Positions 1-64,000 of a DNA stretch of 64,000 nt are shown in pieces (position 1 is the stretch's first letter; each line of letters starts with the position of its first letter). Source of the DNA: Anaerolineaceae bacterium oral taxon 439 (lineage in GTDB: Bacteria; Chloroflexota; Anaerolineae; Anaerolineales; Anaerolineaceae). The notes beneath the pieces were generated by a model. It searched no databases. It had not been told where the DNA came from and saw only the letters and a list, made by a program, of their open reading frames with translations. The stretch spans positions 2,294,001 to 2,358,000 of the forward strand of contig CP017039.1 of NCBI GenBank assembly GCA_001717545.1, given 5' to 3'. The translations under genes and the position numbers were made by a program.

Positions 1-22
1 TCAGGAAATACTTAGACGCAAA

Positions 23-2176
23 ATGATTGAGACGGATCAGAGCGCGCTCCACCCTGCCGAAACCGATACCATTCCCGCACGCCGCAGGAAAGGAATAATT
101 TTTGTCGCTGCTGCGCTGATCTCTTTTTCGATATTGGTTTTTCAGGTCTCAATTCGACAGACCAGCTACACGCTCCGCGAAGGCGACCTCGCAACGCAGG
201 ACATCCTCGCGCCGCGGAAAATAACGTACGAAAGTAAAATCCTCACGGAACAGGCGCAGGCCGACGCTGAGCGAATGGTCGGGAAGGTCTATCTTCCGGC
301 CGATCCGACGATCTCCCGGAACCAGGTCCAATTCATGCGCTACTCGTTTCAATTTATATCTGCCGTCCGCGCTGATAAATACGCGAACGAAAGCCAGAAA
401 ATCGACGACATCCGCAAATTAGCCTACGCGCAGCTCGAAGAAACCGTTATCAAAGAGCTGCTTGAGCTGAGCGAGGACGATTGGAACTCGGTCCAGACCG
501 AAAGCCAGCGCATCCTGGAGCAGATCATGCAAAATTCGATCCGCGAAGATCAGCTCCAGTCCGAAATCATGAATATTCCGACCATGATCAACTATTATAT
601 ACGCTCGGACCTGTCGCTCCTGATCGACAACCTGACGCGCCGCTTTATTACGCCCAATTCGCTCTACTCCGAAGAACTGACCGAAAAAAGCAAGGCCGAA
701 GCCCGCGCCGCCGTCCAGCCCCGCGAACGAACGTACGTCACTAATCAGACAATCGTGTCCAGAGGGCAGATTATTACCGACCTGATCTACGAAGCGCTCG
801 AAAAACTCGGCCTCGTCCATACGAAGAATACATCCGAACGACTGATATCCGCGGGACTTATGGTCCTGGGGCTATCGTTATTTGCGCTGACCTATTTCGT
901 CAGCGAAAGCCGATGGAACCGGATCGGGTTGCAGGAGTCGATCCTTATCGCTTCCATTTATATTGTCTTCCTGATTTCGGCCCGGCTCCTGATCCCGAAT
1001 CGGACGATCGTACCGTTCCTTTTCCCGATGACCGCGGCGGGAATGACGATCGCCTGTCTCTCCGGAAGCATGTATGGAATTATCATCTCGCTGGTCCTTG
1101 GCATGCTCGTTCCGTTCGATTTTACAAACGCGTTTGGCTATGCGATGTATTATATTATTTCATCGCTGACTGGGATTATTGTTTTAGGAAAGGGCCGCAA
1201 GATTGCCGATCTCGTTATCGGCGGGGCGGTTTCCGGACTGGTTGGGATTCCGATTATCCTTTTCTTCCAGCTGACCAAAGGAAACTACGCCGACGCGACC
1301 GGGCTGATAACGTTGTCGGCCTCCTCCCTCCTGAGCGGGATTTTGTCCACCGGAATCGCGCTCATCCTCCAATACTCGCTCGCTGGAATTATCGGCGTCG
1401 CGACGCCGATGCAGCTGCTTGAGATTATCCGTCCCGATTCCCCGCTGCTGCAATTCATTTTGACCAACGCGCCGGGAACCTACCAGCATTCGCTCCAGGT
1501 CGCGAACCTCGCCGAACAGGCATCAAAAGCGGTCGGCGCCGATTCGCTCCTGATCCGCGCCGGAACAATGTATCACGACGCGGGAAAAGCGCTGAATCCC
1601 GAGTTTTTTATCGAAAATCAGGTCGGCGATACGATCAATACGCATGAGGATTTATCGCCCGTCGAAAGCGCTCAACTCATCATCCGCCATGTTCCGGACG
1701 GCGTAAAACTGATCCGGCAGTACCGCCTCCCCGCAATTCTGGAAAGCTTTGTCCTGGAACATCACGGAACCAACGTCACCCGCTACCAATATAATCAGGC
1801 GCTGAACCAGGCGCCCGAAGGCGTCGAAGTCGACATCCGCGATTTCACTTACCCCGGCCCATCGCCCCGTTCGAAAGAAACCGCGATCCTGATGCTCGCC
1901 GATACGACCGAAGCCCGGGCACGCGCCGAAAAACCGAAAAATATCGATGAAATTAACGCGATGATCAAGAGCGTCTTCGATTATTACACGACCAACGGCC
2001 AGCTTGACCACGCGCCGCTGACGCTCAGCGATATCACCAAAATCCGGGAGGCCTTCGCAGCCGTGCTAATCAACATCTATCATCCGCGCGTCAAGTATCC
2101 GGAAATCAAGCGCCAGCGAGCCAGTCATAACCGCGCTAAAACCGCCGAACCCGCGGAAGCGGACGCCCCAAAGTAA
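23..2176 (+). CDS. pgpH: PgpH-like membrane HD phosphohydrolase (7TM-HD)
   Basis: The 717-residue protein has the order of the 7TM-HD family. It has one N-terminal membrane helix (about 27-45), a large extracellular 7TMR-HDED-type domain (about 50-275), a cluster of hydrophobic helices (about 278-460) and a cytoplasmic HD domain with H489 and the H518-D519 pair (YHDAGK). Family members such as PgpH hydrolyse cyclic di-AMP. The order with ybeY 49 nt downstream fits the common phoH-pgpH-ybeY neighbourhood. A TAG at 13-15 in another frame may end an upstream gene. The pgpH frame itself stays open to the left edge, so the ATG at 23 (AGGAA at 3-7) is likely but not proven. Family assignment is firm; c-di-AMP as substrate is inferred from homologues. 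Confidence 0.9.
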   Translation: MIETDQSALHPAETDTIPARRRKGIIFVAAALISFSILVFQVSIRQTSYTLREGDLATQDILAPRKITYESKILTEQAQADAERMVGKVYLPADPTISRNQVQFMRYSFQFISAVRADKYANESQKIDDIRKLAYAQLEETVIKELLELSEDDWNSVQTESQRILEQIMQNSIREDQLQSEIMNIPTMINYYIRSDLSLLIDNLTRRFITPNSLYSEELTEKSKAEARAAVQPRERTYVTNQTIVSRGQIITDLIYEALEKLGLVHTKNTSERLISAGLMVLGLSLFALTYFVSESRWNRIGLQESILIASIYIVFLISARLLIPNRTIVPFLFPMTAAGMTIACLSGSMYGIIISLVLGMLVPFDFTNAFGYAMYYIISSLTGIIVLGKGRKIADLVIGGAVSGLVGIPIILFFQLTKGNYADATGLITLSASSLLSGILSTGIALILQYSLAGIIGVATPMQLLEIIRPDSPLLQFILTNAPGTYQHSLQVANLAEQASKAVGADSLLIRAGTMYHDAGKALNPEFFIENQVGDTINTHEDLSPVESAQLIIRHVPDGVKLIRQYRLPAILESFVLEHHGTNVTRYQYNQALNQAPEGVEVDIRDFTYPGPSPRSKETAILMLADTTEARARAEKPKNIDEINAMIKSVFDYYTTNGQLDHAPLTLSDITKIREAFAAVLINIYHPRVKYPEIKRQRASHNRAKTAEPAEADAPK

Positions 2177-2225
2177 GCCACATCAAAAAAGGAGACGCCC
2201 CGATCCGTCGTCGGCAAAACGAAAA

Positions 2226-2711
2226 TTGGAATTTCAAAACCGAACCGAGTCCGAAACGCTCCCGATTGACACCGCGAAAATCAGCGCGCTGACGGAAAAT
2301 CTTCTCCGGGATTTTTACGAACCCGGAGAGACGTTGCCGCTCTGGACCTTTTCCCTCGTTGAACCCGACGAAATCCGTGAGCTGAACCGCCGGTTCCGCG
2401 ACGTCGACGAGGTAACCGACGTCCTTTCCTTTCCCGCGGATTTTGAAATTGACCCGGAGAGCGGGCGGGAATATCTCGGCGACCTGATCGTCTGCGTCGA
2501 ACGCGCGAGGGACCAGGCGGTCGACGGCGGTCATAGCCTTCAGGACGAAATTTCGCTCCTGACGATTCATGGCCTGCTCCACCTGTTAGGCTACGATCAT
2601 GGGACGCCGACGGAGAAGGCGGAAATGTGGGAGATTCAAGACGAATACATCGCCCGGAACGGGCTGAAATTAGGAAAGATTTCCGGCGATGAACCGTTTG
2701 AGGAGGGGTAA
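2226..2711 (+). CDS. ybeY: YbeY endoribonuclease (16S rRNA maturation)
   Basis: The 161-residue protein carries the UPF0054 zinc motif as H115-GLL-H119-LLGYD-H125, which is the metal-binding site of YbeY, an RNase for rRNA 3' processing and ribosome quality control. Length and the preceding LSFP and YLGDL blocks are typical. The frame has no ATG or GTG near its beginning, so the TTG at 2226 is the best start. A GGAG at 2191-2194 is rather far away, so the start is less sure than the identity. It follows pgpH closely and is probably co-transcribed with it. Confidence 0.93.
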   Translation: MEFQNRTESETLPIDTAKISALTENLLRDFYEPGETLPLWTFSLVEPDEIRELNRRFRDVDEVTDVLSFPADFEIDPESGREYLGDLIVCVERARDQAVDGGHSLQDEISLLTIHGLLHLLGYDHGTPTEKAEMWEIQDEYIARNGLKLGKISGDEPFEEG

Positions 2712-2729
2712 CAACTCACACAACCACAC

Positions 2730-2753
2730 GACAATATCACAAACTAACCACAA
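2730..2753 (+). repeat. 24-bp exact repeat, copy 1 (upstream of tRNA-Asp promoter)
   Basis: This 24-nt AT-rich sequence (beginning gacaatatc, ending ctaaccacaa) recurs once more, as its exact reverse complement, at 41175-41198. Here it lies 3 nt upstream of the -35 box of tRNA-Asp. The other copy lies upstream of tRNA-Leu in the same orientation relative to transcription. Similarity stops at both ends of the 24 nt. A chance 24-mer match in 64 kb is very unlikely. Confidence 0.9.
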
Positions 2754-2756
2754 TCC

Positions 2757-2785
2757 TTGACGATTTTTTTCCACTGTGCTAAAAT
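2757..2785 (+). promoter_or_regulatory. Sigma70-type promoter for tRNA-Asp
   Basis: TTGACG at 2757-2762 and TAAAAT at 2780-2785 are separated by exactly 17 nt. The predicted start is near 2792, about 55 nt before the mature tRNA 5' end. Confidence 0.75.
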
Positions 2786-2847
2786 TCTGTTCGTTGAGTT
2801 CAGGAAGCGTCCGCTATAGTGTGGATAAAAGGGACCTGAGAGTCAAT

Positions 2848-2920
2848 GGGGGCGTGGTGTAGCGGCTAACATGCGGCCCTGTCAAGGCCGAGATCGCGGG
2901 TTCGAACCCCGTCGCTCCCG
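2848..2920 (+). tRNA. tRNA-Asp (anticodon GTC)
   Basis: The 73 nt fold as a cloverleaf. The acceptor arm GGGGGCG pairs with CGCTCCC (one G-T pair). The anticodon arm is CGGCC/GGCCG with GTC at 2881-2883. The T arm is GCGGG-TTCGAAC-CCCGT-like, and the discriminator base is G, as expected for Asp. The CCA end is not encoded. Confidence 0.96.
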
Positions 2921-2924
2921 CAAT

Positions 2925-2952
2925 AAAAAACTTTCGCTTGGAAGTTTTTTAT
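2925..2952. terminator. Bidirectional terminator between tRNA-Asp and the response regulator
   Basis: AAAAAACTT and AAGTTTTTT form a hairpin with a short TCGCTTGG-type loop, giving a T-run on either strand. It sits between the tRNA (plus) and the 3' end of a minus-strand gene, so it can end transcription from both sides. Confidence 0.75.
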
Positions 2953-2983
2953 TTTAATATACTATCCTTATACGTTCCCTTCT

Positions 2984-4579
2984 TCAAGGAAGATTCTCTC
3001 GATACATCGACGGCGTTTTACCGGTCTTCTTTTTGAAACACGCGCTGAAATAGTATGGATTCTTAAATCCGACCTTTTCACTGATAACTTTTATCGGCAA
3101 AGCCGAATTGATCAGCAGATTTTCCGCTATTTCAATTCGCAAATCAGATATCGCAACCGATAACCCGATCCCATTAATCTTTTTATACAGTGCGCTGAGA
3201 TACGACGGACTGATATTCACGTGCGCCGCAATACTCGTCAGACCTAAATCGTTGTCTTCAATATGCGATTTGATATATTCCTGAATTCGCTCGTTCAGCT
3301 GCGCATGGTAGCTGTTCGCCGACTGCTCCAACAGCCGGCAAACCTTTACGCAGATAAGATAAATCTGTTCGGTTAAATCCTGTATACTCTGATAACCTGA
3401 GAGACGTTCCTGAAACGCTCGAATCTCCAGCTGGATTTCATTTACATTGATATTCATATCGGCGAGAAATCGCATTGACTTCGTCATAATATCATAGGCA
3501 AACAAATAGATATTGTTTGCATCGGGGAAATTATGGGCTAACTTTTCTGAGAGGCTGGTCAGAAAAACCTTGATACCCGAAAGATCTTTACTCGATAAAA
3601 GTCGGAGCAGCTCCGTCTCCTGAAGCGAAGTCAGAAACAAAGGATTCTGCGCCATGCCCTTATAGTCGCGAATATCAAAAATACATTTCTGCGGAAGAAA
3701 GAAATGATATTTGAGCGCTTGCTTTGCGTCGCTATACGACAAACTCAAGTTCCATATCGAACTTTGAACGCTCCCAATTCCAATATTAAAACACCAATTG
3801 CTGTCGCTCTCCGCATGGAGGAGGCGGTCGAATTTTCGATTTGCGTCGAGAAGCAGTGCCGCCGCCGATTGATTCGTCCCAAGAACGAAAACGAATTGAT
3901 TCCGATTCCCGATTACGTACAAGAAATCAAACTGGGAAAGCTCCTTTGTAAATTTCTCCTGAATTGAAATAAGTTGCAAATGATAATGATCGATTCCCAT
4001 TTCTTTTCGCAAACTCACGTCATTCGCAATTTTCACCACGATACATACATAGCTGGAGAGCGAAGCCGGAATCGACAGGTACGCAACCGAATCAAGTAAA
4101 AAATAACGACTCTCCTCAGAATTACAGCGCAGCAAATCATGAAAAAAATTCGCCCTCATTGCAGGAACCGATCGCTCAAGAAGCGCTCGCGCGCTTTCGT
4201 CCCTCCGAATTGAATCCACAGCCCGGATAATCACGTTCGTCAGATAATCGTAATCGATCGGCTTCTCAACATAATCAAACGCCCCTAATCGGACCGCCTC
4301 TTTCGCATACATAAAATTATCATAACCACTGATAAAAATGACCTTTATCAACGGCTTGATTTTTCGGATTTCCCGATAAAGCTCCAGCCCGCTCAACCCC
4401 GGCATATTAATATCTGTAATAATCAGGTTGATGTTCCGAACTTCCAGAAAAGCTTTGGCCTCAAAAACGTCTATGAATGTCGCGATCAGATTAACACCTG
4501 ACGCTCCCCAGTCAACCGCAGCTTTGATCCCCTCCAACGCATGCGGATTATCATCAATCAGAATCGCGTTTATTTCCAT
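2984..4579 (-). CDS. YesN-type response regulator with AraC DNA-binding domain
   Basis: The N-terminal receiver domain (about 1-120) has the acidic pair D9-D10, the phospho-acceptor D56 (ITDINMPG) and K106 (EKPID). The middle of about 300 residues is a poorly conserved linker. The C-terminus (about 430-531) is an AraC double helix-turn-helix (SPSYLSALYKK, then VISEKVGFKNPYYFSACFKKKTG in the second half). At 531 residues it matches YesN-type regulators of sugar uptake. It overlaps the upstream kinase gene by 10 nt, so the two are translationally coupled. The likely target is the divergent importer starting at 6590. Confidence 0.93.
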   Translation of the reverse strand: MEINAILIDDNPHALEGIKAAVDWGASGVNLIATFIDVFEAKAFLEVRNINLIITDINMPGLSGLELYREIRKIKPLIKVIFISGYDNFMYAKEAVRLGAFDYVEKPIDYDYLTNVIIRAVDSIRRDESARALLERSVPAMRANFFHDLLRCNSEESRYFLLDSVAYLSIPASLSSYVCIVVKIANDVSLRKEMGIDHYHLQLISIQEKFTKELSQFDFLYVIGNRNQFVFVLGTNQSAAALLLDANRKFDRLLHAESDSNWCFNIGIGSVQSSIWNLSLSYSDAKQALKYHFFLPQKCIFDIRDYKGMAQNPLFLTSLQETELLRLLSSKDLSGIKVFLTSLSEKLAHNFPDANNIYLFAYDIMTKSMRFLADMNINVNEIQLEIRAFQERLSGYQSIQDLTEQIYLICVKVCRLLEQSANSYHAQLNERIQEYIKSHIEDNDLGLTSIAAHVNISPSYLSALYKKINGIGLSVAISDLRIEIAENLLINSALPIKVISEKVGFKNPYYFSACFKKKTGKTPSMYRENLP

Positions 4580-6423
4580 ACTTCAAACTCGCCTTCTGAA
4601 TCCGACAAAACCGGCTCGATTCGAATCGTCACGGTCGTTCCAATACCCGATTCGCTTTCGACAGAGACAGGATGAAAATCCGATCCGCCACTATTAATCA
4701 GAGAAAGCCTCGCGCTCAGGCTTTTCAATCCAAAATGAGTCGTCGTCACGACCGATCGATCCGCGAGGTCCCGCCTGACCTTCCATAGCTCAGCGTCCGG
4801 AATCCCAACGCCGTCATCCGAAATCGCAATACAGATAAAATCCTCATCGTATGAAACTCTGATTATAATATTCAATTCGCATCCAGATCCTCTTAACCCA
4901 TGCTGAACGCAGTTTTCGACGACCGGCTGCACTGTGAACGGTGGAATCATACAACCGCCTAAGCCGTCCTCCATCTCGATTTTCAAGCGGATACGTCCGG
5001 TCCGGCAATGATTCTCAATTTCAAGATATTCCGATACGCTCTCGAGTTCCGACGCGAGAGGGATAAGATCCGTACTGCTGTTGAGCTGTTTCCGATAAAA
5101 TCGCGCCAATTTCGTAATGATCAAATTTGCAGTTTCAATATTACCGAAAGATTGACAGGTTTTGATCGAATCGAGGATATTATACAAAAAATGAGGATTG
5201 ATCTTCGCCTGAAGAAGCCGATAATTCAGCTTCTCTTCCTCTATCTTTGCGTTTAATAACTCCTGATAGTTTGCTTCCAGCCGCTCGGCCATTTCGACAA
5301 AATCTACGGTGATTTCGTCTAATTCATCCCGCTTCTCCGCCGGTCGCCGAACGAACTTTAAGATTTCCGTTAAAGCGGTATTTTCCTTTGAGATTTTATA
5401 TGTTCGCATGGCGCTCGCCAGCAAATCTATTTTTCGCGTCAGATTACTGGACAAAATTGCAATCGCAATAACCAATGCCACGAAAATAAACAAAATAGTC
5501 AAGATATAAATATTTACCAGGGCCCTTGTTTTGCTTCGAATATACGCATCGTCAATCGTCGTAATCAAACGCCAGTTATTCGCCGAGATCAAATACTCGA
5601 ATAAAGACCCGCCCGAATATGGAAGCGACGTCTCCTCATGAACCGCAGAGCTCAGCGAAATCGCCTCCCGAATATCAGCCGGAATATCCTCCGCTCCGGA
5701 AGACGCAATAACAACGCCTGCGTCATCGATCAAAAAGCGATTGATTCCATCCTCCAGGTTCCCCTGAAGCAGCCGAGTCATCTCGGAGACCTGAAGATTA
5801 ACGAAATAAACGTAATCTAACCTATCCCGAGTCATATTAAATTTTCCCCAATAGCAGCTGATCAGCGTTTCCCGCTTCCCAGGCTGAATCGGAACCCGAA
5901 GAACAGGAACATCATAAAGCACCGTCCAGTTTCTCCGGTTCCCGTCGATCTTCCGCAGCAGATCTGCTTCCGTAAATCCGTAAATCTCTGAATTTTTAAT
6001 AGGGGAAAACATGATCCCATCCTGCGTCAGAATCCCTTCGCCGTTAACGAACACATTCACACTGTATAAGCGCGAAGCTGTGACCAATGATGAGATATTG
6101 TTCCTGATTTCAACATATTTGTCTAAAAAACCGGTAAACGGATGATCCGCCGTAGTATTCAGCTGATACAGAAGATATTGCGTCGCGTCCGCGACCTGCG
6201 TCATCTGGCTCATTCGTGCGGAAATCAGCTGCCCAACCTGCCTTGACGTATACATGGCGGAGCGATAAATACTGTCCTTCGCAATCGTCAAAGAGCGATT
6301 ATACGAAAAGAAACCTAACAACGCTAAAGGAACCAGCGAACAGATAATAAAAGCGAGAAGAATTTTATTGCGAAACGTATTATACGCTTTAGGTTTAGAA
6401 CTGATCGAACGCTTCATAGTCAA
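4570..6423 (-). CDS. YesM-type sensor histidine kinase
   Basis: The 617-residue protein has two membrane helices (about 21-40 and 302-325) flanking an extracellular sensor region of about 260 residues. After a linker comes the His_kinase domain with acceptor H411 in the NPHFLYN motif, then an HATPase_c domain with the N box VVEN (N504) and glycine-rich DDGVGI. This is the LytS/YesM class, which pairs with AraC-type response regulators. It overlaps the regulator gene by 10 nt. A TATAAT-like box at 6436-6441 lies only 12 nt before the ATG, so the transcript may have almost no leader, but no good -35 is visible. Confidence 0.93.
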   Translation of the reverse strand: MTMKRSISSKPKAYNTFRNKILLAFIICSLVPLALLGFFSYNRSLTIAKDSIYRSAMYTSRQVGQLISARMSQMTQVADATQYLLYQLNTTADHPFTGFLDKYVEIRNNISSLVTASRLYSVNVFVNGEGILTQDGIMFSPIKNSEIYGFTEADLLRKIDGNRRNWTVLYDVPVLRVPIQPGKRETLISCYWGKFNMTRDRLDYVYFVNLQVSEMTRLLQGNLEDGINRFLIDDAGVVIASSGAEDIPADIREAISLSSAVHEETSLPYSGGSLFEYLISANNWRLITTIDDAYIRSKTRALVNIYILTILFIFVALVIAIAILSSNLTRKIDLLASAMRTYKISKENTALTEILKFVRRPAEKRDELDEITVDFVEMAERLEANYQELLNAKIEEEKLNYRLLQAKINPHFLYNILDSIKTCQSFGNIETANLIITKLARFYRKQLNSSTDLIPLASELESVSEYLEIENHCRTGRIRLKIEMEDGLGGCMIPPFTVQPVVENCVQHGLRGSGCELNIIIRVSYDEDFICIAISDDGVGIPDAELWKVRRDLADRSVVTTTHFGLKSLSARLSLINSGGSDFHPVSVESESGIGTTVTIRIEPVLSDSEGEFEVWK

Positions 6424-6589
6424 ATTATCACATGGATTATAAAAAAAGCCCGATCCAAAAAGGCAGAGACATAAAAAAATATAAGATTTTCGAAAAAAAA
6501 TGTATTCACATGGCCGAAATCAATTGATAACATCATCATACACTGAACCGATCCTATAAATCGGTGTCATCAAATTAAAGGAGAACATC

Positions 6590-7870
6590 ATGAAAAAAAA
6601 CCAGTCCCTCACCTTATTGCTTCTTTCCGTCTTTTCTCTGTTGCTATTATCAGCGTGCACGCCGAAAGGCCAGGAACCGGGAACGACGTCCGATAATTCC
6701 GCGCCAGGAGTTGTCCAGGCTGCAAAAAAAATTATCCTCATGACGAATGATACAACCTTTCCCGGCTTTGAGGAATATCGAAAAGCCGCGGAAGCCGCAA
6801 CTGGCCTGACGATTGAGACGATTACCTCTCCAAGCAATTCAACGGATCGTCTCTCTAAAATTACGACGATCCTTTCATCGGGAGACGACAGCGTTGACAT
6901 TATCGCGATCGACGATGAAATGATGAGCCAGTATAAATCCGCCGGTTTTCTCGAACCGCTTCAGGAAACCGTCATGACGCCAGACATCTTCTCGAATTTC
7001 CAGACTGAATACATGAAAGCACGCACAATGGTTGGAGAAAATATCTACTCCGTTCCGATGTACACGGAAATCCTTGCTTACTGGATCGACGAAGCGAAGG
7101 TCAAAAGCGCCGGGCTCGAAGCTTCTCCAAAAAATCTCGACGAATTCATGCAGTTCGTCAGCGCCAACAGCGGGGACCAGAAATTTGGATACGGAGGCGC
7201 CTGGGAGAAAACCTATGTATTCAACGAGATCGGAACGTTCGTTAATCTATTCGGAGGAGATTACTTGGATTGGACAAATCCGAATTCGCGGAAAGCTGTC
7301 GAATTCATGTATGACCTGCTGAAAGACGGATACACGGCCAAAGCGCAGCTGGCAGATCAATATGACCCCATGATGCAGAAAATGTTTGACGGTACATATG
7401 CGTCGCTTTTTATGTACACCGGCGCGCTGCAAACGTTTATCGATTCCGGAAAGTATGGTCCGGACGGAATTCATATGGCCCCGATGCCAACCTTTGAGCG
7501 CAATACCGCCTACATGGCAAGCTGGCACTACGTCCTGAATAAAGAGTCGAAAAACAAAGAGGCCGCCATCGAGTTCCTGAAGTGGGCCGCGTCCCCGGAT
7601 GGAGAAAAAGCCTATTTCGCGATGTGCTCGCGCATGCCGGCGAGGAAAGACGTCGTATTAGACCCGACGTTCGAAGCGACCGGCGTCGAAGACTTCCGGC
7701 AGTATCTGGAAAATACGACGCTGCTTGCCCGCGACATGGCGCCGCAGGCGATGGAATTTATCAGCGCGATCGGATCGCTTTTCCAGCAGTACGTATCGGA
7801 CGAAATTACGTTGGACGCTTTCTGTGAACAGGCGCAAAAGGAAGTCGAAACTTATATGCCGAAAGAATAA
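6590..7870 (+). CDS. CUT1-type sugar-binding lipoprotein
   Basis: The 426-residue protein starts with a lipoprotein signal peptide ending in the lipobox LLSAC (Cys at about 23). A family 1 solute-binding fold follows, with ILSSGDDSVDIIAIDDEM near the hinge and a WAASPDGEKAYFA-type C-terminal stretch. AAAGGAG lies just before the ATG. Two permeases and a GH172 glycosidase follow. The divergent YesM/YesN pair suggests that an extracellular oligosaccharide induces it. The substrate cannot be read from the sequence; the GH172 neighbour hints at a fructose- or arabinose-containing glycan. Confidence 0.92.
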   Translation: MKKNQSLTLLLLSVFSLLLLSACTPKGQEPGTTSDNSAPGVVQAAKKIILMTNDTTFPGFEEYRKAAEAATGLTIETITSPSNSTDRLSKITTILSSGDDSVDIIAIDDEMMSQYKSAGFLEPLQETVMTPDIFSNFQTEYMKARTMVGENIYSVPMYTEILAYWIDEAKVKSAGLEASPKNLDEFMQFVSANSGDQKFGYGGAWEKTYVFNEIGTFVNLFGGDYLDWTNPNSRKAVEFMYDLLKDGYTAKAQLADQYDPMMQKMFDGTYASLFMYTGALQTFIDSGKYGPDGIHMAPMPTFERNTAYMASWHYVLNKESKNKEAAIEFLKWAASPDGEKAYFAMCSRMPARKDVVLDPTFEATGVEDFRQYLENTTLLARDMAPQAMEFISAIGSLFQQYVSDEITLDAFCEQAQKEVETYMPKE

Positions 7871-7905
7871 CCTCGCGGCGAATACCATTCTCAGCAGTTC
7901 AGGCA

Positions 7906-7941
7906 AACGCGCGCGCCGCCGGATTTTGCAGCGCGCGCGTT
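7906..7941 (+). promoter_or_regulatory. Stem-loop after binding-protein gene
   Basis: AACGCGCGCGC (7906-7916) and its exact complement GCGCGCGCGTT (7931-7941) form an 11-bp GC-rich stem with a 14-nt loop and no T-run. It lies between the binding-protein and permease genes. It could protect the upstream mRNA or partly terminate, giving more binding protein than permease (inference). Confidence 0.7.
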
Positions 7942-7977
7942 CAACGAAATAACCCAAATCGAAGGCAGGAAGAGCCA

Positions 7978-8859
7978 ATGACACAAAAGAGAAATAAACT
8001 TTGGGCCGCCTGGGTCCTTATTCTACCTGCAATCCTGATAAGAGCTTTTACAACCCTATACCCGGTAGCCATAACGCTGTATAACAGCCTGTTCGAAATA
8101 AACGGATTTAAAGGCGGAATTCCAATTTTCGTCGGACTCGGAAATTTCTGCCGTGCGTTCTCAGATCCAAAACTGATTACGTCGATCTCGTTTACATTAA
8201 TCTTCACCTTCTTCTCAATCCTGGGACATCTCATTTTAGGAATGATTCTCGCGCTTGTGCTGAATTATAAATTCCGGGGGCAGCAGTTATTGAGGACCAT
8301 CGTTCTTATCCCATGGGCTATGCCGATGGTTGTCGCCGGAATCGCCGCGCGTTGGGCGTTTAACGATCAGTTCGGCCTCATCAACGACCTGATTCGAAGA
8401 TTTTTCCCAAATTTTCATTACGATTGGCTGGTCAATACAGGCTCAGCGCGCGCTGCGGTCATCCTGGTCGACATGTGGAAGGACATACCATTTTTCGCGA
8501 TCCTGATTTTAGCCGCGCTCCAATTCATCCCGGGAGAAATATACGAAGCGGCGAAAATTGACGGTTCAGGCCCGATCCGAACCTTTTTCAGCGTTACGCT
8601 GCCGAATATTGCGAAAACGCTCCTCTCGCAGTGCATCTTCTTCATTCTCTGGCGAATAACGAGTTTCGACCTTGTTTACGCGATGACCTCCGGAGGGCCA
8701 GGCGATTCAACCACGCTCCTGAGCTATCGGATCATGCTCGAAGCGTTTAATAACCTGAATCCCGGGTACGCGTCCGCAATCTCGGTCATTCTTTTTATCC
8801 TGATGGCGATTGTCGCCGGAATCAACCTGACCGCGCTGAAAAAAATCGGAAACAAATAG
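7978..8859 (+). CDS. CUT1 sugar ABC permease (MalF/UgpA type)
   Basis: The 293-residue protein has about six membrane helices and the binding-protein-dependent permease signature EAA at 190-192 (YEAAKIDGSGPIRTFF...LP), which docks on the ATPase. It is the first permease of the importer and lies 107 nt after the binding protein. The second permease follows after 10 nt. No ATP-binding subunit gene is present in this operon. Confidence 0.93.
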   Translation: MTQKRNKLWAAWVLILPAILIRAFTTLYPVAITLYNSLFEINGFKGGIPIFVGLGNFCRAFSDPKLITSISFTLIFTFFSILGHLILGMILALVLNYKFRGQQLLRTIVLIPWAMPMVVAGIAARWAFNDQFGLINDLIRRFFPNFHYDWLVNTGSARAAVILVDMWKDIPFFAILILAALQFIPGEIYEAAKIDGSGPIRTFFSVTLPNIAKTLLSQCIFFILWRITSFDLVYAMTSGGPGDSTTLLSYRIMLEAFNNLNPGYASAISVILFILMAIVAGINLTALKKIGNK

Positions 8860-8869
8860 AGAATATAAT

Positions 8870-9709
8870 ATGAAACCAATGCCATTCCTTAAATTCAGAC
8901 GTTCTTATATTTGGATTCTCGCGATCCTGATCGCAATCATCATCCTGTTTCCAATTGCCTGGGTTTTTACGTCATCCATAACGCCCGCCGGCGAACTCTT
9001 CACAACGCCCATCCATTACATCCCGCTGAACCCGACGCTGGCAAATTATCAGCGGCTCTTCGAAACATTAAAAATAGGCGAAAAGATCAGAAATACCCTG
9101 ATCATCACCTTCTCCTCGCTCATTCTCTCAACGATCGTCTGCACGTTTGCAGCCTACGCGTTCAACAGGTATACGTCCAAAGGGCTGACCGTCGTATTCG
9201 GCTGTCTATTAGCGACATCGCTCATTCCGCCGATCGTAACCGCCAGGCCATTGTACGATTTTATTCGCAGCGCCGGCCTGATCGACACGTTTCCAGGATT
9301 AATCCTCCTTTACACGAGTGCACTGATCCCCTTCAGCGTCGTTATCCTGACCGGCTTTTTCAATGAAATCCCTGTAACGATCGAGGAAGCCGCGGAAGTA
9401 GACGGCTGCAGCTTCTTCCAGAAGTTTTTCTATATTATTTTACCGGTTCTCAGGCCCGGCCTCGCTACAATCAGCATCATCAATTTCATTTCATGTCTCA
9501 ACGATCTTTTTACGCCGCTCTTCTTCGCGTCCAAGATCGAGGTCCTCAGCGTCGCGATTACGACGATTCCAAGAAATAACGCGTACAGCGTCCCCTGGGA
9601 TTTAACAAGCGCGATGGGGTGGATTATCCTGCTGCCGATTATCGGTTTCGTCGCCATCTTCCAGAAGCAGATCATGGAAGGAATTATGGCCGGCGGAATT
9701 AAAGGTTAA
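8870..9709 (+). CDS. CUT1 sugar ABC permease (MalG/UgpE type)
   Basis: The 279-residue protein has about six helices, an EEAAEVDG loop (172-179) followed by FFYIILPVLRPGL, and the typical MalG-family ending EGIMAGGIKG. It pairs with the preceding permease to form the membrane channel. The spacing of 10 nt before and 21 nt after supports one operon with the GH172 gene. Confidence 0.93.
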   Translation: MKPMPFLKFRRSYIWILAILIAIIILFPIAWVFTSSITPAGELFTTPIHYIPLNPTLANYQRLFETLKIGEKIRNTLIITFSSLILSTIVCTFAAYAFNRYTSKGLTVVFGCLLATSLIPPIVTARPLYDFIRSAGLIDTFPGLILLYTSALIPFSVVILTGFFNEIPVTIEEAAEVDGCSFFQKFFYIILPVLRPGLATISIINFISCLNDLFTPLFFASKIEVLSVAITTIPRNNAYSVPWDLTSAMGWIILLPIIGFVAIFQKQIMEGIMAGGIKG

Positions 9710-9730
9710 TTCTTTATAAGGAGTTAAAAG

Positions 9731-10822
9731 ATGGACAACCTAAGCAATATCTTTATTTTACAGGACGGAAAGTCCGGCGCAATCACGGCGGAAAACCCGA
9801 GAGGGGAAAAAGGACGCGGCGGAACGGCGGCAAGCCCCTTGGGGCCTTCCCGGAAAGGCCGTCCCTGCATCAGATTGAAAAGCGGAACGTCCGAAACAAT
9901 CGCCGAAATAATCGGACCTGGAATCATCCGGCATATCTGGATAACGGTCCCCGATCGGACCTCCGACGAAGATCGATACGTTTTACGCGATTTAATCCTG
10001 AAAATTTATTGGGATGACGAGGAAATTCCGGCGGTTATCGCTCCGTTAGGCGATTTCTTCTGCTGCGGCTTCGCCGCCGAAACGATCGTTAACGCTTTAC
10101 CAATCGTTGTTTGCCCCACGAGAGGAATGAACTGCTATTTTCCGATGCCCTTCCTCAAAAAAGCGAAAATCGTCATAGAAAATCAGCACCCCGCCGATCT
10201 TAACGGGTTTTTCTATCAGGTCGATTACGCGCTCATGAAGGATCTCCCCGGTCCGATCGGCTATTTCCATGCGCAATGGAGAAGGGAAAAGATCACGGAA
10301 AAAGCTAAGGACTTTACGGTTCTGGACAACGTCAGCGGAAAAGGGCAATACGTCGGAACATATCTGGCGCTGGCGACACTTGAGCGTTACTGGTGGGGCG
10401 AAGGCGAGTTCAAATTTTATATCGACGGAGATCGGGATTATCCGACAATCTGCGGAACGGGAACGGAAGATTATTTCGGCGGATCATGGAGTTTCGCCGC
10501 GCAAGTCGACCGGAAAACCGTCGAACAAACTTATTGCACGCCATTCTTAGGCTATCCGTTCTATAGCGCGCATGATACAAAAATTCATAACCCTTATCAT
10601 AACGACGACGCGCCGCCAATGCGTGGACTTTACAGATTCCACATCCCAGACCCAATCTTATTCTCAGAGAATATCCGCGTCACCGTTCAGCAAATCGGCG
10701 TAAACTTCAAAGGCCTATTCGAGCGTCAGGACGACGTCGCTGCGACAGCGTACTGGTATCTCGATAAAGCGGCCGGAACGCTGTCCGTGCTTCCGCCGCG
10801 GGAAGATCGCTGGCCAAGGTAA
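9731..10822 (+). CDS. GH172 (DUF2961) glycoside hydrolase, cytoplasmic
   Basis: The 363-residue protein matches the DUF2961/GH172 pattern: an N-terminal GPGIIRHIWITV block, the acidic strand WWGEGEFKFYIDGD, and GTGTEDYFGGSW. E224 or E226 together with E246 are the likely catalytic acids. GH172 members act on difructose dianhydride or on arabinofuranosides and fructofuranosides. There is no signal peptide, so it probably cleaves an imported oligosaccharide in the cytoplasm. It is the last gene of the importer operon, with AAGGAG 9-10 nt before the ATG. Confidence 0.88.
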   Translation: MDNLSNIFILQDGKSGAITAENPRGEKGRGGTAASPLGPSRKGRPCIRLKSGTSETIAEIIGPGIIRHIWITVPDRTSDEDRYVLRDLILKIYWDDEEIPAVIAPLGDFFCCGFAAETIVNALPIVVCPTRGMNCYFPMPFLKKAKIVIENQHPADLNGFFYQVDYALMKDLPGPIGYFHAQWRREKITEKAKDFTVLDNVSGKGQYVGTYLALATLERYWWGEGEFKFYIDGDRDYPTICGTGTEDYFGGSWSFAAQVDRKTVEQTYCTPFLGYPFYSAHDTKIHNPYHNDDAPPMRGLYRFHIPDPILFSENIRVTVQQIGVNFKGLFERQDDVAATAYWYLDKAAGTLSVLPPREDRWPR

Positions 10823-10973
10823 CGTCAAATAATGTCAGCTCCGCAGCATGCGTCGCAGGATCCGAATCAGCGCCTCAGCTCATAAGATTTTACGAGGGCG
10901 TGGGCTGCATTCCCGGTAAAAATCGAAAACATCCCCCCATTTTCGGATAAAATCATACCTGAAAGGGAAACCC

Positions 10974-11864
10974 ATGACCGCAAGCGCGCAGCTGACCATC
11001 CTCATTCCGGCCTTCAACGAAGAAGCCGCACTCCCCCATACGCTCGCCGATACGCTCGCCTGGTGCGAAGCGCACGACGCGAACTGCGTCGTCGTCAACG
11101 ACGCGTCAACCGATCGGACCGGCGCAATTCTCGCCGATTTCGCCGCAGGGAACCATCGGCTGACCGTCAGGACGCATAAAGTCAATCGCGGATACGGCGG
11201 CGCGCTCAAAACCGGAATCGCCGCGGTTCAGACCCCGTTCGTCCTGACGATGGACGCCGACGGGCAGCATCGCCTTGAAGACATTGAACCCATGATTAAA
11301 GCCCGTGAAAAAACGGACGCCGACCTCGTCATCGGCGCGCGTTCAGCCAGGAAAACGTCCTTCGCGGACCATTACCGCGCCATCGGGAAAACCCTTCTCC
11401 GGGCTGTCGCGAAAATCCTCGTCAACCTCAGCGTCGACGACCTGAACAGCGGCATGAAACTCTACGACGCCGCTCTCGCGAAAAAATACCTTCCGCTCTG
11501 CCCTGCGTCGATGGCGTTTTCCGACGTCATGACCCTCGTCTTTATCCAGCAGCGTCACCTCGTCGTTGAACAGCCCATCCAAACCCGGGCCCGGATCGCC
11601 GGCGAAAGTACGATCTCGACCATGACTGCGCTCGACACGCTGATTCAAATTTTCAATATCGTGATGGTTTTCAATCCGCTGCGAATTTTCCTGCCGGTCG
11701 GCGCGGCCGCGGTCCTGATCGGTATCCTTTGGGCAATTCCGTTCTTCCTCGCCGGAAGCGGACTGAGCGTCGCTGCCCTCCTCTCGATCACGGTCGGACT
11801 GATATCGATCCTCCTCGGCCTGATCGCGGAACAGCTTTCACAAATCCGCCGCCGCGATTTCTAA
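10974..11864 (+). CDS. Family 2 glycosyltransferase, dolichyl-phosphate mannose synthase-like
   Basis: The GT-A domain has the nucleotide-binding VVVNDASTDRTG (D43) and DMDADGQH (D94, D96) motifs. Two membrane helices follow at about 228-252 and 258-282. This build resembles polyprenyl-phosphate sugar transferases and GtrB-type enzymes. It stands alone between a plus-strand glycosidase and a convergent minus-strand operon, with TAAAAT upstream and AAAGGG before the ATG. The lipid acceptor and the sugar are unknown. Confidence 0.9.
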   Translation: MTASAQLTILIPAFNEEAALPHTLADTLAWCEAHDANCVVVNDASTDRTGAILADFAAGNHRLTVRTHKVNRGYGGALKTGIAAVQTPFVLTMDADGQHRLEDIEPMIKAREKTDADLVIGARSARKTSFADHYRAIGKTLLRAVAKILVNLSVDDLNSGMKLYDAALAKKYLPLCPASMAFSDVMTLVFIQQRHLVVEQPIQTRARIAGESTISTMTALDTLIQIFNIVMVFNPLRIFLPVGAAAVLIGILWAIPFFLAGSGLSVAALLSITVGLISILLGLIAEQLSQIRRRDF

Positions 11865-11876
11865 ACGCTCCGGAGC

Positions 11877-12380
11877 TCAGTTCCCGAAAACCGCCGGGCC
11901 TACAAGGCGCTCGATCTGCGCCGCGGCGCGCGGATACGCGCTTTTTAAAACGGCCCCGTCTCCATGCTCGTAGCTTTCCGGCGTATACCCCGGGCACATC
12001 GTCGTCCCTAAAAGCGCGAAATGACCGCCGGGAAGCAGTCTCGATCCCTGCCAGTGCCCTGCCGGAACTGTATACTGAACGCGATGACCTTCCCGAAGGC
12101 GGGGCCCCAGAATCGTCGTCCGAAAACTCCCGTCCGGAAGAAGCTCCAGCAGCGAAACCGGATCGCCAAGGTAAAAATGATAAACCTCATCCCCGCTCAA
12201 GCGGTGCAGGTGCGAAAACGCGTCGCCGCTGAGCAGGTAATAAATCGCGGTTCCAGCCGGCTTCCCGTCGATCGTCCATGCGCTTTCGTACGTTCGCAGC
12301 GCCATTCCGCCCTCGCCTTCGAGCGGACGCAGCCCCAGCAGCTCGATAATCTCCTGCGCGTTGATTAAATCCTGATTCAT
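11877..12380 (-). CDS. DUF985 family cupin
   Basis: The 167-residue protein has the DUF985 cupin pattern: IYYLLSGDAFSHLHRL, DEVYHFYLGDPV, then GHWQGSRLLPGG and GTTMCPGY. Its histidine-rich pocket suggests a metal-dependent sugar or small-molecule enzyme, but no reaction is established. The start at 12380 is chosen because its ATG overlaps the TGA of the dehydrogenase gene upstream by 4 nt (ATGA), typical of coupling. It is the last gene of the nucleoside operon. Confidence 0.85.
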   Translation of the reverse strand: MNQDLINAQEIIELLGLRPLEGEGGMALRTYESAWTIDGKPAGTAIYYLLSGDAFSHLHRLSGDEVYHFYLGDPVSLLELLPDGSFRTTILGPRLREGHRVQYTVPAGHWQGSRLLPGGHFALLGTTMCPGYTPESYEHGDGAVLKSAYPRAAAQIERLVGPAVFGN

Positions 12381-13477
12381 GATCGCCCTGCCCCACGAAC
12401 CGCAACCCATTCCGAACCGCGGCGGTCGCTTTCCAGGATCGCCGCGCAAACCGCGGCGTTCTCCGCCCCGTCGTCAAACGTCGGCAGGCGCGCGCTGCCG
12501 TCCCTCCGCTCCGGAGATAGAACCGTCCGATAAAATAATCCAATCGACGAATAAAACGTATCGCCGAAACCCTCACCAAATCCAAACGATTCCGTCTGAA
12601 TCGGACCGCCCTTCCGCGAAACCGAAAGAACGCCGTTCGCTTCCGAATTCCACCAGAAATTCCCGCGTTCGCAAGTCGCTTCAATCGTGAGCCGGTTCTC
12701 GCGGCCCGGAGAAACCTCGGACAAAACGACCGAACCGATCGTCCCTTCCCAGAATTGCAGGTGGATTATCGCCGCGTCTTCCGATTCAACCTGAATCACC
12801 TCTCCCTCGCCCGATTCATCCTCCGGCGACATCATCCCATCCGGTCCTATCCGCCGCTTCGGGAAAAAGCGCCCCAGCCGCGCCGAAACCGCCGTAATTT
12901 CCAGACCGGTAATAAACCGCGCCAGGTCCAGCCAATGGCTCCCGATCTCGGTCACAGCGCGCATCGGACCGCCGATCGCCGGATCGTACCGCCATTGGTA
13001 CCGCGCCGGAAGCGCGTGAAAAGACTGAAGGTAATCCCCATGAATCAGCAGCGGGCGTCCAAAATCACCCGAACGGATCCTCGCGCGAAGCGCCAGACAG
13101 GCCGGATAAAACCGGACATTGAATCCAACCGCGCAAACGGAACCGCGCTCTCGCGCCGCCTCCGCCAGGACCGCAGCCTCATCCGCGTCCAGGCAAAGCG
13201 GTTTTTCGCAGTAAATATGCTTACCCTGATCCAGGCAGAACCGGATCAGGCCGCTATGCGTCGACGGCGGCGTACAGAGATGAACCGCGTCGATCGCCGG
13301 ATCCGAAATCAGCTCCAGCTCCGTCCCCCACCGCGGAATACCATGCCGCGCCGCGAAAGCCCGCGCTTCGTCCTCCGTCTCCGCGATAACCGCCGCCGGC
13401 CTCGCGTCTAACCGCTTCATCGCCGAAACATGCAGTTCCGCAATCCCGCCGGCCCCAACGATCGCCGTCCGAATCAT
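12377..13477 (-). CDS. Gfo/Idh/MocA family oxidoreductase
   Basis: The protein of about 366 residues begins with a Rossmann motif, AIVGAGGIAELH, followed by HLCTPPSTHSGL and CEKPLCLDADEA, the hallmark of NAD(P)-dependent Gfo/Idh/MocA dehydrogenases. The C-terminal half holds the substrate domain. The start at 13477 is preferred over an ATG 15 nt upstream because the upstream codons contain the GGAGG ribosome site for it. It follows a nucleoside-type permease by about 20 nt, so its substrate may be a pentose or nucleoside product (inference). Confidence 0.9.
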   Translation of the reverse strand: MIRTAIVGAGGIAELHVSAMKRLDARPAAVIAETEDEARAFAARHGIPRWGTELELISDPAIDAVHLCTPPSTHSGLIRFCLDQGKHIYCEKPLCLDADEAAVLAEAARERGSVCAVGFNVRFYPACLALRARIRSGDFGRPLLIHGDYLQSFHALPARYQWRYDPAIGGPMRAVTEIGSHWLDLARFITGLEITAVSARLGRFFPKRRIGPDGMMSPEDESGEGEVIQVESEDAAIIHLQFWEGTIGSVVLSEVSPGRENRLTIEATCERGNFWWNSEANGVLSVSRKGGPIQTESFGFGEGFGDTFYSSIGLFYRTVLSPERRDGSARLPTFDDGAENAAVCAAILESDRRGSEWVAVRGAGRS

Positions 13478-13496
13478 CTCGCCTCCATCCACATTC

Positions 13497-14465
13497 CTAA
13501 CGCTTCCCTTTATCGTACGCCTCGCCGATTGCGCGCGGCGGATGGTTCCGCTTCGAGAAGAAAAGCAGGAGCAGGAGCGTCAAAATATACGGAATCGTCA
13601 TGAACAGGTTCGTATACTGCGACGACAGCCCCATGAATAAACAGAGCTGGTACCCGCCCGCCCGGGCGATCCCGAAAAACAGACAGACAAAAAAAGTCAG
13701 GACAATATTCCAATTTCCGAAAATCATCGCCGCAATCGCCAGATACCCGTATCCAAGATAAATACTCGGGGAAAACTGCGACAGGAGCGAATACGCAAAA
13801 CACATCCCGCCGATCCCCGAAAGCCCGCCGGAAATCATGACCGCGATAAACCGCGTCCGCGCGACGTTCCCGCCCGCCGCGTCGACCGCCTGCGGATTAT
13901 CGCCGCAGGCGCGCAGCCGCATCCCGAAACGCGTTTTATACATCAGGTACCACGCGAACAGGCTGATAACAAGCAGGATAACCTCGAATGGATACACGTT
14001 CGTAAAAACAGCGCCGAGAACCGGAACCGAACTCAGCCCGGGGACCGTAAACCGGTCCGAAACCCCCAGCGTAAATTTATTCGAAGCGCTCCCGAATAAG
14101 ACCCCGCTGATCTGAGACGTGAGAAACGTCGTCAGCGAAATTCCTAAAATATTGATAACGACACCGCTGATGACCTGCTCCGCTTTAAACTGGATGCAAA
14201 GCAGCGCATGCAGAATCGCGTACAGCGCCCCGCCGACCAACGCCATCGCCAGCGCAATATACAGAATCGTCTGGGTCGAAAGCCCGGCGTACAGCGCTAA
14301 AATCGTCGCCAGCACCGCGCCGCAGAAGGCGCCGAAGCCCTGAAAGCCTTCGACCGCTAAATTCGTGACGCCGCTCTTTTCCGAGTAAATCGCGCCGACG
14401 GCCATGATAAAAAGCGGGATCCCGAAAGCTAAACCGTCAGTGATCATGTTATGAAGATAATTCAT
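13497..14465 (-). CDS. BMP-type nucleoside ABC permease (YufQ/RnsD-like)
   Basis: The 322-residue membrane protein starts with the conserved IPLFIMAVGAIYSEKSGVTNLAVEG block of the second permease of BMP-family importers. It has about eight helices and the LRACGDNPQAVDAAG loop. It overlaps the first permease gene by 4 nt. In characterised systems the pair moves purine or other nucleosides. Confidence 0.92.
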   Translation of the reverse strand: MNYLHNMITDGLAFGIPLFIMAVGAIYSEKSGVTNLAVEGFQGFGAFCGAVLATILALYAGLSTQTILYIALAMALVGGALYAILHALLCIQFKAEQVISGVVINILGISLTTFLTSQISGVLFGSASNKFTLGVSDRFTVPGLSSVPVLGAVFTNVYPFEVILLVISLFAWYLMYKTRFGMRLRACGDNPQAVDAAGGNVARTRFIAVMISGGLSGIGGMCFAYSLLSQFSPSIYLGYGYLAIAAMIFGNWNIVLTFFVCLFFGIARAGGYQLCLFMGLSSQYTNLFMTIPYILTLLLLLFFSKRNHPPRAIGEAYDKGKR

Positions 14466-15664
14466 GCTTCGCCGTCCGTCCTGTTTTCCCGTTCCGCGAC
14501 CGGAACCAGTCCAGCCCCGTCCGCTTCGTCGAACCGCTCTGAATACGCAGCCGCTTTCGCGCGGAAATACTCGCCGCAGGCGGTAAACAGCAGCAGAATT
14601 CCGGTAATCACCGACGAAATTTCCTTCGCCACCCCGACCATCGAGCTCATCGTGCTGCTCCCGTTTTGGAAAATCGTAATCAGGACCGAAGACAGGATCG
14701 CGCCGATCGGACTGTTATTCCCTAAGAGCGCGGTCGCGATCGCGTCGTAGCCCATCCCCGGAAGCGTTTTCGGAATAATCGAATTCGTATACCCGAGATA
14801 ATACGTCACGCCCGCCAGCCCCGCCAGCGCGCCGGAGAAAGCCATCGCCAGAACGATCTGCCGCCCGACGTGAATCCCGGCGTACAGCGCGCAATTCCGG
14901 TTCGAGCCGACCGCTTTCAGCTCAAAACCGAAAATCGTCTTATCAAAAATGAAGCGGACTACGAACGCCGTCAGGATCGCCAGCGCAATCCCCAACGGAA
15001 CGTTGCAGGCGGTACCGAAAATCATCGTCTTCGTAAACGTCAGCCGTGCCGACGCGGAAATCACCTTGGACGCGCGGCTGATCTGGTCGACGTAGAACGA
15101 ATTAATAAGAAAACCGGTAACGTAGCTGATAATATAGTTAATCATGATCGTCGAAACAACCTCATGAATATTAAACTTATATTTCAGATACCCGACGAAC
15201 ATCCCGACCAGTCCGCCGACAATCAATCCAATCAGGATCACCAGCGGCCGCGCGATCGCGCCCGAAAGCGCCCGGTTATACCCGACCCAAATCGTCGCCA
15301 GGAATCCGGACAGGACCATCTGGCCCGCGATTCCGATATTAAACAAGCCGCAGCGGTAAGCGAAAATAAACGACAACGCCGCCAACAGCATCGGCGCCAT
15401 GATATTCAGGAACTGGAAAAAATCCGACAGCACGCCCGTCCCCGCTCCATAGCTCGCCTTCACCGCGAACCCGTTCCCCGCTAAAAAGCCATAGAACGCC
15501 GTAATCGGGTTCTTCCCCAAAATCAGCAGCAGCACGGACGAAGCGATCAGCGTCAGAACAATACAAAACAGCGGAACCGTCAGCCGCGTCCAGCGCTCGT
15601 TAACAAGAAGGCGGGCGAACGCCTGACGAAAACCTGCGCGATGAATCCTCATGTCGTTTTTCAA
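14462..15664 (-). CDS. BMP-type nucleoside ABC permease (YufP/RnsC-like)
   Basis: The 400-residue protein has a longer N-terminus than its partner and about eight to ten membrane helices. It has the conserved stretches YRCGLFNIGIAGQM and ELKAVGSNRNCALYAGI that couple to the ATPase. It overlaps the genes on both sides by 4 nt, showing tight co-translation of ATPase and permeases. The hydrophilic tail of about 40 residues is not informative. Confidence 0.92.
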   Translation of the reverse strand: MKNDMRIHRAGFRQAFARLLVNERWTRLTVPLFCIVLTLIASSVLLLILGKNPITAFYGFLAGNGFAVKASYGAGTGVLSDFFQFLNIMAPMLLAALSFIFAYRCGLFNIGIAGQMVLSGFLATIWVGYNRALSGAIARPLVILIGLIVGGLVGMFVGYLKYKFNIHEVVSTIMINYIISYVTGFLINSFYVDQISRASKVISASARLTFTKTMIFGTACNVPLGIALAILTAFVVRFIFDKTIFGFELKAVGSNRNCALYAGIHVGRQIVLAMAFSGALAGLAGVTYYLGYTNSIIPKTLPGMGYDAIATALLGNNSPIGAILSSVLITIFQNGSSTMSSMVGVAKEISSVITGILLLFTACGEYFRAKAAAYSERFDEADGAGLVPVAERENRTDGEA

Positions 15665-17199
15665 TTCTCCGTAACCCCCATCATGTAACGCCCAACCTCC
15701 TGCGAAGTCAACGTCGAAGCGTCGGCAATCTTCAGCAGCCGTCCGTTATAAATAACGCCGATCGTGTCCGCCAATTCCATGATTTCATCTAACTCCAACG
15801 AAATCAGCAGGATCGCCGCGCCCCGTTCGCGCTCCGCTAAAATCTGCTTATGAATATTTTCGATCGCCCCCATATCCAGCCCGCGCGTCGGCTGAACAAA
15901 AATAATCAGCGAACTATGTTCCTCGATTTCCCTGGCGACGATCGCTTTCTGCTGATTCCCCCCGCTCATGGATCGAACCGTCGTCCGCGTTCCCTGACCC
16001 GTTCGGATATCGTACGCGTCGATCAGCTTCCGCGCGTACTCGTCCGCCGCATTTTCGTTCAGGATCCCCCCCTCCGACAGCGGCGATTTATAATACCGGC
16101 GCAGGCATAAATTCGAACGCAGATCGAAATCCAGGAAAACGCCGAACTTCTGCCGATCTTCCGGAATATAGCCGATCCCCGCCTCGATCCGGTTCCGGAC
16201 CGGCTCGCCGGTGATCTCGCGGCCGTTCAGGGAAATCCGACCCTTCTCGACGTCGATCAGCCCCGCGATTGCGTCCGCGACCTCGGTCTGGCCGTTGCCC
16301 GAAACTCCGGCGATCGCGAAAATCTCCCCGGCGCGGATCGAAAACGAAACGTCTTTAACGAGCTGGACCCGATCCGAATTCCGAACGCAGAGTCCTTCCA
16401 CGCTGAGAACCGTCTCGCCAAACCCAGCCGCCGGCTTTTCGGCCTGAAGCTCGACGTTCCGCCCAACCATCATGTTCGCCATCGCCTGCTTCGACGTCGT
16501 CCGAACGTCCAGCACGTCAATCAGCTTCCCGCGCCGAAGAATCGCGCAGCGATCGGCGACCTTCTTGATTTCTTCGATTTTATGCGTGATCAGGATAATC
16601 GTCTTCCCGCCGTTCCGGAGCTCCTCCATGATTTTCAGCAGGTACTCAACCTCCTGCGGCGTCAGAATCGCGGTCGGCTCGTCGAAAATCAGGATTTCAG
16701 CCTCACGATAGAGCATCTTCAGAATTTCGACCCGCTGGCAGGTCGAAACGTCAATATCCGAAATCACGTCGGTCGGATTAACCTCCAGGCAGTAATTCTT
16801 CGAAAGCGTCCGGATCTTCTCGTTCGCCTCGCGCAGATCGACATACGGAAAAATTCCGAGCGCTTTTTTAATCGGTTCAACGCCCAAAACGATATTTTCG
16901 CAGACCGTATAATTCTCGACCAATTTAAAATGCTGATGGACCATGCCAATATTCCGATCCGCCGCTTCGGAAGGCGATTTAAACTGAACCTTTTCGCCGC
17001 GAATATAGATTTCGCCGTGATCCGGCTCGTACAGTCCATACAGCATACTCATCAGCGTTGATTTTCCAGCCCCGTTTTCCCCCAGCAACGCAAAAATTTC
17101 CCCGCGGCGAACCTGAATCGTTACATTATCGTTCGCCAAAATACCGGGGAACCGCTTCGAAATATTCCGCATCTCGACAATATATTCCGCATCCGCCAT
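15661..17199 (-). CDS. BMP-type nucleoside ABC ATPase, two domains (YufO/RnsB-like)
   Basis: Two ABC domains are fused in 512 residues. The first has Walker A GENGAGKST (about 38-46), LIFDEPTAIL (Walker B) and an unusual signature region, VSTCQRVEIL. The second has a degenerate Walker A, GVSGNGQTE, and an intact signature, MSGGNQQKAIVAREI. This asymmetry is usual in two-domain sugar and nucleoside importers. It lies 98 nt after the binding-protein gene with a stem-loop between. Confidence 0.93.
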   Translation of the reverse strand: MADAEYIVEMRNISKRFPGILANDNVTIQVRRGEIFALLGENGAGKSTLMSMLYGLYEPDHGEIYIRGEKVQFKSPSEAADRNIGMVHQHFKLVENYTVCENIVLGVEPIKKALGIFPYVDLREANEKIRTLSKNYCLEVNPTDVISDIDVSTCQRVEILKMLYREAEILIFDEPTAILTPQEVEYLLKIMEELRNGGKTIILITHKIEEIKKVADRCAILRRGKLIDVLDVRTTSKQAMANMMVGRNVELQAEKPAAGFGETVLSVEGLCVRNSDRVQLVKDVSFSIRAGEIFAIAGVSGNGQTEVADAIAGLIDVEKGRISLNGREITGEPVRNRIEAGIGYIPEDRQKFGVFLDFDLRSNLCLRRYYKSPLSEGGILNENAADEYARKLIDAYDIRTGQGTRTTVRSMSGGNQQKAIVAREIEEHSSLIIFVQPTRGLDMGAIENIHKQILAERERGAAILLISLELDEIMELADTIGVIYNGRLLKIADASTLTSQEVGRYMMGVTEN

Positions 17200-17246
17200 A
17201 AATTTCCGATTTCCTCCGCTTCCCGCGAAACCACGCGCTTTACCTA

Positions 17247-17271
17247 GGAAGAAGGCTTAAAGCCTTCTTCC
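17247..17271 (-). promoter_or_regulatory. Stem-loop between binding-protein and ATPase genes
   Basis: GGAAGAAGGCTT and AAGCCTTCTTCC are exact complements separated by one base, giving an almost perfect 12-bp inverted repeat. No T-run follows on the minus strand, so RNA stabilisation or partial attenuation fits better than full termination. Confidence 0.7.
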
Positions 17272-17297
17272 CGACAACCAATCCCTGACCTTCCGCC

Positions 17298-18593
17298 TTA
17301 TTCAAGACCCGTGAATTTATCCGGCAGCATTCCGTTAAAATTCGACGGCGGAACGATCGTCCCATCTTTCAGCAGCGGATAAACCTCGGCCAGCTTCTCC
17401 AGCGTCTCGTCCGACAGCTGCTGCCGCCCCGCTTCAGAGACGTACCCGACCGAATCGGTATCGACGCCCAGCGTCGCGTCCATCCCGACAAACTTACCGT
17501 CATAAATCGCTTCGAGCTGACGCGTGACGTTAACATCCATGATCTTCAAAGCCGACGTCAGGATAATATTCTTATCGCCGTTGACGCCGTCGTCATACTG
17601 ATCCACGTCGCAGCCAATCACGAAAACGTTCCCGGCTTCCTTCGCCGCAGTAAAAACGCCGTTTCCCGACGATCCGGCCGCGACCAGAATAACGTCCGCG
17701 CCCGCGTCGATCAGCGCCTTCCCGACTTCCTTCCCGGTCGCCTCGTCCGCGAAGCTCCCGACATAGTTCCCGCCGACGTTCTCGCCCATGCCTTCTACCG
17801 GGACCGCCGCCGTTCCGGCAAACGACGGAAGCTCGACAAGCTCAGCCTTCGTCCCGAATTTCGCGTTCGCGTAATTCACGCCGGCCATAAAGCCGAACTG
17901 ATAATTGACGTTCGAGGGGAACGCGATCCCGTTAACAACCGCGACCTTATTCGTCTTCGTCGTCAAAGCCGCCGCAACGCCGGCAAAGAAACCGCCCTGT
18001 TCCTCCTGGAACGTCATCGTATAAACGTTCGGCAGGTTGGACAGCATGTTTCCCTCCGAGTCGGTAACCGTCGAGTCGACGACGAGGAAATATTTATCCG
18101 GGTTCGCCGTCGCGATATCGCCAATCCCGGCGAAGTTATAGCCCGGGAGGACGAAAGCGTCGTAATCGCCGACCAGCGTCGCGACCGTATCGATCAGTTT
18201 CGAAAGATCCGGTTCCTTGACATCACGGAGCGTACTGTCCGGATGACTGTCGACGAACGCCTTCGCCCCGTCATAGCAGTTTTCATTAAACGAACCGTCG
18301 TCGATCCCGGAGGAGGTCACGATACTGATCGAGAGACCTTTGCCTTCAGGAACAGCTTCCACCTCAGCCGCGCCTTCAACAGCAATTTCCCCAGCCGCAG
18401 CTTCCACCTCAGCAGCGCCTTCAACGGCAGTTTCCTCAACCGCGGCTTCCACCTCGGCAGCGCCTTCAACGGCAGCTTCCTCAACCGCGGCTTCAGTCGC
18501 CGCGGGGGCTTCTTCCGCCGTCTTCGTACAGGCCGAAAGCGCAAACGCCATCAAAATGGCCAACAATACATAAACAACCGCATACTTTTTCAT
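17298..18593 (-). CDS. BMP-family nucleoside-binding lipoprotein
   Basis: The 431-residue lipoprotein has the signal and lipobox FALSACTK, an acidic Ala/Glu/Val-rich linker (about 25-85), then a BMP/PnrA domain. The domain has SSGIDDGSFNENCYDGAKAF, FLVVDSTV, and a ligand-site stretch ILVAAGSSGNGVFTAAKEAG. The start at 18593 follows AGGAG. A longer frame upstream lacks support. The linker contains three tandem copies of a 15-residue unit. The protein delivers nucleosides to the permeases encoded downstream. Confidence 0.93.
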   Translation of the reverse strand: MKKYAVVYVLLAILMAFALSACTKTAEEAPAATEAAVEEAAVEGAAEVEAAVEETAVEGAAEVEAAAGEIAVEGAAEVEAVPEGKGLSISIVTSSGIDDGSFNENCYDGAKAFVDSHPDSTLRDVKEPDLSKLIDTVATLVGDYDAFVLPGYNFAGIGDIATANPDKYFLVVDSTVTDSEGNMLSNLPNVYTMTFQEEQGGFFAGVAAALTTKTNKVAVVNGIAFPSNVNYQFGFMAGVNYANAKFGTKAELVELPSFAGTAAVPVEGMGENVGGNYVGSFADEATGKEVGKALIDAGADVILVAAGSSGNGVFTAAKEAGNVFVIGCDVDQYDDGVNGDKNIILTSALKIMDVNVTRQLEAIYDGKFVGMDATLGVDTDSVGYVSEAGRQQLSDETLEKLAEVYPLLKDGTIVPPSNFNGMLPDKFTGLE

Positions 18594-18676
18594 TATATTT
18601 CTCCTGAAAAATCCTGATCCGTTTTCCAGCGCGGCGCAATCCGGATTCACCGGAAGGACCGCGCCGGGATTCGCGT

Positions 18677-18692
18677 CGTTCGTCTTCGAACG
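18677..18692 (-). promoter_or_regulatory. Small stem-loop between deoD and BMP genes
   Basis: CGTTCG and CGAACG close a TCTT tetraloop in the 130-nt gap before the binding-protein gene. It may be an RNA processing or stabilising element. There is no T-run, so it is not a standard terminator. Confidence 0.4.
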
Positions 18693-18723
18693 ATCCTCTC
18701 CGAAATAACTTATAAACCACTTC

Positions 18724-19470
18724 TCAGCCGTCCAAGCCGGAAACGAACCCCGCCGCGGTTATCAGCGCAGTCCGCATCATTTCGTCAAAGCTGTTCTGCC
18801 TCTCCTCAACGCTGAGCGCTTCGCCCGTGACGAGCGAATCGGATATCGTCAGGATCGACAGCCCCTTCTTCCCGGAGCCCATCGCCGTCAGGTACAGCCC
18901 AGCCGTCTCCATCTCAACGCAGAGATGCCCATAGTTCATTATCTTGCGATCGATTTCCGGGTCGGGATTATAAAAGAAATCCGACGTATAAACCGGACCA
19001 ACGCAATAACGCGCCCCAATCTCCCGCGCCGCCGCTACCGACCGCTCCAGCAGCCCGAAATCGGCCGTCGGCGCGAGCTGGCCCTGAAACGGGTACAGCG
19101 CCGGCATCGACGAATTCGTCGACGCCGAGACGGCGATCACGAGATCGCGGACCCGGACGTCCGCCCGGATCGATCCCGCCGAGCCGACGCGGATAATCGC
19201 TTCCACGCCGAAAAAGTTGAAAAGCTCGTACGCGTAAAGCGTGAACGAAGGCATCCCCATCCCGGAGCCCATCACGGAAACCTCGCGGCCCTCGTACAAT
19301 CCGGTATAGCCATACATATTGCGCACGTCGTTGAACAGAACCGCGTCGGTTAAATACCGCTCCGCGATCGTTCGCGCGCGCAGCGGATCACCAGGCATCA
19401 GCACCACTTTCGCGACATGCGTCCCATCCTTAAGTTTAATACAGGCCGAAACCGATTCACGACATTCCAT
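18724..19470 (-). CDS. deoD: Purine nucleoside phosphorylase, DeoD type (copy 1)
   Basis: The protein of about 248 residues has the DeoD blocks VLMPGDPLRAR (phosphate site), NVRNMYGYTGLYEG, GMGMPSFTLYAYELF, RVGSAGS and TISDSLVTGE, with the catalytic Asp in the last. It splits purine nucleosides with phosphate to base and (deoxy)ribose-1-phosphate. The substrate-loop motif reads EMETAGLY, where the usual form and copy 2 have EMEAA, a small change near the ribose site. The ATG at 19470 is 8-9 nt after AAAGG. It sits between an isomerase and the nucleoside importer. Confidence 0.93.
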   Translation of the reverse strand: MECRESVSACIKLKDGTHVAKVVLMPGDPLRARTIAERYLTDAVLFNDVRNMYGYTGLYEGREVSVMGSGMGMPSFTLYAYELFNFFGVEAIIRVGSAGSIRADVRVRDLVIAVSASTNSSMPALYPFQGQLAPTADFGLLERSVAAAREIGARYCVGPVYTSDFFYNPDPEIDRKIMNYGHLCVEMETAGLYLTAMGSGKKGLSILTISDSLVTGEALSVEERQNSFDEMMRTALITAAGFVSGLDG

Positions 19471-19488
19471 CTGACGCACCCTTTCTCA

Positions 19489-19519
19489 GCCGGCGGACGT
19501 CAGGTTCAGCCCCGCCGGC
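19489..19519 (-). promoter_or_regulatory. Stem-loop between MtnA-like and deoD genes
   Basis: GCCGGCGG (19489-19496) pairs with CCGCCGGC (19512-19519) around a 15-nt loop in the 79-nt gap. No T-run follows on the minus strand. It is probably an intercistronic RNA structure. Confidence 0.5.
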
Positions 19520-19549
19520 CGGTAAATCTCAAAAAATCGTTCCGGCTTT

Positions 19550-20617
19550 TCAGCCGAACAGCTTTTTCAAGTTGACATCGAACGGCGGATAAACGATCCC
19601 CCGATCCGTAACGATCGCGGTCAGCAGCGAATGATCCGTTACGTCGAACGCAGGATTGTAGCATTTCGTTTCCGCCAGCGCCATCGGCTCCCGGTACCAG
19701 AGATTCTTGATCTCCTCCGGATCGCGAAGCTCGATTTCGATATCCGCGCCGCTCGCGCAGCTCATATCGATCGTCGACGAGGGCCCCAGCGTATAGAACG
19801 GAACGCCGTAATATTTACAAAGAATCGCCAGCCCCGACGTTCCAATCTTATTCGCGAAATCGCCGTTCGCCGCGACACGGTCGCAGCCAACAAACGCCGC
19901 CTGGACCTGCCCCGATTTCAAAACGATCGACGCCATATTGTCGCAGATCAGCGTCACGTCGACGCCCGCCCGTTCCAGCTCGTACGACGTCAGCCGCGCG
20001 CCCTGAAGAAGCGGCCGCGTTTCATCGGCAAAGACGCGGAACGCATACCCGCGTTCCTTCCCGAGCAGGAGCGGACCGATCGCCGTTCCATACTTCGACG
20101 TCGCCAGCGGTCCCGCGTTGCAGTGCGTTATCACCCCGTCGCCATCCTTCAGGAGCGAAAGCCCGAACTCGGAAATCCTCGTGCACATCGCGATATCTTC
20201 GTCATGAATCGCGATCGCTTCCTTCCCCATCACCGCGGCGATCTCCGCCGGCGAACCTCCGTCCGAAGCTTCCATGACGCTGAGCATGCGTTTTACCGCC
20301 CAGCTCAGGTTAACCGCCGTCGGGCGGGAGGAAATCAGCTTTTCACCGTCCGCCCGAAGTCCGCGTTCGAACGACGCCCTGTCCAGCCCCGTCTTTGCCA
20401 GCGCCAGGACGTACATCCCATACCCGGCGCAGATCCCAATCGCGGGCGCGCCGCGGACCGAAAGCCGTTTAATCGCGTCGTAAATCTCGTCAACCGTCCG
20501 CAGCGTCAAATAAACCTGCCGATTCGGAAGCTGCGTCTGGTCCAGGATGACGACGCTCCTTCCGTCCTCCCCCAGATGTACCCCGCATGCCTTCCGATCT
20601 TCCTCCGTAATCATCAT
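19550..20617 (-). CDS. mtnA: MtnA-like aldose-1-phosphate isomerase
   Basis: The 355-residue protein matches the MtnA branch of the eIF2B/MtnA/R15P-isomerase superfamily: [16 protein letters not shown], the catalytic Cys in [10 protein letters not shown] (about C165), and the catalytic Asp in [11 protein letters not shown]. MtnA converts 5-methylthioribose-1-phosphate to the ribulose form; relatives act on ribose-1,5-bisphosphate or 5-deoxyribose-1-phosphate. Here it sits next to DeoD, which makes sugar-1-phosphates. It could therefore isomerise a phosphorolysis product of methylthioadenosine, 5'-deoxyadenosine or ordinary nucleosides. The family is firm; the substrate is open. Confidence 0.88.
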
Positions 20618-20650
20618 CTTATTCGTTTTCTCTCCTCAAAATAATGTATG

Positions 20651-22345
20651 CTACGCGATTGCGTTGACAAGCGAGAGGACGCTTTCACGAATCTTCCGGT
20701 TCGCCGCCAGCGCCGCCTCGCGGCTGTCCTGTTTAGTGTAAAAATAGAATTTAATCTTCGGTTCCGTTCCGGACGGCCGAATCGCGAACCAGCCGCCGTC
20801 TTCGAGGAAAAACCGGAGGACGTTCGACGCCGGGATATCCTGATAGCCCTGCTGGTAATCGATAACCCTCGCGACCTTAACACCCGCGATCTCGGACGGG
20901 AGGTCCTTCCGAAGCTGGATCATCATCCGCTGGATCCGTTCCGCCCCGGCTAAACCCTCTAAAACAAGACTGACGCCTTCCTCGGCGAACCAGCCGTACC
21001 GCTTGTACAGGCCTTCTAAAACCTGCCAGAGCGTTTTTCCCTGCTTCCGATAATAGGCGGCCGCTTCCGCGATCAGCATGCCCGCGCTGATCCCGTCTTT
21101 ATCGCGAACGTTCGGCGATGCGGCGTAGCCGATCGACTCCTCGTACCCCAGAAGGTACCGGTACCCCCGCGCGGTCAGCTCCGGAATCCGACCGCAGATA
21201 TTCTTAAACCCGGTCAACGCCTCGAACATCTCAACCCCGTACGCGCGCGCGATCTCCGTCGTCATCGTCGACGTCACGATCGACTTGACCATCGCGCCCT
21301 TCGCAGGCAGCGTTCCCGCGTCCTTCCGCCCCTCCAGGATGTAATTCGCCAGCAGGACGCCCGTCTGGTTCCCGTTCAGCGGGATATAACGACCGTCGTC
21401 GCCCAGAATCTCGATCGCGAACCGGTCGCCGTCCGGATCGGTCGCCATGAGCAATTCCGCGCCGACGCGCCTGCCCAGCTCTTCGGCAAGCCTGAACGCC
21501 TTCGGATCCTCCGGGTTCGGATACCCGACCGTCGTAAAATCGGGATCCGGGTTTTCCTGCTCCGCGACAATATGCCAGCTGCTGAAACCGCGGTCGCGGA
21601 GCATCTCGCGGAACGGGATCGAGGCGGCCCCATTTAACGGCGTGTACACGAGCGGAATCGACAAATCCAGTTCTTCGCCGCTATGAATCGCTAACGATTC
21701 GACCTCGTCGAGGTAGCGCCGATCCTCCGCGGCCCCCAGCATCGTAATTCGTCCGTCCGCCAGGGCTGCCGCGAAATCGGCGGATCGAGTCCCGTCGAAG
21801 TAATCTGTACGTTCAATGCAAGCTAAAATCCCGTCCGCGACTTCCGCGCTGACCTGGCAGCCGTCTTCCCAATAGACCTTATAACCGTTAAAATCGCGTG
21901 GATTATGCGACGCGGTAAGATTGACGCCCGAAATCGCGCCCAGAACGGGGATCAGGTACGAAAGCTCCGGCGTCGGGCGGAGCTCCGGAAAAACGTACGC
22001 CCGGATTCCGTTCGCGGCGAAAATACCGGCGGCGAACCGAGAAAATTCCTTCGAAAAATGACGCGGATCATGCGCAATGACGACGCCGCGCCGCTTCGCT
22101 TCCTCCCCGAACGAGCTGATATAATCGGCTAACCCCTGCGTCGCGCGTCCGACCGTAATATAATTCATCCGCATCGTTCCAACGCCGATTTTCCCGCGAA
22201 GTCCCGCCGTCCCGAACGTCATGTCGGCAATAAACCGCTCCTGAAGCTCGGCATCGTTCCCGCTCAATCCAACCAATTCCACACGCAGCGGGTCGTCCGC
22301 CGCAAGCTTCTCTGACCATAGCTGAACCCGCTCCCGATAATCCAT
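20651..22345 (-). CDS. Phosphohexo/phosphopentomutase (alpha-D-phosphohexomutase family, PGM2-like)
   Basis: The 564-residue protein has the four landmarks of the family: phosphoserine loop TASHNP (S146), metal loop D303-P-D305-G-D307-R, sugar loop GYEESIGY and a C-terminal phosphate site RPSGTEPKIKFYF. Length and sequence style match the PgcA/PGM2 branch, which includes both glucose-1-phosphate and pentose-1-phosphate mutases. Lying 33 nt before the isomerase and near deoD, it may turn ribose-1-phosphate into ribose-5-phosphate (inference). It is the first gene of the nucleoside operon. Confidence 0.92.
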   Translation of the reverse strand: MDYRERVQLWSEKLAADDPLRVELVGLSGNDAELQERFIADMTFGTAGLRGKIGVGTMRMNYITVGRATQGLADYISSFGEEAKRRGVVIAHDPRHFSKEFSRFAAGIFAANGIRAYVFPELRPTPELSYLIPVLGAISGVNLTASHNPRDFNGYKVYWEDGCQVSAEVADGILACIERTDYFDGTRSADFAAALADGRITMLGAAEDRRYLDEVESLAIHSGEELDLSIPLVYTPLNGAASIPFREMLRDRGFSSWHIVAEQENPDPDFTTVGYPNPEDPKAFRLAEELGRRVGAELLMATDPDGDRFAIEILGDDGRYIPLNGNQTGVLLANYILEGRKDAGTLPAKGAMVKSIVTSTMTTEIARAYGVEMFEALTGFKNICGRIPELTARGYRYLLGYEESIGYAASPNVRDKDGISAGMLIAEAAAYYRKQGKTLWQVLEGLYKRYGWFAEEGVSLVLEGLAGAERIQRMMIQLRKDLPSEIAGVKVARVIDYQQGYQDIPASNVLRFFLEDGGWFAIRPSGTEPKIKFYFYTKQDSREAALAANRKIRESVLSLVNAIA

Positions 22346-22364
22346 TCTCTCATCCTCACTTTCG

Positions 22365-22394
22365 ATATATAAACAGACTCTTCTATATAGTCTG
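22365..22394 (-). terminator. Possible terminator of the sugar regulon
   Basis: CAGACT and AGTCTG (22374-22379 and 22389-22394) form a 6-bp stem with a 9-nt loop. On the minus strand a TTTATATAT stretch follows. It sits after the last permease and before the mutase gene. The stem is weak, so termination may be partial. Confidence 0.45.
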
Positions 22395-22429
22395 CCGCCT
22401 AAGAGTATACCTAAACATGAGAAAAAAGG

Positions 22430-23272
22430 CTATCCTTTAACCGACCCGGCCGTCATTCCGCTCACAAGAGATTTCTGCGCGACGAAGATAAAGAGAATCG
22501 TCGGAATTGACGAAACCATGATCGCCGCCGCCATATTCCCCCATTCGACCTGATACGACGTGATAAAAAAGGACGTTCCGACCGTCGCCGTAACCGCCTT
22601 CTTAAAGCTCAGAATACCGCTGAATAAATATTCGTTCCAGCTGGTAATAAACCCTAAAATCGCTGTCGACGCGATCCCGGGCCGAAGAACCGGGACCAGG
22701 ATCCGCGCCAGGATTTGCAGCGTGCTCGCCCCGTCGATCATCGCCGCCTCTTCGATCTCCTTCGGAAGATCCTGAATATACCCGATAAACAGCAGCAGCG
22801 ACGTCGGCGTAATAAAAAGCGTATGCATGAAGATAATCGACGTCTTCGTATCCAGCATCTTGAGCCTGTTGAAAATCAGGAAGACCGGAATCGCGAACGC
22901 CAGCGCGGGCATCAGCCGCAGCAGCATCGTCGCGCTCAGGATCGTATCGCCGAAGCCATGGTAGCGGACAATACTGTAAGCGGCGGGAATCGTCACCGCG
23001 ACCGCCAGGAACGACGAAACCAGCGCGATGATAAACGAATTCGAAATAAATCTCCCGAAGTCGTAGCCGCCCTTTCCAAGGACGTTCAGGTAGTTATCCA
23101 GAACCGGACGGAAGATCCATTTCGGCGGATACGCCGAAATATCCGCGCTCGACTTAAAAGACGTCAGGAAGTTCGTAAAAACGCCGATATCGAACAGAAC
23201 GATAATCACCGCAATCAGCGCGACGACCAGCGCCATGGACAGCATCGAACGAATCTTTTTCGAGATCATCAT
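22430..23272 (-). CDS. CUT1 sugar ABC permease (MalG type), importer 2
   Basis: The 280-residue protein has about six helices, EEAAMIDGASTLQIL with ILVPVLRPGI, and the MalG-family end VSGMTAGSVKG. Its ATG overlaps the TGA of the partner permease by 4 nt. It closes the second CUT1 importer, which has no ATPase gene. Confidence 0.93.
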   Translation of the reverse strand: MMISKKIRSMLSMALVVALIAVIIVLFDIGVFTNFLTSFKSSADISAYPPKWIFRPVLDNYLNVLGKGGYDFGRFISNSFIIALVSSFLAVAVTIPAAYSIVRYHGFGDTILSATMLLRLMPALAFAIPVFLIFNRLKMLDTKTSIIFMHTLFITPTSLLLFIGYIQDLPKEIEEAAMIDGASTLQILARILVPVLRPGIASTAILGFITSWNEYLFSGILSFKKAVTATVGTSFFITSYQVEWGNMAAAIMVSSIPTILFIFVAQKSLVSGMTAGSVKG

Positions 23273-24144
23273 TTATATCCTTTCATCGTCCGCCTGACCA
23301 GGTACAGCGACGGGATCAACAGCATGATCGCCAGCGCGAACGAAGCCGCGCTCGCCATCCCGTAATCGCTGCGCTGGAACGCGCGCCGGTAAATAAAAAT
23401 ACTGACGCTCTGCGTAAACGTTCCCGGCCCGCCCGCGGTCATCGCGAAAACCAGCTCGAAAATCAGGAACGACGCCAGTAATTTTTCCAGGAACGTCACC
23501 CAGAGAATCGACGAAATCAGCGGCAGCGTCACATGAACCAGCCGCTGGAACGCGTTCGCGCCGTCGACCGTCGCCGCCTCGATCAGCTCCTTCGACACCC
23601 CCTGCATCGACGAATACGTATTGATAAAAACGAACGGCATCCGGTTCACCGTATCGGCGCCGATAATCGTCTGGTTCACGAAGCCGACCCCAAGCATCGC
23701 GGTCGTGCCGGTAATCCCGGCCAGCAGGTAAGCGATCGGGCCGACGAATTCGTTAAAAAGCAGCCGGAACATCGTCCCCATCAGGAACGGCGATACCACC
23801 ATCGGAAGCAGCAGCAGCGTTATCGCGACGCTTTTTCCCGGAAAGGCACGGTTGAAAAGCTGTGCGATCAGGACGCCCAGCAGCATCTGAATCGTCGTCG
23901 AAATAACCGCGAAGCGCAGACTCCAAAGCAGCGATTTTCCAAAATCCGCGTTGGTAAACAGGTTAATATAGTTTTTCAGCCCGATGAAGTTCGGATTTCC
24001 AATATTATTGATCCGCGCGTTGAAGAAACTCAGTCTCAGTCCGTACAGCATCGGGTACAGCGCGAAACATACCAGCCAGATCGTCAGCGGCGCGAGCAGG
24101 AGCAGGCTGATCATCTTCTTCTTATTGACTTTAAAAAAGCTCAT
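23269..24144 (-). CDS. CUT1 sugar ABC permease (MalF type), importer 2
   Basis: The 291-residue protein has about six helices and the coupling loop IEAATVDGANAFQRLVHVTLPLI. It is translated together with the MalG-type partner through a 4-nt overlap. It follows the binding-protein gene after a gap holding a strong stem-loop. Confidence 0.93.
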   Translation of the reverse strand: MSFFKVNKKKMISLLLLAPLTIWLVCFALYPMLYGLRLSFFNARINNIGNPNFIGLKNYINLFTNADFGKSLLWSLRFAVISTTIQMLLGVLIAQLFNRAFPGKSVAITLLLLPMVVSPFLMGTMFRLLFNEFVGPIAYLLAGITGTTAMLGVGFVNQTIIGADTVNRMPFVFINTYSSMQGVSKELIEAATVDGANAFQRLVHVTLPLISSILWVTFLEKLLASFLIFELVFAMTAGGPGTFTQSVSIFIYRRAFQRSDYGMASAASFALAIMLLIPSLYLVRRTMKGYK

Positions 24145-24198
24145 GACTTCGGTTCCTCCGATAGCGTTAAACCCCGCCGCTCAGGGACAGGCTATAAA

Positions 24199-24232
24199 TT
24201 TATCGGAGATGACGGCTGTCATCTCCGATAAA
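24199..24232 (-). promoter_or_regulatory. Stem-loop after binding-protein gene, importer 2
   Basis: A perfect 15-bp stem (TTTATCGGAGATGAC with its complement, 24199-24213 and 24218-24232) closes a 4-nt loop. It lies between the binding protein and the first permease gene. It has no clear T-run. Confidence 0.75.
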
Positions 24233-24254
24233 GGTCCATCAGCCCGGGAAACGG

Positions 24255-25598
24255 TTACCAGTTTTCCATTTCCGCCGAGCAGTCCGCCTGAACCGCCGCA
24301 AGACCTTCGTCGATTGTAACGACGTCCGTCCAGGCGTTCGACAGCCCGCCGCAGGCGATATCTTCAATAATCCCGGCGGTCGGGGGCAGGTTGCGGCCAT
24401 ACTCATTAACAACGTCGGCCATGTACCCAAAGTCCGGGCGCGCTTCCGCCATGTCGGCAAGAACCTTAATAGACGGCGGAATCCCGCCGGCGTCAGCGTA
24501 TAGCTTCGCGGCTTCGTCGCCGTACAGCCAGGCAACCCAGCGGGCCGCGTCTTCTTTATGCTCGCTGTACTTGCTGATCCCGACGCCGAGCGTATGATTA
24601 TAAGCAAAGCGGCCTTCCGGTCCGGCGGGCGGCGCCGTTACGGCGATCTTCCCGTGAATCAGGGAATCCTCGGCGTCGAGCGTCTGATAAGCCGCGTTCC
24701 AGTGGACCGAAAGCGCGACCTGACCCGCCAGGAACGCCTCGTTATCTTCCGCGTATTCGCCGTTAACCGATCCCGGCGGCGTCAGCCCTTTCCCGAAGCT
24801 CGTTTTCCAGATTTCAAGCGCCTTTCGCGCGGCCTCGTTATCGAACGCGACCTTTCCGTCCGCGTCGAACCAGTCGCCGCCGAAGCTCCAATACGCGTTC
24901 GTCCATAGGAAAGCCGTCGGCCCCATGACCTTCCCGTGGGTGAAGTTCCCGTATTCAACCGGCGAATCCGGATTGTACTGCTTCGTGAAGAAGAACGAGG
25001 TCGCGAGATAATCGTCCCAGGTCCATTCGTCCGGATGCTTCGGGGTCATTTCAACGCCCATCTGCTCCAGGCTGATCTTCTTGTAGGTTTCCTTCCAATC
25101 CGCGTCAGCCAGCAGCTTCTCAATCAGGTCGGAACGATAATACAGGAAATGCGCCGAAAGGTCCATCGGGACGCCGTAGAGCGTTCCGTCCGTCCAACGC
25201 ATCCCGTCGACGGTCGCAGGGATCCGCGCGGTCAGGTCGGTTCCGTAAATATTGATTTCCGGATCGGTAATCAGCGGTTCCAACGGTTCAAAATGCATCC
25301 AGTATTTACCGAGCCAGCGCGACGCCGTAAAGAAAAGATCGACGTCCGACGACCCCGCCGCCATGAGCGCTTCCTCTTTGAGCATGATGTTATCGCGCCC
25401 GAAGAGCTCCTGTTCAACGTAGAAACCGGCCTCTTCCGCCATGTTCTCGTTCCAGTATTTCAGGACAACGTCCATCGCGTCCGACTCCGGACCCGGCCAA
25501 TACACCATTCGGACCGTGTACAGATCGTCGGCGGCGACGGCAAGCACGGAACTCAGCGCCATCGCCAGAACAACCATTAAAATGACTAACTTCTTCAT
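24255..25598 (-). CDS. CUT1 sugar-binding protein, importer 2
   Basis: The 447-residue protein has a Sec signal peptide (MKKLVILMVVLAMALSSV...AVA-A) without a lipobox Cys. A family 1 solute-binding domain follows, with SSDVDLFFTASRWLG and WVAWLYGDEAAKLYADAGGIPP. The start at 25598 follows GGAGG. A frame extending 11 codons further is not supported. Its own promoter lies upstream. It follows the D-lyxose isomerase-like gene, so the sugar imported is probably one fed to that pathway. Confidence 0.92.
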   Translation of the reverse strand: MKKLVILMVVLAMALSSVLAVAADDLYTVRMVYWPGPESDAMDVVLKYWNENMAEEAGFYVEQELFGRDNIMLKEEALMAAGSSDVDLFFTASRWLGKYWMHFEPLEPLITDPEINIYGTDLTARIPATVDGMRWTDGTLYGVPMDLSAHFLYYRSDLIEKLLADADWKETYKKISLEQMGVEMTPKHPDEWTWDDYLATSFFFTKQYNPDSPVEYGNFTHGKVMGPTAFLWTNAYWSFGGDWFDADGKVAFDNEAARKALEIWKTSFGKGLTPPGSVNGEYAEDNEAFLAGQVALSVHWNAAYQTLDAEDSLIHGKIAVTAPPAGPEGRFAYNHTLGVGISKYSEHKEDAARWVAWLYGDEAAKLYADAGGIPPSIKVLADMAEARPDFGYMADVVNEYGRNLPPTAGIIEDIACGGLSNAWTDVVTIDEGLAAVQADCSAEMENW

Positions 25599-25686
25599 AC
25601 AGCCTCCTTCAAAATTTCCGACGTTTTTCAACCTCGGTTTAATTCCGGCAATCCGCCTGCCAGAGCGCGGACGCCAAATTCAACTC

Positions 25687-25714
25687 ATTATACAGGCACT
25701 GTCCACTATTTCAA
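25687..25714 (-). promoter_or_regulatory. Promoter of importer 2
   Basis: On the minus strand TTGAAA (25709-25714) and TATAAT (25687-25692) are 16 nt apart. A second GAAATA half-site lies just upstream, echoing the GAAATAAA palindrome before importer 3, but no full palindrome is seen here. Confidence 0.65.
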
Positions 25715-25755
25715 GCTGTATTTCGTCCCGTTTTTCGAATGACGATTGGGCCAAA

Positions 25756-26448
25756 TCAGCGGGAAAGAAGCGTCCGGAGCTTCGCGTAATCCCCGACCAG
25801 CGGACGGAAAATCGGTTCATCCTCGTCAATCTTCGGGAAACGCGGCGAATCGTCCAGGAAACGGTTATCCGTATGGTCGTCGTTGACCTTCGAGACCTCC
25901 CCGATCAGGACGCGCCCCGTCCCCCAGAAGCTATGATAATTCCGCTGCGGAAGCGTGACGCTCTCTCCGGGCGCAAGCGACAGCACGGCCCCGGGATCAA
26001 GAACCCGGCGGATTCCGTCAACGTAGACGACGACCGGGCGCACCGTGTCAAGCGATTCGTCAGCGTTCGCGTTATTCAGCCGCAGGTTCAGCGTCCCCCC
26101 GCCGCGATTGATAATATCCTCGACCTTATCCCAATGGAAATGCGTCAGGCAGAGCTGTCCGTCGTTCACGATCATCAGCTTCTCGCAGTACGGTTTGTCG
26201 TACCCGGCCGCCTGCGTCGAACCGTTGCGTACCGTGAACAGGACCATCCCTTTCCGTTCAAAATCGCCCAATGCGAAGTCGGTAATATCCCAGCCCATCT
26301 CCTGCGTCAGGATCTCGTCCAGCTCCGCCGCGCTCCTGGTAAGCCATTCGTCCCAGGACCAGTACCCCCAGACCGGCAGCCGCCAGTTCTGCGACATAAA
26401 AAATTCTTCCGACGACTTCAGGATCCGGTTGATCTCCGATCGTTTCAT
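25756..26448 (-). CDS. D-lyxose ketol-isomerase-like cupin
   Basis: The 230-residue protein matches the D-lyxose/D-mannose isomerase cupin family: an N-terminal MKRSEINRILKSSEEFF block, metal ligands in CLTHFHWDKVEDI, and a final His in LPQRNYHSFWG, followed by IGEVSKVNDDHTDN. Family enzymes convert D-lyxose to D-xylulose and often D-mannose to D-fructose. It is co-directional with an RpiR regulator, kinase and aldolase, so it is probably the entry isomerase of this pathway. The exact aldose is unknown. Confidence 0.9.
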   Translation of the reverse strand: MKRSEINRILKSSEEFFMSQNWRLPVWGYWSWDEWLTRSAAELDEILTQEMGWDITDFALGDFERKGMVLFTVRNGSTQAAGYDKPYCEKLMIVNDGQLCLTHFHWDKVEDIINRGGGTLNLRLNNANADESLDTVRPVVVYVDGIRRVLDPGAVLSLAPGESVTLPQRNYHSFWGTGRVLIGEVSKVNDDHTDNRFLDDSPRFPKIDEDEPIFRPLVGDYAKLRTLLSR

Positions 26449-26484
26449 GCGATATCTCCTCTATAAATTTAGGCCGCGCCCCTT

Positions 26485-27333
26485 CTAAAGCTTTGAATCC
26501 GCCATGTTCAGCTCGAGCTTATCGTTCTCAGACCGATTCAGGGTCTCCTGATTAATCAGGCAGCTCAACAGCGCGTCTCCAACCGCCATTTCGTTCAAGT
26601 GCGAATAGCTTTTAAAATAATACTGATGATCGTCTCCGGACGACGCCAAAAGCAGGTAATCGCAAAGATTACTGACCGGCGAATACCGGTGCGCCGTGAT
26701 CGCGACGATCGGGAGTCCCCGCTCTTTTCCGAGCGTCAGCGCGTTCACGACCTGCCTGGAACAGCCGGACTGCGAAATGGCCAGAATGACGTCGCCCGGC
26801 TGGGACAGGTGAATCTGCATCAGGGAATATTCCGGCGAGAAACCGGCGAAGCTCCGTACGTTCAGCCGATTCAGCCGGTAGCTCATGTACTGCGCGACCG
26901 GATTCGTATTTCCTACAGCGACGACATGAACCAGCGCCGCCCCACGGATCACTTCCGCCGCGTCCTGAAGCGCCTGCCTGTCGATCGTATCCCCGATTTT
27001 CAGCATGTTCGCTGCGATAACCTTGAAAAAATTCTGGAATTCACTGTCCGCGCTCGCCGACGTCGGATCGACCGCGAAATAGTAGCGCCGCCCTAAATCC
27101 CGCGACAGGCTGATCCGCATGTGGTTATAGCCGCGGAACCCGACGTGCTTGCAGAAGCGGATCACAGTCGCCTCGCTGACCTCGCTGGCCCGGGCGATTT
27201 CAGACACATTAAGCTGGACGGCATCCTCAGGATTGGCCAGGATAAAATCGGCGACTTTCTGTTCAGCTTTGAAAATATCCGCTTTCCGCTCGCTGATCCG
27301 CTCGATAACCGTTTTTTCCTGATCCAACGTCAC
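26485..27333 (-). CDS. RpiR-family transcriptional regulator
   Basis: The 282-residue protein has an N-terminal HTH_6 domain (about 1-78, VSEIARASEVSEATVIRFCKHVGFRGY) and a SIS sugar-phosphate domain (about 125-260, VVAVGNTNPVAQYMSYRLNRL, LAISQSGCSRQVVNAL). RpiR proteins sense sugar phosphates. It sits between the kinase and the isomerase genes, with gaps of 14 and 36 nt. It is the best candidate for binding the palindrome at 32695-32712. Confidence 0.93.
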   Translation of the reverse strand: MTLDQEKTVIERISERKADIFKAEQKVADFILANPEDAVQLNVSEIARASEVSEATVIRFCKHVGFRGYNHMRISLSRDLGRRYYFAVDPTSASADSEFQNFFKVIAANMLKIGDTIDRQALQDAAEVIRGAALVHVVAVGNTNPVAQYMSYRLNRLNVRSFAGFSPEYSLMQIHLSQPGDVILAISQSGCSRQVVNALTLGKERGLPIVAITAHRYSPVSNLCDYLLLASSGDDHQYYFKSYSHLNEMAVGDALLSCLINQETLNRSENDKLELNMADSKL

Positions 27334-27347
27334 GTTTCGCTCCTGTA

Positions 27348-28541
27348 TCAGAGATCCGACAGGAAACCCCCAACGAACGAATCGCCTAATCCGATCGTTG
27401 TCGCCTTTCCCGCCTCTAATTCTATACGATACCCTGGAACGCAGACAATCTCCGAAAGGCTTAGCCCGTCTATCTTTTCCCGGAAAGCCAGTCCCTCCGG
27501 CGATTTTATTTCATCCGCGGTCGCGGCGAAATCGGCGGCGGTAAAATCGTCGCCCTTCGCGTACCGCGTCGCCGCCATGCGGATTCCGGCGGAAAGCGCC
27601 CCGGCGTATTTTCCAGCGTTCTTCCCGCGGACGAGTCCCCAGTCCTTCGTATGCAGCACGATCGTGTCAACGCCGAACCTTTTCCGGAGCGCGTCCAGCC
27701 CGCCGACGACCGACGCCGGATCGTTTAAATCCGGTTCCGGCGAAACGAGCTCCCGAAACTCGTCTTCGTTAAGACTGTAAATATCGACCAGCCCGTCCAA
27801 GATCGAGAAAATCCGATCGCGGAATTCCGGACGGTAAAATCCGGCCTCTTCGTAAAAAACAATTCCAGCCGCAGGAAGCTCCAGGATCGCTTTTTTCAGG
27901 CGTTCCACGCGGTCGATCAGCTGCGCTTCGTCGCTGATAACGTTGAAGCCGGAAACCTGAAAAACGCGCGCCGATTTCAAAACCTCGCCCAGCGCCCCTG
28001 AAATCGGAAGGTCGATATTATCCTGATCGTTACTCATGATAACGCGGTTGGACCGCTGCGAACGGACGGTCCGACCGTCGGCGAGACGGAAAGCCGCGCC
28101 CTCCGGATACTGGAAAATCAGGTGCGGATAGAGATTTTCCTTCGTCCCGGCCCAGATAACGCGGCAGCCCCGCGGCGTCAATCGACGGACGTCATCGTTC
28201 ATCGTCACGAAATGCGCCGTTGAAGCGATCCCGATCCGATCGAGCGCAATCGCGGCGCGGATCCCCGTCCCGCCCATCGTAATTTTCTTTGGCGCGCCGG
28301 GAGCGAATTCGCTCGCCAGCGACGGCGATTCGAGGAAAAACTCCCCCCCGCCGTCCGCGTAGATCCGATTCAGCACGGCGATAACGAGCTCGCGTTCCGA
28401 CCTGACGACGTGAGGAACGGATTGGATTTCGCGGAACTCGATCCCGAAAGAATCGATCCGCGACTGAAAATCCAACCCTGACCACTCGAACTCGTAATCG
28501 ATATTGTTGCCCAGCCCTAAAACCAGCCCGTTATCGCGCAT
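27348..28541 (-). CDS. ADP-dependent-type (ADP_PFK_GK) sugar kinase
   Basis: The 397-residue ribokinase-fold protein resembles the ADP-dependent phosphofructokinase/glucokinase family: N-terminal GLGNNIDYEFEW, GGTGIRAAIALDRIG, an LIFQYPEG...SNRVIMSNDQDN block, NEDEF, and the C-terminal GLGDSFVGGF with the catalytic Asp. It lies between a class II aldolase and an RpiR regulator and probably phosphorylates the ketose made by the isomerase. The phosphate donor (ADP or ATP) and the position phosphorylated are not readable. The family assignment by eye is good but not certain. Confidence 0.8.
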   Translation of the reverse strand: MRDNGLVLGLGNNIDYEFEWSGLDFQSRIDSFGIEFREIQSVPHVVRSERELVIAVLNRIYADGGGEFFLESPSLASEFAPGAPKKITMGGTGIRAAIALDRIGIASTAHFVTMNDDVRRLTPRGCRVIWAGTKENLYPHLIFQYPEGAAFRLADGRTVRSQRSNRVIMSNDQDNIDLPISGALGEVLKSARVFQVSGFNVISDEAQLIDRVERLKKAILELPAAGIVFYEEAGFYRPEFRDRIFSILDGLVDIYSLNEDEFRELVSPEPDLNDPASVVGGLDALRKRFGVDTIVLHTKDWGLVRGKNAGKYAGALSAGIRMAATRYAKGDDFTAADFAATADEIKSPEGLAFREKIDGLSLSEIVCVPGYRIELEAGKATTIGLGDSFVGGFLSDL

Positions 28542-28567
28542 GCCGTAATTTCTCCGATTTTTATATA

Positions 28568-29431
28568 TTATTTATAAAGTTCGGCTTTACCGATCGTCTG
28601 GAAAAGTTCGAGCTTATGTGCCGCGACCTCTTTCATTGCCGCAATGCAGGCCGGTTCGATCGTATTCGGTTCGCGCAGCCCGGCGTCCTTCAGGACCTCG
28701 CGCATCTTATTGAAATACGCAACCTTGATATCGCTGGAAATATTGATCTTATTAATTCCCAGCGTAACCGACTCGGCGATTTCCGAATCCGGATTATTCG
28801 AACCGCCATGGAGAACGAGCGGAATCGGGACCTCACGGTCGATCTCTTTCAGCAGGTTCAGCCGCAGCTCCGGCTTGAAGCCTTTCGGATAAATACCATG
28901 CGACGTTCCGATCGCGACCGCCAGCGTATCGATTCCGGTCCGTTCTGCGAAAATCCGCGCGTCGTTCGGATCGGTGAAAGTAATATGATCCGCGCCGGCT
29001 TCCGCTTCGGAATCGGTCGAACCGATCGTCCCCAGCTCACCCTCAACCGAGACGTTGACCGGATGCGCGATTGCGCAGGCGCGCTGACAAATTGCGATAT
29101 TTTCTTCAAAGGGCAAATGCGACGCGTCGATCATGACTGAGGTAAAGCCGGCCTGGATTGCCGTGAGAATCTGCTCAAGCGAAGCGCCGTGGTCGAGATG
29201 AATAACGACCGGGACCGGCGATTTATACGCGCGCTCGATCAGCGCTTTCAGGATATCCGTTCCGGTAAAGCTGAGCTCGTCAGGATGAATCGCGAGGATA
29301 ACCGGCGCTTTCTTCTTTTCGCAGATTTCCATAATCCCCTTGAACATCGAATAATCGCTGATATTAAACGCAGGAACGGCGAAACGATGCTCCTGGGCGA
29401 CCGACAATAAATCCTTCATATTCATCAACAT
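28568..29431 (-). CDS. Class II ketose-bisphosphate aldolase (Fba/GatY/KbaY family)
   Basis: The 287-residue TIM barrel has the zinc ligands and loops of class II aldolases: VVIHLDHGAS, SVMIDASHLPFEEN, VEGELGTIGS, AIGTSHGIYPKG, LVLHGGSNNP and KINISSDIK. These enzymes cleave ketose (bis)phosphates to dihydroxyacetone phosphate plus an aldehyde. Its place before the ADP-type kinase points to a kinase-aldolase route. The first residues offer two ATGs (MLMNMKDLL); the choice is unimportant for function. The precise ketose phosphate is unknown. Confidence 0.92.
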   Translation of the reverse strand: MLMNMKDLLSVAQEHRFAVPAFNISDYSMFKGIMEICEKKKAPVILAIHPDELSFTGTDILKALIERAYKSPVPVVIHLDHGASLEQILTAIQAGFTSVMIDASHLPFEENIAICQRACAIAHPVNVSVEGELGTIGSTDSEAEAGADHITFTDPNDARIFAERTGIDTLAVAIGTSHGIYPKGFKPELRLNLLKEIDREVPIPLVLHGGSNNPDSEIAESVTLGINKINISSDIKVAYFNKMREVLKDAGLREPNTIEPACIAAMKEVAAHKLELFQTIGKAELYK

Positions 29432-29466
29432 AATAAAAATCCTCTTATTTCTTTAATGTATCGAAC

Positions 29467-30315
29467 CTAACTCTTTACAGATCCGGCCGTCATCCCGCCA
29501 ATAAAATGGCGCTGGAAGAAAAGGAAAAGGATAACAACCGGCAGACTGCCTAAAATACTCATCGCCATCATCTCGTTCCATTCGTATGAATGCTGGCCCA
29601 TGAGAAGCTGAATCCCGATCGGGACCGTGCGCATGTCGATCGTCTTCGTCAGCGTCAGCGCGAACAGGTATTCGTTCCAGGCCTGCATGAAGGTATACAA
29701 GCCGACGGAAATCAGACCCGGGACCGAAATCGGGACAAGAACGCGGCGAAGCGCCAATAGACGGCTCCCGCCGTCAATCATAACAGCTTCGTCCAAATCC
29801 TTCGGAAGCGTATTGAAATACCCTGTCATCATGATAATCGCGTAAGGAAGCGTAAAAACCATGTACGTCAGGATCAACGCCCAATACGTATTAAACAGCT
29901 TCAGCGTTACGATCAGCCCGAAATATGGGATCAGCAGCGTAATCGGCGGGACCGCCTGAACGCTGATAATCAGCATATTCAGAATCTTCTTGAACCTGAA
30001 ATCGAAGCGGCTGAAACTGTAGGCCGCCAGGATCGAAACGACGAGTGTCAAAATCATGACCGCGCCGGCGATAAAGTAGCTGTTGATAAAAAAGCGGACC
30101 TTCGCGGGATCCTGAAAAATCCGTAAATAAGCGTCGAACGAAAACGATTCGGAAAAGACTCGCGGCGGATACGCGAAAATTTCCGTATTCGGCTTAAACG
30201 ACGAAACGAACATCCAGAAAATCGGAAACCCCGCGTAAATCGCGCCGACGCAAAGGAAGAACAACAGGACAGCTCTGACCCAGACGGGCGTCTTTTTTTT
30301 CTGCGCTTTCATCAT
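29467..30315 (-). CDS. CUT1 sugar ABC permease (MalG type), importer 3
   Basis: The 282-residue protein has about six helices, the loop LDEAVMIDGGSRLLALRRVLVPI and the family ending IGGMTAGSVKS. Its ATG begins directly after the TGA of the partner permease. The aldolase gene follows after 35 nt, so importer and catabolic genes probably share a transcript. Confidence 0.93.
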   Translation of the reverse strand: MMKAQKKKTPVWVRAVLLFFLCVGAIYAGFPIFWMFVSSFKPNTEIFAYPPRVFSESFSFDAYLRIFQDPAKVRFFINSYFIAGAVMILTLVVSILAAYSFSRFDFRFKKILNMLIISVQAVPPITLLIPYFGLIVTLKLFNTYWALILTYMVFTLPYAIIMMTGYFNTLPKDLDEAVMIDGGSRLLALRRVLVPISVPGLISVGLYTFMQAWNEYLFALTLTKTIDMRTVPIGIQLLMGQHSYEWNEMMAMSILGSLPVVILFLFFQRHFIGGMTAGSVKS

Positions 30316-31218
30316 TCAATCCCTCGAAACCTGCGTCCTGACGTAGAAGAACGACAGGATCATCGAAATAATCAGGATGAAAACCGCGCTCGCGGACGCC
30401 ATCGAAAACTCATACTTGCTGAACGCGAGTTTATAGGTAAACGTACTGATCATCTCGGTCGCCCGGATCGGACCGCCTCCGGTCGTCATCCAGACCAGCG
30501 AGAACTGCTGCGTCGTCCAGATACAATCCAGCATCGCCATACTGACGATAATCGGTTTCAGCTGCGGAACGGTGATATAGAAAAACTGCTGAACGCCGGT
30601 CGCGCCGTCCACCTCCGACGCCTCGTATAAATCGGCGGAAATTCCCTGCAGCCCCGCTAAAAGGCTGACCATGTAAAACGGGTACCCCGACCAGATATTA
30701 ATAAAGGTCAGCGCGCCGAGCGCCGTCTTCCGCGATCCAAGCCATTCAACCTTTTCTGAAATGAGCCCGAGCGTTTCGAGAAAATAATTGATGACGCCGT
30801 TCGGGTTCAGGAGCAGCCGCCAGAGAATCGCGATAATCGCGGCGGTAAAAACCCAGGGCAGGATATAAATTACCCTGAAAAAGGATTTCGTATGGCTCCC
30901 GAGGATCGGGGAGTTCAGCATCAAAGCAAACCCCAGCCCGATCGCCATATGCGCGACGACGCTGACGAGCGTAAAGATTAACGTATTTGAAACCGCGGTA
31001 TGGAAATTCTTATCCGTAAGGATTCTGAAATAATTCCCTGCTCCGATCAGCCGCGGCGATTTGTTCATGATGACGTTGTCCATCACGGAATACTGAATGA
31101 CCATGACGATCGGAATGACCATCAAAACAAACATCAGTAAAAGCGTCGGCGTTAAATAGAAATACGGGGTTATCTTTTTTTTGAATTTTATCAGGGTCGC
31201 TGATTCACGTTTAACCAT
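30316..31218 (-). CDS. CUT1 sugar ABC permease (MalF type), importer 3
   Basis: The 300-residue protein has about six helices with the coupling loop YEASEVDGATGVQQFFYITVPQL. Its stop codon abuts the start of the next permease. It follows the binding-protein gene across a 157-nt gap with two stem-loops. Confidence 0.93.
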   Translation of the reverse strand: MVKRESATLIKFKKKITPYFYLTPTLLLMFVLMVIPIVMVIQYSVMDNVIMNKSPRLIGAGNYFRILTDKNFHTAVSNTLIFTLVSVVAHMAIGLGFALMLNSPILGSHTKSFFRVIYILPWVFTAAIIAILWRLLLNPNGVINYFLETLGLISEKVEWLGSRKTALGALTFINIWSGYPFYMVSLLAGLQGISADLYEASEVDGATGVQQFFYITVPQLKPIIVSMAMLDCIWTTQQFSLVWMTTGGGPIRATEMISTFTYKLAFSKYEFSMASASAVFILIISMILSFFYVRTQVSRD

Positions 31219-31235
31219 GCTGGTTCGCTCCGATC

Positions 31236-31269
31236 GCTTCCGGATCGGGGGAAGCCCCGATCCGGAAGC
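31236..31269 (-). promoter_or_regulatory. Stem-loop after binding-protein gene, importer 3
   Basis: GCTTCCGGATCGGGG and its exact complement form a 15-bp stem around GAAG. A second, 7-bp hairpin (GCCTGCC/GGCAGGC, 31301-31332) lies closer to the binding-protein stop codon. Neither is followed by a T-run on the minus strand. Confidence 0.75.
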
Positions 31270-31375
31270 TGTAATTTCCCTGAACCGCGCCTTTTTCTCC
31301 GCCTGCCCGCAACGATTCGCTCAGCGGCAGGCCTTTTTTACAGCGGCGAACGGTTCGTCTAAAGCGGGGCCCGAT

Positions 31376-32632
31376 TTACTTCGAAAACTCGGGAAGCCAG
31401 GCTTCCTGCGCCGCGGCCAGCATCTCGTCGACCGTAATCTCGCCTTCCAGGTAAAGCTGGAACTGCTCGTCGAACATGCGCATCAGTTCTTCAGCGACTG
31501 GAAGGCCAACGAATTCGTTCGCCGGATACCCGTCCTGATAAATCTTGAAAGCTTCGGCGAACGTCGGATCGGAATTGACGTAGTCCGGGACCGACCTGGT
31601 GTTCCCCGGGAACGCGTGCGCGATCGTCGAAAGCTTGCTGTTAACTTCCTCGCTCATCAGGAAAGAAACCAGCTTCCAGGCTTCTTCCTTATGTTCCGAG
31701 TTTTCGGCGATCCCGATCCCCCAGGAGGCGTACGGGATCCCGCGTTCGCCTTCGTAACCGTCGATCGCGGGGATTGCCGCGATGCTGAACGCGAGATCGG
31801 CGTTGCGTTCGCGGATCAGGTTGATATGCGCCAGGGAGGTAATCGTCATTCCGACGCGGCCGTTGGTGAACTCCTCGACCTTATCCTGTTCCTTGAGCGT
31901 GAACGCGCCGGGAGCGATAACCCCCTCGTCGTACATCGTCTTAATAAATTCAGCGGCCGCCTTGACGTCTTCGTTCGTCAGGTCCGGCGCCCCGTCTTTC
32001 ATCATCGATTTGCCCGAAGCCCAGACCCACGCCATAACGTCGTTCTGGATTCCGTTCGGCGTATCGAGCGACAGCGGCAAAATCCAGCCGGAAACGTTTC
32101 CGTCTTTACTCGTAACCGCTTTGGCCGCGGCTAAAAATTCGCTTCGGTTCGTCGGAATCTCGCTGACGCCCGCGGCTTCGAGAATCGCGTTATTGACGAA
32201 TAACGGATATACGAAATTGACGACCGGAATCATGAAGGTCGATCCGTTCAGCTGGATTTGCGACGCCAGCTGCGAATCGTCATATTCCGCGCCGGTCATG
32301 ATCGCGGTCAGATCGGCGATCGCGCCCTGTTTGACGAAATCGCTGACCCAGGCGCCGTCCAGCCCGACAACGTCCGACATCGTACCCGTGGCGGCGCCGG
32401 CAACGACCTGCTCCTTCGTCGAGGAATACGGGCCGCTTAATAATTCAACTTTGATGCCGGGGTTCTGCGCCTCGAACGCGTCCATCAGCGCGCGGAATTC
32501 GCCCGCTGGCAATTCGGGTTCCCACCACTGTGCGAATTCGAGCGTGACGTCTTCAGCGGCGACGGGCGCGAAAACGAACGCAAGCAACAGGAAAGCGACT
32601 GACAATAAACTACCCTTCGATAACATCTTCAT
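31376..32632 (-). CDS. CUT1 sugar-binding protein, importer 3
   Basis: The 418-residue protein has a Sec signal peptide (about 1-27, cleavage near APVAA-ED) and a family 1 binding domain: VTLEFAQWWEPELPAGEF at the start, MSDVVGLDGAWVSDFV and AWKLVSFLMSEEVNSKL later. The ATG is preceded by AAGGAG. A strong promoter and a palindromic operator lie upstream, making this the first gene of the regulon. The bound sugar is unknown. Confidence 0.93.
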   Translation of the reverse strand: MKMLSKGSLLSVAFLLLAFVFAPVAAEDVTLEFAQWWEPELPAGEFRALMDAFEAQNPGIKVELLSGPYSSTKEQVVAGAATGTMSDVVGLDGAWVSDFVKQGAIADLTAIMTGAEYDDSQLASQIQLNGSTFMIPVVNFVYPLFVNNAILEAAGVSEIPTNRSEFLAAAKAVTSKDGNVSGWILPLSLDTPNGIQNDVMAWVWASGKSMMKDGAPDLTNEDVKAAAEFIKTMYDEGVIAPGAFTLKEQDKVEEFTNGRVGMTITSLAHINLIRERNADLAFSIAAIPAIDGYEGERGIPYASWGIGIAENSEHKEEAWKLVSFLMSEEVNSKLSTIAHAFPGNTRSVPDYVNSDPTFAEAFKIYQDGYPANEFVGLPVAEELMRMFDEQFQLYLEGEITVDEMLAAAQEAWLPEFSK

Positions 32633-32664
32633 CTTCTTTCTCCTTTTTGAGAACTGTTTAATCT

Positions 32665-32693
32665 ATTTTAACCGGTCTGAATGCGCTTGTCAA
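32665..32693 (-). promoter_or_regulatory. Promoter of importer 3 regulon
   Basis: On the minus strand a perfect TTGACA (32688-32693) and TAAAAT (32665-32670) are 17 nt apart, upstream of the binding-protein start at 32632. This is one of the best promoters in the window. Confidence 0.8.
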
Positions 32694-32694
32694 T

Positions 32695-32712
32695 GAAATA
32701 AAATTTTATTTC
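32695..32712. promoter_or_regulatory. 18-bp perfect palindrome, probable RpiR operator (site 1)
   Basis: GAAATAAAATTTTATTTC is its own reverse complement and abuts the -35 box with 1 bp between. An RpiR-family gene lies in the downstream regulon, and A/T-rich palindromes of this size are common RpiR sites. Position upstream of -35 would fit activation or upstream repression. Confidence 0.65.
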
Positions 32713-32765
32713 CGCGGCCTATGCCCGGAGTTCCGCCGATTTCCACCTTTTAACGACGTTCCCAT

Positions 32766-32783
32766 GAAATAAAATTTGATGAA
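32766..32783. promoter_or_regulatory. Imperfect second copy of the operator (site 2)
   Basis: GAAATAAAATTTGATGAA shares its first 12 bases with site 1, plus the AT before them, giving 14 identical nt; only one half of the palindrome is kept. The centres are 71 bp apart. It could allow cooperative binding, or regulate the divergent gene at 32850. Confidence 0.5.
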
Positions 32784-32792
32784 ACGGTTTCC

Positions 32793-32816
32793 GAACCGAC
32801 CGCGCGCGGTCGGTTC
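32793..32816. promoter_or_regulatory. 24-bp perfect inverted repeat
   Basis: GAACCGACCGCG is followed directly by its exact complement. It lies in the divergent region about 34 nt before the CrtO-like gene. It could form a cruciform or be a protein site. There is no T-run to suggest a terminator. Confidence 0.5.
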
Positions 32817-32837
32817 CGCCTTCTCCGCGAATTCAGC

Positions 32838-32843
32838 TATAAT
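32838..32843 (+). promoter_or_regulatory. -10 box for the CrtO-like gene, suggesting a leaderless mRNA
   Basis: TATAAT ends 6 nt before the ATG at 32850, so transcription would begin at or next to the start codon. No Shine-Dalgarno sequence precedes the ATG. The -35 region is weak. Confidence 0.45.
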
Positions 32844-32849
32844 TCAGCT

Positions 32850-33398
32850 ATGCAGCTGATTTTTCTTTCACACGGTCAGACGATCCTTCTTGACGTCGTC
32901 ATCTGGGTCGTTCTCCATCTCGGAATCGGCTTCCTCGCCTCGCGGATCCCGATCCAGCGATTCAACCCGGACAGCGTCATTTTCCGATGCAAGCCCTGGG
33001 AACAGGACGGCGAAATCTACCAGAAATTTTTCCACGTCCGGTCCTGGAAGAAATACCTGTTTTCCGGCGCGGCGTTCTACCGCGACGCTTATGAAATAAA
33101 ACACCTGAAATCGTTCGATCTGGAAAACCTTAAGCTCTGGCGGCGGGAAAGCTGCCGGGCGGAATTCTGCCATCTCACGATGATCCCGCCCGGATTTCTC
33201 TTTTTTTTCTGGAACCCGCCCGACCTCGGTTGGATGATGGTCGCTTATGCGTTCCTGAATAACTTCGTTTCGATTATCACGCAGCGATACAACCGCCCGC
33301 GCATTAACAAGCTCATCAAAGCCAAGGAACGGATCCTTGCCGCGGCCTCCGCTGCTACGCTTCCGCGACCTCCAGCGCCAGCCGCATCATGTCGGTAA
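32850..33398 (+). CDS. CrtO-like (glycosyl-diaponeurosporenoate acyltransferase family) membrane protein
   Basis: The 182-residue protein has an N-terminal helix (about 11-31) and a later hydrophobic stretch (about 120-148). Between them is RSWKKYLFSGAAFYRDAYEIKHL, which resembles the conserved core of CrtO acyltransferases. In staphyloxanthin synthesis CrtO adds a fatty acid to a carotenoid sugar; here no carotenoid genes are seen, so the acceptor is unknown. Its 3' end overlaps the convergent deoD copy 2 by 44 nt. Confidence 0.7.
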   Translation: MQLIFLSHGQTILLDVVIWVVLHLGIGFLASRIPIQRFNPDSVIFRCKPWEQDGEIYQKFFHVRSWKKYLFSGAAFYRDAYEIKHLKSFDLENLKLWRRESCRAEFCHLTMIPPGFLFFFWNPPDLGWMMVAYAFLNNFVSIITQRYNRPRINKLIKAKERILAAASAATLPRPPAPAASCR

Positions 33399-34065
33399 AC
33401 GCGTTCTGCCGTTCTTCGGGGCTGACCTCCGCCTGACTCGTCAGGACGTCGGAAATCGTGCAAATCGCCAGCGCCTTCTTCTTCGCCCGCGCCGCGTTCA
33501 TGTACAGCGCGGCCGCTTCCATCTCGACCGCTAAAACGCCCATTTTCGACCAGGCTAACGATCCGTCGAGCCCGGCTTCGCCGTAGAATACGTCGGACGA
33601 CAGCAGGTTCCCAACGCGATAACGGAACCCCATCCGTTCGCAGCCATCCGCCGCGGCCCGCAGCAGTCCGAAATCGGCAATCGGTGAAAACGACCCCGGC
33701 AGGTTGAAGTTCCGGAAGAAATTTGAATCGGTCGACGCGCCCTGGCCCAAAACAATATCGAAAAGCTTCAGCTCCGGATCGATCGCCCCGGCCGAACCAA
33801 CGCGGATAATCGACGACACGCCGAAAAAGTTAAACAACTCATACGAGTAAATCCCGATCGACGGCATGCCCATCCCACTCGCCATGACCGAAACGCGTTT
33901 TCCCTGATAAAAGCCGGTATAACCTTGGACGCCGCGAACGTTATTGACCAGAACGGCGTTCTCCAGAAACGTTTCGGCGATCTTTTTCGCGCGAAGCGGG
34001 TCCCCTGGCATGAGGACCGTTTTCGCGAAGTCGCCGGGCTTGCAATTAATATGCGGTGTGCTCAT
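33355..34065 (-). CDS. deoD: Purine nucleoside phosphorylase, DeoD type (copy 2)
   Basis: The 236-residue protein has the standard DeoD length and motifs: VLMPGDPLRAK, NVRGVQGYTGFYQG, GMGMPSIGIYSYELF, RVGSAGAI, VEMEAAALY and the catalytic TISDVLTS. It makes ribose-1-phosphate and free purine from nucleosides. It is a paralogue of the gene at 18724 with the canonical EMEAA motif, so the two may differ in substrate. It lies 36 nt after an M42 peptidase gene on the same strand. Confidence 0.95.
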   Translation of the reverse strand: MSTPHINCKPGDFAKTVLMPGDPLRAKKIAETFLENAVLVNNVRGVQGYTGFYQGKRVSVMASGMGMPSIGIYSYELFNFFGVSSIIRVGSAGAIDPELKLFDIVLGQGASTDSNFFRNFNLPGSFSPIADFGLLRAAADGCERMGFRYRVGNLLSSDVFYGEAGLDGSLAWSKMGVLAVEMEAAALYMNAARAKKKALAICTISDVLTSQAEVSPEERQNAFTDMMRLALEVAEA

Positions 34066-34101
34066 GAAATGTCCCTCCTGATAAAATCGGGCCGTAAAGG
34101 A

Positions 34102-35142
34102 TTACGCCGCGCGTTCGCCGATATACGCTTTAACCAGCTCGAACGTCTGGTTCATGCCGTCGACATGCGAACGTTCGTAGCCATGCGACGCGTAAACGCC
34201 CGGCCCGATCAGGCCGTGCCGGATATCGTAACCGGCTTTCAGCGCGACGTCCGCGTCCGACCCATAGCGCGGATACACATCGACGACGTAATCCAACCCC
34301 GCCCGCTTCGCCGCGGCGACGAGCCCGTCGACCATGCGCCTGCTGTACGGGCCATGCTTATCCTTGGCGCAGATCGATACGTTCCGCTCCGTGCAGCGCA
34401 GCCCTTCGCCCACGCAGCCCATATCCAGCGCGAGGAACTCCGTGACATCCGCCGGAACCGAACCCGCGCCGCCATGCCCGACTTCTTCGTAAACCGTAAA
34501 ATGCAGATAGGTCCGCCGGGCCGGAACGGCCCCCCGGTCGCGGAGATCCTTCGCATACGCGAGCAGGATCGCCACGCAGAGCTTGTCGTCCAGGAAACGG
34601 CTCTTCAGGTAGCCGCGTTCCGTAACCGTCGGGCGCGGATCGAAGCAGACAAACTCGCCGTTTTCGAGCCCCAGCGCGGCGGTTTCCTCCCGCGAGCTCG
34701 TGAACTCGTCTAAAACGACTTCCATGTTATCAAAGGTATGCTGCTCTGTATCGTACGACAGGTTGACATGAATCGACGGGTTGTAAAGCTGGTACGTTCC
34801 GGTATAGACCCGACCGTCGCGCGTATACACGCGCACATTCTCCGCCTCGGTATTTTCAACGCGGAGCCCGCCCAGCGGAAGGACGCGAAGCCGCCCATTG
34901 GGCTTGATCTCGGCGACCATCGCGCCCAGCGTATCGAGATGAGCCGAGAGCATGATCGCGTCGCCCGATCCGCCTAAGTCGACGACCAGCCCGCCTTTTT
35001 CGGTCCGGACCGGATCGTATCCGATTTCTCGAATCATCTCCGCGGCAGTATCGCCCGCGGCGTCGGTCATCCCGGTAGGGCTGTCGACCGCCAAAAGCTT
35101 CATCATCGTATCGATCATAAAATCCTGATAAACCGGTTTCAT
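34102..35142 (-). CDS. M42 family metallo-aminopeptidase
   Basis: The 346-residue protein has the M42 dinuclear zinc pattern: LSAHLDTLG, RFLDDKLCVA, the catalytic VYEEVGHGGAG, LALDMGCVG and a last His in ASHGYERSH. These tetrahedral cytoplasmic peptidases trim peptides after proteolysis or import. It probably forms a unit with deoD copy 2. There is no signal peptide. Confidence 0.92.
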   Translation of the reverse strand: MKPVYQDFMIDTMMKLLAVDSPTGMTDAAGDTAAEMIREIGYDPVRTEKGGLVVDLGGSGDAIMLSAHLDTLGAMVAEIKPNGRLRVLPLGGLRVENTEAENVRVYTRDGRVYTGTYQLYNPSIHVNLSYDTEQHTFDNMEVVLDEFTSSREETAALGLENGEFVCFDPRPTVTERGYLKSRFLDDKLCVAILLAYAKDLRDRGAVPARRTYLHFTVYEEVGHGGAGSVPADVTEFLALDMGCVGEGLRCTERNVSICAKDKHGPYSRRMVDGLVAAAKRAGLDYVVDVYPRYGSDADVALKAGYDIRHGLIGPGVYASHGYERSHVDGMNQTFELVKAYIGERAA

Positions 35143-35201
35143 TCTTCTTTTAAGCCTCTTTTCTGAATCTTTTTTTACCTGCGATTTACAGAATCGTTGA
35201 A

Positions 35202-36707
35202 TCAGGGCCGCCGGCCCGGGACGCGGCGGAAATCCAGAAAACCCGCTTCCGCGTCCACGGAAACCAGCGCGACCCTGACAAAATCCCCAACGTCGATCCC
35301 ACGCCCCCCTTGAACGATCTTTCCTTCAACCGGAACGCTCAGGAGCCGTACCCAGTACCCCTTTTCCGCGGCGCCGGTCACGACGCCGTCGAACGTTTCG
35401 CCGATTCGGTCCTGAAGAAGGAGCGCCGCGGCAGCTTTATATACCTTGCGCTCGACCTTCGCGGCGTCGTCCTCCATTTTCGTCACACGCTCCGCCATGC
35501 GCGTCAGCTGCGCGAACGTGTACGGCGATTTCCCGCCCGCGATAAACGCCTTAAGGAGCCGCTGCGTAATCAGGTCGGGATAGCGGCGGTTCGGCGCGGT
35601 TGAATGCGCGTAATCCTTGACCGCGAGGCCGAAATGACCTTCGCCGCTCTCTCCCGCTTTCTCGGCGACGTACTCGCCCGAGCCGAGAAGCTTGATGATC
35701 GTCAGCGATAAATCCGGAAAGCGCCGCGGGTCCTTTTGCCGCTGTTCTTCGAGAAACGCGTTCAGCGCTTTCGAATCCGGCTTTTTCGGGAGCCGCGTTT
35801 GATACGATTCAGCGACGGAGACGATCCGTTCCCAGCGTTTCGGCGTCTTAACGACCCGCCGCAGCGTCGGGAAGGCGTTACTCTTCAACGTTCGCGCGGC
35901 CACGCCGTTCGCGGCAATCATTAAATCCTCGATCAGGTCCTTCGCGTCGTTCCGCTCCTCGACGCGGAGCTCGACGATCCGCCCCTCCTTAAAAATCGCG
36001 TTTCCTTGAACGGTCTCGAAATTCAGCGCGCCGTTCTCCTCGCGGAGCCGTCGAAGCCGTTTTGCGGCCCGATTCTGAAGCTTCAGGTTTTCCGCCAATC
36101 CGGGGACCGACGCAACCGACGCCGGAACCGGCGCCTTCTCTTCCAGCCAGGGGCCGACCGTGTTATACGCCAGCTTGGCATGGTTCCGAACATAGGCGCG
36201 GTATATCTCCTCCGAAACCAGCCTCCCTTCCCCGTCGACCTCCATCTCCGTCACGATCGCGACCCGGTCTTCGCCCGGATCGAGCGACGTCAGATCCGTC
36301 GACAAGCGCTCGGGGAGCATCGGGAAAACATGTCCCGGCGGATAAACCGACGTCGTGTTAATATACGCATGCCGATCGATCACGGAGCCCAACGGGACCA
36401 GCCCGTCGACATCGGCGATCGCGACCAGGACGCGGATCGCCCCCTCCCCGCCCGGAAGCGCGACCGAAAGCTGGTCCAGGTCCTCCGAATCGTCGTTATC
36501 GATCGAGGACCAGGGCAAAGCGCGTAAGTCCCGGTCCGCCGGCTCCGGACGTTCCGGGCCATCGATCCGTCGAACCGCGTCGATCACGGTCGAAGTGAAC
36601 GCTGGCGCCAGCCCGCGCTCGCGCATCGCTTCGTAAGCAATGCGGATCAGCTGCTCAAGATGCGTTTCAGATTGCGGCGTTTCTTTTCGGGTTCCTTTTC
36701 GATTCAT
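35202..36707 (-). CDS. RNB-domain exoribonuclease (RNase II/R family)
   Basis: The 501-residue protein has a central RNB domain that begins with the catalytic acidic cluster IDNDDSEDLDQLS, followed by YINTTSVYPPGHVFPMLPERLSTDLTSL, and later DYAHSTAPNRRYPDLITQRLL. A short S1-like domain closes it (about 435-495). No cold-shock domain is present, so it is shorter than RNase R. The ATG at 36707 is preferred over one 21 nt upstream because AAAGG lies between them. A TATAAT at 36737-36742 on the minus strand marks the likely promoter. Confidence 0.9.
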   Translation of the reverse strand: MNRKGTRKETPQSETHLEQLIRIAYEAMRERGLAPAFTSTVIDAVRRIDGPERPEPADRDLRALPWSSIDNDDSEDLDQLSVALPGGEGAIRVLVAIADVDGLVPLGSVIDRHAYINTTSVYPPGHVFPMLPERLSTDLTSLDPGEDRVAIVTEMEVDGEGRLVSEEIYRAYVRNHAKLAYNTVGPWLEEKAPVPASVASVPGLAENLKLQNRAAKRLRRLREENGALNFETVQGNAIFKEGRIVELRVEERNDAKDLIEDLMIAANGVAARTLKSNAFPTLRRVVKTPKRWERIVSVAESYQTRLPKKPDSKALNAFLEEQRQKDPRRFPDLSLTIIKLLGSGEYVAEKAGESGEGHFGLAVKDYAHSTAPNRRYPDLITQRLLKAFIAGGKSPYTFAQLTRMAERVTKMEDDAAKVERKVYKAAAALLLQDRIGETFDGVVTGAAEKGYWVRLLSVPVEGKIVQGGRGIDVGDFVRVALVSVDAEAGFLDFRRVPGRRP

Positions 36708-36836
36708 GCGGCTGCGCCTTTCTATCATAATCCTGTATTATACCGTCCCCGGGCGAATCGGACCGTGCGCCTTCGAATCAGTCCCAGCTTCCGCATCCAT
36801 ATCACTATTTTAGTTTTTTGATATATATTTTATTCA

Positions 36837-37185
36837 TTAAATTCCATTAGATTCTTTCTGCTCTGTATCATACTCTACTACCCAGTGCCCATTTTTTCCT
36901 TTCCCAACAAACCGAATATTTGTAATTTCTTTGATATATATTGAGATGGTCTTTTCGCTGACATTTAATGATTTAGCCATAATTTTCCGGCTTATATGAC
37001 TATCTTTTTCTATTATATCAATTATTTCAGCTTCCATCTCTTCGAGGGACATTCGAGGGACATTTCGAGGGACATTTCGAGGGACATTTTCCCTGCCAAC
37101 CTTTTGTGTCGCAATCTTCTTCATGAGGAATAATCGTTCTGAATATATCGCCTTCTTCAAAATCTGACACATTATAGAATTTCAT
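36837..37185 (-). pseudogene. Remnant of an AlbA_2/ATP-binding regulator C-terminus, frameshifted
   Basis: One frame (from about 37185) reads FEEGDIFRTIIPHEE, the end of the ATPase part of AlbA_2-type (RecG-like C-terminal) regulators. A second frame continues with KIATQKVGRENVPRNVPRNVPR and a winged-helix ending, ISRKIMAKSLNVSEKTISIYIKEI. In intact family members these two stretches are adjacent, so a frameshift lies near 37095-37130. Everything before FEEGD is missing. Four 12-nt repeats encode the NVPR units (37042-37090). The lower GC differs from its neighbours and suggests transfer and decay. Confidence 0.75.
37042..37090 (-). repeat. 12-nt tandem repeat coding NVPR
   Basis: About four copies of gagggacatttc, one with an internal deletion of two or three bases, encode Asn-Val-Pro-Arg units on the minus strand. 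Such runs are typical of the linker of AlbA_2-type regulators. Confidence 0.8.
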
Positions 37186-37265
37186 GACCGCCATACCTTG
37201 CATTCTCCCCGCTTGCGCCCCAAAAAGCAGGTACAATGAAAAGAAAAGCTGGGAGCCGCCTGCAC

Positions 37266-37574
37266 ATGATTACGCATCTTGTCGCCTGGAAATTCAAGCC
37301 GGAATCCGAAATCGGCGCGGCGCATAGCGCCGTCGGCCAACTCGTCAAAGAAAAACTCGAAAGTCTGCCCGCGCTGATCCCGGAAATCCGCGCGATCGCC
37401 GCCGGAACCGACGTGCTGCATACGGGCGCGTCCTACGATTTTGCGCTCGTCGCCAGGTTCGATTCACTCGCCGATCTCGAAACATACCGGACGCATCCCG
37501 ACCACGTCAAGGTCGGGGAATATATAACTTCGATCGCCGCGGCGCGCGTCGCCGTCGACTTCGAAAGCGATTAA
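37266..37574 (+). CDS. Dabb (stress-responsive A/B barrel) domain protein
   Basis: The 102-residue protein matches the Dabb family: MITHLVAWKFKP at the start, a long helix, GTDVLHTGASYDFALVARFDSLADLETYRTHPDHVKV. These small dimeric barrels have varied or unknown roles. The ATG at 37266 begins the conserved domain and is preferred over one 30 nt upstream. It stands alone, converging on the thioesterase gene. Confidence 0.88.
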   Translation: MITHLVAWKFKPESEIGAAHSAVGQLVKEKLESLPALIPEIRAIAAGTDVLHTGASYDFALVARFDSLADLETYRTHPDHVKVGEYITSIAAARVAVDFESD

Positions 37575-37581
37575 CGCCGCC

Positions 37582-38046
37582 TCAGCGGTCGCGCCAGACG
37601 GCTTCGTCCTCGTCCGCTTCGAACGGCAGCGCATACCCCGCGAACAGCTCGTAGATCTCCGGACGCTCTTTCGTCAGCCGGACCGGTTTCCAGTCCGCCG
37701 AAAGCAGCGCGTGACGCGTTTCGCCCAGCGCGCATAACGCATGATCCGACTTCCGGAAAACGCGGTACCGGATTGTCATTTTATAACCGTTAAAAAAGAT
37801 GATCCGCTGTTCGACGATCGCTTCGTCGCCGTAACGGACCGGCGCCTTGTAGGAGCAGGCGGAATCCATCACAGCGATCCTCAGCCCCATTTCTTCCATC
37901 TTCGCATACGGGAGCCCGACCCGCTCCATGAAATCGGTTCGGGCTTCCTCGAACCAGCGGAAATAATTCGAATTATGAATAACGCCCATCTGGTCAGTTT
38001 CGTAATACTGCGTCTTATGCGTATACGGATAATAACTGCTTTGCAT
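37582..38046 (-). CDS. Acyl-CoA thioesterase, hot-dog fold (YbgC/FadM type)
   Basis: The 154-residue protein has the 4HBT signature YYETDQMGVIHNSNYFRWFEEARTDFM with the active-site Asp, and a hot-dog core, then YKMTIRYRVFRKSDHALCALGETRHALLS. It hydrolyses acyl thioesters. The start at 38046 begins the domain; the frame is open for 33 more codons that would overlap the HD gene and show no family similarity. Confidence 0.9.
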   Translation of the reverse strand: MQSSYYPYTHKTQYYETDQMGVIHNSNYFRWFEEARTDFMERVGLPYAKMEEMGLRIAVMDSACSYKAPVRYGDEAIVEQRIIFFNGYKMTIRYRVFRKSDHALCALGETRHALLSADWKPVRLTKERPEIYELFAGYALPFEADEDEAVWRDR

Positions 38047-38092
38047 GCCTGATCTCGTTCCTTTCCTGATTCGCCCCGGCGCTTCCTGCGCG

Positions 38093-38704
38093 CTAAGCGA
38101 TTGAGTTTTCCGCAATTCCGGGGAGCAGCATATATAAATTCCCACCGATCTCCCGATCGAATTCTTCCTTCAACTCGAAAACGCGGTTCCAGCGCGCGAT
38201 CGACCCTGCGTCGACGCCATGCCGCCGGCCTACGTCGACCATACGCTTTTCGATAATACAGAACCCGGTCGGCAGCGCCAGATAATCGACGAGCTGCGCC
38301 AGGCGGTCGTACGCGGTATAGTCGGCGCCAAGAATAAAATCGGCTAAAAATCGCTTCTCGTTTTCGTCGATATCCCAGTACTCGTTATAACGCCGGATAT
38401 CCTGAAGCGGATACGTATGCGTCAGGCAGATTCGCGCGGCTTCGTCCCACCCGCGTTCCATACAGAAGCGATAACCTTCGATTTGATGCCTGGCGCGGAC
38501 GACCCCGACGTATCGCCCGATATCATGCAGCAGGCAGCAAATCGACGCCCGCTCAGGATCCATCCCCGGAACCGCCGACGCAATCCGAAACGCCGCGTCG
38601 CCCGCGACGCGACTGTGCCGGATCCAGTTGCCCGGATTCCGCGTTTCCGCCCAGGCCAACGTCGCCAGCGCCTCCTCCCGACTCGGATACCCTCTTTCGT
38701 TCAC
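38093..38704 (-). CDS. HD-domain phosphohydrolase
   Basis: The 203-residue protein has an HD domain with a first His near WIRHSRVAGDAAFRIA, the HD pair in CCLLHDIGRYVG, and later ICLTHTYPL and FILGADYTAYDRLAQLVDYLA. It probably acts on a nucleotide or phosphomonoester. The start is a GTG at 38704 with GGAGGAGG about 9-12 nt upstream. The thioesterase gene follows after 46 nt. Confidence 0.85.
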   Translation of the reverse strand: MNERGYPSREEALATLAWAETRNPGNWIRHSRVAGDAAFRIASAVPGMDPERASICCLLHDIGRYVGVVRARHQIEGYRFCMERGWDEAARICLTHTYPLQDIRRYNEYWDIDENEKRFLADFILGADYTAYDRLAQLVDYLALPTGFCIIEKRMVDVGRRHGVDAGSIARWNRVFELKEEFDREIGGNLYMLLPGIAENSIA

Positions 38705-38856
38705 TGCATTTTTCCTCCTCCATCCGCCCTTTGGCGCCGTTCCAATCCGTCCGAACTGGGCTATAATCGTTAAGTATAGTCAGCTTTCGCGAACGGACCA
38801 AATATTCCGCCTGAGCGATTGCTTCATGCGTTTCAACTCATCCTACCGGAGGAACT

Positions 38857-39321
38857 ATGATCTTAGATTCAATCGAAAACCTGTCGGCATACGCGAAGCT
38901 CAGCGCGGGGTTCGCCGACGCGGTCCGCTTTCTCGCCGAAAATCGGCCCGAATCGCTCGCGGACGGCCGGATCGAAGTATCCGAAAACCTCTTCGTCCTG
39001 ATCCAGACATACGAAACCGCGCCGGCCGAAACGGGAAAATTCGAATCGCACCATCGTTACATCGATCTCCAATACCTCGTTGACGGCGAGGAAACCGTCG
39101 TCTGGCAGCATACCGCCAGACTGACAAAAACCGACGAGAACCCGGAACGGGATTATGTCTTTTATCAGGGCGAAGGCACGCAGGTCCCGCTGAGTGCCGG
39201 AAATTTCATGGTTTTCTTCCCGCCCGACGGTCATCTTCCAGGCAGGACGCTCCATGCGCCGCGGACCAATAAGAAACTTGTTTTCAAAATCCTCTGTCCG
39301 GAGACGCTGAAGCTCGGTTAA
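38857..39321 (+). CDS. YhcH/YjgK/YiaL (DUF386) family protein
   Basis: The 154-residue protein has the YhcH/YiaL cupin-like pattern: FESHHRYIDLQYLVDGEE, the acidic QGEGTQVPLSAGNFMVFFPPDGHLPGR and a final VFKILC. Members occur in sialic acid and other sugar pathways, possibly as anomerases or isomerases. GGAGGA precedes the ATG. It converges on the hydrogenase gene with a 1-nt gap. No sugar genes adjoin it, so its substrate is unclear. Confidence 0.88.
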   Translation: MILDSIENLSAYAKLSAGFADAVRFLAENRPESLADGRIEVSENLFVLIQTYETAPAETGKFESHHRYIDLQYLVDGEETVVWQHTARLTKTDENPERDYVFYQGEGTQVPLSAGNFMVFFPPDGHLPGRTLHAPRTNKKLVFKILCPETLKLG

Positions 39322-39322
39322 C

Positions 39323-40828
39323 TCATCGATTTTTTTCTTTCGTTTCCGAAACGGGAACGGACGGCGTCCGCAGCACGCGAATCGCCCCGATCATCTCCCG
39401 GTTTCCAGCGGCGGAACTGTACTTCTCGACCAGGCGACGCTTTTTGCCGAAATGCGAAAGCGTCGCCGGTCCCCCGACGCATCCCCCGGTGCAGAACATT
39501 CCCTCGATAAAGTTATTCGTTTTTTTATCGCGCGCCGCTTTCAGCAGCTCGCGCCGGACTTCGTCAAACCCGTTCGCCATGACCCCGCGCAGCTCGAAAC
39601 CGTCGTCGGCGAGGTGCTGTTCCTTGATCGCCTGCGCGACGGCGTCGGACAGCCCGCCGCAGCGCGCAAACCCGCGTCCGAATCCGGACGCGTCTCGGAC
39701 GTCAAAATCGCGCATCTCCAGTAAATTGATATTCTTCGCAAGGAACATCCCCTGCATTTCCTCAAACGTCAGGACGCAGTCGACATATGGCGCGACCGAA
39801 CTCCAGGTAATCTCGTTCTTCTTCGCGATACAGGGACCGATAAAAATAATCTTGCAGTCGGGATCCTGATCCTTCAGGACGGACGAAATCTGCGCCATGG
39901 GAGAAAGGTTATGCGAAATATCGTTTTTCAAGCCCGGGACGTACGAACGGATATAATTCACGAAAGCGGGACAGCAGGACGACGTCAAAAAGCCCTTTTC
40001 AACCAGCTCCTTCGCTTCGTTCAGCGCAGTCAGGTCCGCGCCCAGCGCCGCTTCAACGCTCCGATAGAACCCAAGCTTCAGCAGTCCGGAAAAAATCATG
40101 CCGATGGTAATCTGCGGATAGGCTTCGTACTGTGAAACGACGGACGGAGCGACAACCGCGTAAACTTTATACGCCGTATTCTTCTCCGACTCGCGCAAAA
40201 TCCGGATCGCGTCCGTGATAAACGATTTATCCGAAATCGCGCCGAAGGGACATTGATACACGCACTGGCCGCAGGAGATGCATTTCGAACCGTCGATGAT
40301 CGCTTTCTGATGGTTCAGCGGATCAATCGAAATCGCTTTCACCGGGCAGGATTTAACGCAGGGCCGGACGTTACGGATAATCGCGCTGTATTGGCAGACC
40401 TCCATGCACAGCCCGCACTCAGTGCATTTCGATTTATCGATCCGCGCTTTCGTATCGACAATCTCGATCGCGTCGCGGGGGCAGACGCTCTGGCAGCGAT
40501 GCGCAATACAGCCGCGGCAGGAATCCGTCACTTTAATCCCGTCCACGGGGCATTCGTCGCAGGCAATATCGATCACCTCAACGAGCGTCGGATCGCTCTT
40601 ATTTCCGCCCAGTCCGAGCTTGACCCGTTCGGAAACGATCGCGCGTTCTTTGTAAACGCAGCAGCGCACGCGCGGTGAATCGTCCTGAATAACTTTTTCC
40701 GGGATACCCGATATCCTGAAATAATCGAAATCGTTATCGAACGCGAGCCTCGCGACCTCGGCGAGCACGTTGCATTTAATAATTTGCAAATTCGTATCGA
40801 ATATTTTCTTCAGGTCAAATTCAGCCAT
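39323..40828 (-). CDS. [FeFe] hydrogenase, Group B-like, with ferredoxin-type clusters
   Basis: The 501-residue protein has cysteine-rich 4Fe-4S motifs (CRGCIAHRCQSVCP at about 104-117, CTECGLCMEVC at 135-145, CISCGQCVYQCP at 183-194). An H-cluster domain follows, with L1 SSCCPAFV (C285, C286), L2 IGPCIAKKNE (C333) and L3 EGMFCTGGCVGG (C446, C450). The PAF in L1 and GPCIAKK in L2 differ from the canonical TSCCPxW and MPCxxK forms and match the Group B type as remembered. It may make or oxidise H2 with ferredoxin; no partner subunits or maturases are nearby. A TATAAT-containing stretch lies at 40961-40972. Confidence 0.9.
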   Translation of the reverse strand: MAEFDLKKIFDTNLQIIKCNVLAEVARLAFDNDFDYFRISGIPEKVIQDDSPRVRCCVYKERAIVSERVKLGLGGNKSDPTLVEVIDIACDECPVDGIKVTDSCRGCIAHRCQSVCPRDAIEIVDTKARIDKSKCTECGLCMEVCQYSAIIRNVRPCVKSCPVKAISIDPLNHQKAIIDGSKCISCGQCVYQCPFGAISDKSFITDAIRILRESEKNTAYKVYAVVAPSVVSQYEAYPQITIGMIFSGLLKLGFYRSVEAALGADLTALNEAKELVEKGFLTSSCCPAFVNYIRSYVPGLKNDISHNLSPMAQISSVLKDQDPDCKIIFIGPCIAKKNEITWSSVAPYVDCVLTFEEMQGMFLAKNINLLEMRDFDVRDASGFGRGFARCGGLSDAVAQAIKEQHLADDGFELRGVMANGFDEVRRELLKAARDKKTNNFIEGMFCTGGCVGGPATLSHFGKKRRLVEKYSSAAGNREMIGAIRVLRTPSVPVSETKEKNR

Positions 40829-40979
40829 CTCCTGTTTTTTACCCCCTCAAAGCTGTTCTTTCCGTATCGAGCCGAAACGATTCGCGCGGCTTTTCGTCTT
40901 CGCCGTCGGCTTCCTTACTTGTCCGATTTCAAAATGGGACTGAACCCAACCGGTATCGCCTTATAATTATAAGCCGGAA

Positions 40980-41004
40980 ATAAAAAACCCTCTCGATCGA
41001 GAGG
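40980..41004 (-). terminator. Terminator of tRNA-Leu
   Basis: CCTCTCGATCGAGAGG (40989-41004) is a perfect 16-nt palindrome that folds into a hairpin. On the minus strand it is followed by GTTTTTTA. It begins 20 nt after the tRNA 3' end. Confidence 0.88.
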
Positions 41005-41024
41005 TCCCCAGAACGGATCGATTG

Positions 41025-41106
41025 TGCGCTGGGGGGGAATCGAACCCCCACGTCTTGCGACACATGGCCCTCAACCATGCCTGTCTGCCAGTTCCAGCAC
41101 CAGCGC
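41025..41106 (-). tRNA. tRNA-Leu (anticodon GAG)
   Basis: The 82 nt fold as a class II tRNA. The acceptor arm is GCGCTGG/CCAGCGC with discriminator A. The anticodon arm CATGG/CCATG carries GAG (plus-strand positions 41070-41072). There is a variable arm of TGTCGCAAGACG type and a T arm GGGGG-TTCGATT-CCCCC. CCA is not encoded. Confidence 0.96.
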
Positions 41107-41120
41107 AAATCACGAACGTT

Positions 41121-41148
41121 ATTATAACGGTTCATGCTCGATTGTCAA
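41121..41148 (-). promoter_or_regulatory. Promoter of tRNA-Leu
   Basis: On the minus strand TTGACA (41143-41148) and TATAAT (41121-41126) match the consensus exactly, with a 16-nt spacer. The start would be about 8-10 nt before the mature tRNA. Confidence 0.85.
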
Positions 41149-41174
41149 GCCCGACGATTTTCCGGGACGGAAAT

Positions 41175-41198
41175 TTGTGGTTAGTTTGTGATATTGTC
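41175..41198 (-). repeat. 24-bp exact repeat, copy 2 (upstream of tRNA-Leu promoter)
   Basis: This is the exact reverse complement of 2730-2753. Read in the direction of tRNA-Leu transcription, it lies 26 nt upstream of the -35 box, in the same orientation as the copy before tRNA-Asp. Confidence 0.9.
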
Positions 41199-41277
41199 TT
41201 AGAGAAATTTTTTGGAAACTGACCTGTCGTCTATCATGATGAACCGCAGGTTGCAGGATTACCAAAGACGGGTGTTT

Positions 41278-41358
41278 CGCGGAAGTCACGAAATCGCAGT
41301 AATTGCACCGGGTCCGGCAGAATGGGACATGCAGATACAGCGACCATCGTTCCTTCAT
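41278..41358 (-). pseudogene. hemW: HemW 5'-terminal remnant
   Basis: The first 27 or so codons read LYLHVPFCRTRCNYCDFVTS, the N-terminus of HemW-type radical SAM proteins with the intact CxxxCxxC cluster motif. After that the frame loses all similarity and ends at 41122. Only the start of the gene is present, so it is a truncated copy or rearrangement scar between tRNA-Leu and the LysM gene. Confidence 0.75.
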
Positions 41359-41504
41359 GCGCCAATCATAACATGATATAATCGGCTAAGAATTCACTGT
41401 GCGGACGGAATGATCCGATCCGCGCAGATGAGTTTCTTTTCAGGGAAGGAAGCCGTGAGGAACCGCGAATCAGCGATTAACGAGCGAGAAAAACGATAGG
41501 GCGC

Positions 41505-42668
41505 ATGACAGAACAAAGCCAACAGACGAAAACGAAGATTTGTCCGACCTGTGGAACGAGAATGAACGCGTCCGCGACAAGATGTTTAGTTTGCGGACGG
41601 GTCTTTACAGGCGCGCAGCAGGAAGCGGGGCCAGCGGCGAGAAATACGGCCGCGGCGAGCGAGACAGAGGCGCTGCGAAAAAAACCGCGGATTCCAGAAA
41701 TCCGTCTGAGCCTGCCGATCGCGATCGGGTTGCTGATTCTGATTTTCGGGATTGGAGCCGGTCTGGTTTTTATCTTCATGCAGAGTACCGGGATGGTCGT
41801 GGAACCGACGCCGCGTCCGACCCAGTCCGGAACGCCCACCATCTCTCCGACGCCGACGATGACGTACACGCCGACGCTGGAGATGAGCGCGACGCCGCTG
41901 GCGCCAATCGATTATGAGGTCAAGGAGGGCGATCTCTGCTCGACGATCGCGGCGCTGTTCAACGTGTCAATTCAGACAATCGTCATGGAAAATAATCTTT
42001 CTTCGAACTGCTACCTGTCCCCGGGAATGACGCTCAAAATTCCGCAGCCAACTATCACGCCGACGCCGATGGCGACCGGAACGTTGACAGATCGGCAGGC
42101 AACGCTGGCAGCCTGCGGGTCATACGAGTACGTCGTAACCGCAAGCGATACGCTGCTGGGAATTGCGCTGAATTACGGCGTTTCGACGGATATTATCCGT
42201 CAATATAACGCACTGATGAACGATATTGTGGTTGCCGGAACGACGCTGAGCATACCGCTCTGCGAGCAGGTTACGCCCGGGCCAACGTCCACGCCGACAT
42301 ATCCGCCGCCATACGACGCGCCGAATTTGCTGCTTCCCGCGGACGGAGCTTCCTATAACACCTCCGGCGACCCGATTACACTGCAATGGGCTGGCGTCGG
42401 AACGTTGCTGGAAAACGAGGCGTATGAGGTGAATATCGAAGATATTACGCAGGGTACGGGCCGGAGACTCGTTGAATACGTTCGCGATACGAAGTATATT
42501 GTCCCGATCACGTTCCGCCCGAGCGATCCCGCGCCACATGCGATCAAGTGGTATGTGCTGCCGGTGCGTCAGACGGGTTCGCAGGAGGATGGCTCGCCGA
42601 TTTATTCCTCCGCCGGTTCGCGCTCTGATTCGCGGACGTTTATCTGGTCGGGTATCGCGATTCAGTAG
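41505..42668 (+). CDS. Zinc-ribbon, single-helix, double-LysM protein
   Basis: The 387-residue protein starts with a zinc ribbon (CPTCGTRMNASATRCLVCGR, about 12-31). It then has a membrane helix at about 69-92, a Thr/Pro linker (about 100-130) and two LysM modules (about 137-182 and 206-248, each with the xxVxxGDxLxxIA-like start). A second Pro/Thr stretch and a beta-rich, fibronectin-like C-terminal domain (about 268-387) follow. The ribbon should face the cytoplasm and the LysM modules the envelope glycan. No partner is adjacent; a terminator follows directly. Confidence 0.85.
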   Translation: MTEQSQQTKTKICPTCGTRMNASATRCLVCGRVFTGAQQEAGPAARNTAAASETEALRKKPRIPEIRLSLPIAIGLLILIFGIGAGLVFIFMQSTGMVVEPTPRPTQSGTPTISPTPTMTYTPTLEMSATPLAPIDYEVKEGDLCSTIAALFNVSIQTIVMENNLSSNCYLSPGMTLKIPQPTITPTPMATGTLTDRQATLAACGSYEYVVTASDTLLGIALNYGVSTDIIRQYNALMNDIVVAGTTLSIPLCEQVTPGPTSTPTYPPPYDAPNLLLPADGASYNTSGDPITLQWAGVGTLLENEAYEVNIEDITQGTGRRLVEYVRDTKYIVPITFRPSDPAPHAIKWYVLPVRQTGSQEDGSPIYSSAGSRSDSRTFIWSGIAIQ

Positions 42669-42685
42669 GAGAATGCGATAGAAGT

Positions 42686-42751
42686 AAATCGGAGCTGAGA
42701 ATAAATTTCGCATGGAAAGCCATAGAAAGTCTAAAGTCTCAGCTCCGATTT
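42686..42751. terminator. Terminator with long-loop hairpin, usable from both sides
   Basis: A 15-bp stem (AAATCGGAGCTGAGA at 42686-42700 with its complement at 42737-42751) closes a 36-nt loop and is followed by TTATTTTATTT on the plus strand. It lies between the LysM gene and the 3' end of the convergent CUT2 operon. Confidence 0.8.
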
Positions 42752-42861
42752 TATTTTATTTAATCAAAATCTGGAGGGCTTTTTATATATACCCGAGTTG
42801 ATTTATCGAGAAAATTACGTAGCCTCTCTGAAAATCCACTTTTTTTCAACTGATCCCCGCT

Positions 42862-43827
42862 TCATATTTTTAAATATTTTCGCACGGCTTGATTAAAGAC
42901 GACCGCCGCCAAGAGGACGATCCCCAAGACAGCTAATTGCCAGACAGAATTCACATTGGCAATTTGCAGCCCTGAATTCAGAATCGTCAGTACTAATACG
43001 CCTGCAATTACAGCGCCCAAACTCCCCTTTCCACCTTCCACCGCGATACCACCTAAACAAGCCACTGTGATAGCCTGAAGCTCAAGTCCGGTTCCAGCGT
43101 CGGCTCGCGCAGTCATGATCCAGGAATTATTAATGATGGCGCCAAACGATGCCAAAAGGCCAGCGACCATATAAATCGCTATTTTTATTTTCCTTTCATC
43201 AATAACAGCGAATTTTGCAGCTTCCGGGTTCGTTCCCAAAAGGTATACCTGCCGTCCGAATTTCGTCATATACATCAGTATTAGAATCGCAGCAGAGACT
43301 GGAAACGCAACAAATAAAATCTGATTGGGAATTCCGAAAGTACTTTTTAAAGAGAGAAATTTAAACGATTCGGGGAAACCGCTAATCGGAATCCCTCCTG
43401 TCAGAAACAGAGCAAGAGAGCTAAAAATATATTGTGTTCCCAGCGTTGCGATCAAAGAAGGGATCTTAACAACTGAAATCAAAAGTCCGTTTACGAATCC
43501 AAAAAAAAATCCAACAACGACGGTCAAACCTAACGCTATCATTAAACCCGCTCCCGCCCGAATCAGTAGACCAAATATAACCCCGGATAAACTCAGGATC
43601 GCACCGATTGAAAGATCAATTCCCTCTCGCCCCGATAGCATAACAATCGACTCGCCAAGCGCAAGAAGCAGCAAAACTGCGCCAAACTGGGTAAGTTCGA
43701 TAAGGTTTTGAATACTCAAAAAATACCGGCTTGAAAATGACAACAACAAAATTTCAACAGCTAACAGAAAAAATAACATCCTCGTTCTGCTGGACACAAA
43801 AAAAACAGCTATTTTTCTCATTTCCAA
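42862..43827 (-). CDS. CUT2 sugar ABC permease (RbsC type), second copy of pair
   Basis: The 321-residue protein has eight to ten membrane helices and RbsC blocks: LSGREGIDLSIGAILSLSGVI, VNGLLISVVKIPSLIATLGT, YLLGTNPEAAKFA, and AITVACLGGIAVEGGKGSLGAVIAGVLVL. It overlaps the previous permease by 10 nt. Two different permeases imply a heterodimeric channel, as in AI-2 and rhamnose systems. Confidence 0.93.
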   Translation of the reverse strand: MEMRKIAVFFVSSRTRMLFFLLAVEILLLSFSSRYFLSIQNLIELTQFGAVLLLLALGESIVMLSGREGIDLSIGAILSLSGVIFGLLIRAGAGLMIALGLTVVVGFFFGFVNGLLISVVKIPSLIATLGTQYIFSSLALFLTGGIPISGFPESFKFLSLKSTFGIPNQILFVAFPVSAAILILMYMTKFGRQVYLLGTNPEAAKFAVIDERKIKIAIYMVAGLLASFGAIINNSWIMTARADAGTGLELQAITVACLGGIAVEGGKGSLGAVIAGVLVLTILNSGLQIANVNSVWQLAVLGIVLLAAVVFNQAVRKYLKI

Positions 43828-44795
43828 CTCACTTTATTTCGAAGATCTCTTATTGGCCACAGCACCATATCAAAAAAAACGGAGATAATAATCAGAAGTC
43901 CAATAAAACAATTCTCGAGCAAAGACGGTATTCCCAGAATAACGATTCCATTTCTGAGGAACGCGATAAATAATACACCAGCTAACGTCCCAATGACGCT
44001 TCCCCGTTTTCCACCGCCTCTCATCCCAATTCCGCCAATCGTCGCAGCCGCAATCGCTGAAATAGCCGTATCGCTTCCGATTGTCATTTCGACACTACCC
44101 ATCCGGGCAATATACAACATCGCCGCCATTGCAGCCAGCGCACCGGCAAGGCCATAAGACTTTACTTTGACATTCGTAATCTTAATACCGCTTAGATGAG
44201 CCGCGACAGGATTGCTTCCGATCGCGTAGATCGAACGCCCAAATCTCCGATACATCATAATGTAATAAGAAATGGCATATATAGTTAATACAATCACCAA
44301 TAAAATCGGAACGCCGAATATTCGCGCCCGAGTTACCGAACCATACACTGGGTTTAGCCCGGTCAACCATTTCCCTCCTAACAGCATAAAAATCAACGCG
44401 CGCCAGATATTCATTGTCGCCAACGTGACGATCATATCCGGAATATCAAAAAACGTAATGATCAGTCCGTTTACCGTCCCAAGCGCAACCCCGATAAAAA
44501 TCGCAATCAATAAAATAAGGAAGCTATTAGCTTCCGCCTGGATCATGTAGCCCGCGACAATAGCGACAACACCCATCACAGAGCCAACCGAAAGATCGAT
44601 ACCACCTAACAACATGACGATCGTCATACCAATACTGATAATAGATATTTCAGCCGAATTCTGTATGACACGAAAAAGGTTCCGACTCGATAAAAAATTA
44701 GGCGCAATAAAACCAAAGACAATTATTTCTACAAATAGCAGGAAAAAGGTGAAATATTCTCTTCTCCCAGGTTTCGGTATACATCTCGCGAACAT
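43818..44795 (-). CDS. CUT2 sugar ABC permease (RbsC type), first copy of pair
   Basis: The 325-residue protein has the RbsC blocks MLLGGIDLSVGSVMGVVAIV, VNGLIITFFDIPDMIVTLATM, YAIGSNPVAAHLSGI, and AIAAATIGGIGMRGGGKRGSVIGTLAGVLF. It overlaps the second permease gene by 10 nt and follows the hydrolase gene after 19 nt, so one transcript is likely. Confidence 0.93.
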   Translation of the reverse strand: MFARCIPKPGRREYFTFFLLFVEIIVFGFIAPNFLSSRNLFRVIQNSAEISIISIGMTIVMLLGGIDLSVGSVMGVVAIVAGYMIQAEANSFLILLIAIFIGVALGTVNGLIITFFDIPDMIVTLATMNIWRALIFMLLGGKWLTGLNPVYGSVTRARIFGVPILLVIVLTIYAISYYIMMYRRFGRSIYAIGSNPVAAHLSGIKITNVKVKSYGLAGALAAMAAMLYIARMGSVEMTIGSDTAISAIAAATIGGIGMRGGGKRGSVIGTLAGVLFIAFLRNGIVILGIPSLLENCFIGLLIIISVFFDMVLWPIRDLRNKVSWK

Positions 44796-44814
44796 TGGAT
44801 TCCCTTTTCTGCAG

Positions 44815-46137
44815 TCAATCCTGCCGCTGAATAGCTGGTTCGCACCATTCCAAAATAAGCGACGATATGATCTTTGTACATTGAATCAATTCCGAAATCT
44901 CGACAAATTCATTCGCTTGATGTGCTAGGCGAGGATCGCCAGGGCCCAAATTTATCGTTGGTATTCCAACGTTACAAAACCAACCCATATCTGTATGGCA
45001 ACAAATTCCTTCCACAAGTGACTTGGGATTCGTTTTCTTTGCAGACTCCCAAACAACATGAAAAAAGGGTTGATCGTCTAAGGTCTCGCCACAATCAGCG
45101 TCAACAATCCACGTTACTATAGGCGGATTCTCTTTTAGCCAGTCGTCAGCTTGAGCAAATTCCTTGATAAAGTTCTCAATCTCGATCTTGACCTTACCGC
45201 CCAACCCATTATCATCTTTTTCTTCAGGTAAATATTGTGCGTTAAAGATGACTTCGGCTGAGCTGGCAAATGTCGTCGGAAATTCCCCTGCGTTTATCTG
45301 CGCAATATTAATTTGACAAGGTATCGGTAAATACTTATGCTGTTTTGACTGCGCCCATTTTCGATTCAACCCCTTCAGCTTGTCAAGAAAGACCGCCAAT
45401 TTGTCAATCGCGTCAACCGCTCCGCCCGTTCGCCAATCCCCCTGCGGCAATTCGATATGCCCATTCCGTCCAGGAATCGTAATCTTCCCCCATAAAATCC
45501 CTCTGCATAACGGCGCGACATTCAAATGGGTCGGCTCTGTTATCAGGCATCCATCCGCACGATACCCATGATCCACAAAAGCTAACGTTCCCATTCCGCC
45601 AGCTTCTTCGCCCACAACCGTACCGATCTGAACGTCGCCTTTCAACCGGATATGACATTCCTGAATCGCTTTGAACGCGACTGTCATACAAGCGATCCCG
45701 CCTTTCATATCGACAGCGCCCCGTCCATATACTCTCCCGTCCTTCCTGCACCCGCCAAACGGATCAACCGTCCATCCAACGCCTCGTGCAACAACGTCAA
45801 TATGCCCGGAAAGCAGAAGGGATCGGCCATCTCCATCGCCTTTATAAACTCCATACAAATTAGGCCGATCTTCGAAAGTGTAATTCGGATAGTAGCCCGC
45901 TTTTCCTTTATACTTCGCGAGCCCAATCGGATCAGGATAACTAAATTCAGTTTTCATTCCCATCTGGGTCAAATACTTTTGAAGAACCCGCTGCGCGTCT
46001 CCTTCGCGCATATACATTTTTTCTTCATTAAAATATGGCGTCACGCTCGGAACACGAATCAGATCCGTTAACAAATTAACAACTTCATCAGAATGTTCTT
46101 CAATCCATCGATGTACAAGTTCAACGTGCGATTCCAT
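44815..46137 (-). CDS. M20-family metallohydrolase (ArgE/DapE/acylase type) inside the importer operon
   Basis: The 440-residue protein has the M20 zinc site: SGHIDVV (H112, D114), GRGAVDMKGG (D143), the catalytic pair GEEAGG (E177, E178), and later ICCHTDMGWF. A dimerisation domain lies in the middle (about 215-330). It deacylates or hydrolyses amide-linked compounds in the cytoplasm. It sits between the ATPase and permease genes with gaps of 48 and 19 nt. It may therefore process the imported substrate. The substrate itself is unknown. Confidence 0.92.
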   Translation of the reverse strand: MESHVELVHRWIEEHSDEVVNLLTDLIRVPSVTPYFNEEKMYMREGDAQRVLQKYLTQMGMKTEFSYPDPIGLAKYKGKAGYYPNYTFEDRPNLYGVYKGDGDGRSLLLSGHIDVVARGVGWTVDPFGGCRKDGRVYGRGAVDMKGGIACMTVAFKAIQECHIRLKGDVQIGTVVGEEAGGMGTLAFVDHGYRADGCLITEPTHLNVAPLCRGILWGKITIPGRNGHIELPQGDWRTGGAVDAIDKLAVFLDKLKGLNRKWAQSKQHKYLPIPCQINIAQINAGEFPTTFASSAEVIFNAQYLPEEKDDNGLGGKVKIEIENFIKEFAQADDWLKENPPIVTWIVDADCGETLDDQPFFHVVWESAKKTNPKSLVEGICCHTDMGWFCNVGIPTINLGPGDPRLAHQANEFVEISELIQCTKIISSLILEWCEPAIQRQD

Positions 46138-46185
46138 TATTCGTCCTTTTCATAAAGCAAAATAACCATCATAAAATCAATATAA

Positions 46186-47685
46186 TTACGCTAAACCAAG
46201 CGCAGCCGCCAGAATTTCTCTTTCTGTAAAAGCAACGTGCATAAAGCTTCCAGTAATTCTTCCTTTGCGAAACGTGATAACTCGATCCGATAATTCCAGA
46301 ATCTCCTTTAGATCGGAGGATATCAGAATAATTGCAACCTCCTGCACCGCTAAATCCATAATAAATTTATGAATCTCAGTTTTCGTCATCACATCAATAC
46401 CGCGGGTTGGCTCATCTAAAATCAAGACGTCCGGCCTGTCCAGCAACCATCGACAGAAGAGGACCTTTTGTTGACTTCCACCGCTCAAATTATCGATCAG
46501 CGCATCCGAAGAATCCGTCTTAATCGAATATTTTTCAATATTTTCATGAACAATCTTTCGTTCCTCTTTTTTTAAAATAAAGCCTAATCGATCAGATAGC
46601 TTATCTAAAAATGGAACGCTCATGTTTTCCAAGACGGAATGACCATGAAATAAACCCTGAACGCCTCGATCCTCAGGAACATAATAAATATGCCGCCGAA
46701 CAATTTCAGCGATCCGCATTCCCGTTATATTCTCATCCTTCAAAAGAACCTGCCCTTTTTCAGGTTTCTTGTACCCAAAAACTGCACGGGCGATTTCACT
46801 CCTGCCAGACCCAACAAGACCGTAAAATCCTAAAATTTCTCCCGGACGCAGCTCAAAACAAATATCCTGATACTCGACACCGCAGCATAAATCTTTAACA
46901 CTGAGAATTGGGGGCTTTTCCTCGTATGAACGAGGAACAAAAACGTCTGTATTAATCAGTCTGCCAGACATGGCAGTCACAATTTTCGTTTCATCAACTT
47001 GTTCGGGACTTACGCTTCCAGTAACCTGGCCGTCTCTCATCACGATAATATTGTCAGAAATTCTTAAAACTTCCGGGATACGGTGACTGATATATAGAAT
47101 GCTGACACCTCTGGATTTAAGCTTCGCAATAATCTCAAACAACTTTTCGGACTCGTTATGACTCAAGATAGAAGTCGGTTCATCTAATATAAGAATGCTG
47201 CAATCCTTATAAATTCCTCGGGCTATAAGAACTAACTGCTGATTTCCTATGGATAACTCGCTCATTGAAAGACTTAGCACATCCTCAGATAAACCAACCA
47301 ATCTTAATGCGCTGACTCCCGAATCATACATTCTCTTCCAATTAACCGATCCGCTTCGATTCACGAACTCATTTCCAGAAAAAATATTTTCAAGAACGGA
47401 TAGGTCAGAGAATATATTAGGTTCCTGGAAAACGATCGAAATACCTTTTTTCATGGCATCAAGCGGCGATTGAAAAAAAACTTTTTCGCCGTCCATCCAG
47501 ATTTCACCTGAGTCCTGCTGAATTGCTCCTGCAACAATCTTCATTAAGGTCGACTTACCAGCGCCATTCTCGCCTACGATAGATAAAACCTTACCTCGAT
47601 CCAAGTCAAGGCTGACATTTCTCAAGGCCTTTATTCCGCCAAAAGATTTTTCAATAGAAACCAGTTTCAGTAATGGAACATTCAT
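46186..47685 (-). CDS. CUT2 sugar ABC ATPase, two domains (RbsA type)
   Basis: The 499-residue protein has two ABC domains. The first has Walker A GENGAGKST, LSIGNQQLVLIARGI and LILDEPTSIL. The second has a degenerate Walker A (GLVGSGRSE), LSGGSQQKVLFCRWLL and LILDEPTRGIDV. This is the RbsA arrangement. The ATG at 47685 follows AAAAAGG and begins the domain; 49 further codons upstream have no family similarity and cross the intergenic hairpin. Confidence 0.93.
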   Translation of the reverse strand: MNVPLLKLVSIEKSFGGIKALRNVSLDLDRGKVLSIVGENGAGKSTLMKIVAGAIQQDSGEIWMDGEKVFFQSPLDAMKKGISIVFQEPNIFSDLSVLENIFSGNEFVNRSGSVNWKRMYDSGVSALRLVGLSEDVLSLSMSELSIGNQQLVLIARGIYKDCSILILDEPTSILSHNESEKLFEIIAKLKSRGVSILYISHRIPEVLRISDNIIVMRDGQVTGSVSPEQVDETKIVTAMSGRLINTDVFVPRSYEEKPPILSVKDLCCGVEYQDICFELRPGEILGFYGLVGSGRSEIARAVFGYKKPEKGQVLLKDENITGMRIAEIVRRHIYYVPEDRGVQGLFHGHSVLENMSVPFLDKLSDRLGFILKKEERKIVHENIEKYSIKTDSSDALIDNLSGGSQQKVLFCRWLLDRPDVLILDEPTRGIDVMTKTEIHKFIMDLAVQEVAIILISSDLKEILELSDRVITFRKGRITGSFMHVAFTEREILAAALGLA

Positions 47686-47700
47686 AATAACCTTTTTATC

Positions 47701-47732
47701 CCAAACGCCGATCACATCGGGCCGGCGTTTGG
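47701..47732 (-). promoter_or_regulatory. Stem-loop after binding-protein gene, CUT2 importer
   Basis: CCAAACGCCG and CGGCGTTTGG are exact complements (10 bp) around a 12-nt loop between the binding-protein and ATPase genes. No T-run of note follows. Confidence 0.7.
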
Positions 47733-47755
47733 AATCGAAAGACGAAACGGTGCCG

Positions 47756-48766
47756 CTAAAAAGTAAAATTATTAACGTTGTCCGGAGTAATAACGAGCGG
47801 ATCGCCAAGCAAAAGGATCTTCTCATCCTCAAAGTATTTCACTGGATGATCAAAGCCTTCAACATGATTCTCTTCCTCAAACGGTTTCCCTTCAACAGCC
47901 ATTTTTCCAGCCCAAACGGTAAGATATCCAAGCTCATAGGCATTCCAAAGGATTGACCTTGCCATCACTCCAGAATCCATATAAGGCTTTACAGTCGCGG
48001 GAGAACCATAACCAATAACCGCGATTTCGCCTGCGCGACCTTCTTGCTGAACGGCCTGCGCAACGCCAGGAATGGTTGAAGACGCAACGGCAATGAGACC
48101 CTTCAAATCAGGATATCTTGTCATTAGCTCCTGCGCTTGTTTTAGAGCCTGCTCGCTGCTTCCGCCTTGGGTGTATCGAATGTCGACGATTTCAATTTCA
48201 GGATATTTTTCCGCAATTCGCTCCTTCATATAGTCAATCCATGTGTTCAAATTTGTTGCAGTAGATTCACCGGAAACAATTCCAACCTGTCCTTGATTTT
48301 CAATTTGAGCAGCAAGTTCATCAACTAAGATGTATCCTAAATCTTTATCAAGCGCCTGCGCGACATAAAATTCCCTACGGCTGTCTGGCGCGTCGGAGTC
48401 CGAAGTAAAAACGTGAATACCGGCCTCTTGCGCCTTCTCGATATACGGATTGGTTGACGAGCTATCGAGTGTTGAAATAGCAATCGCGTCGACCCCCTGT
48501 CGAATCAGACTATCCAAAATTTTTACCTGCTCAGCCGCACTTGCCTGCGTCGCCCCAGTATAAAGAAACTCAACATCAAGATCCTCAGCGGCTTTCATTC
48601 CACCATCCTCCATCGCCGTAAAATATGGAATCCCAATAAGCTGAGGGATAAAGGCTATGCGCAATTTCGATGAATCTGATTGAGCAATTACGCGCCCACC
48701 GATTTCACAAAAACAAGCAACACAAATAACTACGAAAAATAGAAAGAATTTCAAAATCTTCTTCAT
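47756..48766 (-). CDS. CUT2 sugar-binding protein (RbsB type)
   Basis: The 336-residue protein has a signal peptide (about 1-29, cleavage near RVIA-QS) and a type 1 periplasmic binding fold: LRIAFIPQLIGIPYFTAMEDGGMKAA, QVKILDSLIRQGVDAIAISTLDSS, VFTSDSDAP, and QVGIVSGESTATNLN. GGGAGG precedes the ATG. It is the first gene of the operon, behind a strong promoter and LacI-type operator. The ligand may be a sugar or an acylated sugar or amine, given the M20 gene. Confidence 0.93.
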   Translation of the reverse strand: MKKILKFFLFFVVICVACFCEIGGRVIAQSDSSKLRIAFIPQLIGIPYFTAMEDGGMKAAEDLDVEFLYTGATQASAAEQVKILDSLIRQGVDAIAISTLDSSSTNPYIEKAQEAGIHVFTSDSDAPDSRREFYVAQALDKDLGYILVDELAAQIENQGQVGIVSGESTATNLNTWIDYMKERIAEKYPEIEIVDIRYTQGGSSEQALKQAQELMTRYPDLKGLIAVASSTIPGVAQAVQQEGRAGEIAVIGYGSPATVKPYMDSGVMARSILWNAYELGYLTVWAGKMAVEGKPFEEENHVEGFDHPVKYFEDEKILLLGDPLVITPDNVNNFTF

Positions 48767-48810
48767 ACTGCCTCCCTTTTATCGAATTGAAAAAAATTTT
48801 AGCCTGTTTA

Positions 48811-48824
48811 GTAAAACGTTTTAC
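48811..48824. promoter_or_regulatory. LacI-family operator, perfect palindrome
   Basis: GTAAAACGTTTTAC is its own reverse complement and has the central CG pair typical of LacI/GalR sites. It lies just downstream of the -10 box, where a bound repressor would block transcription. No lacI-type gene is in the window. Confidence 0.8.
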
Positions 48825-48837
48825 CTAAGCTAAATAT

Positions 48838-48865
48838 ATAATATCAAACCAACCTCAACTGTCAA
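48838..48865 (-). promoter_or_regulatory. Promoter of the CUT2 importer operon
   Basis: On the minus strand TTGACA (48860-48865) and TATTAT (48838-48843) are 16 nt apart, 72 nt or more before the ATG at 48766. The operator at 48811-48824 overlaps the initially transcribed region. Confidence 0.8.
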
Positions 48866-48950
48866 GCCTGATATATGTAATGGAATACTTATTACAAAAC
48901 GCCAAATAAAATTGGTATTTAAAAGGACCTCGCCCGTTGCTAAAATTCAC

Positions 48951-50648
48951 CTACTCTCGCACGTACGCGCCAACAACCGCAGCCCCATCCACAAAATACG
49001 TCTTCACCAGTCGAAAGCCAGGACGCTGATAATCGTTTCCCGGATAATTCTTATAAGAATAGCAGAACGCATCCGCATTCTCCGTCTTCCACACCACCCT
49101 GAACCGGGAAGACACGCTCTCCGGAAGCGCCCAGAGCGTAAACTCAGACGCCCCATATGTCAGGTCCTCGTTAACGCCAAACTGAAGCTGCTCTTTCGAG
49201 GTCGCATGCGCCAGATACTCGATACAGGGACGCGACCCGACGCCCCATGAATCGCGGGAAAATCCAGAGGCAATCGGCCGTCCGATCGCGTTAAAATACG
49301 CGAAATCCAGTGGATGGTTCGAGGCGATCCAGAACGCAGTAAACCCAAAAGATAAAACGCATCCGGCTATGACGATTCCTCTCCCCACCTTCGCCCAGGC
49401 TGGTTTCCTCCCAATCGCGGTACTCAGTCGGTCGAATCCGCTCGCGATCAGCACGAGCATCGGAGCGTAGAGAAAATACGCGTGCCGCCACCCATGATAA
49501 ATCGTCGCCTTCGACAGCACGATCAACGCGTAATAAACAAGTATCAGCCCGAGCGAAAACAGGTCGAAAAGGACGCCCCCTGAAACTTTTACCAGCCCAT
49601 TTTGCCGAACCACAGACGAAATCGCGCCGCCCACGCCAATCAGAAATAACAGGAGATAAAAAACCGGCGTCGTAATCCCGATCCAAACCGCCAGGTACAG
49701 CGGAACGTCCCGCGGAGCGACCAGCGTCCCCAAAAAAAGCTCAGCGTCGCCGATCCCCGGCAGGTTCGTAACAAACGTCAGCCCGCTCAGGATCGACCCG
49801 AGATTCATCTCCCAAAGATACGGCGAAACCAGATAAAAACACGCGGCCGACCCAACCAGCGTCAGGAATTCCAGCCGCAGAATCTCTTTCAGCGGCCGTC
49901 CCGTCCGAGCCTCCGACAGCGCGATCAGCGCCAGAAACGCGGGAAGCAAGCCAAAACCAAAATAGCGCGCGTTCGCGGTCAGCGCGAACGCCGGCAGGAA
50001 AAATCCGATCGCCTGCCGCGACCGATCAACCATGTACGCGCCGCAGCAGCTCAGCGCGATCAGGAACCAGGCAAAAAAGACGATATCCTTGGAATTATAG
50101 AAGCTTTCCGCGAAAAAACGCGGCGAGAGAATCAGGACGGCCAGCCCGAAAACCGGCGTCCAGCCGCACTGCCAGCGCCTTCGAAGATACACGAAAAAAC
50201 AACCCGCCGCAAACACAACCGTCAGAAAAATATAAAGCCGCCTGAATTTCAGGAACTGCGCGAGGTTCAGCGACACCCCCGGCAGCAGGTTGATAAAAAC
50301 CGTCGGCAGCAGCGCCGTAACGCCGTAAACCCGATCCTTGTATGTCAGCAGGTCGGGCAGCTCGTCAAGCTCCCCATACATCGGCAGCTTCAACGAACGC
50401 ACGTCCGCCAACATCGGAAGCTTTGAAAAAATATACTTAACGTTGACCGACGCCGTCTGAACCTCGACGAGCTCATCGGTAAACCCACCGTAATCATCAA
50501 AAAAGTTCAGCCCAATCGCCAGCCAGACACAAAAAATCAGGATCCCCGTCCAAAGGACAAAATCCGGCCGCTTCCAATCCTTCAAAATCGCCAAATTCCA
50601 GAAAATAGGGTTCCGCCTGCTGGACGCGTTCATTCGCCTCGTACCCAT
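48951..50648 (-). CDS. Multi-pass membrane glycosyltransferase (PMT/ArnT-like GT-C)
   Basis: The protein of about 565 residues has about 11-13 hydrophobic helices. It has an acidic first loop with FFDDYGGFTDE after the first helix, which resembles the catalytic DE region of GT-C enzymes, and SPRFFAESFYNSKDIVFFAWFL. The C-terminal 110 residues are soluble and face the outside. Such enzymes transfer sugars from polyprenyl phosphates to lipids or proteins. The ATG at 50648 is favoured by its spacing from GGAG; another ATG lies 9 nt upstream. The acceptor is unknown. Confidence 0.8.
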   Translation of the reverse strand: MGTRRMNASSRRNPIFWNLAILKDWKRPDFVLWTGILIFCVWLAIGLNFFDDYGGFTDELVEVQTASVNVKYIFSKLPMLADVRSLKLPMYGELDELPDLLTYKDRVYGVTALLPTVFINLLPGVSLNLAQFLKFRRLYIFLTVVFAAGCFFVYLRRRWQCGWTPVFGLAVLILSPRFFAESFYNSKDIVFFAWFLIALSCCGAYMVDRSRQAIGFFLPAFALTANARYFGFGLLPAFLALIALSEARTGRPLKEILRLEFLTLVGSAACFYLVSPYLWEMNLGSILSGLTFVTNLPGIGDAELFLGTLVAPRDVPLYLAVWIGITTPVFYLLLFLIGVGGAISSVVRQNGLVKVSGGVLFDLFSLGLILVYYALIVLSKATIYHGWRHAYFLYAPMLVLIASGFDRLSTAIGRKPAWAKVGRGIVIAGCVLSFGFTAFWIASNHPLDFAYFNAIGRPIASGFSRDSWGVGSRPCIEYLAHATSKEQLQFGVNEDLTYGASEFTLWALPESVSSRFRVVWKTENADAFCYSYKNYPGNDYQRPGFRLVKTYFVDGAAVVGAYVRE

Positions 50649-50740
50649 GACCTTCATTCTCCTCAGATTCAGAACGAAAATCGGAGTCAGCGCGACGGCC
50701 AACCCCGATTTCTTCCTATTCTACTCCGCCCCGCTTATGC

Positions 50741-51388
50741 TTACGCGGGGGAACCGAACGACGCTACGATCCGCAGGATATCGAACCCCTCGGCAAACCG
50801 CCGCTCGCCGATCGCGCCGTTCCGAATCAGCGTCGACCGTGTCAGCTCCTGATTAAAATAATACTTCGAACGATACGTCTGATACTGGCTTAACGCCAGA
50901 ATTTTCTTCTCAACGTCCTCCTCGCCGACCGTAACGAGGAAATCCGGAAAGAACCCATAAGACGAACGGATAACGTCGAAACCGAGAACCGTTCGCCCGC
51001 GAAACGCGCGAAGCGCCTCCGCCGTCATCGTATTATGATCCTGATGAACGTCGGCTTTCGTATGTACGAAGACGATATCCGGTTCAAATTCACGCTGAAT
51101 TTTCAGCATCGCCTCTAAAATTTCCTGACGCGCGTCAGGGAACCGCCGCGTCTCGAAATCCAGAAGCGTGACCTTCTCTCTCGGAACGCCCAAAACTGCC
51201 ATCGATGCGTAATGCTCCTCGATCAGGTTCGTCAGAAGCGGGTTTTTCTGATTATCCGAAAACGTCACGCAGCGAACTTCCGTCGCCGGCGCGATCCGCG
51301 CCAGCAGCGCGCCACACCCCAATTCAATATCATCCGGATGCGCGCCTAAAAAAACGACGCGCTTCCCGAAAAAAGTCATATTTTCCAT
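50741..51388 (-). CDS. PIG-L/LmbE family deacetylase
   Basis: The 215-residue protein has the zinc motif LGAHPDDIELGCGAL (H17, D19, D20) and the second site KADVHQDHNTMTAEALRAFR. These enzymes remove N-acetyl groups from sugars or small glycoconjugates. It lies between the membrane glycosyltransferase (38 nt) and the methyltransferase (17 nt), suggesting joint modification of a cell-surface sugar (inference). Confidence 0.92.
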   Translation of the reverse strand: MENMTFFGKRVVFLGAHPDDIELGCGALLARIAPATEVRCVTFSDNQKNPLLTNLIEEHYASMAVLGVPREKVTLLDFETRRFPDARQEILEAMLKIQREFEPDIVFVHTKADVHQDHNTMTAEALRAFRGRTVLGFDVIRSSYGFFPDFLVTVGEEDVEKKILALSQYQTYRSKYYFNQELTRSTLIRNGAIGERRFAEGFDILRIVASFGSPA

Positions 51389-51405
51389 CGCCCCTCGGCG
51401 GTCCG

Positions 51406-52212
51406 TTATTTCGTCGCGACGAATCCGCCAACGACCTTGGTCATCACAATTTCGCCGTCGCGTTCAATATATTTATCGGCAACGCGATGAATCTTCGACA
51501 TCACATCTTCGAACTCAGCATGCGTCGCGAACAGCGATTTCCATAAGCGCCGATCCTCGGACATCGACGCCCGCGCGTAAGCCATGAACGGAGCGGCCGT
51601 CTTAAACGTCAGCGGATTTTCAAAAATATGTGTGTCGACCTTCGCGAACACCGCCGCGATTTCATCGTATATCTCTGAGCTGTAACGCGAACTCCCGGGC
51701 ATCGGCGGAATCTCCTTCCCCGTCGCCTCCCGAATAATATCGTAAAAAACGCGCTTATTCTCAGGCATCGGGCCGGTCGTGAACAGTCGCCCACCCGATT
51801 TCAGGACGCGATGCATTTCCGGAACCGTGAAATGAATATCGCTCGTGTAATAAATCGCGAAACAGCATGAAACCAGATCAAACGCATGATCCGGAAATTC
51901 AAAGCGCTGGTCAAAGTCGAGCGGAACGATCCGAAAAGGATTCCCCAGCTTGGCGTTTTCGACTTCCGCCTGATCGAGGAGCTCGCGGCTGATATCGCCG
52001 CCGACAATTTCACATTTCCCATTCAGGTACTGATGAAACGAAACGCACTGCTTCCCCCCGCCGCAGGCTACGTCCAAAATCCTGATACCCGGCTTTAAAT
52101 CGAGCGTATCCAGCATCCAGCGGTCGATATCCCTGCTGCCGAATTTATTATGAATATCGATCCGCGTCAGCAAATCGTTGGTTGTTTCCTGGAAATCAAT
52201 CTTTTTGCCCAT
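51406..52212 (-). CDS. Class I SAM-dependent methyltransferase
   Basis: The 268-residue protein has motif I ILDVACGGGKQ, an acidic strand end IVGGDIS, FDLVSCCFAIYYTSDI and HRVLKSGGRLFTTGP, the usual order of class I methyltransferases of the UbiE/Methyltransf_11 type. It is 17 nt before the PIG-L gene. The substrate is unknown, possibly a sugar or lipid. Confidence 0.88.
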   Translation of the reverse strand: MGKKIDFQETTNDLLTRIDIHNKFGSRDIDRWMLDTLDLKPGIRILDVACGGGKQCVSFHQYLNGKCEIVGGDISRELLDQAEVENAKLGNPFRIVPLDFDQRFEFPDHAFDLVSCCFAIYYTSDIHFTVPEMHRVLKSGGRLFTTGPMPENKRVFYDIIREATGKEIPPMPGSSRYSSEIYDEIAAVFAKVDTHIFENPLTFKTAAPFMAYARASMSEDRRLWKSLFATHAEFEDVMSKIHRVADKYIERDGEIVMTKVVGGFVATK

Positions 52213-52344
52213 CCTGTCCTCGTTTCCATTTAATAGCTATCGCTATTGTACCAAAAAACGCCTCTGCTGACGCGTGGTTGATCGCTCGCATATCCATTTC
52301 CCGACGCATCGTTCCTCGCTCGGCAAAACGTCCCGCCAGATACG

Positions 52345-52367
52345 AAAAAAACCCCGCGGGCGCGAGG
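52345..52367 (-). terminator. Terminator after the ROK gene
   Basis: On the minus strand CCTCGC-GCCC-GCGGGG (6 bp, one T-G pair) is followed by a run of seven T. It begins about 58 nt after the ROK stop codon. Confidence 0.75.
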
Positions 52368-52425
52368 TCTTCGATTCTTCATTCAGATCCAAAAAACGGA
52401 ATATGCCCGTTCCAACCGGAACCGC

Positions 52426-53814
52426 TTACCTGCGAATCTCCGCTAAGCTCGCCGCGGCGACCGACTGGCCCACGCGACGCGTTTTCTCCGTCGGCAGCGA
52501 TAAATTTATCTTCAGATCCGGATATTCCGCCGCGAGAACCTGCTTCGCCGTCTCCAGCAGGATATCGCCGCCCTTCCCTGAAACGACGCGCCCCAGCAGC
52601 AGAACCTCTTTTAAATCATAGAAAAGCGAATAAAGTTTCAGCGCGTAACCCAGATACGCCCCGATCGTCTCATAAATCTTCGCAGCGTTTCCGTCCCCAT
52701 CAGCCATCAGCCCCTGCACGATTTTCAGCTTTTCCGCCGGCGTTTCAGCCGCCGACAAATCGATCCCGGCAGCGGGCGCCAATTTAATCACGCCGTCCTG
52801 ACTGAAATACTTAACACCGCAGCCAATATCCCCGGACCATTCATCAACCATCGCGTTTTCCGCCAGATCGACCGGCGCGAACGCCAGCTCGTTCAACCAG
52901 CCGGTAATATTGCCTTCGCGGTCGACGAAACCCGCCGCCTCGCTCGTCCCCATCGCGATTCCCAGAACCGAATCCGCGTTCAGGCTCATCGCCCCAGCCA
53001 GCGCCGTAACGTCGCCGTCGTTCGCAACCACGAGCGGAATATCCGCGCCGATCTCCTTCGCCGCGTCGATATAAATCCGCTTCACCGTTTTTTCAAAAGC
53101 AGCCTTCGGAACCTGAAGAAAGAGCGACGCCGCCTTCGTTTCATTATTGATATAAATACCCGCCGAAGAAACGCCGATCGCGTCGACCCGCGGCAGGTGC
53201 GCGGCGGCGCGACGGAACGAGTCTAAAATCCCTTCGTAGTGATAAGCCGGATCGGCCGTCACCTTCGGAAGCCAGACAATCTCTTCAGAGAAAACCGGCT
53301 CGCCGTCAATAACCGCCGAAACCTTCCGATCGGAACCGCCGGCGTCAAACCCAATCCGACAGCCGTCTAAATGCCTTCCGATCGAGACGGATTTCTGGTA
53401 CGGGCTCGGCCGCGACGCGTAATCCGTCAAGACAACCTCAAACGGCTTTTCATACACATTCGTCATGAAATGGAAATCGAACGACCGTTTCCCGTCCGCC
53501 GAATACGCCGCCGCGATCGCTTCGCCAATCTTCCGATCGCCGCTGATCGTCAGTCGGAAACCGCCGCGCGCCCAGATCATGAATTTCACAATCCGTTCGA
53601 CGACGAGATAATCGACGTCGAATTTCCCAGGGACGCCATGAATCTTCGTTTCAAAAACCTGAACCTGAGCGTCTTCGCGTTCAATCGAAACCGCGATCGG
53701 CTCGGTCGCCGTTTTCAGGAATGCTTCGTAAAACTTCGTGAACGGGATATAATCCGGGTCTAAAACCGGCGTACAGCGAATATCTAATTTCACAGACTTA
53801 AAAACCTTTTCCAT
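52426..53814 (-). CDS. ROK/BadF-like ASKHA-fold sugar kinase or regulator
   Basis: The 462-residue protein has an unusual N-terminal region of about 140 residues. An ASKHA-fold part follows with the phosphate-1 loop IGFDAGGSDRKVSAV, then VDAIGVSSAGIYINNE, the Asp-containing VANDGDVTALAG and the adenosine-site MGTSEAAGFVDREGN. This suggests sugar phosphorylation, but the CxCGxxGCxE zinc motif of true ROK kinases is not visible. The start at 53814 follows GGAAGGAAA. It stands alone, ended by a terminator. Confidence 0.75.
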   Translation of the reverse strand: MEKVFKSVKLDIRCTPVLDPDYIPFTKFYEAFLKTATEPIAVSIEREDAQVQVFETKIHGVPGKFDVDYLVVERIVKFMIWARGGFRLTISGDRKIGEAIAAAYSADGKRSFDFHFMTNVYEKPFEVVLTDYASRPSPYQKSVSIGRHLDGCRIGFDAGGSDRKVSAVIDGEPVFSEEIVWLPKVTADPAYHYEGILDSFRRAAAHLPRVDAIGVSSAGIYINNETKAASLFLQVPKAAFEKTVKRIYIDAAKEIGADIPLVVANDGDVTALAGAMSLNADSVLGIAMGTSEAAGFVDREGNITGWLNELAFAPVDLAENAMVDEWSGDIGCGVKYFSQDGVIKLAPAAGIDLSAAETPAEKLKIVQGLMADGDGNAAKIYETIGAYLGYALKLYSLFYDLKEVLLLGRVVSGKGGDILLETAKQVLAAEYPDLKINLSLPTEKTRRVGQSVAAASLAEIRR

Positions 53815-54453
53815 TCTCAATTTCCTTCCTTCGTTTCGTTACCCCGCTTCCGACCGGACGGACGGAAAAACCCGCCGCTGATCCGTTTGAATCCTGATCC
53901 AACTTAAAATAAGTATAGTCCATCTCAGCGAAGTCATCGAGAATTTTCGCGTCAGATAATCGTAAAATCCGCGCCGATCTGCCGTCATGCATCCGACGAC
54001 CCCGCGCCGATAAATACCGCGTCATATCGATCCTGCATAAGCTTTTCTCCGCTCTCTCTGCTCTATCCGTTCGCGCCCCTGTCTCTGATCGTGCGGCAGA
54101 ACGATTGGAAATGATACAGTTTTCGTTAAAAAATGGCTCTGTGAATCTGAATCCAGTTCATGGAAAGCGCGATTGTGAGTTGACAAAGTAAACGCAACTT
54201 ATGAGCTTGCCTGTCAAATGCAACTGACCTTCAGCGTTTCTGCCTGATTGCGCTGCATCTATTTCGCTGACCACAAAAATTTTTCGTCCCGCAAGCGGGA
54301 TTTCCTCCCCGGCCCCTCCCTTCCGGTCGGGCATGTCCCGCCTTCGCGGGACGGATGTGAAGAGGCCGGAGGACAGATGCGCCCGCAATGTAAATAGATC
54401 TGATTTTCTATTGCAAGGCGCAAAGCGAGGCGCTCTCCCGCGCCCCGGATCCA
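53815..54453. other. 639-nt region without a recognised gene
   Basis: On the minus strand a TATACT at 53912-53917 may be the -10 box of the ROK gene. A hairpin GTCCCGC-CTTC-GCGGGAC lies at 54335-54352, and a smaller CCCGC-AAG-CGGG-type hairpin lies near 54291-54302. An open frame at 54158-54454 (minus) has biased composition and no recognised domain. The region borders the decayed DUF6273 gene and may be degenerate too. Confidence 0.6.
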
Positions 54454-54796
54454 TTACGGCGTTATTTTAAGCCGGAGAGCGGGACGGACTGCGCTCCTGC
54501 GGGGAACATAGAAACCATAGTGGAGGAGCGAGCCACCCGCGTGGACTTCCGCGGCTTTATCACTATTGTGGTCCGGCGACGAAGCCACCACCACACCGTT
54601 CCCAGGTCGCTGTTCACATACACATCCTGCGCGATCACGTACTCCGTCGGAAAAGTCCTCCGGTCCTCGTCGTCTTCAAAATGCCGCTCCGCTTCCCAAA
54701 GGCTCAGCAGGAATACCCGGTCCTCCGTATCCCTCCCGCCGCTCTTCCCGTACCTCGGATTGTCCGCGTTCTCCACCTTCGTCAGCGCACCCTTGT
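54454..54796 (-). pseudogene. 3' half of a DUF6273 gene, frameshifted
   Basis: Read on the minus strand, ALTKVENADNPRYGKSGG and DTEDRVFLLSLWEAERHF are the typical middle of DUF6273 proteins, followed by WWWLR. The next expected residues (SPDHNSDKAAEVHAGG, then FYVPRRSAVRPALRL and a TAA at 54454-54456) are present but in another frame. One base is missing near 54578-54581. The piece continues exactly where the 5' half at 56436-56846 stops. Confidence 0.85.
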
Positions 54797-54911
54797 GTCA
54801 AGTACTGGATACATTTTTTTAATTTTCATCCAATAATACTTGCACGTTATGTTACTATGACTTCATTGATTCATCCTAAAACAAGCTATTCATTCTATAC
54901 TGCTAAATAAT

Positions 54912-55397
54912 TTAGTATATAAATGCTATAAATTTAGCTAAGATTAAAGCCGCTGCCAACAAAACAGGAATAAAGATAATTCTCTTTTTAATTACATTTA
55001 CAACACCAGGTATATATTCACTATCCTTTATACCTTTTATTTTTAGATTCTTGCTATTACTGGTCCATAAAATATCCATAACTAGTCCATCAAAGATATT
55101 CCAGGATTGAAGAAAAATATTTAATTGAATAAACGCTTGTTTAAAATCATTGATTTCATTCCATGACCCGACAATTAATATCAAACTTCCAAACATTAAA
55201 ATAATAAATAAAGAATAAAATATGATTTTATTTCTCTTGATTGTTTTATAATCTGTATAACCAAATTCAACAACCTTATCTATAACAGATTTGGGATAAA
55301 AATATACAATATTAATCGCATTGCCTCTAAATGATAAAGCTACTAATAATGTGAATAATAAGCAATATAAAACCACTTGTAGAAATAAGATATCCAT
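54912..55397 (-). CDS. Small four-helix membrane protein of unknown function
   Basis: The 161-residue protein has hydrophobic stretches at about 2-22, 58-80, 92-108 and 140-160. I do not recognise the family. The start is either this ATG or a GTG at 55412; a GGTG-type site suits the ATG. The A/T-rich codons match the neighbouring ATC hydrolase gene, 48 nt upstream, and not the rest of the window. The two probably arrived together. Confidence 0.65.
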   Translation of the reverse strand: MDILFLQVVLYCLLFTLLVALSFRGNAINIVYFYPKSVIDKVVEFGYTDYKTIKRNKIIFYSLFIILMFGSLILIVGSWNEINDFKQAFIQLNIFLQSWNIFDGLVMDILWTSNSKNLKIKGIKDSEYIPGVVNVIKKRIIFIPVLLAAALILAKFIAFIY

Positions 55398-55445
55398 TTT
55401 AAATATATTCACCTTTAATTATTATATTTTTTTAAATGCAAACAA

Positions 55446-56087
55446 TTATTTAGGATTCTGAACTTTATCTCCAACAATCCAAAAATCACACATATCATCA
55501 CCTTTAGCTAATGTTTTATCCCTAAATAATTTTGCTTTTCTAACTTTAATCGTAAGATGATCTAATTCGCAAAATATAGGAGTTATTTCTTCTAAGTTAT
55601 TATCTTTAAAGAATTTAGCGATTGGACATTTAGTAAAATAATAATAAAATCCATCCTGATGACTATCATCAAAATTAAATTTCCAAGTTTCTGGATACTC
55701 TTTGCGATGAAGCTCTGCCCAATCAGAATTCTTATGCATAAGCTCTTTAAATTTTTTTAAATCTTTTGGGTTATTATAATCTTTCTTGCCCATTAGTTTT
55801 AACAATGTGGGATCTGATAAAGTAATTCTCATTATTTCTTTCAAATCTTCAGAAGTTATTTTGCCTTCGCTTCCCTGCATAAAAGAAAAAAACAACAGAC
55901 AAAAATATAAATTGGAAGCCATGGGATTTTCAGCGCCAATATCATCAGCTTTATTCAGTAATTCTCTATATTCAGCTTTAGCATTTCTAACAATCATCTT
56001 AACATCTTCATCGCTATATTTTATTTTTAATGCTCTTTTTACAAAAGGATTCATCACAAACCAATATATGGGTTTATACTTTAACAT
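55446..56087 (-). CDS. L-2-amino-thiazoline-4-carboxylic acid hydrolase-like protein
   Basis: The 213-residue protein resembles the ATC hydrolase family, mainly in its C-terminal half: DGFYYYFTKCPIAKFFKDN, ITPIFCELDHLT, and KGDDMCDFWIVGD with conserved Cys, Asp and His. The founding enzyme opens a thiazoline ring in cysteine synthesis, but many homologues in Clostridia have no known substrate. GAGGCGG lies 2-3 nt before the ATG. Codon use is strongly A/T-rich, unlike the host. Confidence 0.8.
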   Translation of the reverse strand: MLKYKPIYWFVMNPFVKRALKIKYSDEDVKMIVRNAKAEYRELLNKADDIGAENPMASNLYFCLLFFSFMQGSEGKITSEDLKEIMRITLSDPTLLKLMGKKDYNNPKDLKKFKELMHKNSDWAELHRKEYPETWKFNFDDSHQDGFYYYFTKCPIAKFFKDNNLEEITPIFCELDHLTIKVRKAKLFRDKTLAKGDDMCDFWIVGDKVQNPK

Positions 56088-56171
56088 TTCCGCCTCTAAA
56101 TAACACTAAATTAATACATAAGATATGGTTAATTCTATTATAGAGCCAATAAATTATGTCTTATAACTCTC

Positions 56172-56846
56172 TCATTTTAGACCACCTCGATTTCCTTGAG
56201 ACTCTGTATATATATCCATGCTGGCATCTTCTTTCGCCATTTTCAAATTTTCCAAAACAGCTTTATTAAAAAGGAAATTCTCTTGCGATACATAAGCGAC
56301 GAGTTCCATGTTTTGCTTTAACAGCATATCATTCAAATTGTTTTTTCCGATTAAAATTTCTCCGTCACAGGTATTCCAAAATCCGGCAATTAGTTTTGCG
56401 ATAGTGGATTTGCCACCACCTGAATCCCCGACTATTGCAATCCGCCCCTTCTCTTCCTCATTAAACGCCGTAGCGTAAAATTCTCCGTTCAGCCATCCCC
56501 GCAGCGTGCATTCCGCCCACGTTACGCTCACCCATCCCTTGTTGTACGCTCTCGCGTCCAGCGCGTATTGGCTGACGATCAGCGCGCTCCCGTCGCTCAC
56601 CTCCAGCACACGCCACTCGATCGGCTCCGGTCCGTTCGAAGGATTGTTGTCCTGCTCGTACGACCCGAACTCGATAATGTCCCCCACCTGTACGTCCACG
56701 TACGGGTTCTGCGCCTTAGCCTGCGCCTGCGCTGTCTCAGCGGCGGCTGTCTGTGCGGTCGCTGTTGCGGTGGCCGCCGTTTGCTGCATCGCCGATATCG
56801 CCGCTAATTCTTCCTCCCGCCGTTGTACCGCGATTTCGGTTTGCAT
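56172..56846 (-). pseudogene. Chimeric frame: DUF6273 5' half fused to an ABC-ATPase fragment
   Basis: Residues 1-50 form an Ala/Thr/Gln-rich helical region. Residues 51-137 are the start of a DUF6273 domain (VGDIIEFGSYEQDNN, EWRVLEVSDGSALIVSQ, WLNGEFYATAFNEEEKGRI). From about 138 the text changes to an ABC exporter ATPase: Walker A GDSGGGKST (140-148), LIAGFWNTCDGEI and the Q-loop YVSQENFLF (Q188). After about residue 210 it ends without signature or Walker B. GC falls at the junction. GGAGG 8 nt before the ATG supports the start. The chimera probably has no DUF6273 or ATPase function. Confidence 0.85.
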
Positions 56847-57141
56847 TCCTACCGCCTCCGTCAGTTTGTTGATTTTTTTAAAAGAAAACCCGCCCGCCGT
56901 TCGGACTGGCTAAAATAATCTTATCAAAGTTTTTCAACTTTTTTTCTGTCAATCCAATGTGTATTTATAAAGAACGCCGCGGCCAAGCCCGCCCGTGGAA
57001 ATCTAAACGCGGACCAGATGCGGGTGAAAAACTTGTCATTTTCTTATTTCAACGTAAAATATGGACAAGCGATCTCGACAGAAGCAGCGCCGTACCGAAC
57101 CCCACCCTCAGAAAAGTTCATCAGCCCAGCCGCGGTTGGAT

Positions 57142-57624
57142 TCAAACATAAAATCGGAGCTGCTCCCCGTCCTTCGCGTTCCAGTCCGCAACCGCGTAGA
57201 AAATTCGTCCGCCGCTTTTCCAGCCGCGGCACCGTTCGACGAACGGGACCAGGTCCGGGAGCGCGGGAAGCCGTCCGAGCTCCGAAACCGGGACCCATTC
57301 AAGCTCGCCTTCGTCAGATGCAATCGGCGCGATCTCCCGGTCAATCTCGCCGCGAAAAATATGGACCTCGACTCCAACGTCCGGATGCGTTGAATCGATC
57401 GACAGTCCGCAAAGCTCCAACTCGACGCCCTGAATCCCGCTCTCCTCGAAAAGCTCGCGTTCCGCTCCGGCAAGGACCGACTCCCCATGCTCGACATGCC
57501 CGCCCAAACCGTTATACAGCCCGGGAAAATTCTTTTTCGTCTCCGCCCCGCGAAGGAGCAGCACACGATCGCGATGAAAAACGAAGATCAGCGTCCTCGG
57601 AATCACCTGATAACGCGGAATCAT
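57142..57624 (-). CDS. Nudix hydrolase
   Basis: The 160-residue protein has the Nudix box GHVEHGESVLAGAERELFEESGI with the REUxEE core. It also has an N-terminal VLLLRGAETKKNFPGLYNGLGG typical of 8-oxo-dGTPase/MutT-like members. It cleaves nucleoside diphosphate derivatives; the substrate is not defined. Its start lies 1 nt after the stop of the small membrane protein gene, so the two are coupled. Confidence 0.92.
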   Translation of the reverse strand: MIPRYQVIPRTLIFVFHRDRVLLLRGAETKKNFPGLYNGLGGHVEHGESVLAGAERELFEESGIQGVELELCGLSIDSTHPDVGVEVHIFRGEIDREIAPIASDEGELEWVPVSELGRLPALPDLVPFVERCRGWKSGGRIFYAVADWNAKDGEQLRFYV

Positions 57625-57625
57625 C

Positions 57626-57829
57626 CTAAAACCCGAAATCCAGAAAATCCGTTCCGAAGAATAGCTTCAGGAAAATCATACCGCAGACGACCAGAATAAT
57701 CAGCCCGCAGCCGCAACCGCAGCAATTCCCCGATTTGTAACCGAACGTCTCCTGAAGCCAATTATAAATTTTCGACAAAAGAAAAGTTTTAAGTAAAAAC
57801 CCAAGACATCCCTGACGATCGTCGTTCAT
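57626..57829 (-). CDS. Small Cys-rich membrane protein
   Basis: The 67-residue protein has one C-terminal helix (about 42-59) next to a CCGCGCG cluster. GGAGGG lies 4-5 nt before the ATG, and the Nudix gene follows after 1 nt, which supports a real gene. No family is recognised. Confidence 0.7.
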   Translation of the reverse strand: MNDDRQGCLGFLLKTFLLSKIYNWLQETFGYKSGNCCGCGCGLIILVVCGMIFLKLFFGTDFLDFGF

Positions 57830-57897
57830 ACGGTCCCTCCATTCCTTATCCTTATATACGCGTCAGCTCGAAAAAAGACTCGTTCTTATTATATTCA

Positions 57898-57952
57898 GAA
57901 AAAAAGAGAGCGTTTCAAAACTTTTTTTCCTGAATGGTCTTGAGACGCCCTC
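57898..57952 (-). terminator. Terminator after the secreted beta-repeat gene
   Basis: On the minus strand GAGGGCGTCTCAA pairs with TTGAAACGCTCTC (12 of 13 positions) around a loop of about 21 nt and is followed by TTTTTTT. It begins about 25 nt after the stop codon at 57977. Confidence 0.85.
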
Positions 57953-57976
57953 TGCGCAATATCCAACTCAGAACCT

Positions 57977-59059
57977 TTAATAGATTTGAATCGATAATGA
58001 ATAATTCGTCGCCTGTTGGAACGAAACCACCTCGATCAGGTAGTCCTGCCTCCGCGGCAGCACGCCGCTCCAATTCGTCAGCTTCGCCGTATGATCCTGA
58101 TAAACGACCCCGTCGTCAATACCGCTGATCCGCAGGAACGCGTTCGGCTGGGTCGTTCCGCTCTGAAGCCTGACCGTCATCGTCTGTCCAGCCGACGCGT
58201 AGGCCGTGTACGAAACGACGCCGTTAGCCCTGACCGCCCCTGCCAGCTGCGCGCTGTTTGTATTCGGCGCAAAGCGAACCCGCACCGGGATAACGAACGT
58301 CAGGCGAAACCCGGTCGCCGCCGCATCCGGGTTACAGACGTCGAGATTATACTTCGTCGCCTTCGACAGGATTTGCCGGATCGTCCCAAATTGATTCGCA
58401 TTGCTGACGTAGAGCGTCCCGGTATTATCCGACAGCCCCAGATTCACTCGGTTGTTATCCGACGAAACGGTCGCCAAGAGCAGGTAGTCGTTCCCGGCAT
58501 AAAAATCGTACCGGGTACAAGTCCCCCCCGCTGACGTGCCGGCGATCTCCGTCATCGTCTCGCCCTTTGCGAATTGAATCGTTCCACCCAACCGGTACTG
58601 CCAGGAGCCCGGAACAGGGTAATATGGATTCGCCGGGATCGCGGTTTGGCCCGGTTTCGTCGAAATCGGCGGAATAGAAAGCAGGAACGAAAAATTCGTC
58701 GCCATCTGGCCCGGATTATACACGAGCAATTCGTATCCACCCGAAACCGGCAGCGGCATCCCGAACGTCGCGCTGCGTGCGTCCAGGCTCAACAGGACCT
58801 GCCCCTTCAGCGTTTTCACGCCCAGAACCGCGGCGTTCGTATCCGAATTCAGCGTAATCGTCGCCGACTGATTCGCGGCAGCGTAAAACTCATAGCGAAC
58901 CGCAACCCCGCCGTCGAGCCGCCCGCTGATCACCTGACTCGTCGCGCCGGGCGCGAATCGGATCGACCCGCCGATCATCGTCGTAGACTGCGCCGCCGCG
59001 GACAGCGCTATCATCAGAATCAACCCCAAAACGCCGATCAGAACCATTATTTTTTTCAT
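57977..59059 (-). CDS. Secreted protein with three beta-sandwich repeats
   Basis: The 360-residue protein has a Sec signal peptide (cleavage near SAAA-QS). Three modules (about 30-128, 152-250, 255-360) each open with a FAxGxTxxxxxG-type strand and a Y-x-F/A-Y-A motif, like PPC (pre-peptidase C-terminal) domains. No catalytic domain is seen. It is presumably an envelope or extracellular binding protein. The neighbouring lipoproteins suggest a surface role. A terminator follows. Confidence 0.75.
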   Translation of the reverse strand: MKKIMVLIGVLGLILMIALSAAAQSTTMIGGSIRFAPGATSQVISGRLDGGVAVRYEFYAAANQSATITLNSDTNAAVLGVKTLKGQVLLSLDARSATFGMPLPVSGGYELLVYNPGQMATNFSFLLSIPPISTKPGQTAIPANPYYPVPGSWQYRLGGTIQFAKGETMTEIAGTSAGGTCTRYDFYAGNDYLLLATVSSDNNRVNLGLSDNTGTLYVSNANQFGTIRQILSKATKYNLDVCNPDAAATGFRLTFVIPVRVRFAPNTNSAQLAGAVRANGVVSYTAYASAGQTMTVRLQSGTTQPNAFLRISGIDDGVVYQDHTAKLTNWSGVLPRRQDYLIEVVSFQQATNYSLSIQIY

Positions 59060-59127
59060 TAAACACCTCTTTCAAAGCATGATATCGCGTTTCATCGTTA
59101 TACCGCTAATACGTTTAAATCCGCCGC

Positions 59128-60504
59128 TTAGTTCCCGAAAATTCCGGGGATCAGCTCCGCGCTGAACATCGCAGCGCCGGAACCGGACCGAAGAACGACG
59201 AAATAAATCTCGGTCAATCCGCAGCACGATTTCCAATCGACCTGGCGGATTGGGCCGAACGTCTCCGGCGAACCGCCCCAGGGAAAGATATCGACCGTTC
59301 CGGCGGAACGCTGATCAAAGCGCACAGAAAACCGCACCCCCGCGCCGACAGGAATCCGAACCGGGATCATAACAGGCCCCGGCTCTGTACGGAACGTCGC
59401 TTCCGGGCGCGTTTCATCGACCATTATTTCCGCTGACTTCACGAGCTCAACCGTCGCCGGGACAGCAAAAATCAGCTCTAATTCCTGATCGTTATCCGAA
59501 ATCAGGACGCCCATGTCCCGGGCGATCAGCCTGAACGAATTCGTCGCGCCCGGGTCCCGTACTGTCAGCTTTAACTCGGAGCCATCAACCGTATAAATCA
59601 GGACAGATTCATGCCGGTGGACGCTGACCGGATAGGATTCCCCCGGCGCAGCGTGAATTACAGAAACCCGATCACTGGCATCGTCCGTTTCAGGCATGAT
59701 CGTCGGCGCCAACACGATCTCCCGATCCGGTCTGACAAAAGCTGATTCGCCGGAATCCGTCGGCTGGACCGGAAGCCCCAAATCGATCGGAGCTGGTGTT
59801 GGAACCGTAACCGCTGCAGGGTCCGAAGTTCCTGTCGGCGCGATCGTCTGGCTCGGTCTCGACGGCGCTTTAAACTCCCGGGTACAGAAAAGACAAGCCC
59901 CATCGTCGGCCGTCGAGGTCGGGGCCGGAATGAAGGTTGAGGTCGGGATCGGCGTGAAGGTCAAGGTCGGGACCGGCGTGAAGGTCAAGGTCGGGACCGG
60001 CGTGAAGGTCGAGGTCGGGACCAGCGTGAAGGTCGAGGTCGGGACCGGCGTGAAGGTCAAGGTCGGGACCGGCGTGAAGGTCGAGGTCGGGACCGGCGTG
60101 AAGGTCGAAGTCGGGACCGGCGTGAAGGTCGAGGTCGGGACCGGCGTGAAGGTCAAGGTCGAAGTAGAAGTCAGTGTGGCCGTCGGCGTTAACGTAAACG
60201 TAGCCGTCGGCGTTTCGGTCGAAGTCGGAACGAGCGTCGCCGTAGCCGTCGGGGTCAACGTAGGCGTCGTCGACGCCGTCGCCGTTTCAGACAGCTTCCG
60301 GATCAGCGCTTCCAGCGCCTCCCGCGTCACCGTCCGATAAACGCGATCCGCGATCTCGGTTTCAACCTGCGCCGTTGCCGCCGCCTGATCCGTCCGCTCG
60401 ATCGGCGCCGGAACGAACGTTGAGCAGGCGCTGGACCCCAGCGCCAATAACAGCCCTAAACAGATCAACTCGATACCTTTTCGCATTTCAAAACCCACTT
60501 TCAT
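59128..60504 (-). CDS. Lipoprotein with TFTPVPTS repeat stalk
   Basis: The 458-residue protein has a lipoprotein signal ending in LGSSAC (Cys near 27). A short helical region (about 35-75) and a Thr/Pro-rich region with about ten copies of an 8-residue unit close to TFTPVPTS (about 114-193) follow. The C-terminal domain of about 250 residues is beta-rich, with no known enzyme motif. The repeat region probably forms an extended stalk. The ATG at 60504 overlaps the TGA of the upstream binding-protein gene by 4 nt, so the two are co-translated and perhaps act together. Confidence 0.8.
   Translation of the reverse strand: MKVGFEMRKGIELICLGLLLALGSSACSTFVPAPIERTDQAAATAQVETEIADRVYRTVTREALEALIRKLSETATASTTPTLTPTATATLVPTSTETPTATFTLTPTATLTSTSTLTFTPVPTSTFTPVPTSTFTPVPTSTFTPVPTLTFTPVPTSTFTLVPTSTFTPVPTLTFTPVPTLTFTPIPTSTFIPAPTSTADDGACLFCTREFKAPSRPSQTIAPTGTSDPAAVTVPTPAPIDLGLPVQPTDSGESAFVRPDREIVLAPTIMPETDDASDRVSVIHAAPGESYPVSVHRHESVLIYTVDGSELKLTVRDPGATNSFRLIARDMGVLISDNDQELELIFAVPATVELVKSAEIMVDETRPEATFRTEPGPVMIPVRIPVGAGVRFSVRFDQRSAGTVDIFPWGGSPETFGPIRQVDWKSCCGLTEIYFVVLRSGSGAAMFSAELIPGIFGN
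59928..60165 (-). repeat. 24-nt tandem repeat array in the lipoprotein gene
   Basis: About ten near-identical 24-nt units (ggcgtgaaggtcgaggtc... on the plus strand) encode TFTPVPTS/L on the minus strand. Repeats of this length readily change copy number. Confidence 0.9.
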
Positions 60505-61988
60505 GTCCTCAACTGACTTATTTCCAAGATCGTCTGCAAGACCTGTTCCCAGATGACCGGCGCGGAATCGATTGTCGCGCCAGGCGCGAACGCGAACGCA
60601 AACCCATCCGCTAAAACCGGCCTGATCGTGATCCAATTTGCCGGAAATTCGTAAGCCGTCGGCTCGGCTCCGTCGTAAAGCGCCGCCGCCAGCTTCCGGT
60701 CCAGCTTCTTCCGCGCGTCCGAAGGAAGCCCCGTCTCGTCGCCGATCGGGATCCCCATCGCCGCGCCTGCCCAATCGGACAGCCGCGCTTCGTCTAAAAC
60801 GTATGACAGGAACAGCCATGATGCGAACTGCTCCACAGCCGACTGGACAACAATGCCGACTGAAAACGTCTCCGCGAACACCTCATTCCGCACTCCGTAT
60901 ATCCCCGGATAGGGGATCAGCCGCCAATCGTCGGCGCCGTTCGTCTCGGATTCAGCGAACGCGATCCGCTGAAACGGAAGATCGGCCGCCGTCCCAGAGT
61001 AAAAAAGCGCTTCATGATCAGCGAAGTAAGCGTAAGGCTCCGAAAGCCGACTCTGCCAGACACAGCCATCGTCAAACAGCTTCCGCAGCGCGCTGACCGC
61101 TTTCAGGAACGCTTCTCCCGGCGCCGCCGCGGAAAGGTCCGAAAAATCGATTTTTCCAGCCTCAAACGCGCTGAGCCAGCTGACCGCCGTTCCGGGCGCA
61201 CCGGATATGATCCATCCGCCGGTTCCGTTATTTTCGCGATCCTCGTCGTCCATGCGCGCCTGATACGCGGCGCAGCTCTGCTCCGCGAACGCCTCGAACG
61301 TTTCCGGAGGCCCGGAAAAGCCTAACTGCTGACCCCAGGTATCGTTATAAAAAAGGAAGTACGGCGTATACCATAGCGGAAAAACCGTTCGCTTCCCCGG
61401 TACCGGGATCCGCGCGTCGATCGCCCGGATACGTTCCGGGGATAAACCGTACTGCGGATGCGCGAAGTAATCGTCCAACGGCGCGAAAAGAACCCCTTCC
61501 CCGCTCCAGAAGCGGAAATAATCCGCCGTGGAAAAAATCAGGTTCGGATGCCCCCCGTCTTCTCCGCCGCCCAGGACACGATCGCTGAGATTGACATCCG
61601 AAATCATGCTGTCCGCCGAAACGACAATCCCAAACGCGTTTTCATCGTTAAACGCGTCGACGAACGCGTCGAACGCCGCCTGAACCTGATCGCGGAACCC
61701 ATGCCAGACATGGATCTTCAACCCATCCAGGTCCTCCGGCCTAACGCTCAGGTAAGCCGGAACCGGCGTTGCCGTCGGCAACGGCGTGACGCTCGCGGTC
61801 CGCGTCGGGAGAATCGCCTGCACCGCCACTTCGGGATCCGTCGCTCCCCCCCCCGCCGCGGCTTCCGTGAAAACTGCCGGCATGGGTGTGTTGCAGCCCG
61901 CCGTCAGCAGCGCCAGCCAGGCAAAACCAAACCAGACGATCGCAGCCCGTCCCATTTTCCGTCCGTTCCGCCGCCTTGATTGATCCAT
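60501..61988 (-). CDS. Extracellular solute-binding lipoprotein, orphan
   Basis: The 495-residue protein has a lipobox (LLTAGC, Cys about 32), a Thr/Pro stretch, then a family 1 binding domain (LKIHVWHGFRDQVQAAFDAFVDAFN, NLIFSTADYFRFW, VFPLWYTPYFLFYND). No permease genes are adjacent; instead it is coupled by a 4-nt overlap to the stalk lipoprotein. It may work with a transporter elsewhere or as a surface sensor. Confidence 0.88.
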   Translation of the reverse strand: MDQSRRRNGRKMGRAAIVWFGFAWLALLTAGCNTPMPAVFTEAAAGGGATDPEVAVQAILPTRTASVTPLPTATPVPAYLSVRPEDLDGLKIHVWHGFRDQVQAAFDAFVDAFNDENAFGIVVSADSMISDVNLSDRVLGGGEDGGHPNLIFSTADYFRFWSGEGVLFAPLDDYFAHPQYGLSPERIRAIDARIPVPGKRTVFPLWYTPYFLFYNDTWGQQLGFSGPPETFEAFAEQSCAAYQARMDDEDRENNGTGGWIISGAPGTAVSWLSAFEAGKIDFSDLSAAAPGEAFLKAVSALRKLFDDGCVWQSRLSEPYAYFADHEALFYSGTAADLPFQRIAFAESETNGADDWRLIPYPGIYGVRNEVFAETFSVGIVVQSAVEQFASWLFLSYVLDEARLSDWAGAAMGIPIGDETGLPSDARKKLDRKLAAALYDGAEPTAYEFPANWITIRPVLADGFAFAFAPGATIDSAPVIWEQVLQTILEISQLRT

Positions 61989-61990
61989 AA

Positions 61991-62647
61991 TCAGAAATAC
62001 TGCCCGAAGAAGGGGCGCTCCGCGCCGACCGACGTAAACGCCTCATGTCCGGGAAAAATCAACGTCTCGTCAGGAAGCGTCAGCACCCTGGTATTAATGC
62101 TGGCTTCGATTTGCCGCTGCGAACCGCCGAAAAGATCGGTCCGTCCGTGATCATGGTAAAAAACCGTGTCGCCGCTGAAAAGCCAACCCGCCGCCGCGCA
62201 ATAATAACAGACCGATCCGGGGGAATGGCCGGGCGTATGCAGCACGGTAAAGCCGTACTTCCCAACCGTCAGGCGCGTCCCATCAGCGATCGGGATCCGC
62301 GGCGCAGGGCAGTTACCCCCACGGGCCTGGCCCGCGCGCGCCGAGCCGCCGCCCGTCCGGATCGCTTCGTCGTCCGGATGAAGCGCGATCGGAACGTCGC
62401 GGCCCTCGGTCTCCGTCAGCTTCGCCCCATAAATATGGTCAAAATGCGCGTGCGTCAGCCAAAGCGCCGTCCATCGCCAGCCTTCTTCTTCAATTTTTCG
62501 GAGAACCTGCTGAAAATCGAACGACGCGTCGATTACGACGCACTCCTTCCGTTCCGTATCGGCAACAATATAGCAGTTATTCGCCATGGACCCCGTCTGA
62601 ATCGGGACCATGCGCAAGCTTTCATACGTGTAATTCGTCAGTTCCAT
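61991..62647 (-). CDS. MBL-fold metallo-hydrolase (glyoxalase II-like)
   Basis: The 218-residue protein has the zinc motif THAHFDHIYG, then LHTPGHSPGSVCYYC, LFSGDTVFYHDHGRTDL and a final His in FPGHEAFTSV. It hydrolyses a thioester or similar. GGAGGACGG lies just before the ATG at 62647. It ends 2 nt before the binding-protein gene starts and follows the M24 gene by about 31 nt, so all are probably co-transcribed. Confidence 0.92.
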   Translation of the reverse strand: MELTNYTYESLRMVPIQTGSMANNCYIVADTERKECVVIDASFDFQQVLRKIEEEGWRWTALWLTHAHFDHIYGAKLTETEGRDVPIALHPDDEAIRTGGGSARAGQARGGNCPAPRIPIADGTRLTVGKYGFTVLHTPGHSPGSVCYYCAAAGWLFSGDTVFYHDHGRTDLFGGSQRQIEASINTRVLTLPDETLIFPGHEAFTSVGAERPFFGQYF

Positions 62648-62678
62648 CCGTCCTCCGTCCCTCCGCACGAACTGCTGA

Positions 62679-63800
62679 TCAACTTGCGTTCAGAATCCGC
62701 AGCTCGCGCGGAAACGAAGTCAGCGCTTCGCAGCCCGAATCGGTCACAACCAGATCGTCCTCAATTCGAACGCCGAAACGGCCGGGAAGATAGATTCCCG
62801 GCTCGTCCGTGAAAACCGTTCCCGGTTCCAACGTTAAATCATTTTCCGCGAACATGTACGGATCCTCATGGCATTCCATTCCCAGTCCGTGGCCCAGCCG
62901 ATGGGTAAAGAAATCGCCGTAACCGGCGGCACGAATAACCGACCGCGCCGCGCCGTCGACGTCCCCCGCTCGGACGCCGGGTCGGGCGAAAGCCGCCGCC
63001 GTCCGGTTCGCGGCCAAGACCGTCTCGTGAACCGTCCGCATTTCCTCCGACGCTTCGCCAACCGCGAACGTCCGCGTCAGGTCAGAGCAATATCCGTCAT
63101 AGCGCGCTCCCCAATCGATCAGGACGAACTCGCCCGGCCGGACCTCGCGCTTGCTGACGGCCGCGTGCGGATCGGCGCTGTTTGGGCCGCTCCCGATAAT
63201 CGGATCGAACGGCAATTCAACCTGGCTCCCATTTCGGATCAGGTTCCCGATCAACGTATCCGCGATCTCGATCTCGCGGACGCCCGGCTTGATAATCGGA
63301 AGCGTATCTTCGAGCGCCCGCTCGGCGATCCGCGCCGCTTTTTTCATCTTCGCCAGCTCATCCGCCGTCTTTCGCAGCCGCAGCCCGGCGAAGAGCTCCG
63401 CCGCGCCGACCGGACGGATACCCGCGATGTTTTCCGTCAGGAAAGAAAATTCATGGAAACGGAAATGCCGCGGTTCAATGCCGATCGTTTTCCCGTTCAG
63501 CCCTATTCGCTTCCCCGCCTCGGCGAATGCCTCGCCCCAACGAGCCGGCGTATCCTGAAACGGGAACGGAAGGATCGCCGGTAAGACCTCCTGGATCGAG
63601 GGGATCTCGAACCCGGCGGCGATGACGCCGAATACGCCGTCCGAACGGATGATTAAGACGCAGGGACGTTCCGATAAATGCTTCCGGAGCCCGGTCGCCC
63701 AGATAAAATTCGGCGATGGCGTCAACGCGACCGCGTCCAGCCCGGCGGCTTTCGCCTGCGCCGCGATCCGTTGTATTCGCTCGCTATGAATATTTTCCAA
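62679..63800 (-). CDS. M24 family Xaa-Pro peptidase
   Basis: The 373-residue protein has a creatinase N-domain (about 1-130) and an M24 domain with the five metal ligands in LIDWGARYDGYCSDLTRTF, HRLGHGLGMECHEDP, TVFTDEPGIYLPG and GVRIEDDLVV. It removes the first residue before proline. The start is a TTG at 63800, supported by AGGAGG 6 nt upstream and by lack of another start codon. It follows the edge gene by 12 nt. Confidence 0.93.
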   Translation of the reverse strand: MENIHSERIQRIAAQAKAAGLDAVALTPSPNFIWATGLRKHLSERPCVLIIRSDGVFGVIAAGFEIPSIQEVLPAILPFPFQDTPARWGEAFAEAGKRIGLNGKTIGIEPRHFRFHEFSFLTENIAGIRPVGAAELFAGLRLRKTADELAKMKKAARIAERALEDTLPIIKPGVREIEIADTLIGNLIRNGSQVELPFDPIIGSGPNSADPHAAVSKREVRPGEFVLIDWGARYDGYCSDLTRTFAVGEASEEMRTVHETVLAANRTAAAFARPGVRAGDVDGAARSVIRAAGYGDFFTHRLGHGLGMECHEDPYMFAENDLTLEPGTVFTDEPGIYLPGRFGVRIEDDLVVTDSGCEALTSFPRELRILNAS

Positions 63801-63812
63801 TTCTTCCTCCTT

Positions 63813-64000
63813 CTATTCCGAAGCCCCGTCGTCTTCGCAGAGCTCCGTCATTAAAAAGGTATTTCCCGCCCGTTCCGTCTCGTTCAGGTCCAGCAGCTCG
63901 CCAGCGCGGCGAAAATATGCGCAGCTCTCGTACCGCAGGTACGGAACCGTCTTCAAAATCGCCAGATAACCGCGCGTTTCTTCGTCCAGCCGGCCCTGAT
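63813..64000 (-). CDS. C-terminal end of an unrecognised protein, cut by the window edge
   Basis: The minus strand codes 61 residues up to the stop TAG at 63813-63815. The visible part, ending in ERAGNTFLMTELCEDDGASE, is charged and helical with no motif I can name. It is 12 nt from the M24 gene and on the same strand, so it is likely upstream in that operon. Confidence 0.6.
   Translation of the reverse strand, partial: QGRLDEETRGYLAILKTVPYLRYESCAYFRRAGELLDLNETERAGNTFLMTELCEDDGASE

Follow-up and report, generated by a model that had tools for sequence, protein, structure and literature searches.

ICEs with serine integrase triplets are a described class of element, whose streptococcal members disrupt hsdM, traG or mutT, leave repeats of 2-8 bp and sometimes carry coding sequences between the integrases and the element end (PMC4701971). 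Here, we analysed a stretch of 64,000 nucleotides (called the window) from Anaerolineaceae bacterium oral taxon 439, corresponding to positions 2294001-2358000 of a genome that consists of one contig of 2,945,494 bases. An insert in this window shares with the streptococcal ICEs (PMC4701971) the element class, the very short direct repeats, the end coding sequences and the disruption of a gene, but differs in its host phylum, in its target, a DUF6273 gene, and in that only 1.65 kb remain. As a remnant in an unexpected phylum, it belongs to a known kind of element and is neither a working ICE nor a new class of mobile DNA; most probably it represents what erosion has left of the right arm of a Firmicute serine-integrase-triplet ICE or of a mobilisable derivative. 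As a case of gene transfer between phyla, from Firmicutes to Chloroflexi, it is a good but not an extraordinary example.

The DUF6273 gene lies on the minus strand, starts at 56846 and is divided by a 1,650-bp unit into two halves, both of which match the Pfam profile DUF6273 (PF19789) above cut-off, the 5' half over profile positions 1-59 and the 3' half over positions 61-136. An earlier note on this DNA had described a DUF6273 gene split by low-GC DNA, with a 3' half that is the family's expected continuation of the 5' half, and both statements hold: the GC content is 28.4% in the insert versus 54% in the flanks, and the joined flanks match the paralogues L003 and L004. The alignment to intact DUF6273 genes proposed there was run with these two paralogues from the same genome, which are uninterrupted across the insertion point, and revealed a clean split. 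At this point L004 reads GGTTGCGCTGACGAAGG, L003 reads GGATCGCGCTGACGG and the joined window flanks read GGATTGCGCTGACGAAGG; by this comparison no host base was lost and the sole duplication is the dinucleotide TG, with copies at 54788-54789 and 56438-56439. The split is real, and the exact ends of the insert, 54790 and 56437, refine the bounds first given (54797-56435). The gene is doubly broken, since its 3' half also carries a frameshift of its own; several intact DUF6273 genes are present in the host genome. The features, in the direction of the gene and with the evidence in brackets, are:

56440..56846, minus strand: DUF6273 5' part, ending ..EEEKGR plus GAT (PF19789 positions 1-59; paralogues L003, L004)
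56438..56439, minus strand: left TG core copy, continuing into the ABC gene piece (paralogue comparison)
56214..56437, minus strand: ABC exporter gene 1 fragment that continues the DUF6273 reading frame and extends from the Walker A region to ..DASMD (PF00005)
56176..56216, minus strand: 3' end of ABC gene 1 (13 codons and an additional base), following an internal deletion (Bulleidia ABC1 3' end)
56165..56175, minus strand: first codons of ABC gene 2 (MREL-), remainder deleted (alignment)
55446..56087, minus strand: ATC-hydrolase-like gene (PF14196), 213 aa, intact, cargo (profile match; Firmicute relatives)
54912..55412, minus strand: membrane protein gene, 166 aa, intact, cargo (90% aa identity to Bulleidia, 82% to OH741)
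54790..54820, minus strand: element right end, AAAAAAATGTATCCAGTACTTGACACAAGGG, serine-integrase att half-site (Firmicute right ends; complete ICE in genome G959)
54788..54789, minus strand: right TG core copy (Firmicute right-end alignment and paralogue comparison)
54454..54787, minus strand: DUF6273 3' part, with a frameshift near 54578 (PF19789 positions 61-136; translations)

A second DUF6273 gene of this genome (L011, L014; positions 252181-252658 of the genome) is also broken; the apparent cause is a frameshift that separates profile positions 77 and 78. Elsewhere in the window, at 43300-48700, several patches of about 38-42% GC lie in a neighbourhood of about 54% GC.

The two cargo genes are of Firmicute descent. 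The ATC-hydrolase-like protein, with a putative function assigned by a match above cut-off to the ATC_hydrolase profile (PF14196, 87.9 bits), has its close relatives in Catonella morbi (92% amino acid identity), Bulleidia extructa (about 90%), Erysipelotrichaceae OH741 (89%) and Boudabousia. These hosts are oral or animal-associated. Both insert ORFs are under purifying constraint, with dN/dS values against the Firmicute copies of 0.11-0.21 for the ATC-hydrolase-like gene and 0.13-0.20 for the membrane protein gene. At the nucleotide level, the 1.27 kb spanning both genes are 90% identical to Bulleidia and 87% identical to OH741, and the ATC-hydrolase-like gene alone is 90% identical to Catonella. 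Because about 1.27 kb are this similar (87-90%) to Firmicute chromosomes, a chance origin is excluded, and the foreign origin suggested previously is confirmed. Bulleidia extructa W1219 (L038) and OH741 (L036) have both genes in the same order as the insert, but in other chromosomal contexts and without an intact right end; the neighbours of the pair are different in each host. The search for a donor returned Firmicute matches, but no single genome with all pieces of the insert. Nor was a nearer donor within the genus Bulleidia found among 70 genomes, the ATC protein in IMG/VR, or a related insert in plasmids or phages; in the host genome the insert is single-copy. As noted before, its ORFs include no DDE transposase, and neither a DDE insertion sequence nor a composite transposon is indicated, there being no terminal inverted repeat pair and no target duplication beyond TG. 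In Bulleidia W1219 the ATC-like gene is frameshifted (L038 5001-5641), while the window copy is intact.

The right end of the insert is intact at the junction and reads TATCCAGTACTTGACACAAGGG|TG. Its final 30-odd bases, aligned as TATCCARTACTTGACACAAGGG, recur in Firmicute genomes in other surroundings; the reversed pattern, used as a control, gave no match in 200 genomes. Seven Firmicute loci have GGG or GAG at the end, and six of them continue with TG, as the window does; L132 adds one more, and the exception is L087, with CA instead. At L095 the boundary falls at a truncated 36-bp CRISPR repeat and at L103 at a 30-bp CRISPR repeat, and since full repeat copies follow further in both arrays, the GGG|TG boundary is fixed by comparison. 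Empty sites are known for L095, L103, the IS200-type tnpA of G959 and DUF6273, all with the same boundary. The genes upstream of the right end vary by locus (ORF6N, AbiQ-like, ABC-3C); an IMG/VR contig has three adjacent serine integrases there, and many Firmicute right ends carry cargo without integrases. Next to the ATC-membrane pair the end is degenerate in OH741, and no intact one was found in Bulleidia, OH741 or Catonella; the assignment of the pair as ICE cargo therefore comes from the window and OH741 only, as no intact right end lies beside the Firmicute copies. A reading of the end motif as an integron-like cassette or a CRISPR leader was rejected, because non-CRISPR targets have the motif next to them too and the complete ICE identifies it as an element end. 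The IMG/VR matches L116 and L117 were discarded as chance matches in phage genes. The right ends inside CRISPR repeats belong to two unrelated arrays (L095, motif 8167-8188, minus strand, and L096; L103 and L104, G396:C8); these repeats are split exactly at TG, and the repeat TGGAATGTAAAG resembles the tnpA target TGGAATTGTAAG.

The complete ICE was delimited in the present analysis in a genome of the Clostridia (G959:C2:675680-735479; 59,800 bp). Its right end lies inside the IS200-type tnpA and the other tnpA half is found 59.8 kb upstream; joining the tnpA flanks without the ICE restores MDKNSLSHTS-WNCKYHIVF. With attL being CATCG-TG-GGCTTGAG.. and attR ..ACACAAGGG-TG-GAATTG (longer ends: attL ..CACATACATCG-TG-GGCTTGAGATATAATAGGGATAC; attR ..TATCCAATACTTGACACAAGGG-TG-GAATTGTAAG), this 59.8-kb ICE is a fully delimited reference element with both attachment ends known. 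Its left arm is an imperfect palindromic counterpart of its right arm (14/30; 92 of 20,000 shuffles were as good). It encodes a VirD4-type coupling protein, a relaxase and a TraG P-loop ATPase for conjugation, three PF00239/PF07508 serine integrases, a sigma-like ORF, an ABC exporter pair and ORF6N, and a Tn916-type integrase with a ribosomal-protection-type GTPase is nested in it. A search for the integrases in 150 Lachnospiraceae gave no match at E 1e-100, which is too strict a threshold.

The gene order of this ICE is ABC1-ABC2-sigma-integrases-cargo-right end, and the window insert is colinear with it. The two share the right end, the TG core and the order ABC1-ABC2-..-cargo-right end, whereas the insert is devoid of a left end, a conjugation module and integrases and carries the ATC and membrane genes in place of ORF6N. 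Measured against the triplet ICEs as a class, the insert has the terminal sequence with its TG crossover dinucleotide, the TG direct repeat and colinear right-arm genes. None of the three adjacent serine integrase genes and no conjugation module are present within the 1.65 kb, and no left attachment end was detected in the window at ≤6 mismatches; the left arm beyond TG agrees with the left end of the G959 ICE at 8 of 30 positions. A similar case in a Firmicute host is locus L086 of genome G493, an eroded right arm in which ABC1-ABC2 are followed by 316 bp of the ORF6N 3' end and the same right end. It resembles the insert in having ABC genes, a truncated cargo gene and this end, but its ABC genes are intact and its cargo is ORF6N. 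Together, these comparisons replace the mobile cassette of unknown type considered in the earlier note by the attachment end of a known class.

The ABC exporter remnants at the left of the insert fit the same order. The previously reported in-frame fusion of an ATPase region to DUF6273 was reproduced (ABC_tran, PF00005, matches the fusion frame), and the fused piece is closest to Bulleidia ABC1 (G064:C8, L092; 73% nucleotide and 77% amino acid identity). The 52 bases beyond it align to the ABC1 3' end and the beginning of ABC2 with a score of 66, compared to a best score of 31 for about 500 random stretches, and homology to the ATC region starts about 5 bases beyond the ABC2 start piece. What had been taken for one ABC fragment is therefore indeed ABC-derived, but consists of two non-adjacent pieces of one ABC gene and the first codons of the next. 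The insert thus reads ABC1, deletion, ABC1 end, ABC2 start, deletion, ATC, membrane, right end. In Bulleidia, the ABC operon adjoins a homologue of the ICE's sigma-like ORF, which stands just before the integrases there, and in Bulleidia both lie within a traG interrupted by serine-recombinase elements. Two candidate readings were abandoned: 'IYIQSLKEIEVV' is the ABC1 C-terminus and not a C-terminal remnant of a serine integrase, and a circular permutation with the ABC gene as donor attB was dropped, as the ABC genes lie upstream inside the ICE itself. In the same Bulleidia region (G064:C8; L125, L126; about 39-65 kb), two separate elements interrupt the traG/VirD4 gene. A single serine recombinase lies next to the cut in each case, and CTTGACA is present in the right ends of these elements as well.

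Serine-recombinase-mediated integration is by far the best reading of the locus, because the right junction is the crossover point of a serine-integrase site. An ICE with an ABC exporter operon, three integrase genes and, as cargo at its end, the ATC-hydrolase-like gene and the membrane gene would have entered a Chloroflexi cell that shared a habitat, probably oral, with the donor. In the host, the integrases would have exchanged strands between the attachment site and GGAT-TG-CGCTG within the DUF6273 gene, thereby duplicating the TG core. Only afterwards, rather than before its arrival, would deletions have reduced the element to 1.65 kb, at the cost of all integrases, the conjugation module, the left end and most of the ABC sequence. 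The donor ICE is predicted to read GACACAAGGGTG beside the ATC-membrane pair and to have intact integrases. Seen in this way, a gene split that had lacked an explanation becomes a mark, open to dating, that a conjugative element of the Firmicutes left in the chromosome of a member of the Chloroflexi. Several observations speak against the eroded ICE: no integrase, conjugation gene or left end is retained, and the left junction coincides with the core despite the missing left end, which a random deletion would rarely produce. The CA at L087, the missing intact right end beside the Firmicute copies of the ATC-membrane pair and the failure to find all pieces in one donor genome also count against it. 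The left junction may stem from an integrase acting between it and a TG in the ABC gene, from a deletion via TGC (possibly ATTGC) or from a unit shortened beforehand.

The last of these options is the core of the alternative that survives best, although we consider it unlikely. While still in a Firmicute, serine integrases supplied in trans would have recombined the right end with a TG of the ABC gene and so cut out a non-autonomous unit reaching from the ABC piece to the right end; the resulting small circle would have integrated into the TG of DUF6273. Both outer junctions exactly at TG with zero host bases lost are accounted for in this way, and the many Firmicute right ends with cargo but without integrases agree with it; yet the ABC arm does not resemble a left half-site (8/30), and no second unit from the ABC piece to the right end was found in the host genome or in the plasmids and phages searched. 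Still less probable is illegitimate recombination, one of the two options raised earlier; in this case the cell would have taken up naked Firmicute DNA and joined it at microhomologies, with no recombinase involved. The left junction does offer short matches (TGC, or possibly ATTGC, should the donor ABC codon have been ATT) and internal junctions of such a kind are present in the insert, but a chance match to the exact crossover point of an attachment site would be needed with no host base lost, and any recombinase-free alternative demands this coincidence because that is where the right junction falls. Illegitimate recombination must still be invoked to account for the internal deletions, and the left junction may have arisen in that way too, but it is superseded as the main account. 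An assembly artefact or contamination is very improbable, since the genome, as judged from the assembled sequence, is a single contig (estimated contamination 0.92), the insert is single-copy, the point at which it joins the host makes biological sense and its two ORFs are constrained.

For the eroded ICE arm favoured here, the 22-nt plus TG signature is of practical use, as it identifies eroded right arms even after the loss of all integrase genes. A broader and rather doubtful idea is that small non-autonomous cargo units with this right half-site and a degenerate left end are mobilised in trans by serine-integrase triplets and cross phyla, with CRISPR repeats similar to the tnpA target as landing sites. 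The host genome itself encodes three serine recombinases (positions 2227244, 2229034 and 162331; L113-L115), two of them adjacent; their relationship to the triplet integrases is only distant, with 23-28% identity over most of the length. At L088, L104 and L109, where the integrases have been lost, the end cargo is an AbiQ-like gene with short repeats ahead of it, as in type III toxin-antitoxin systems.
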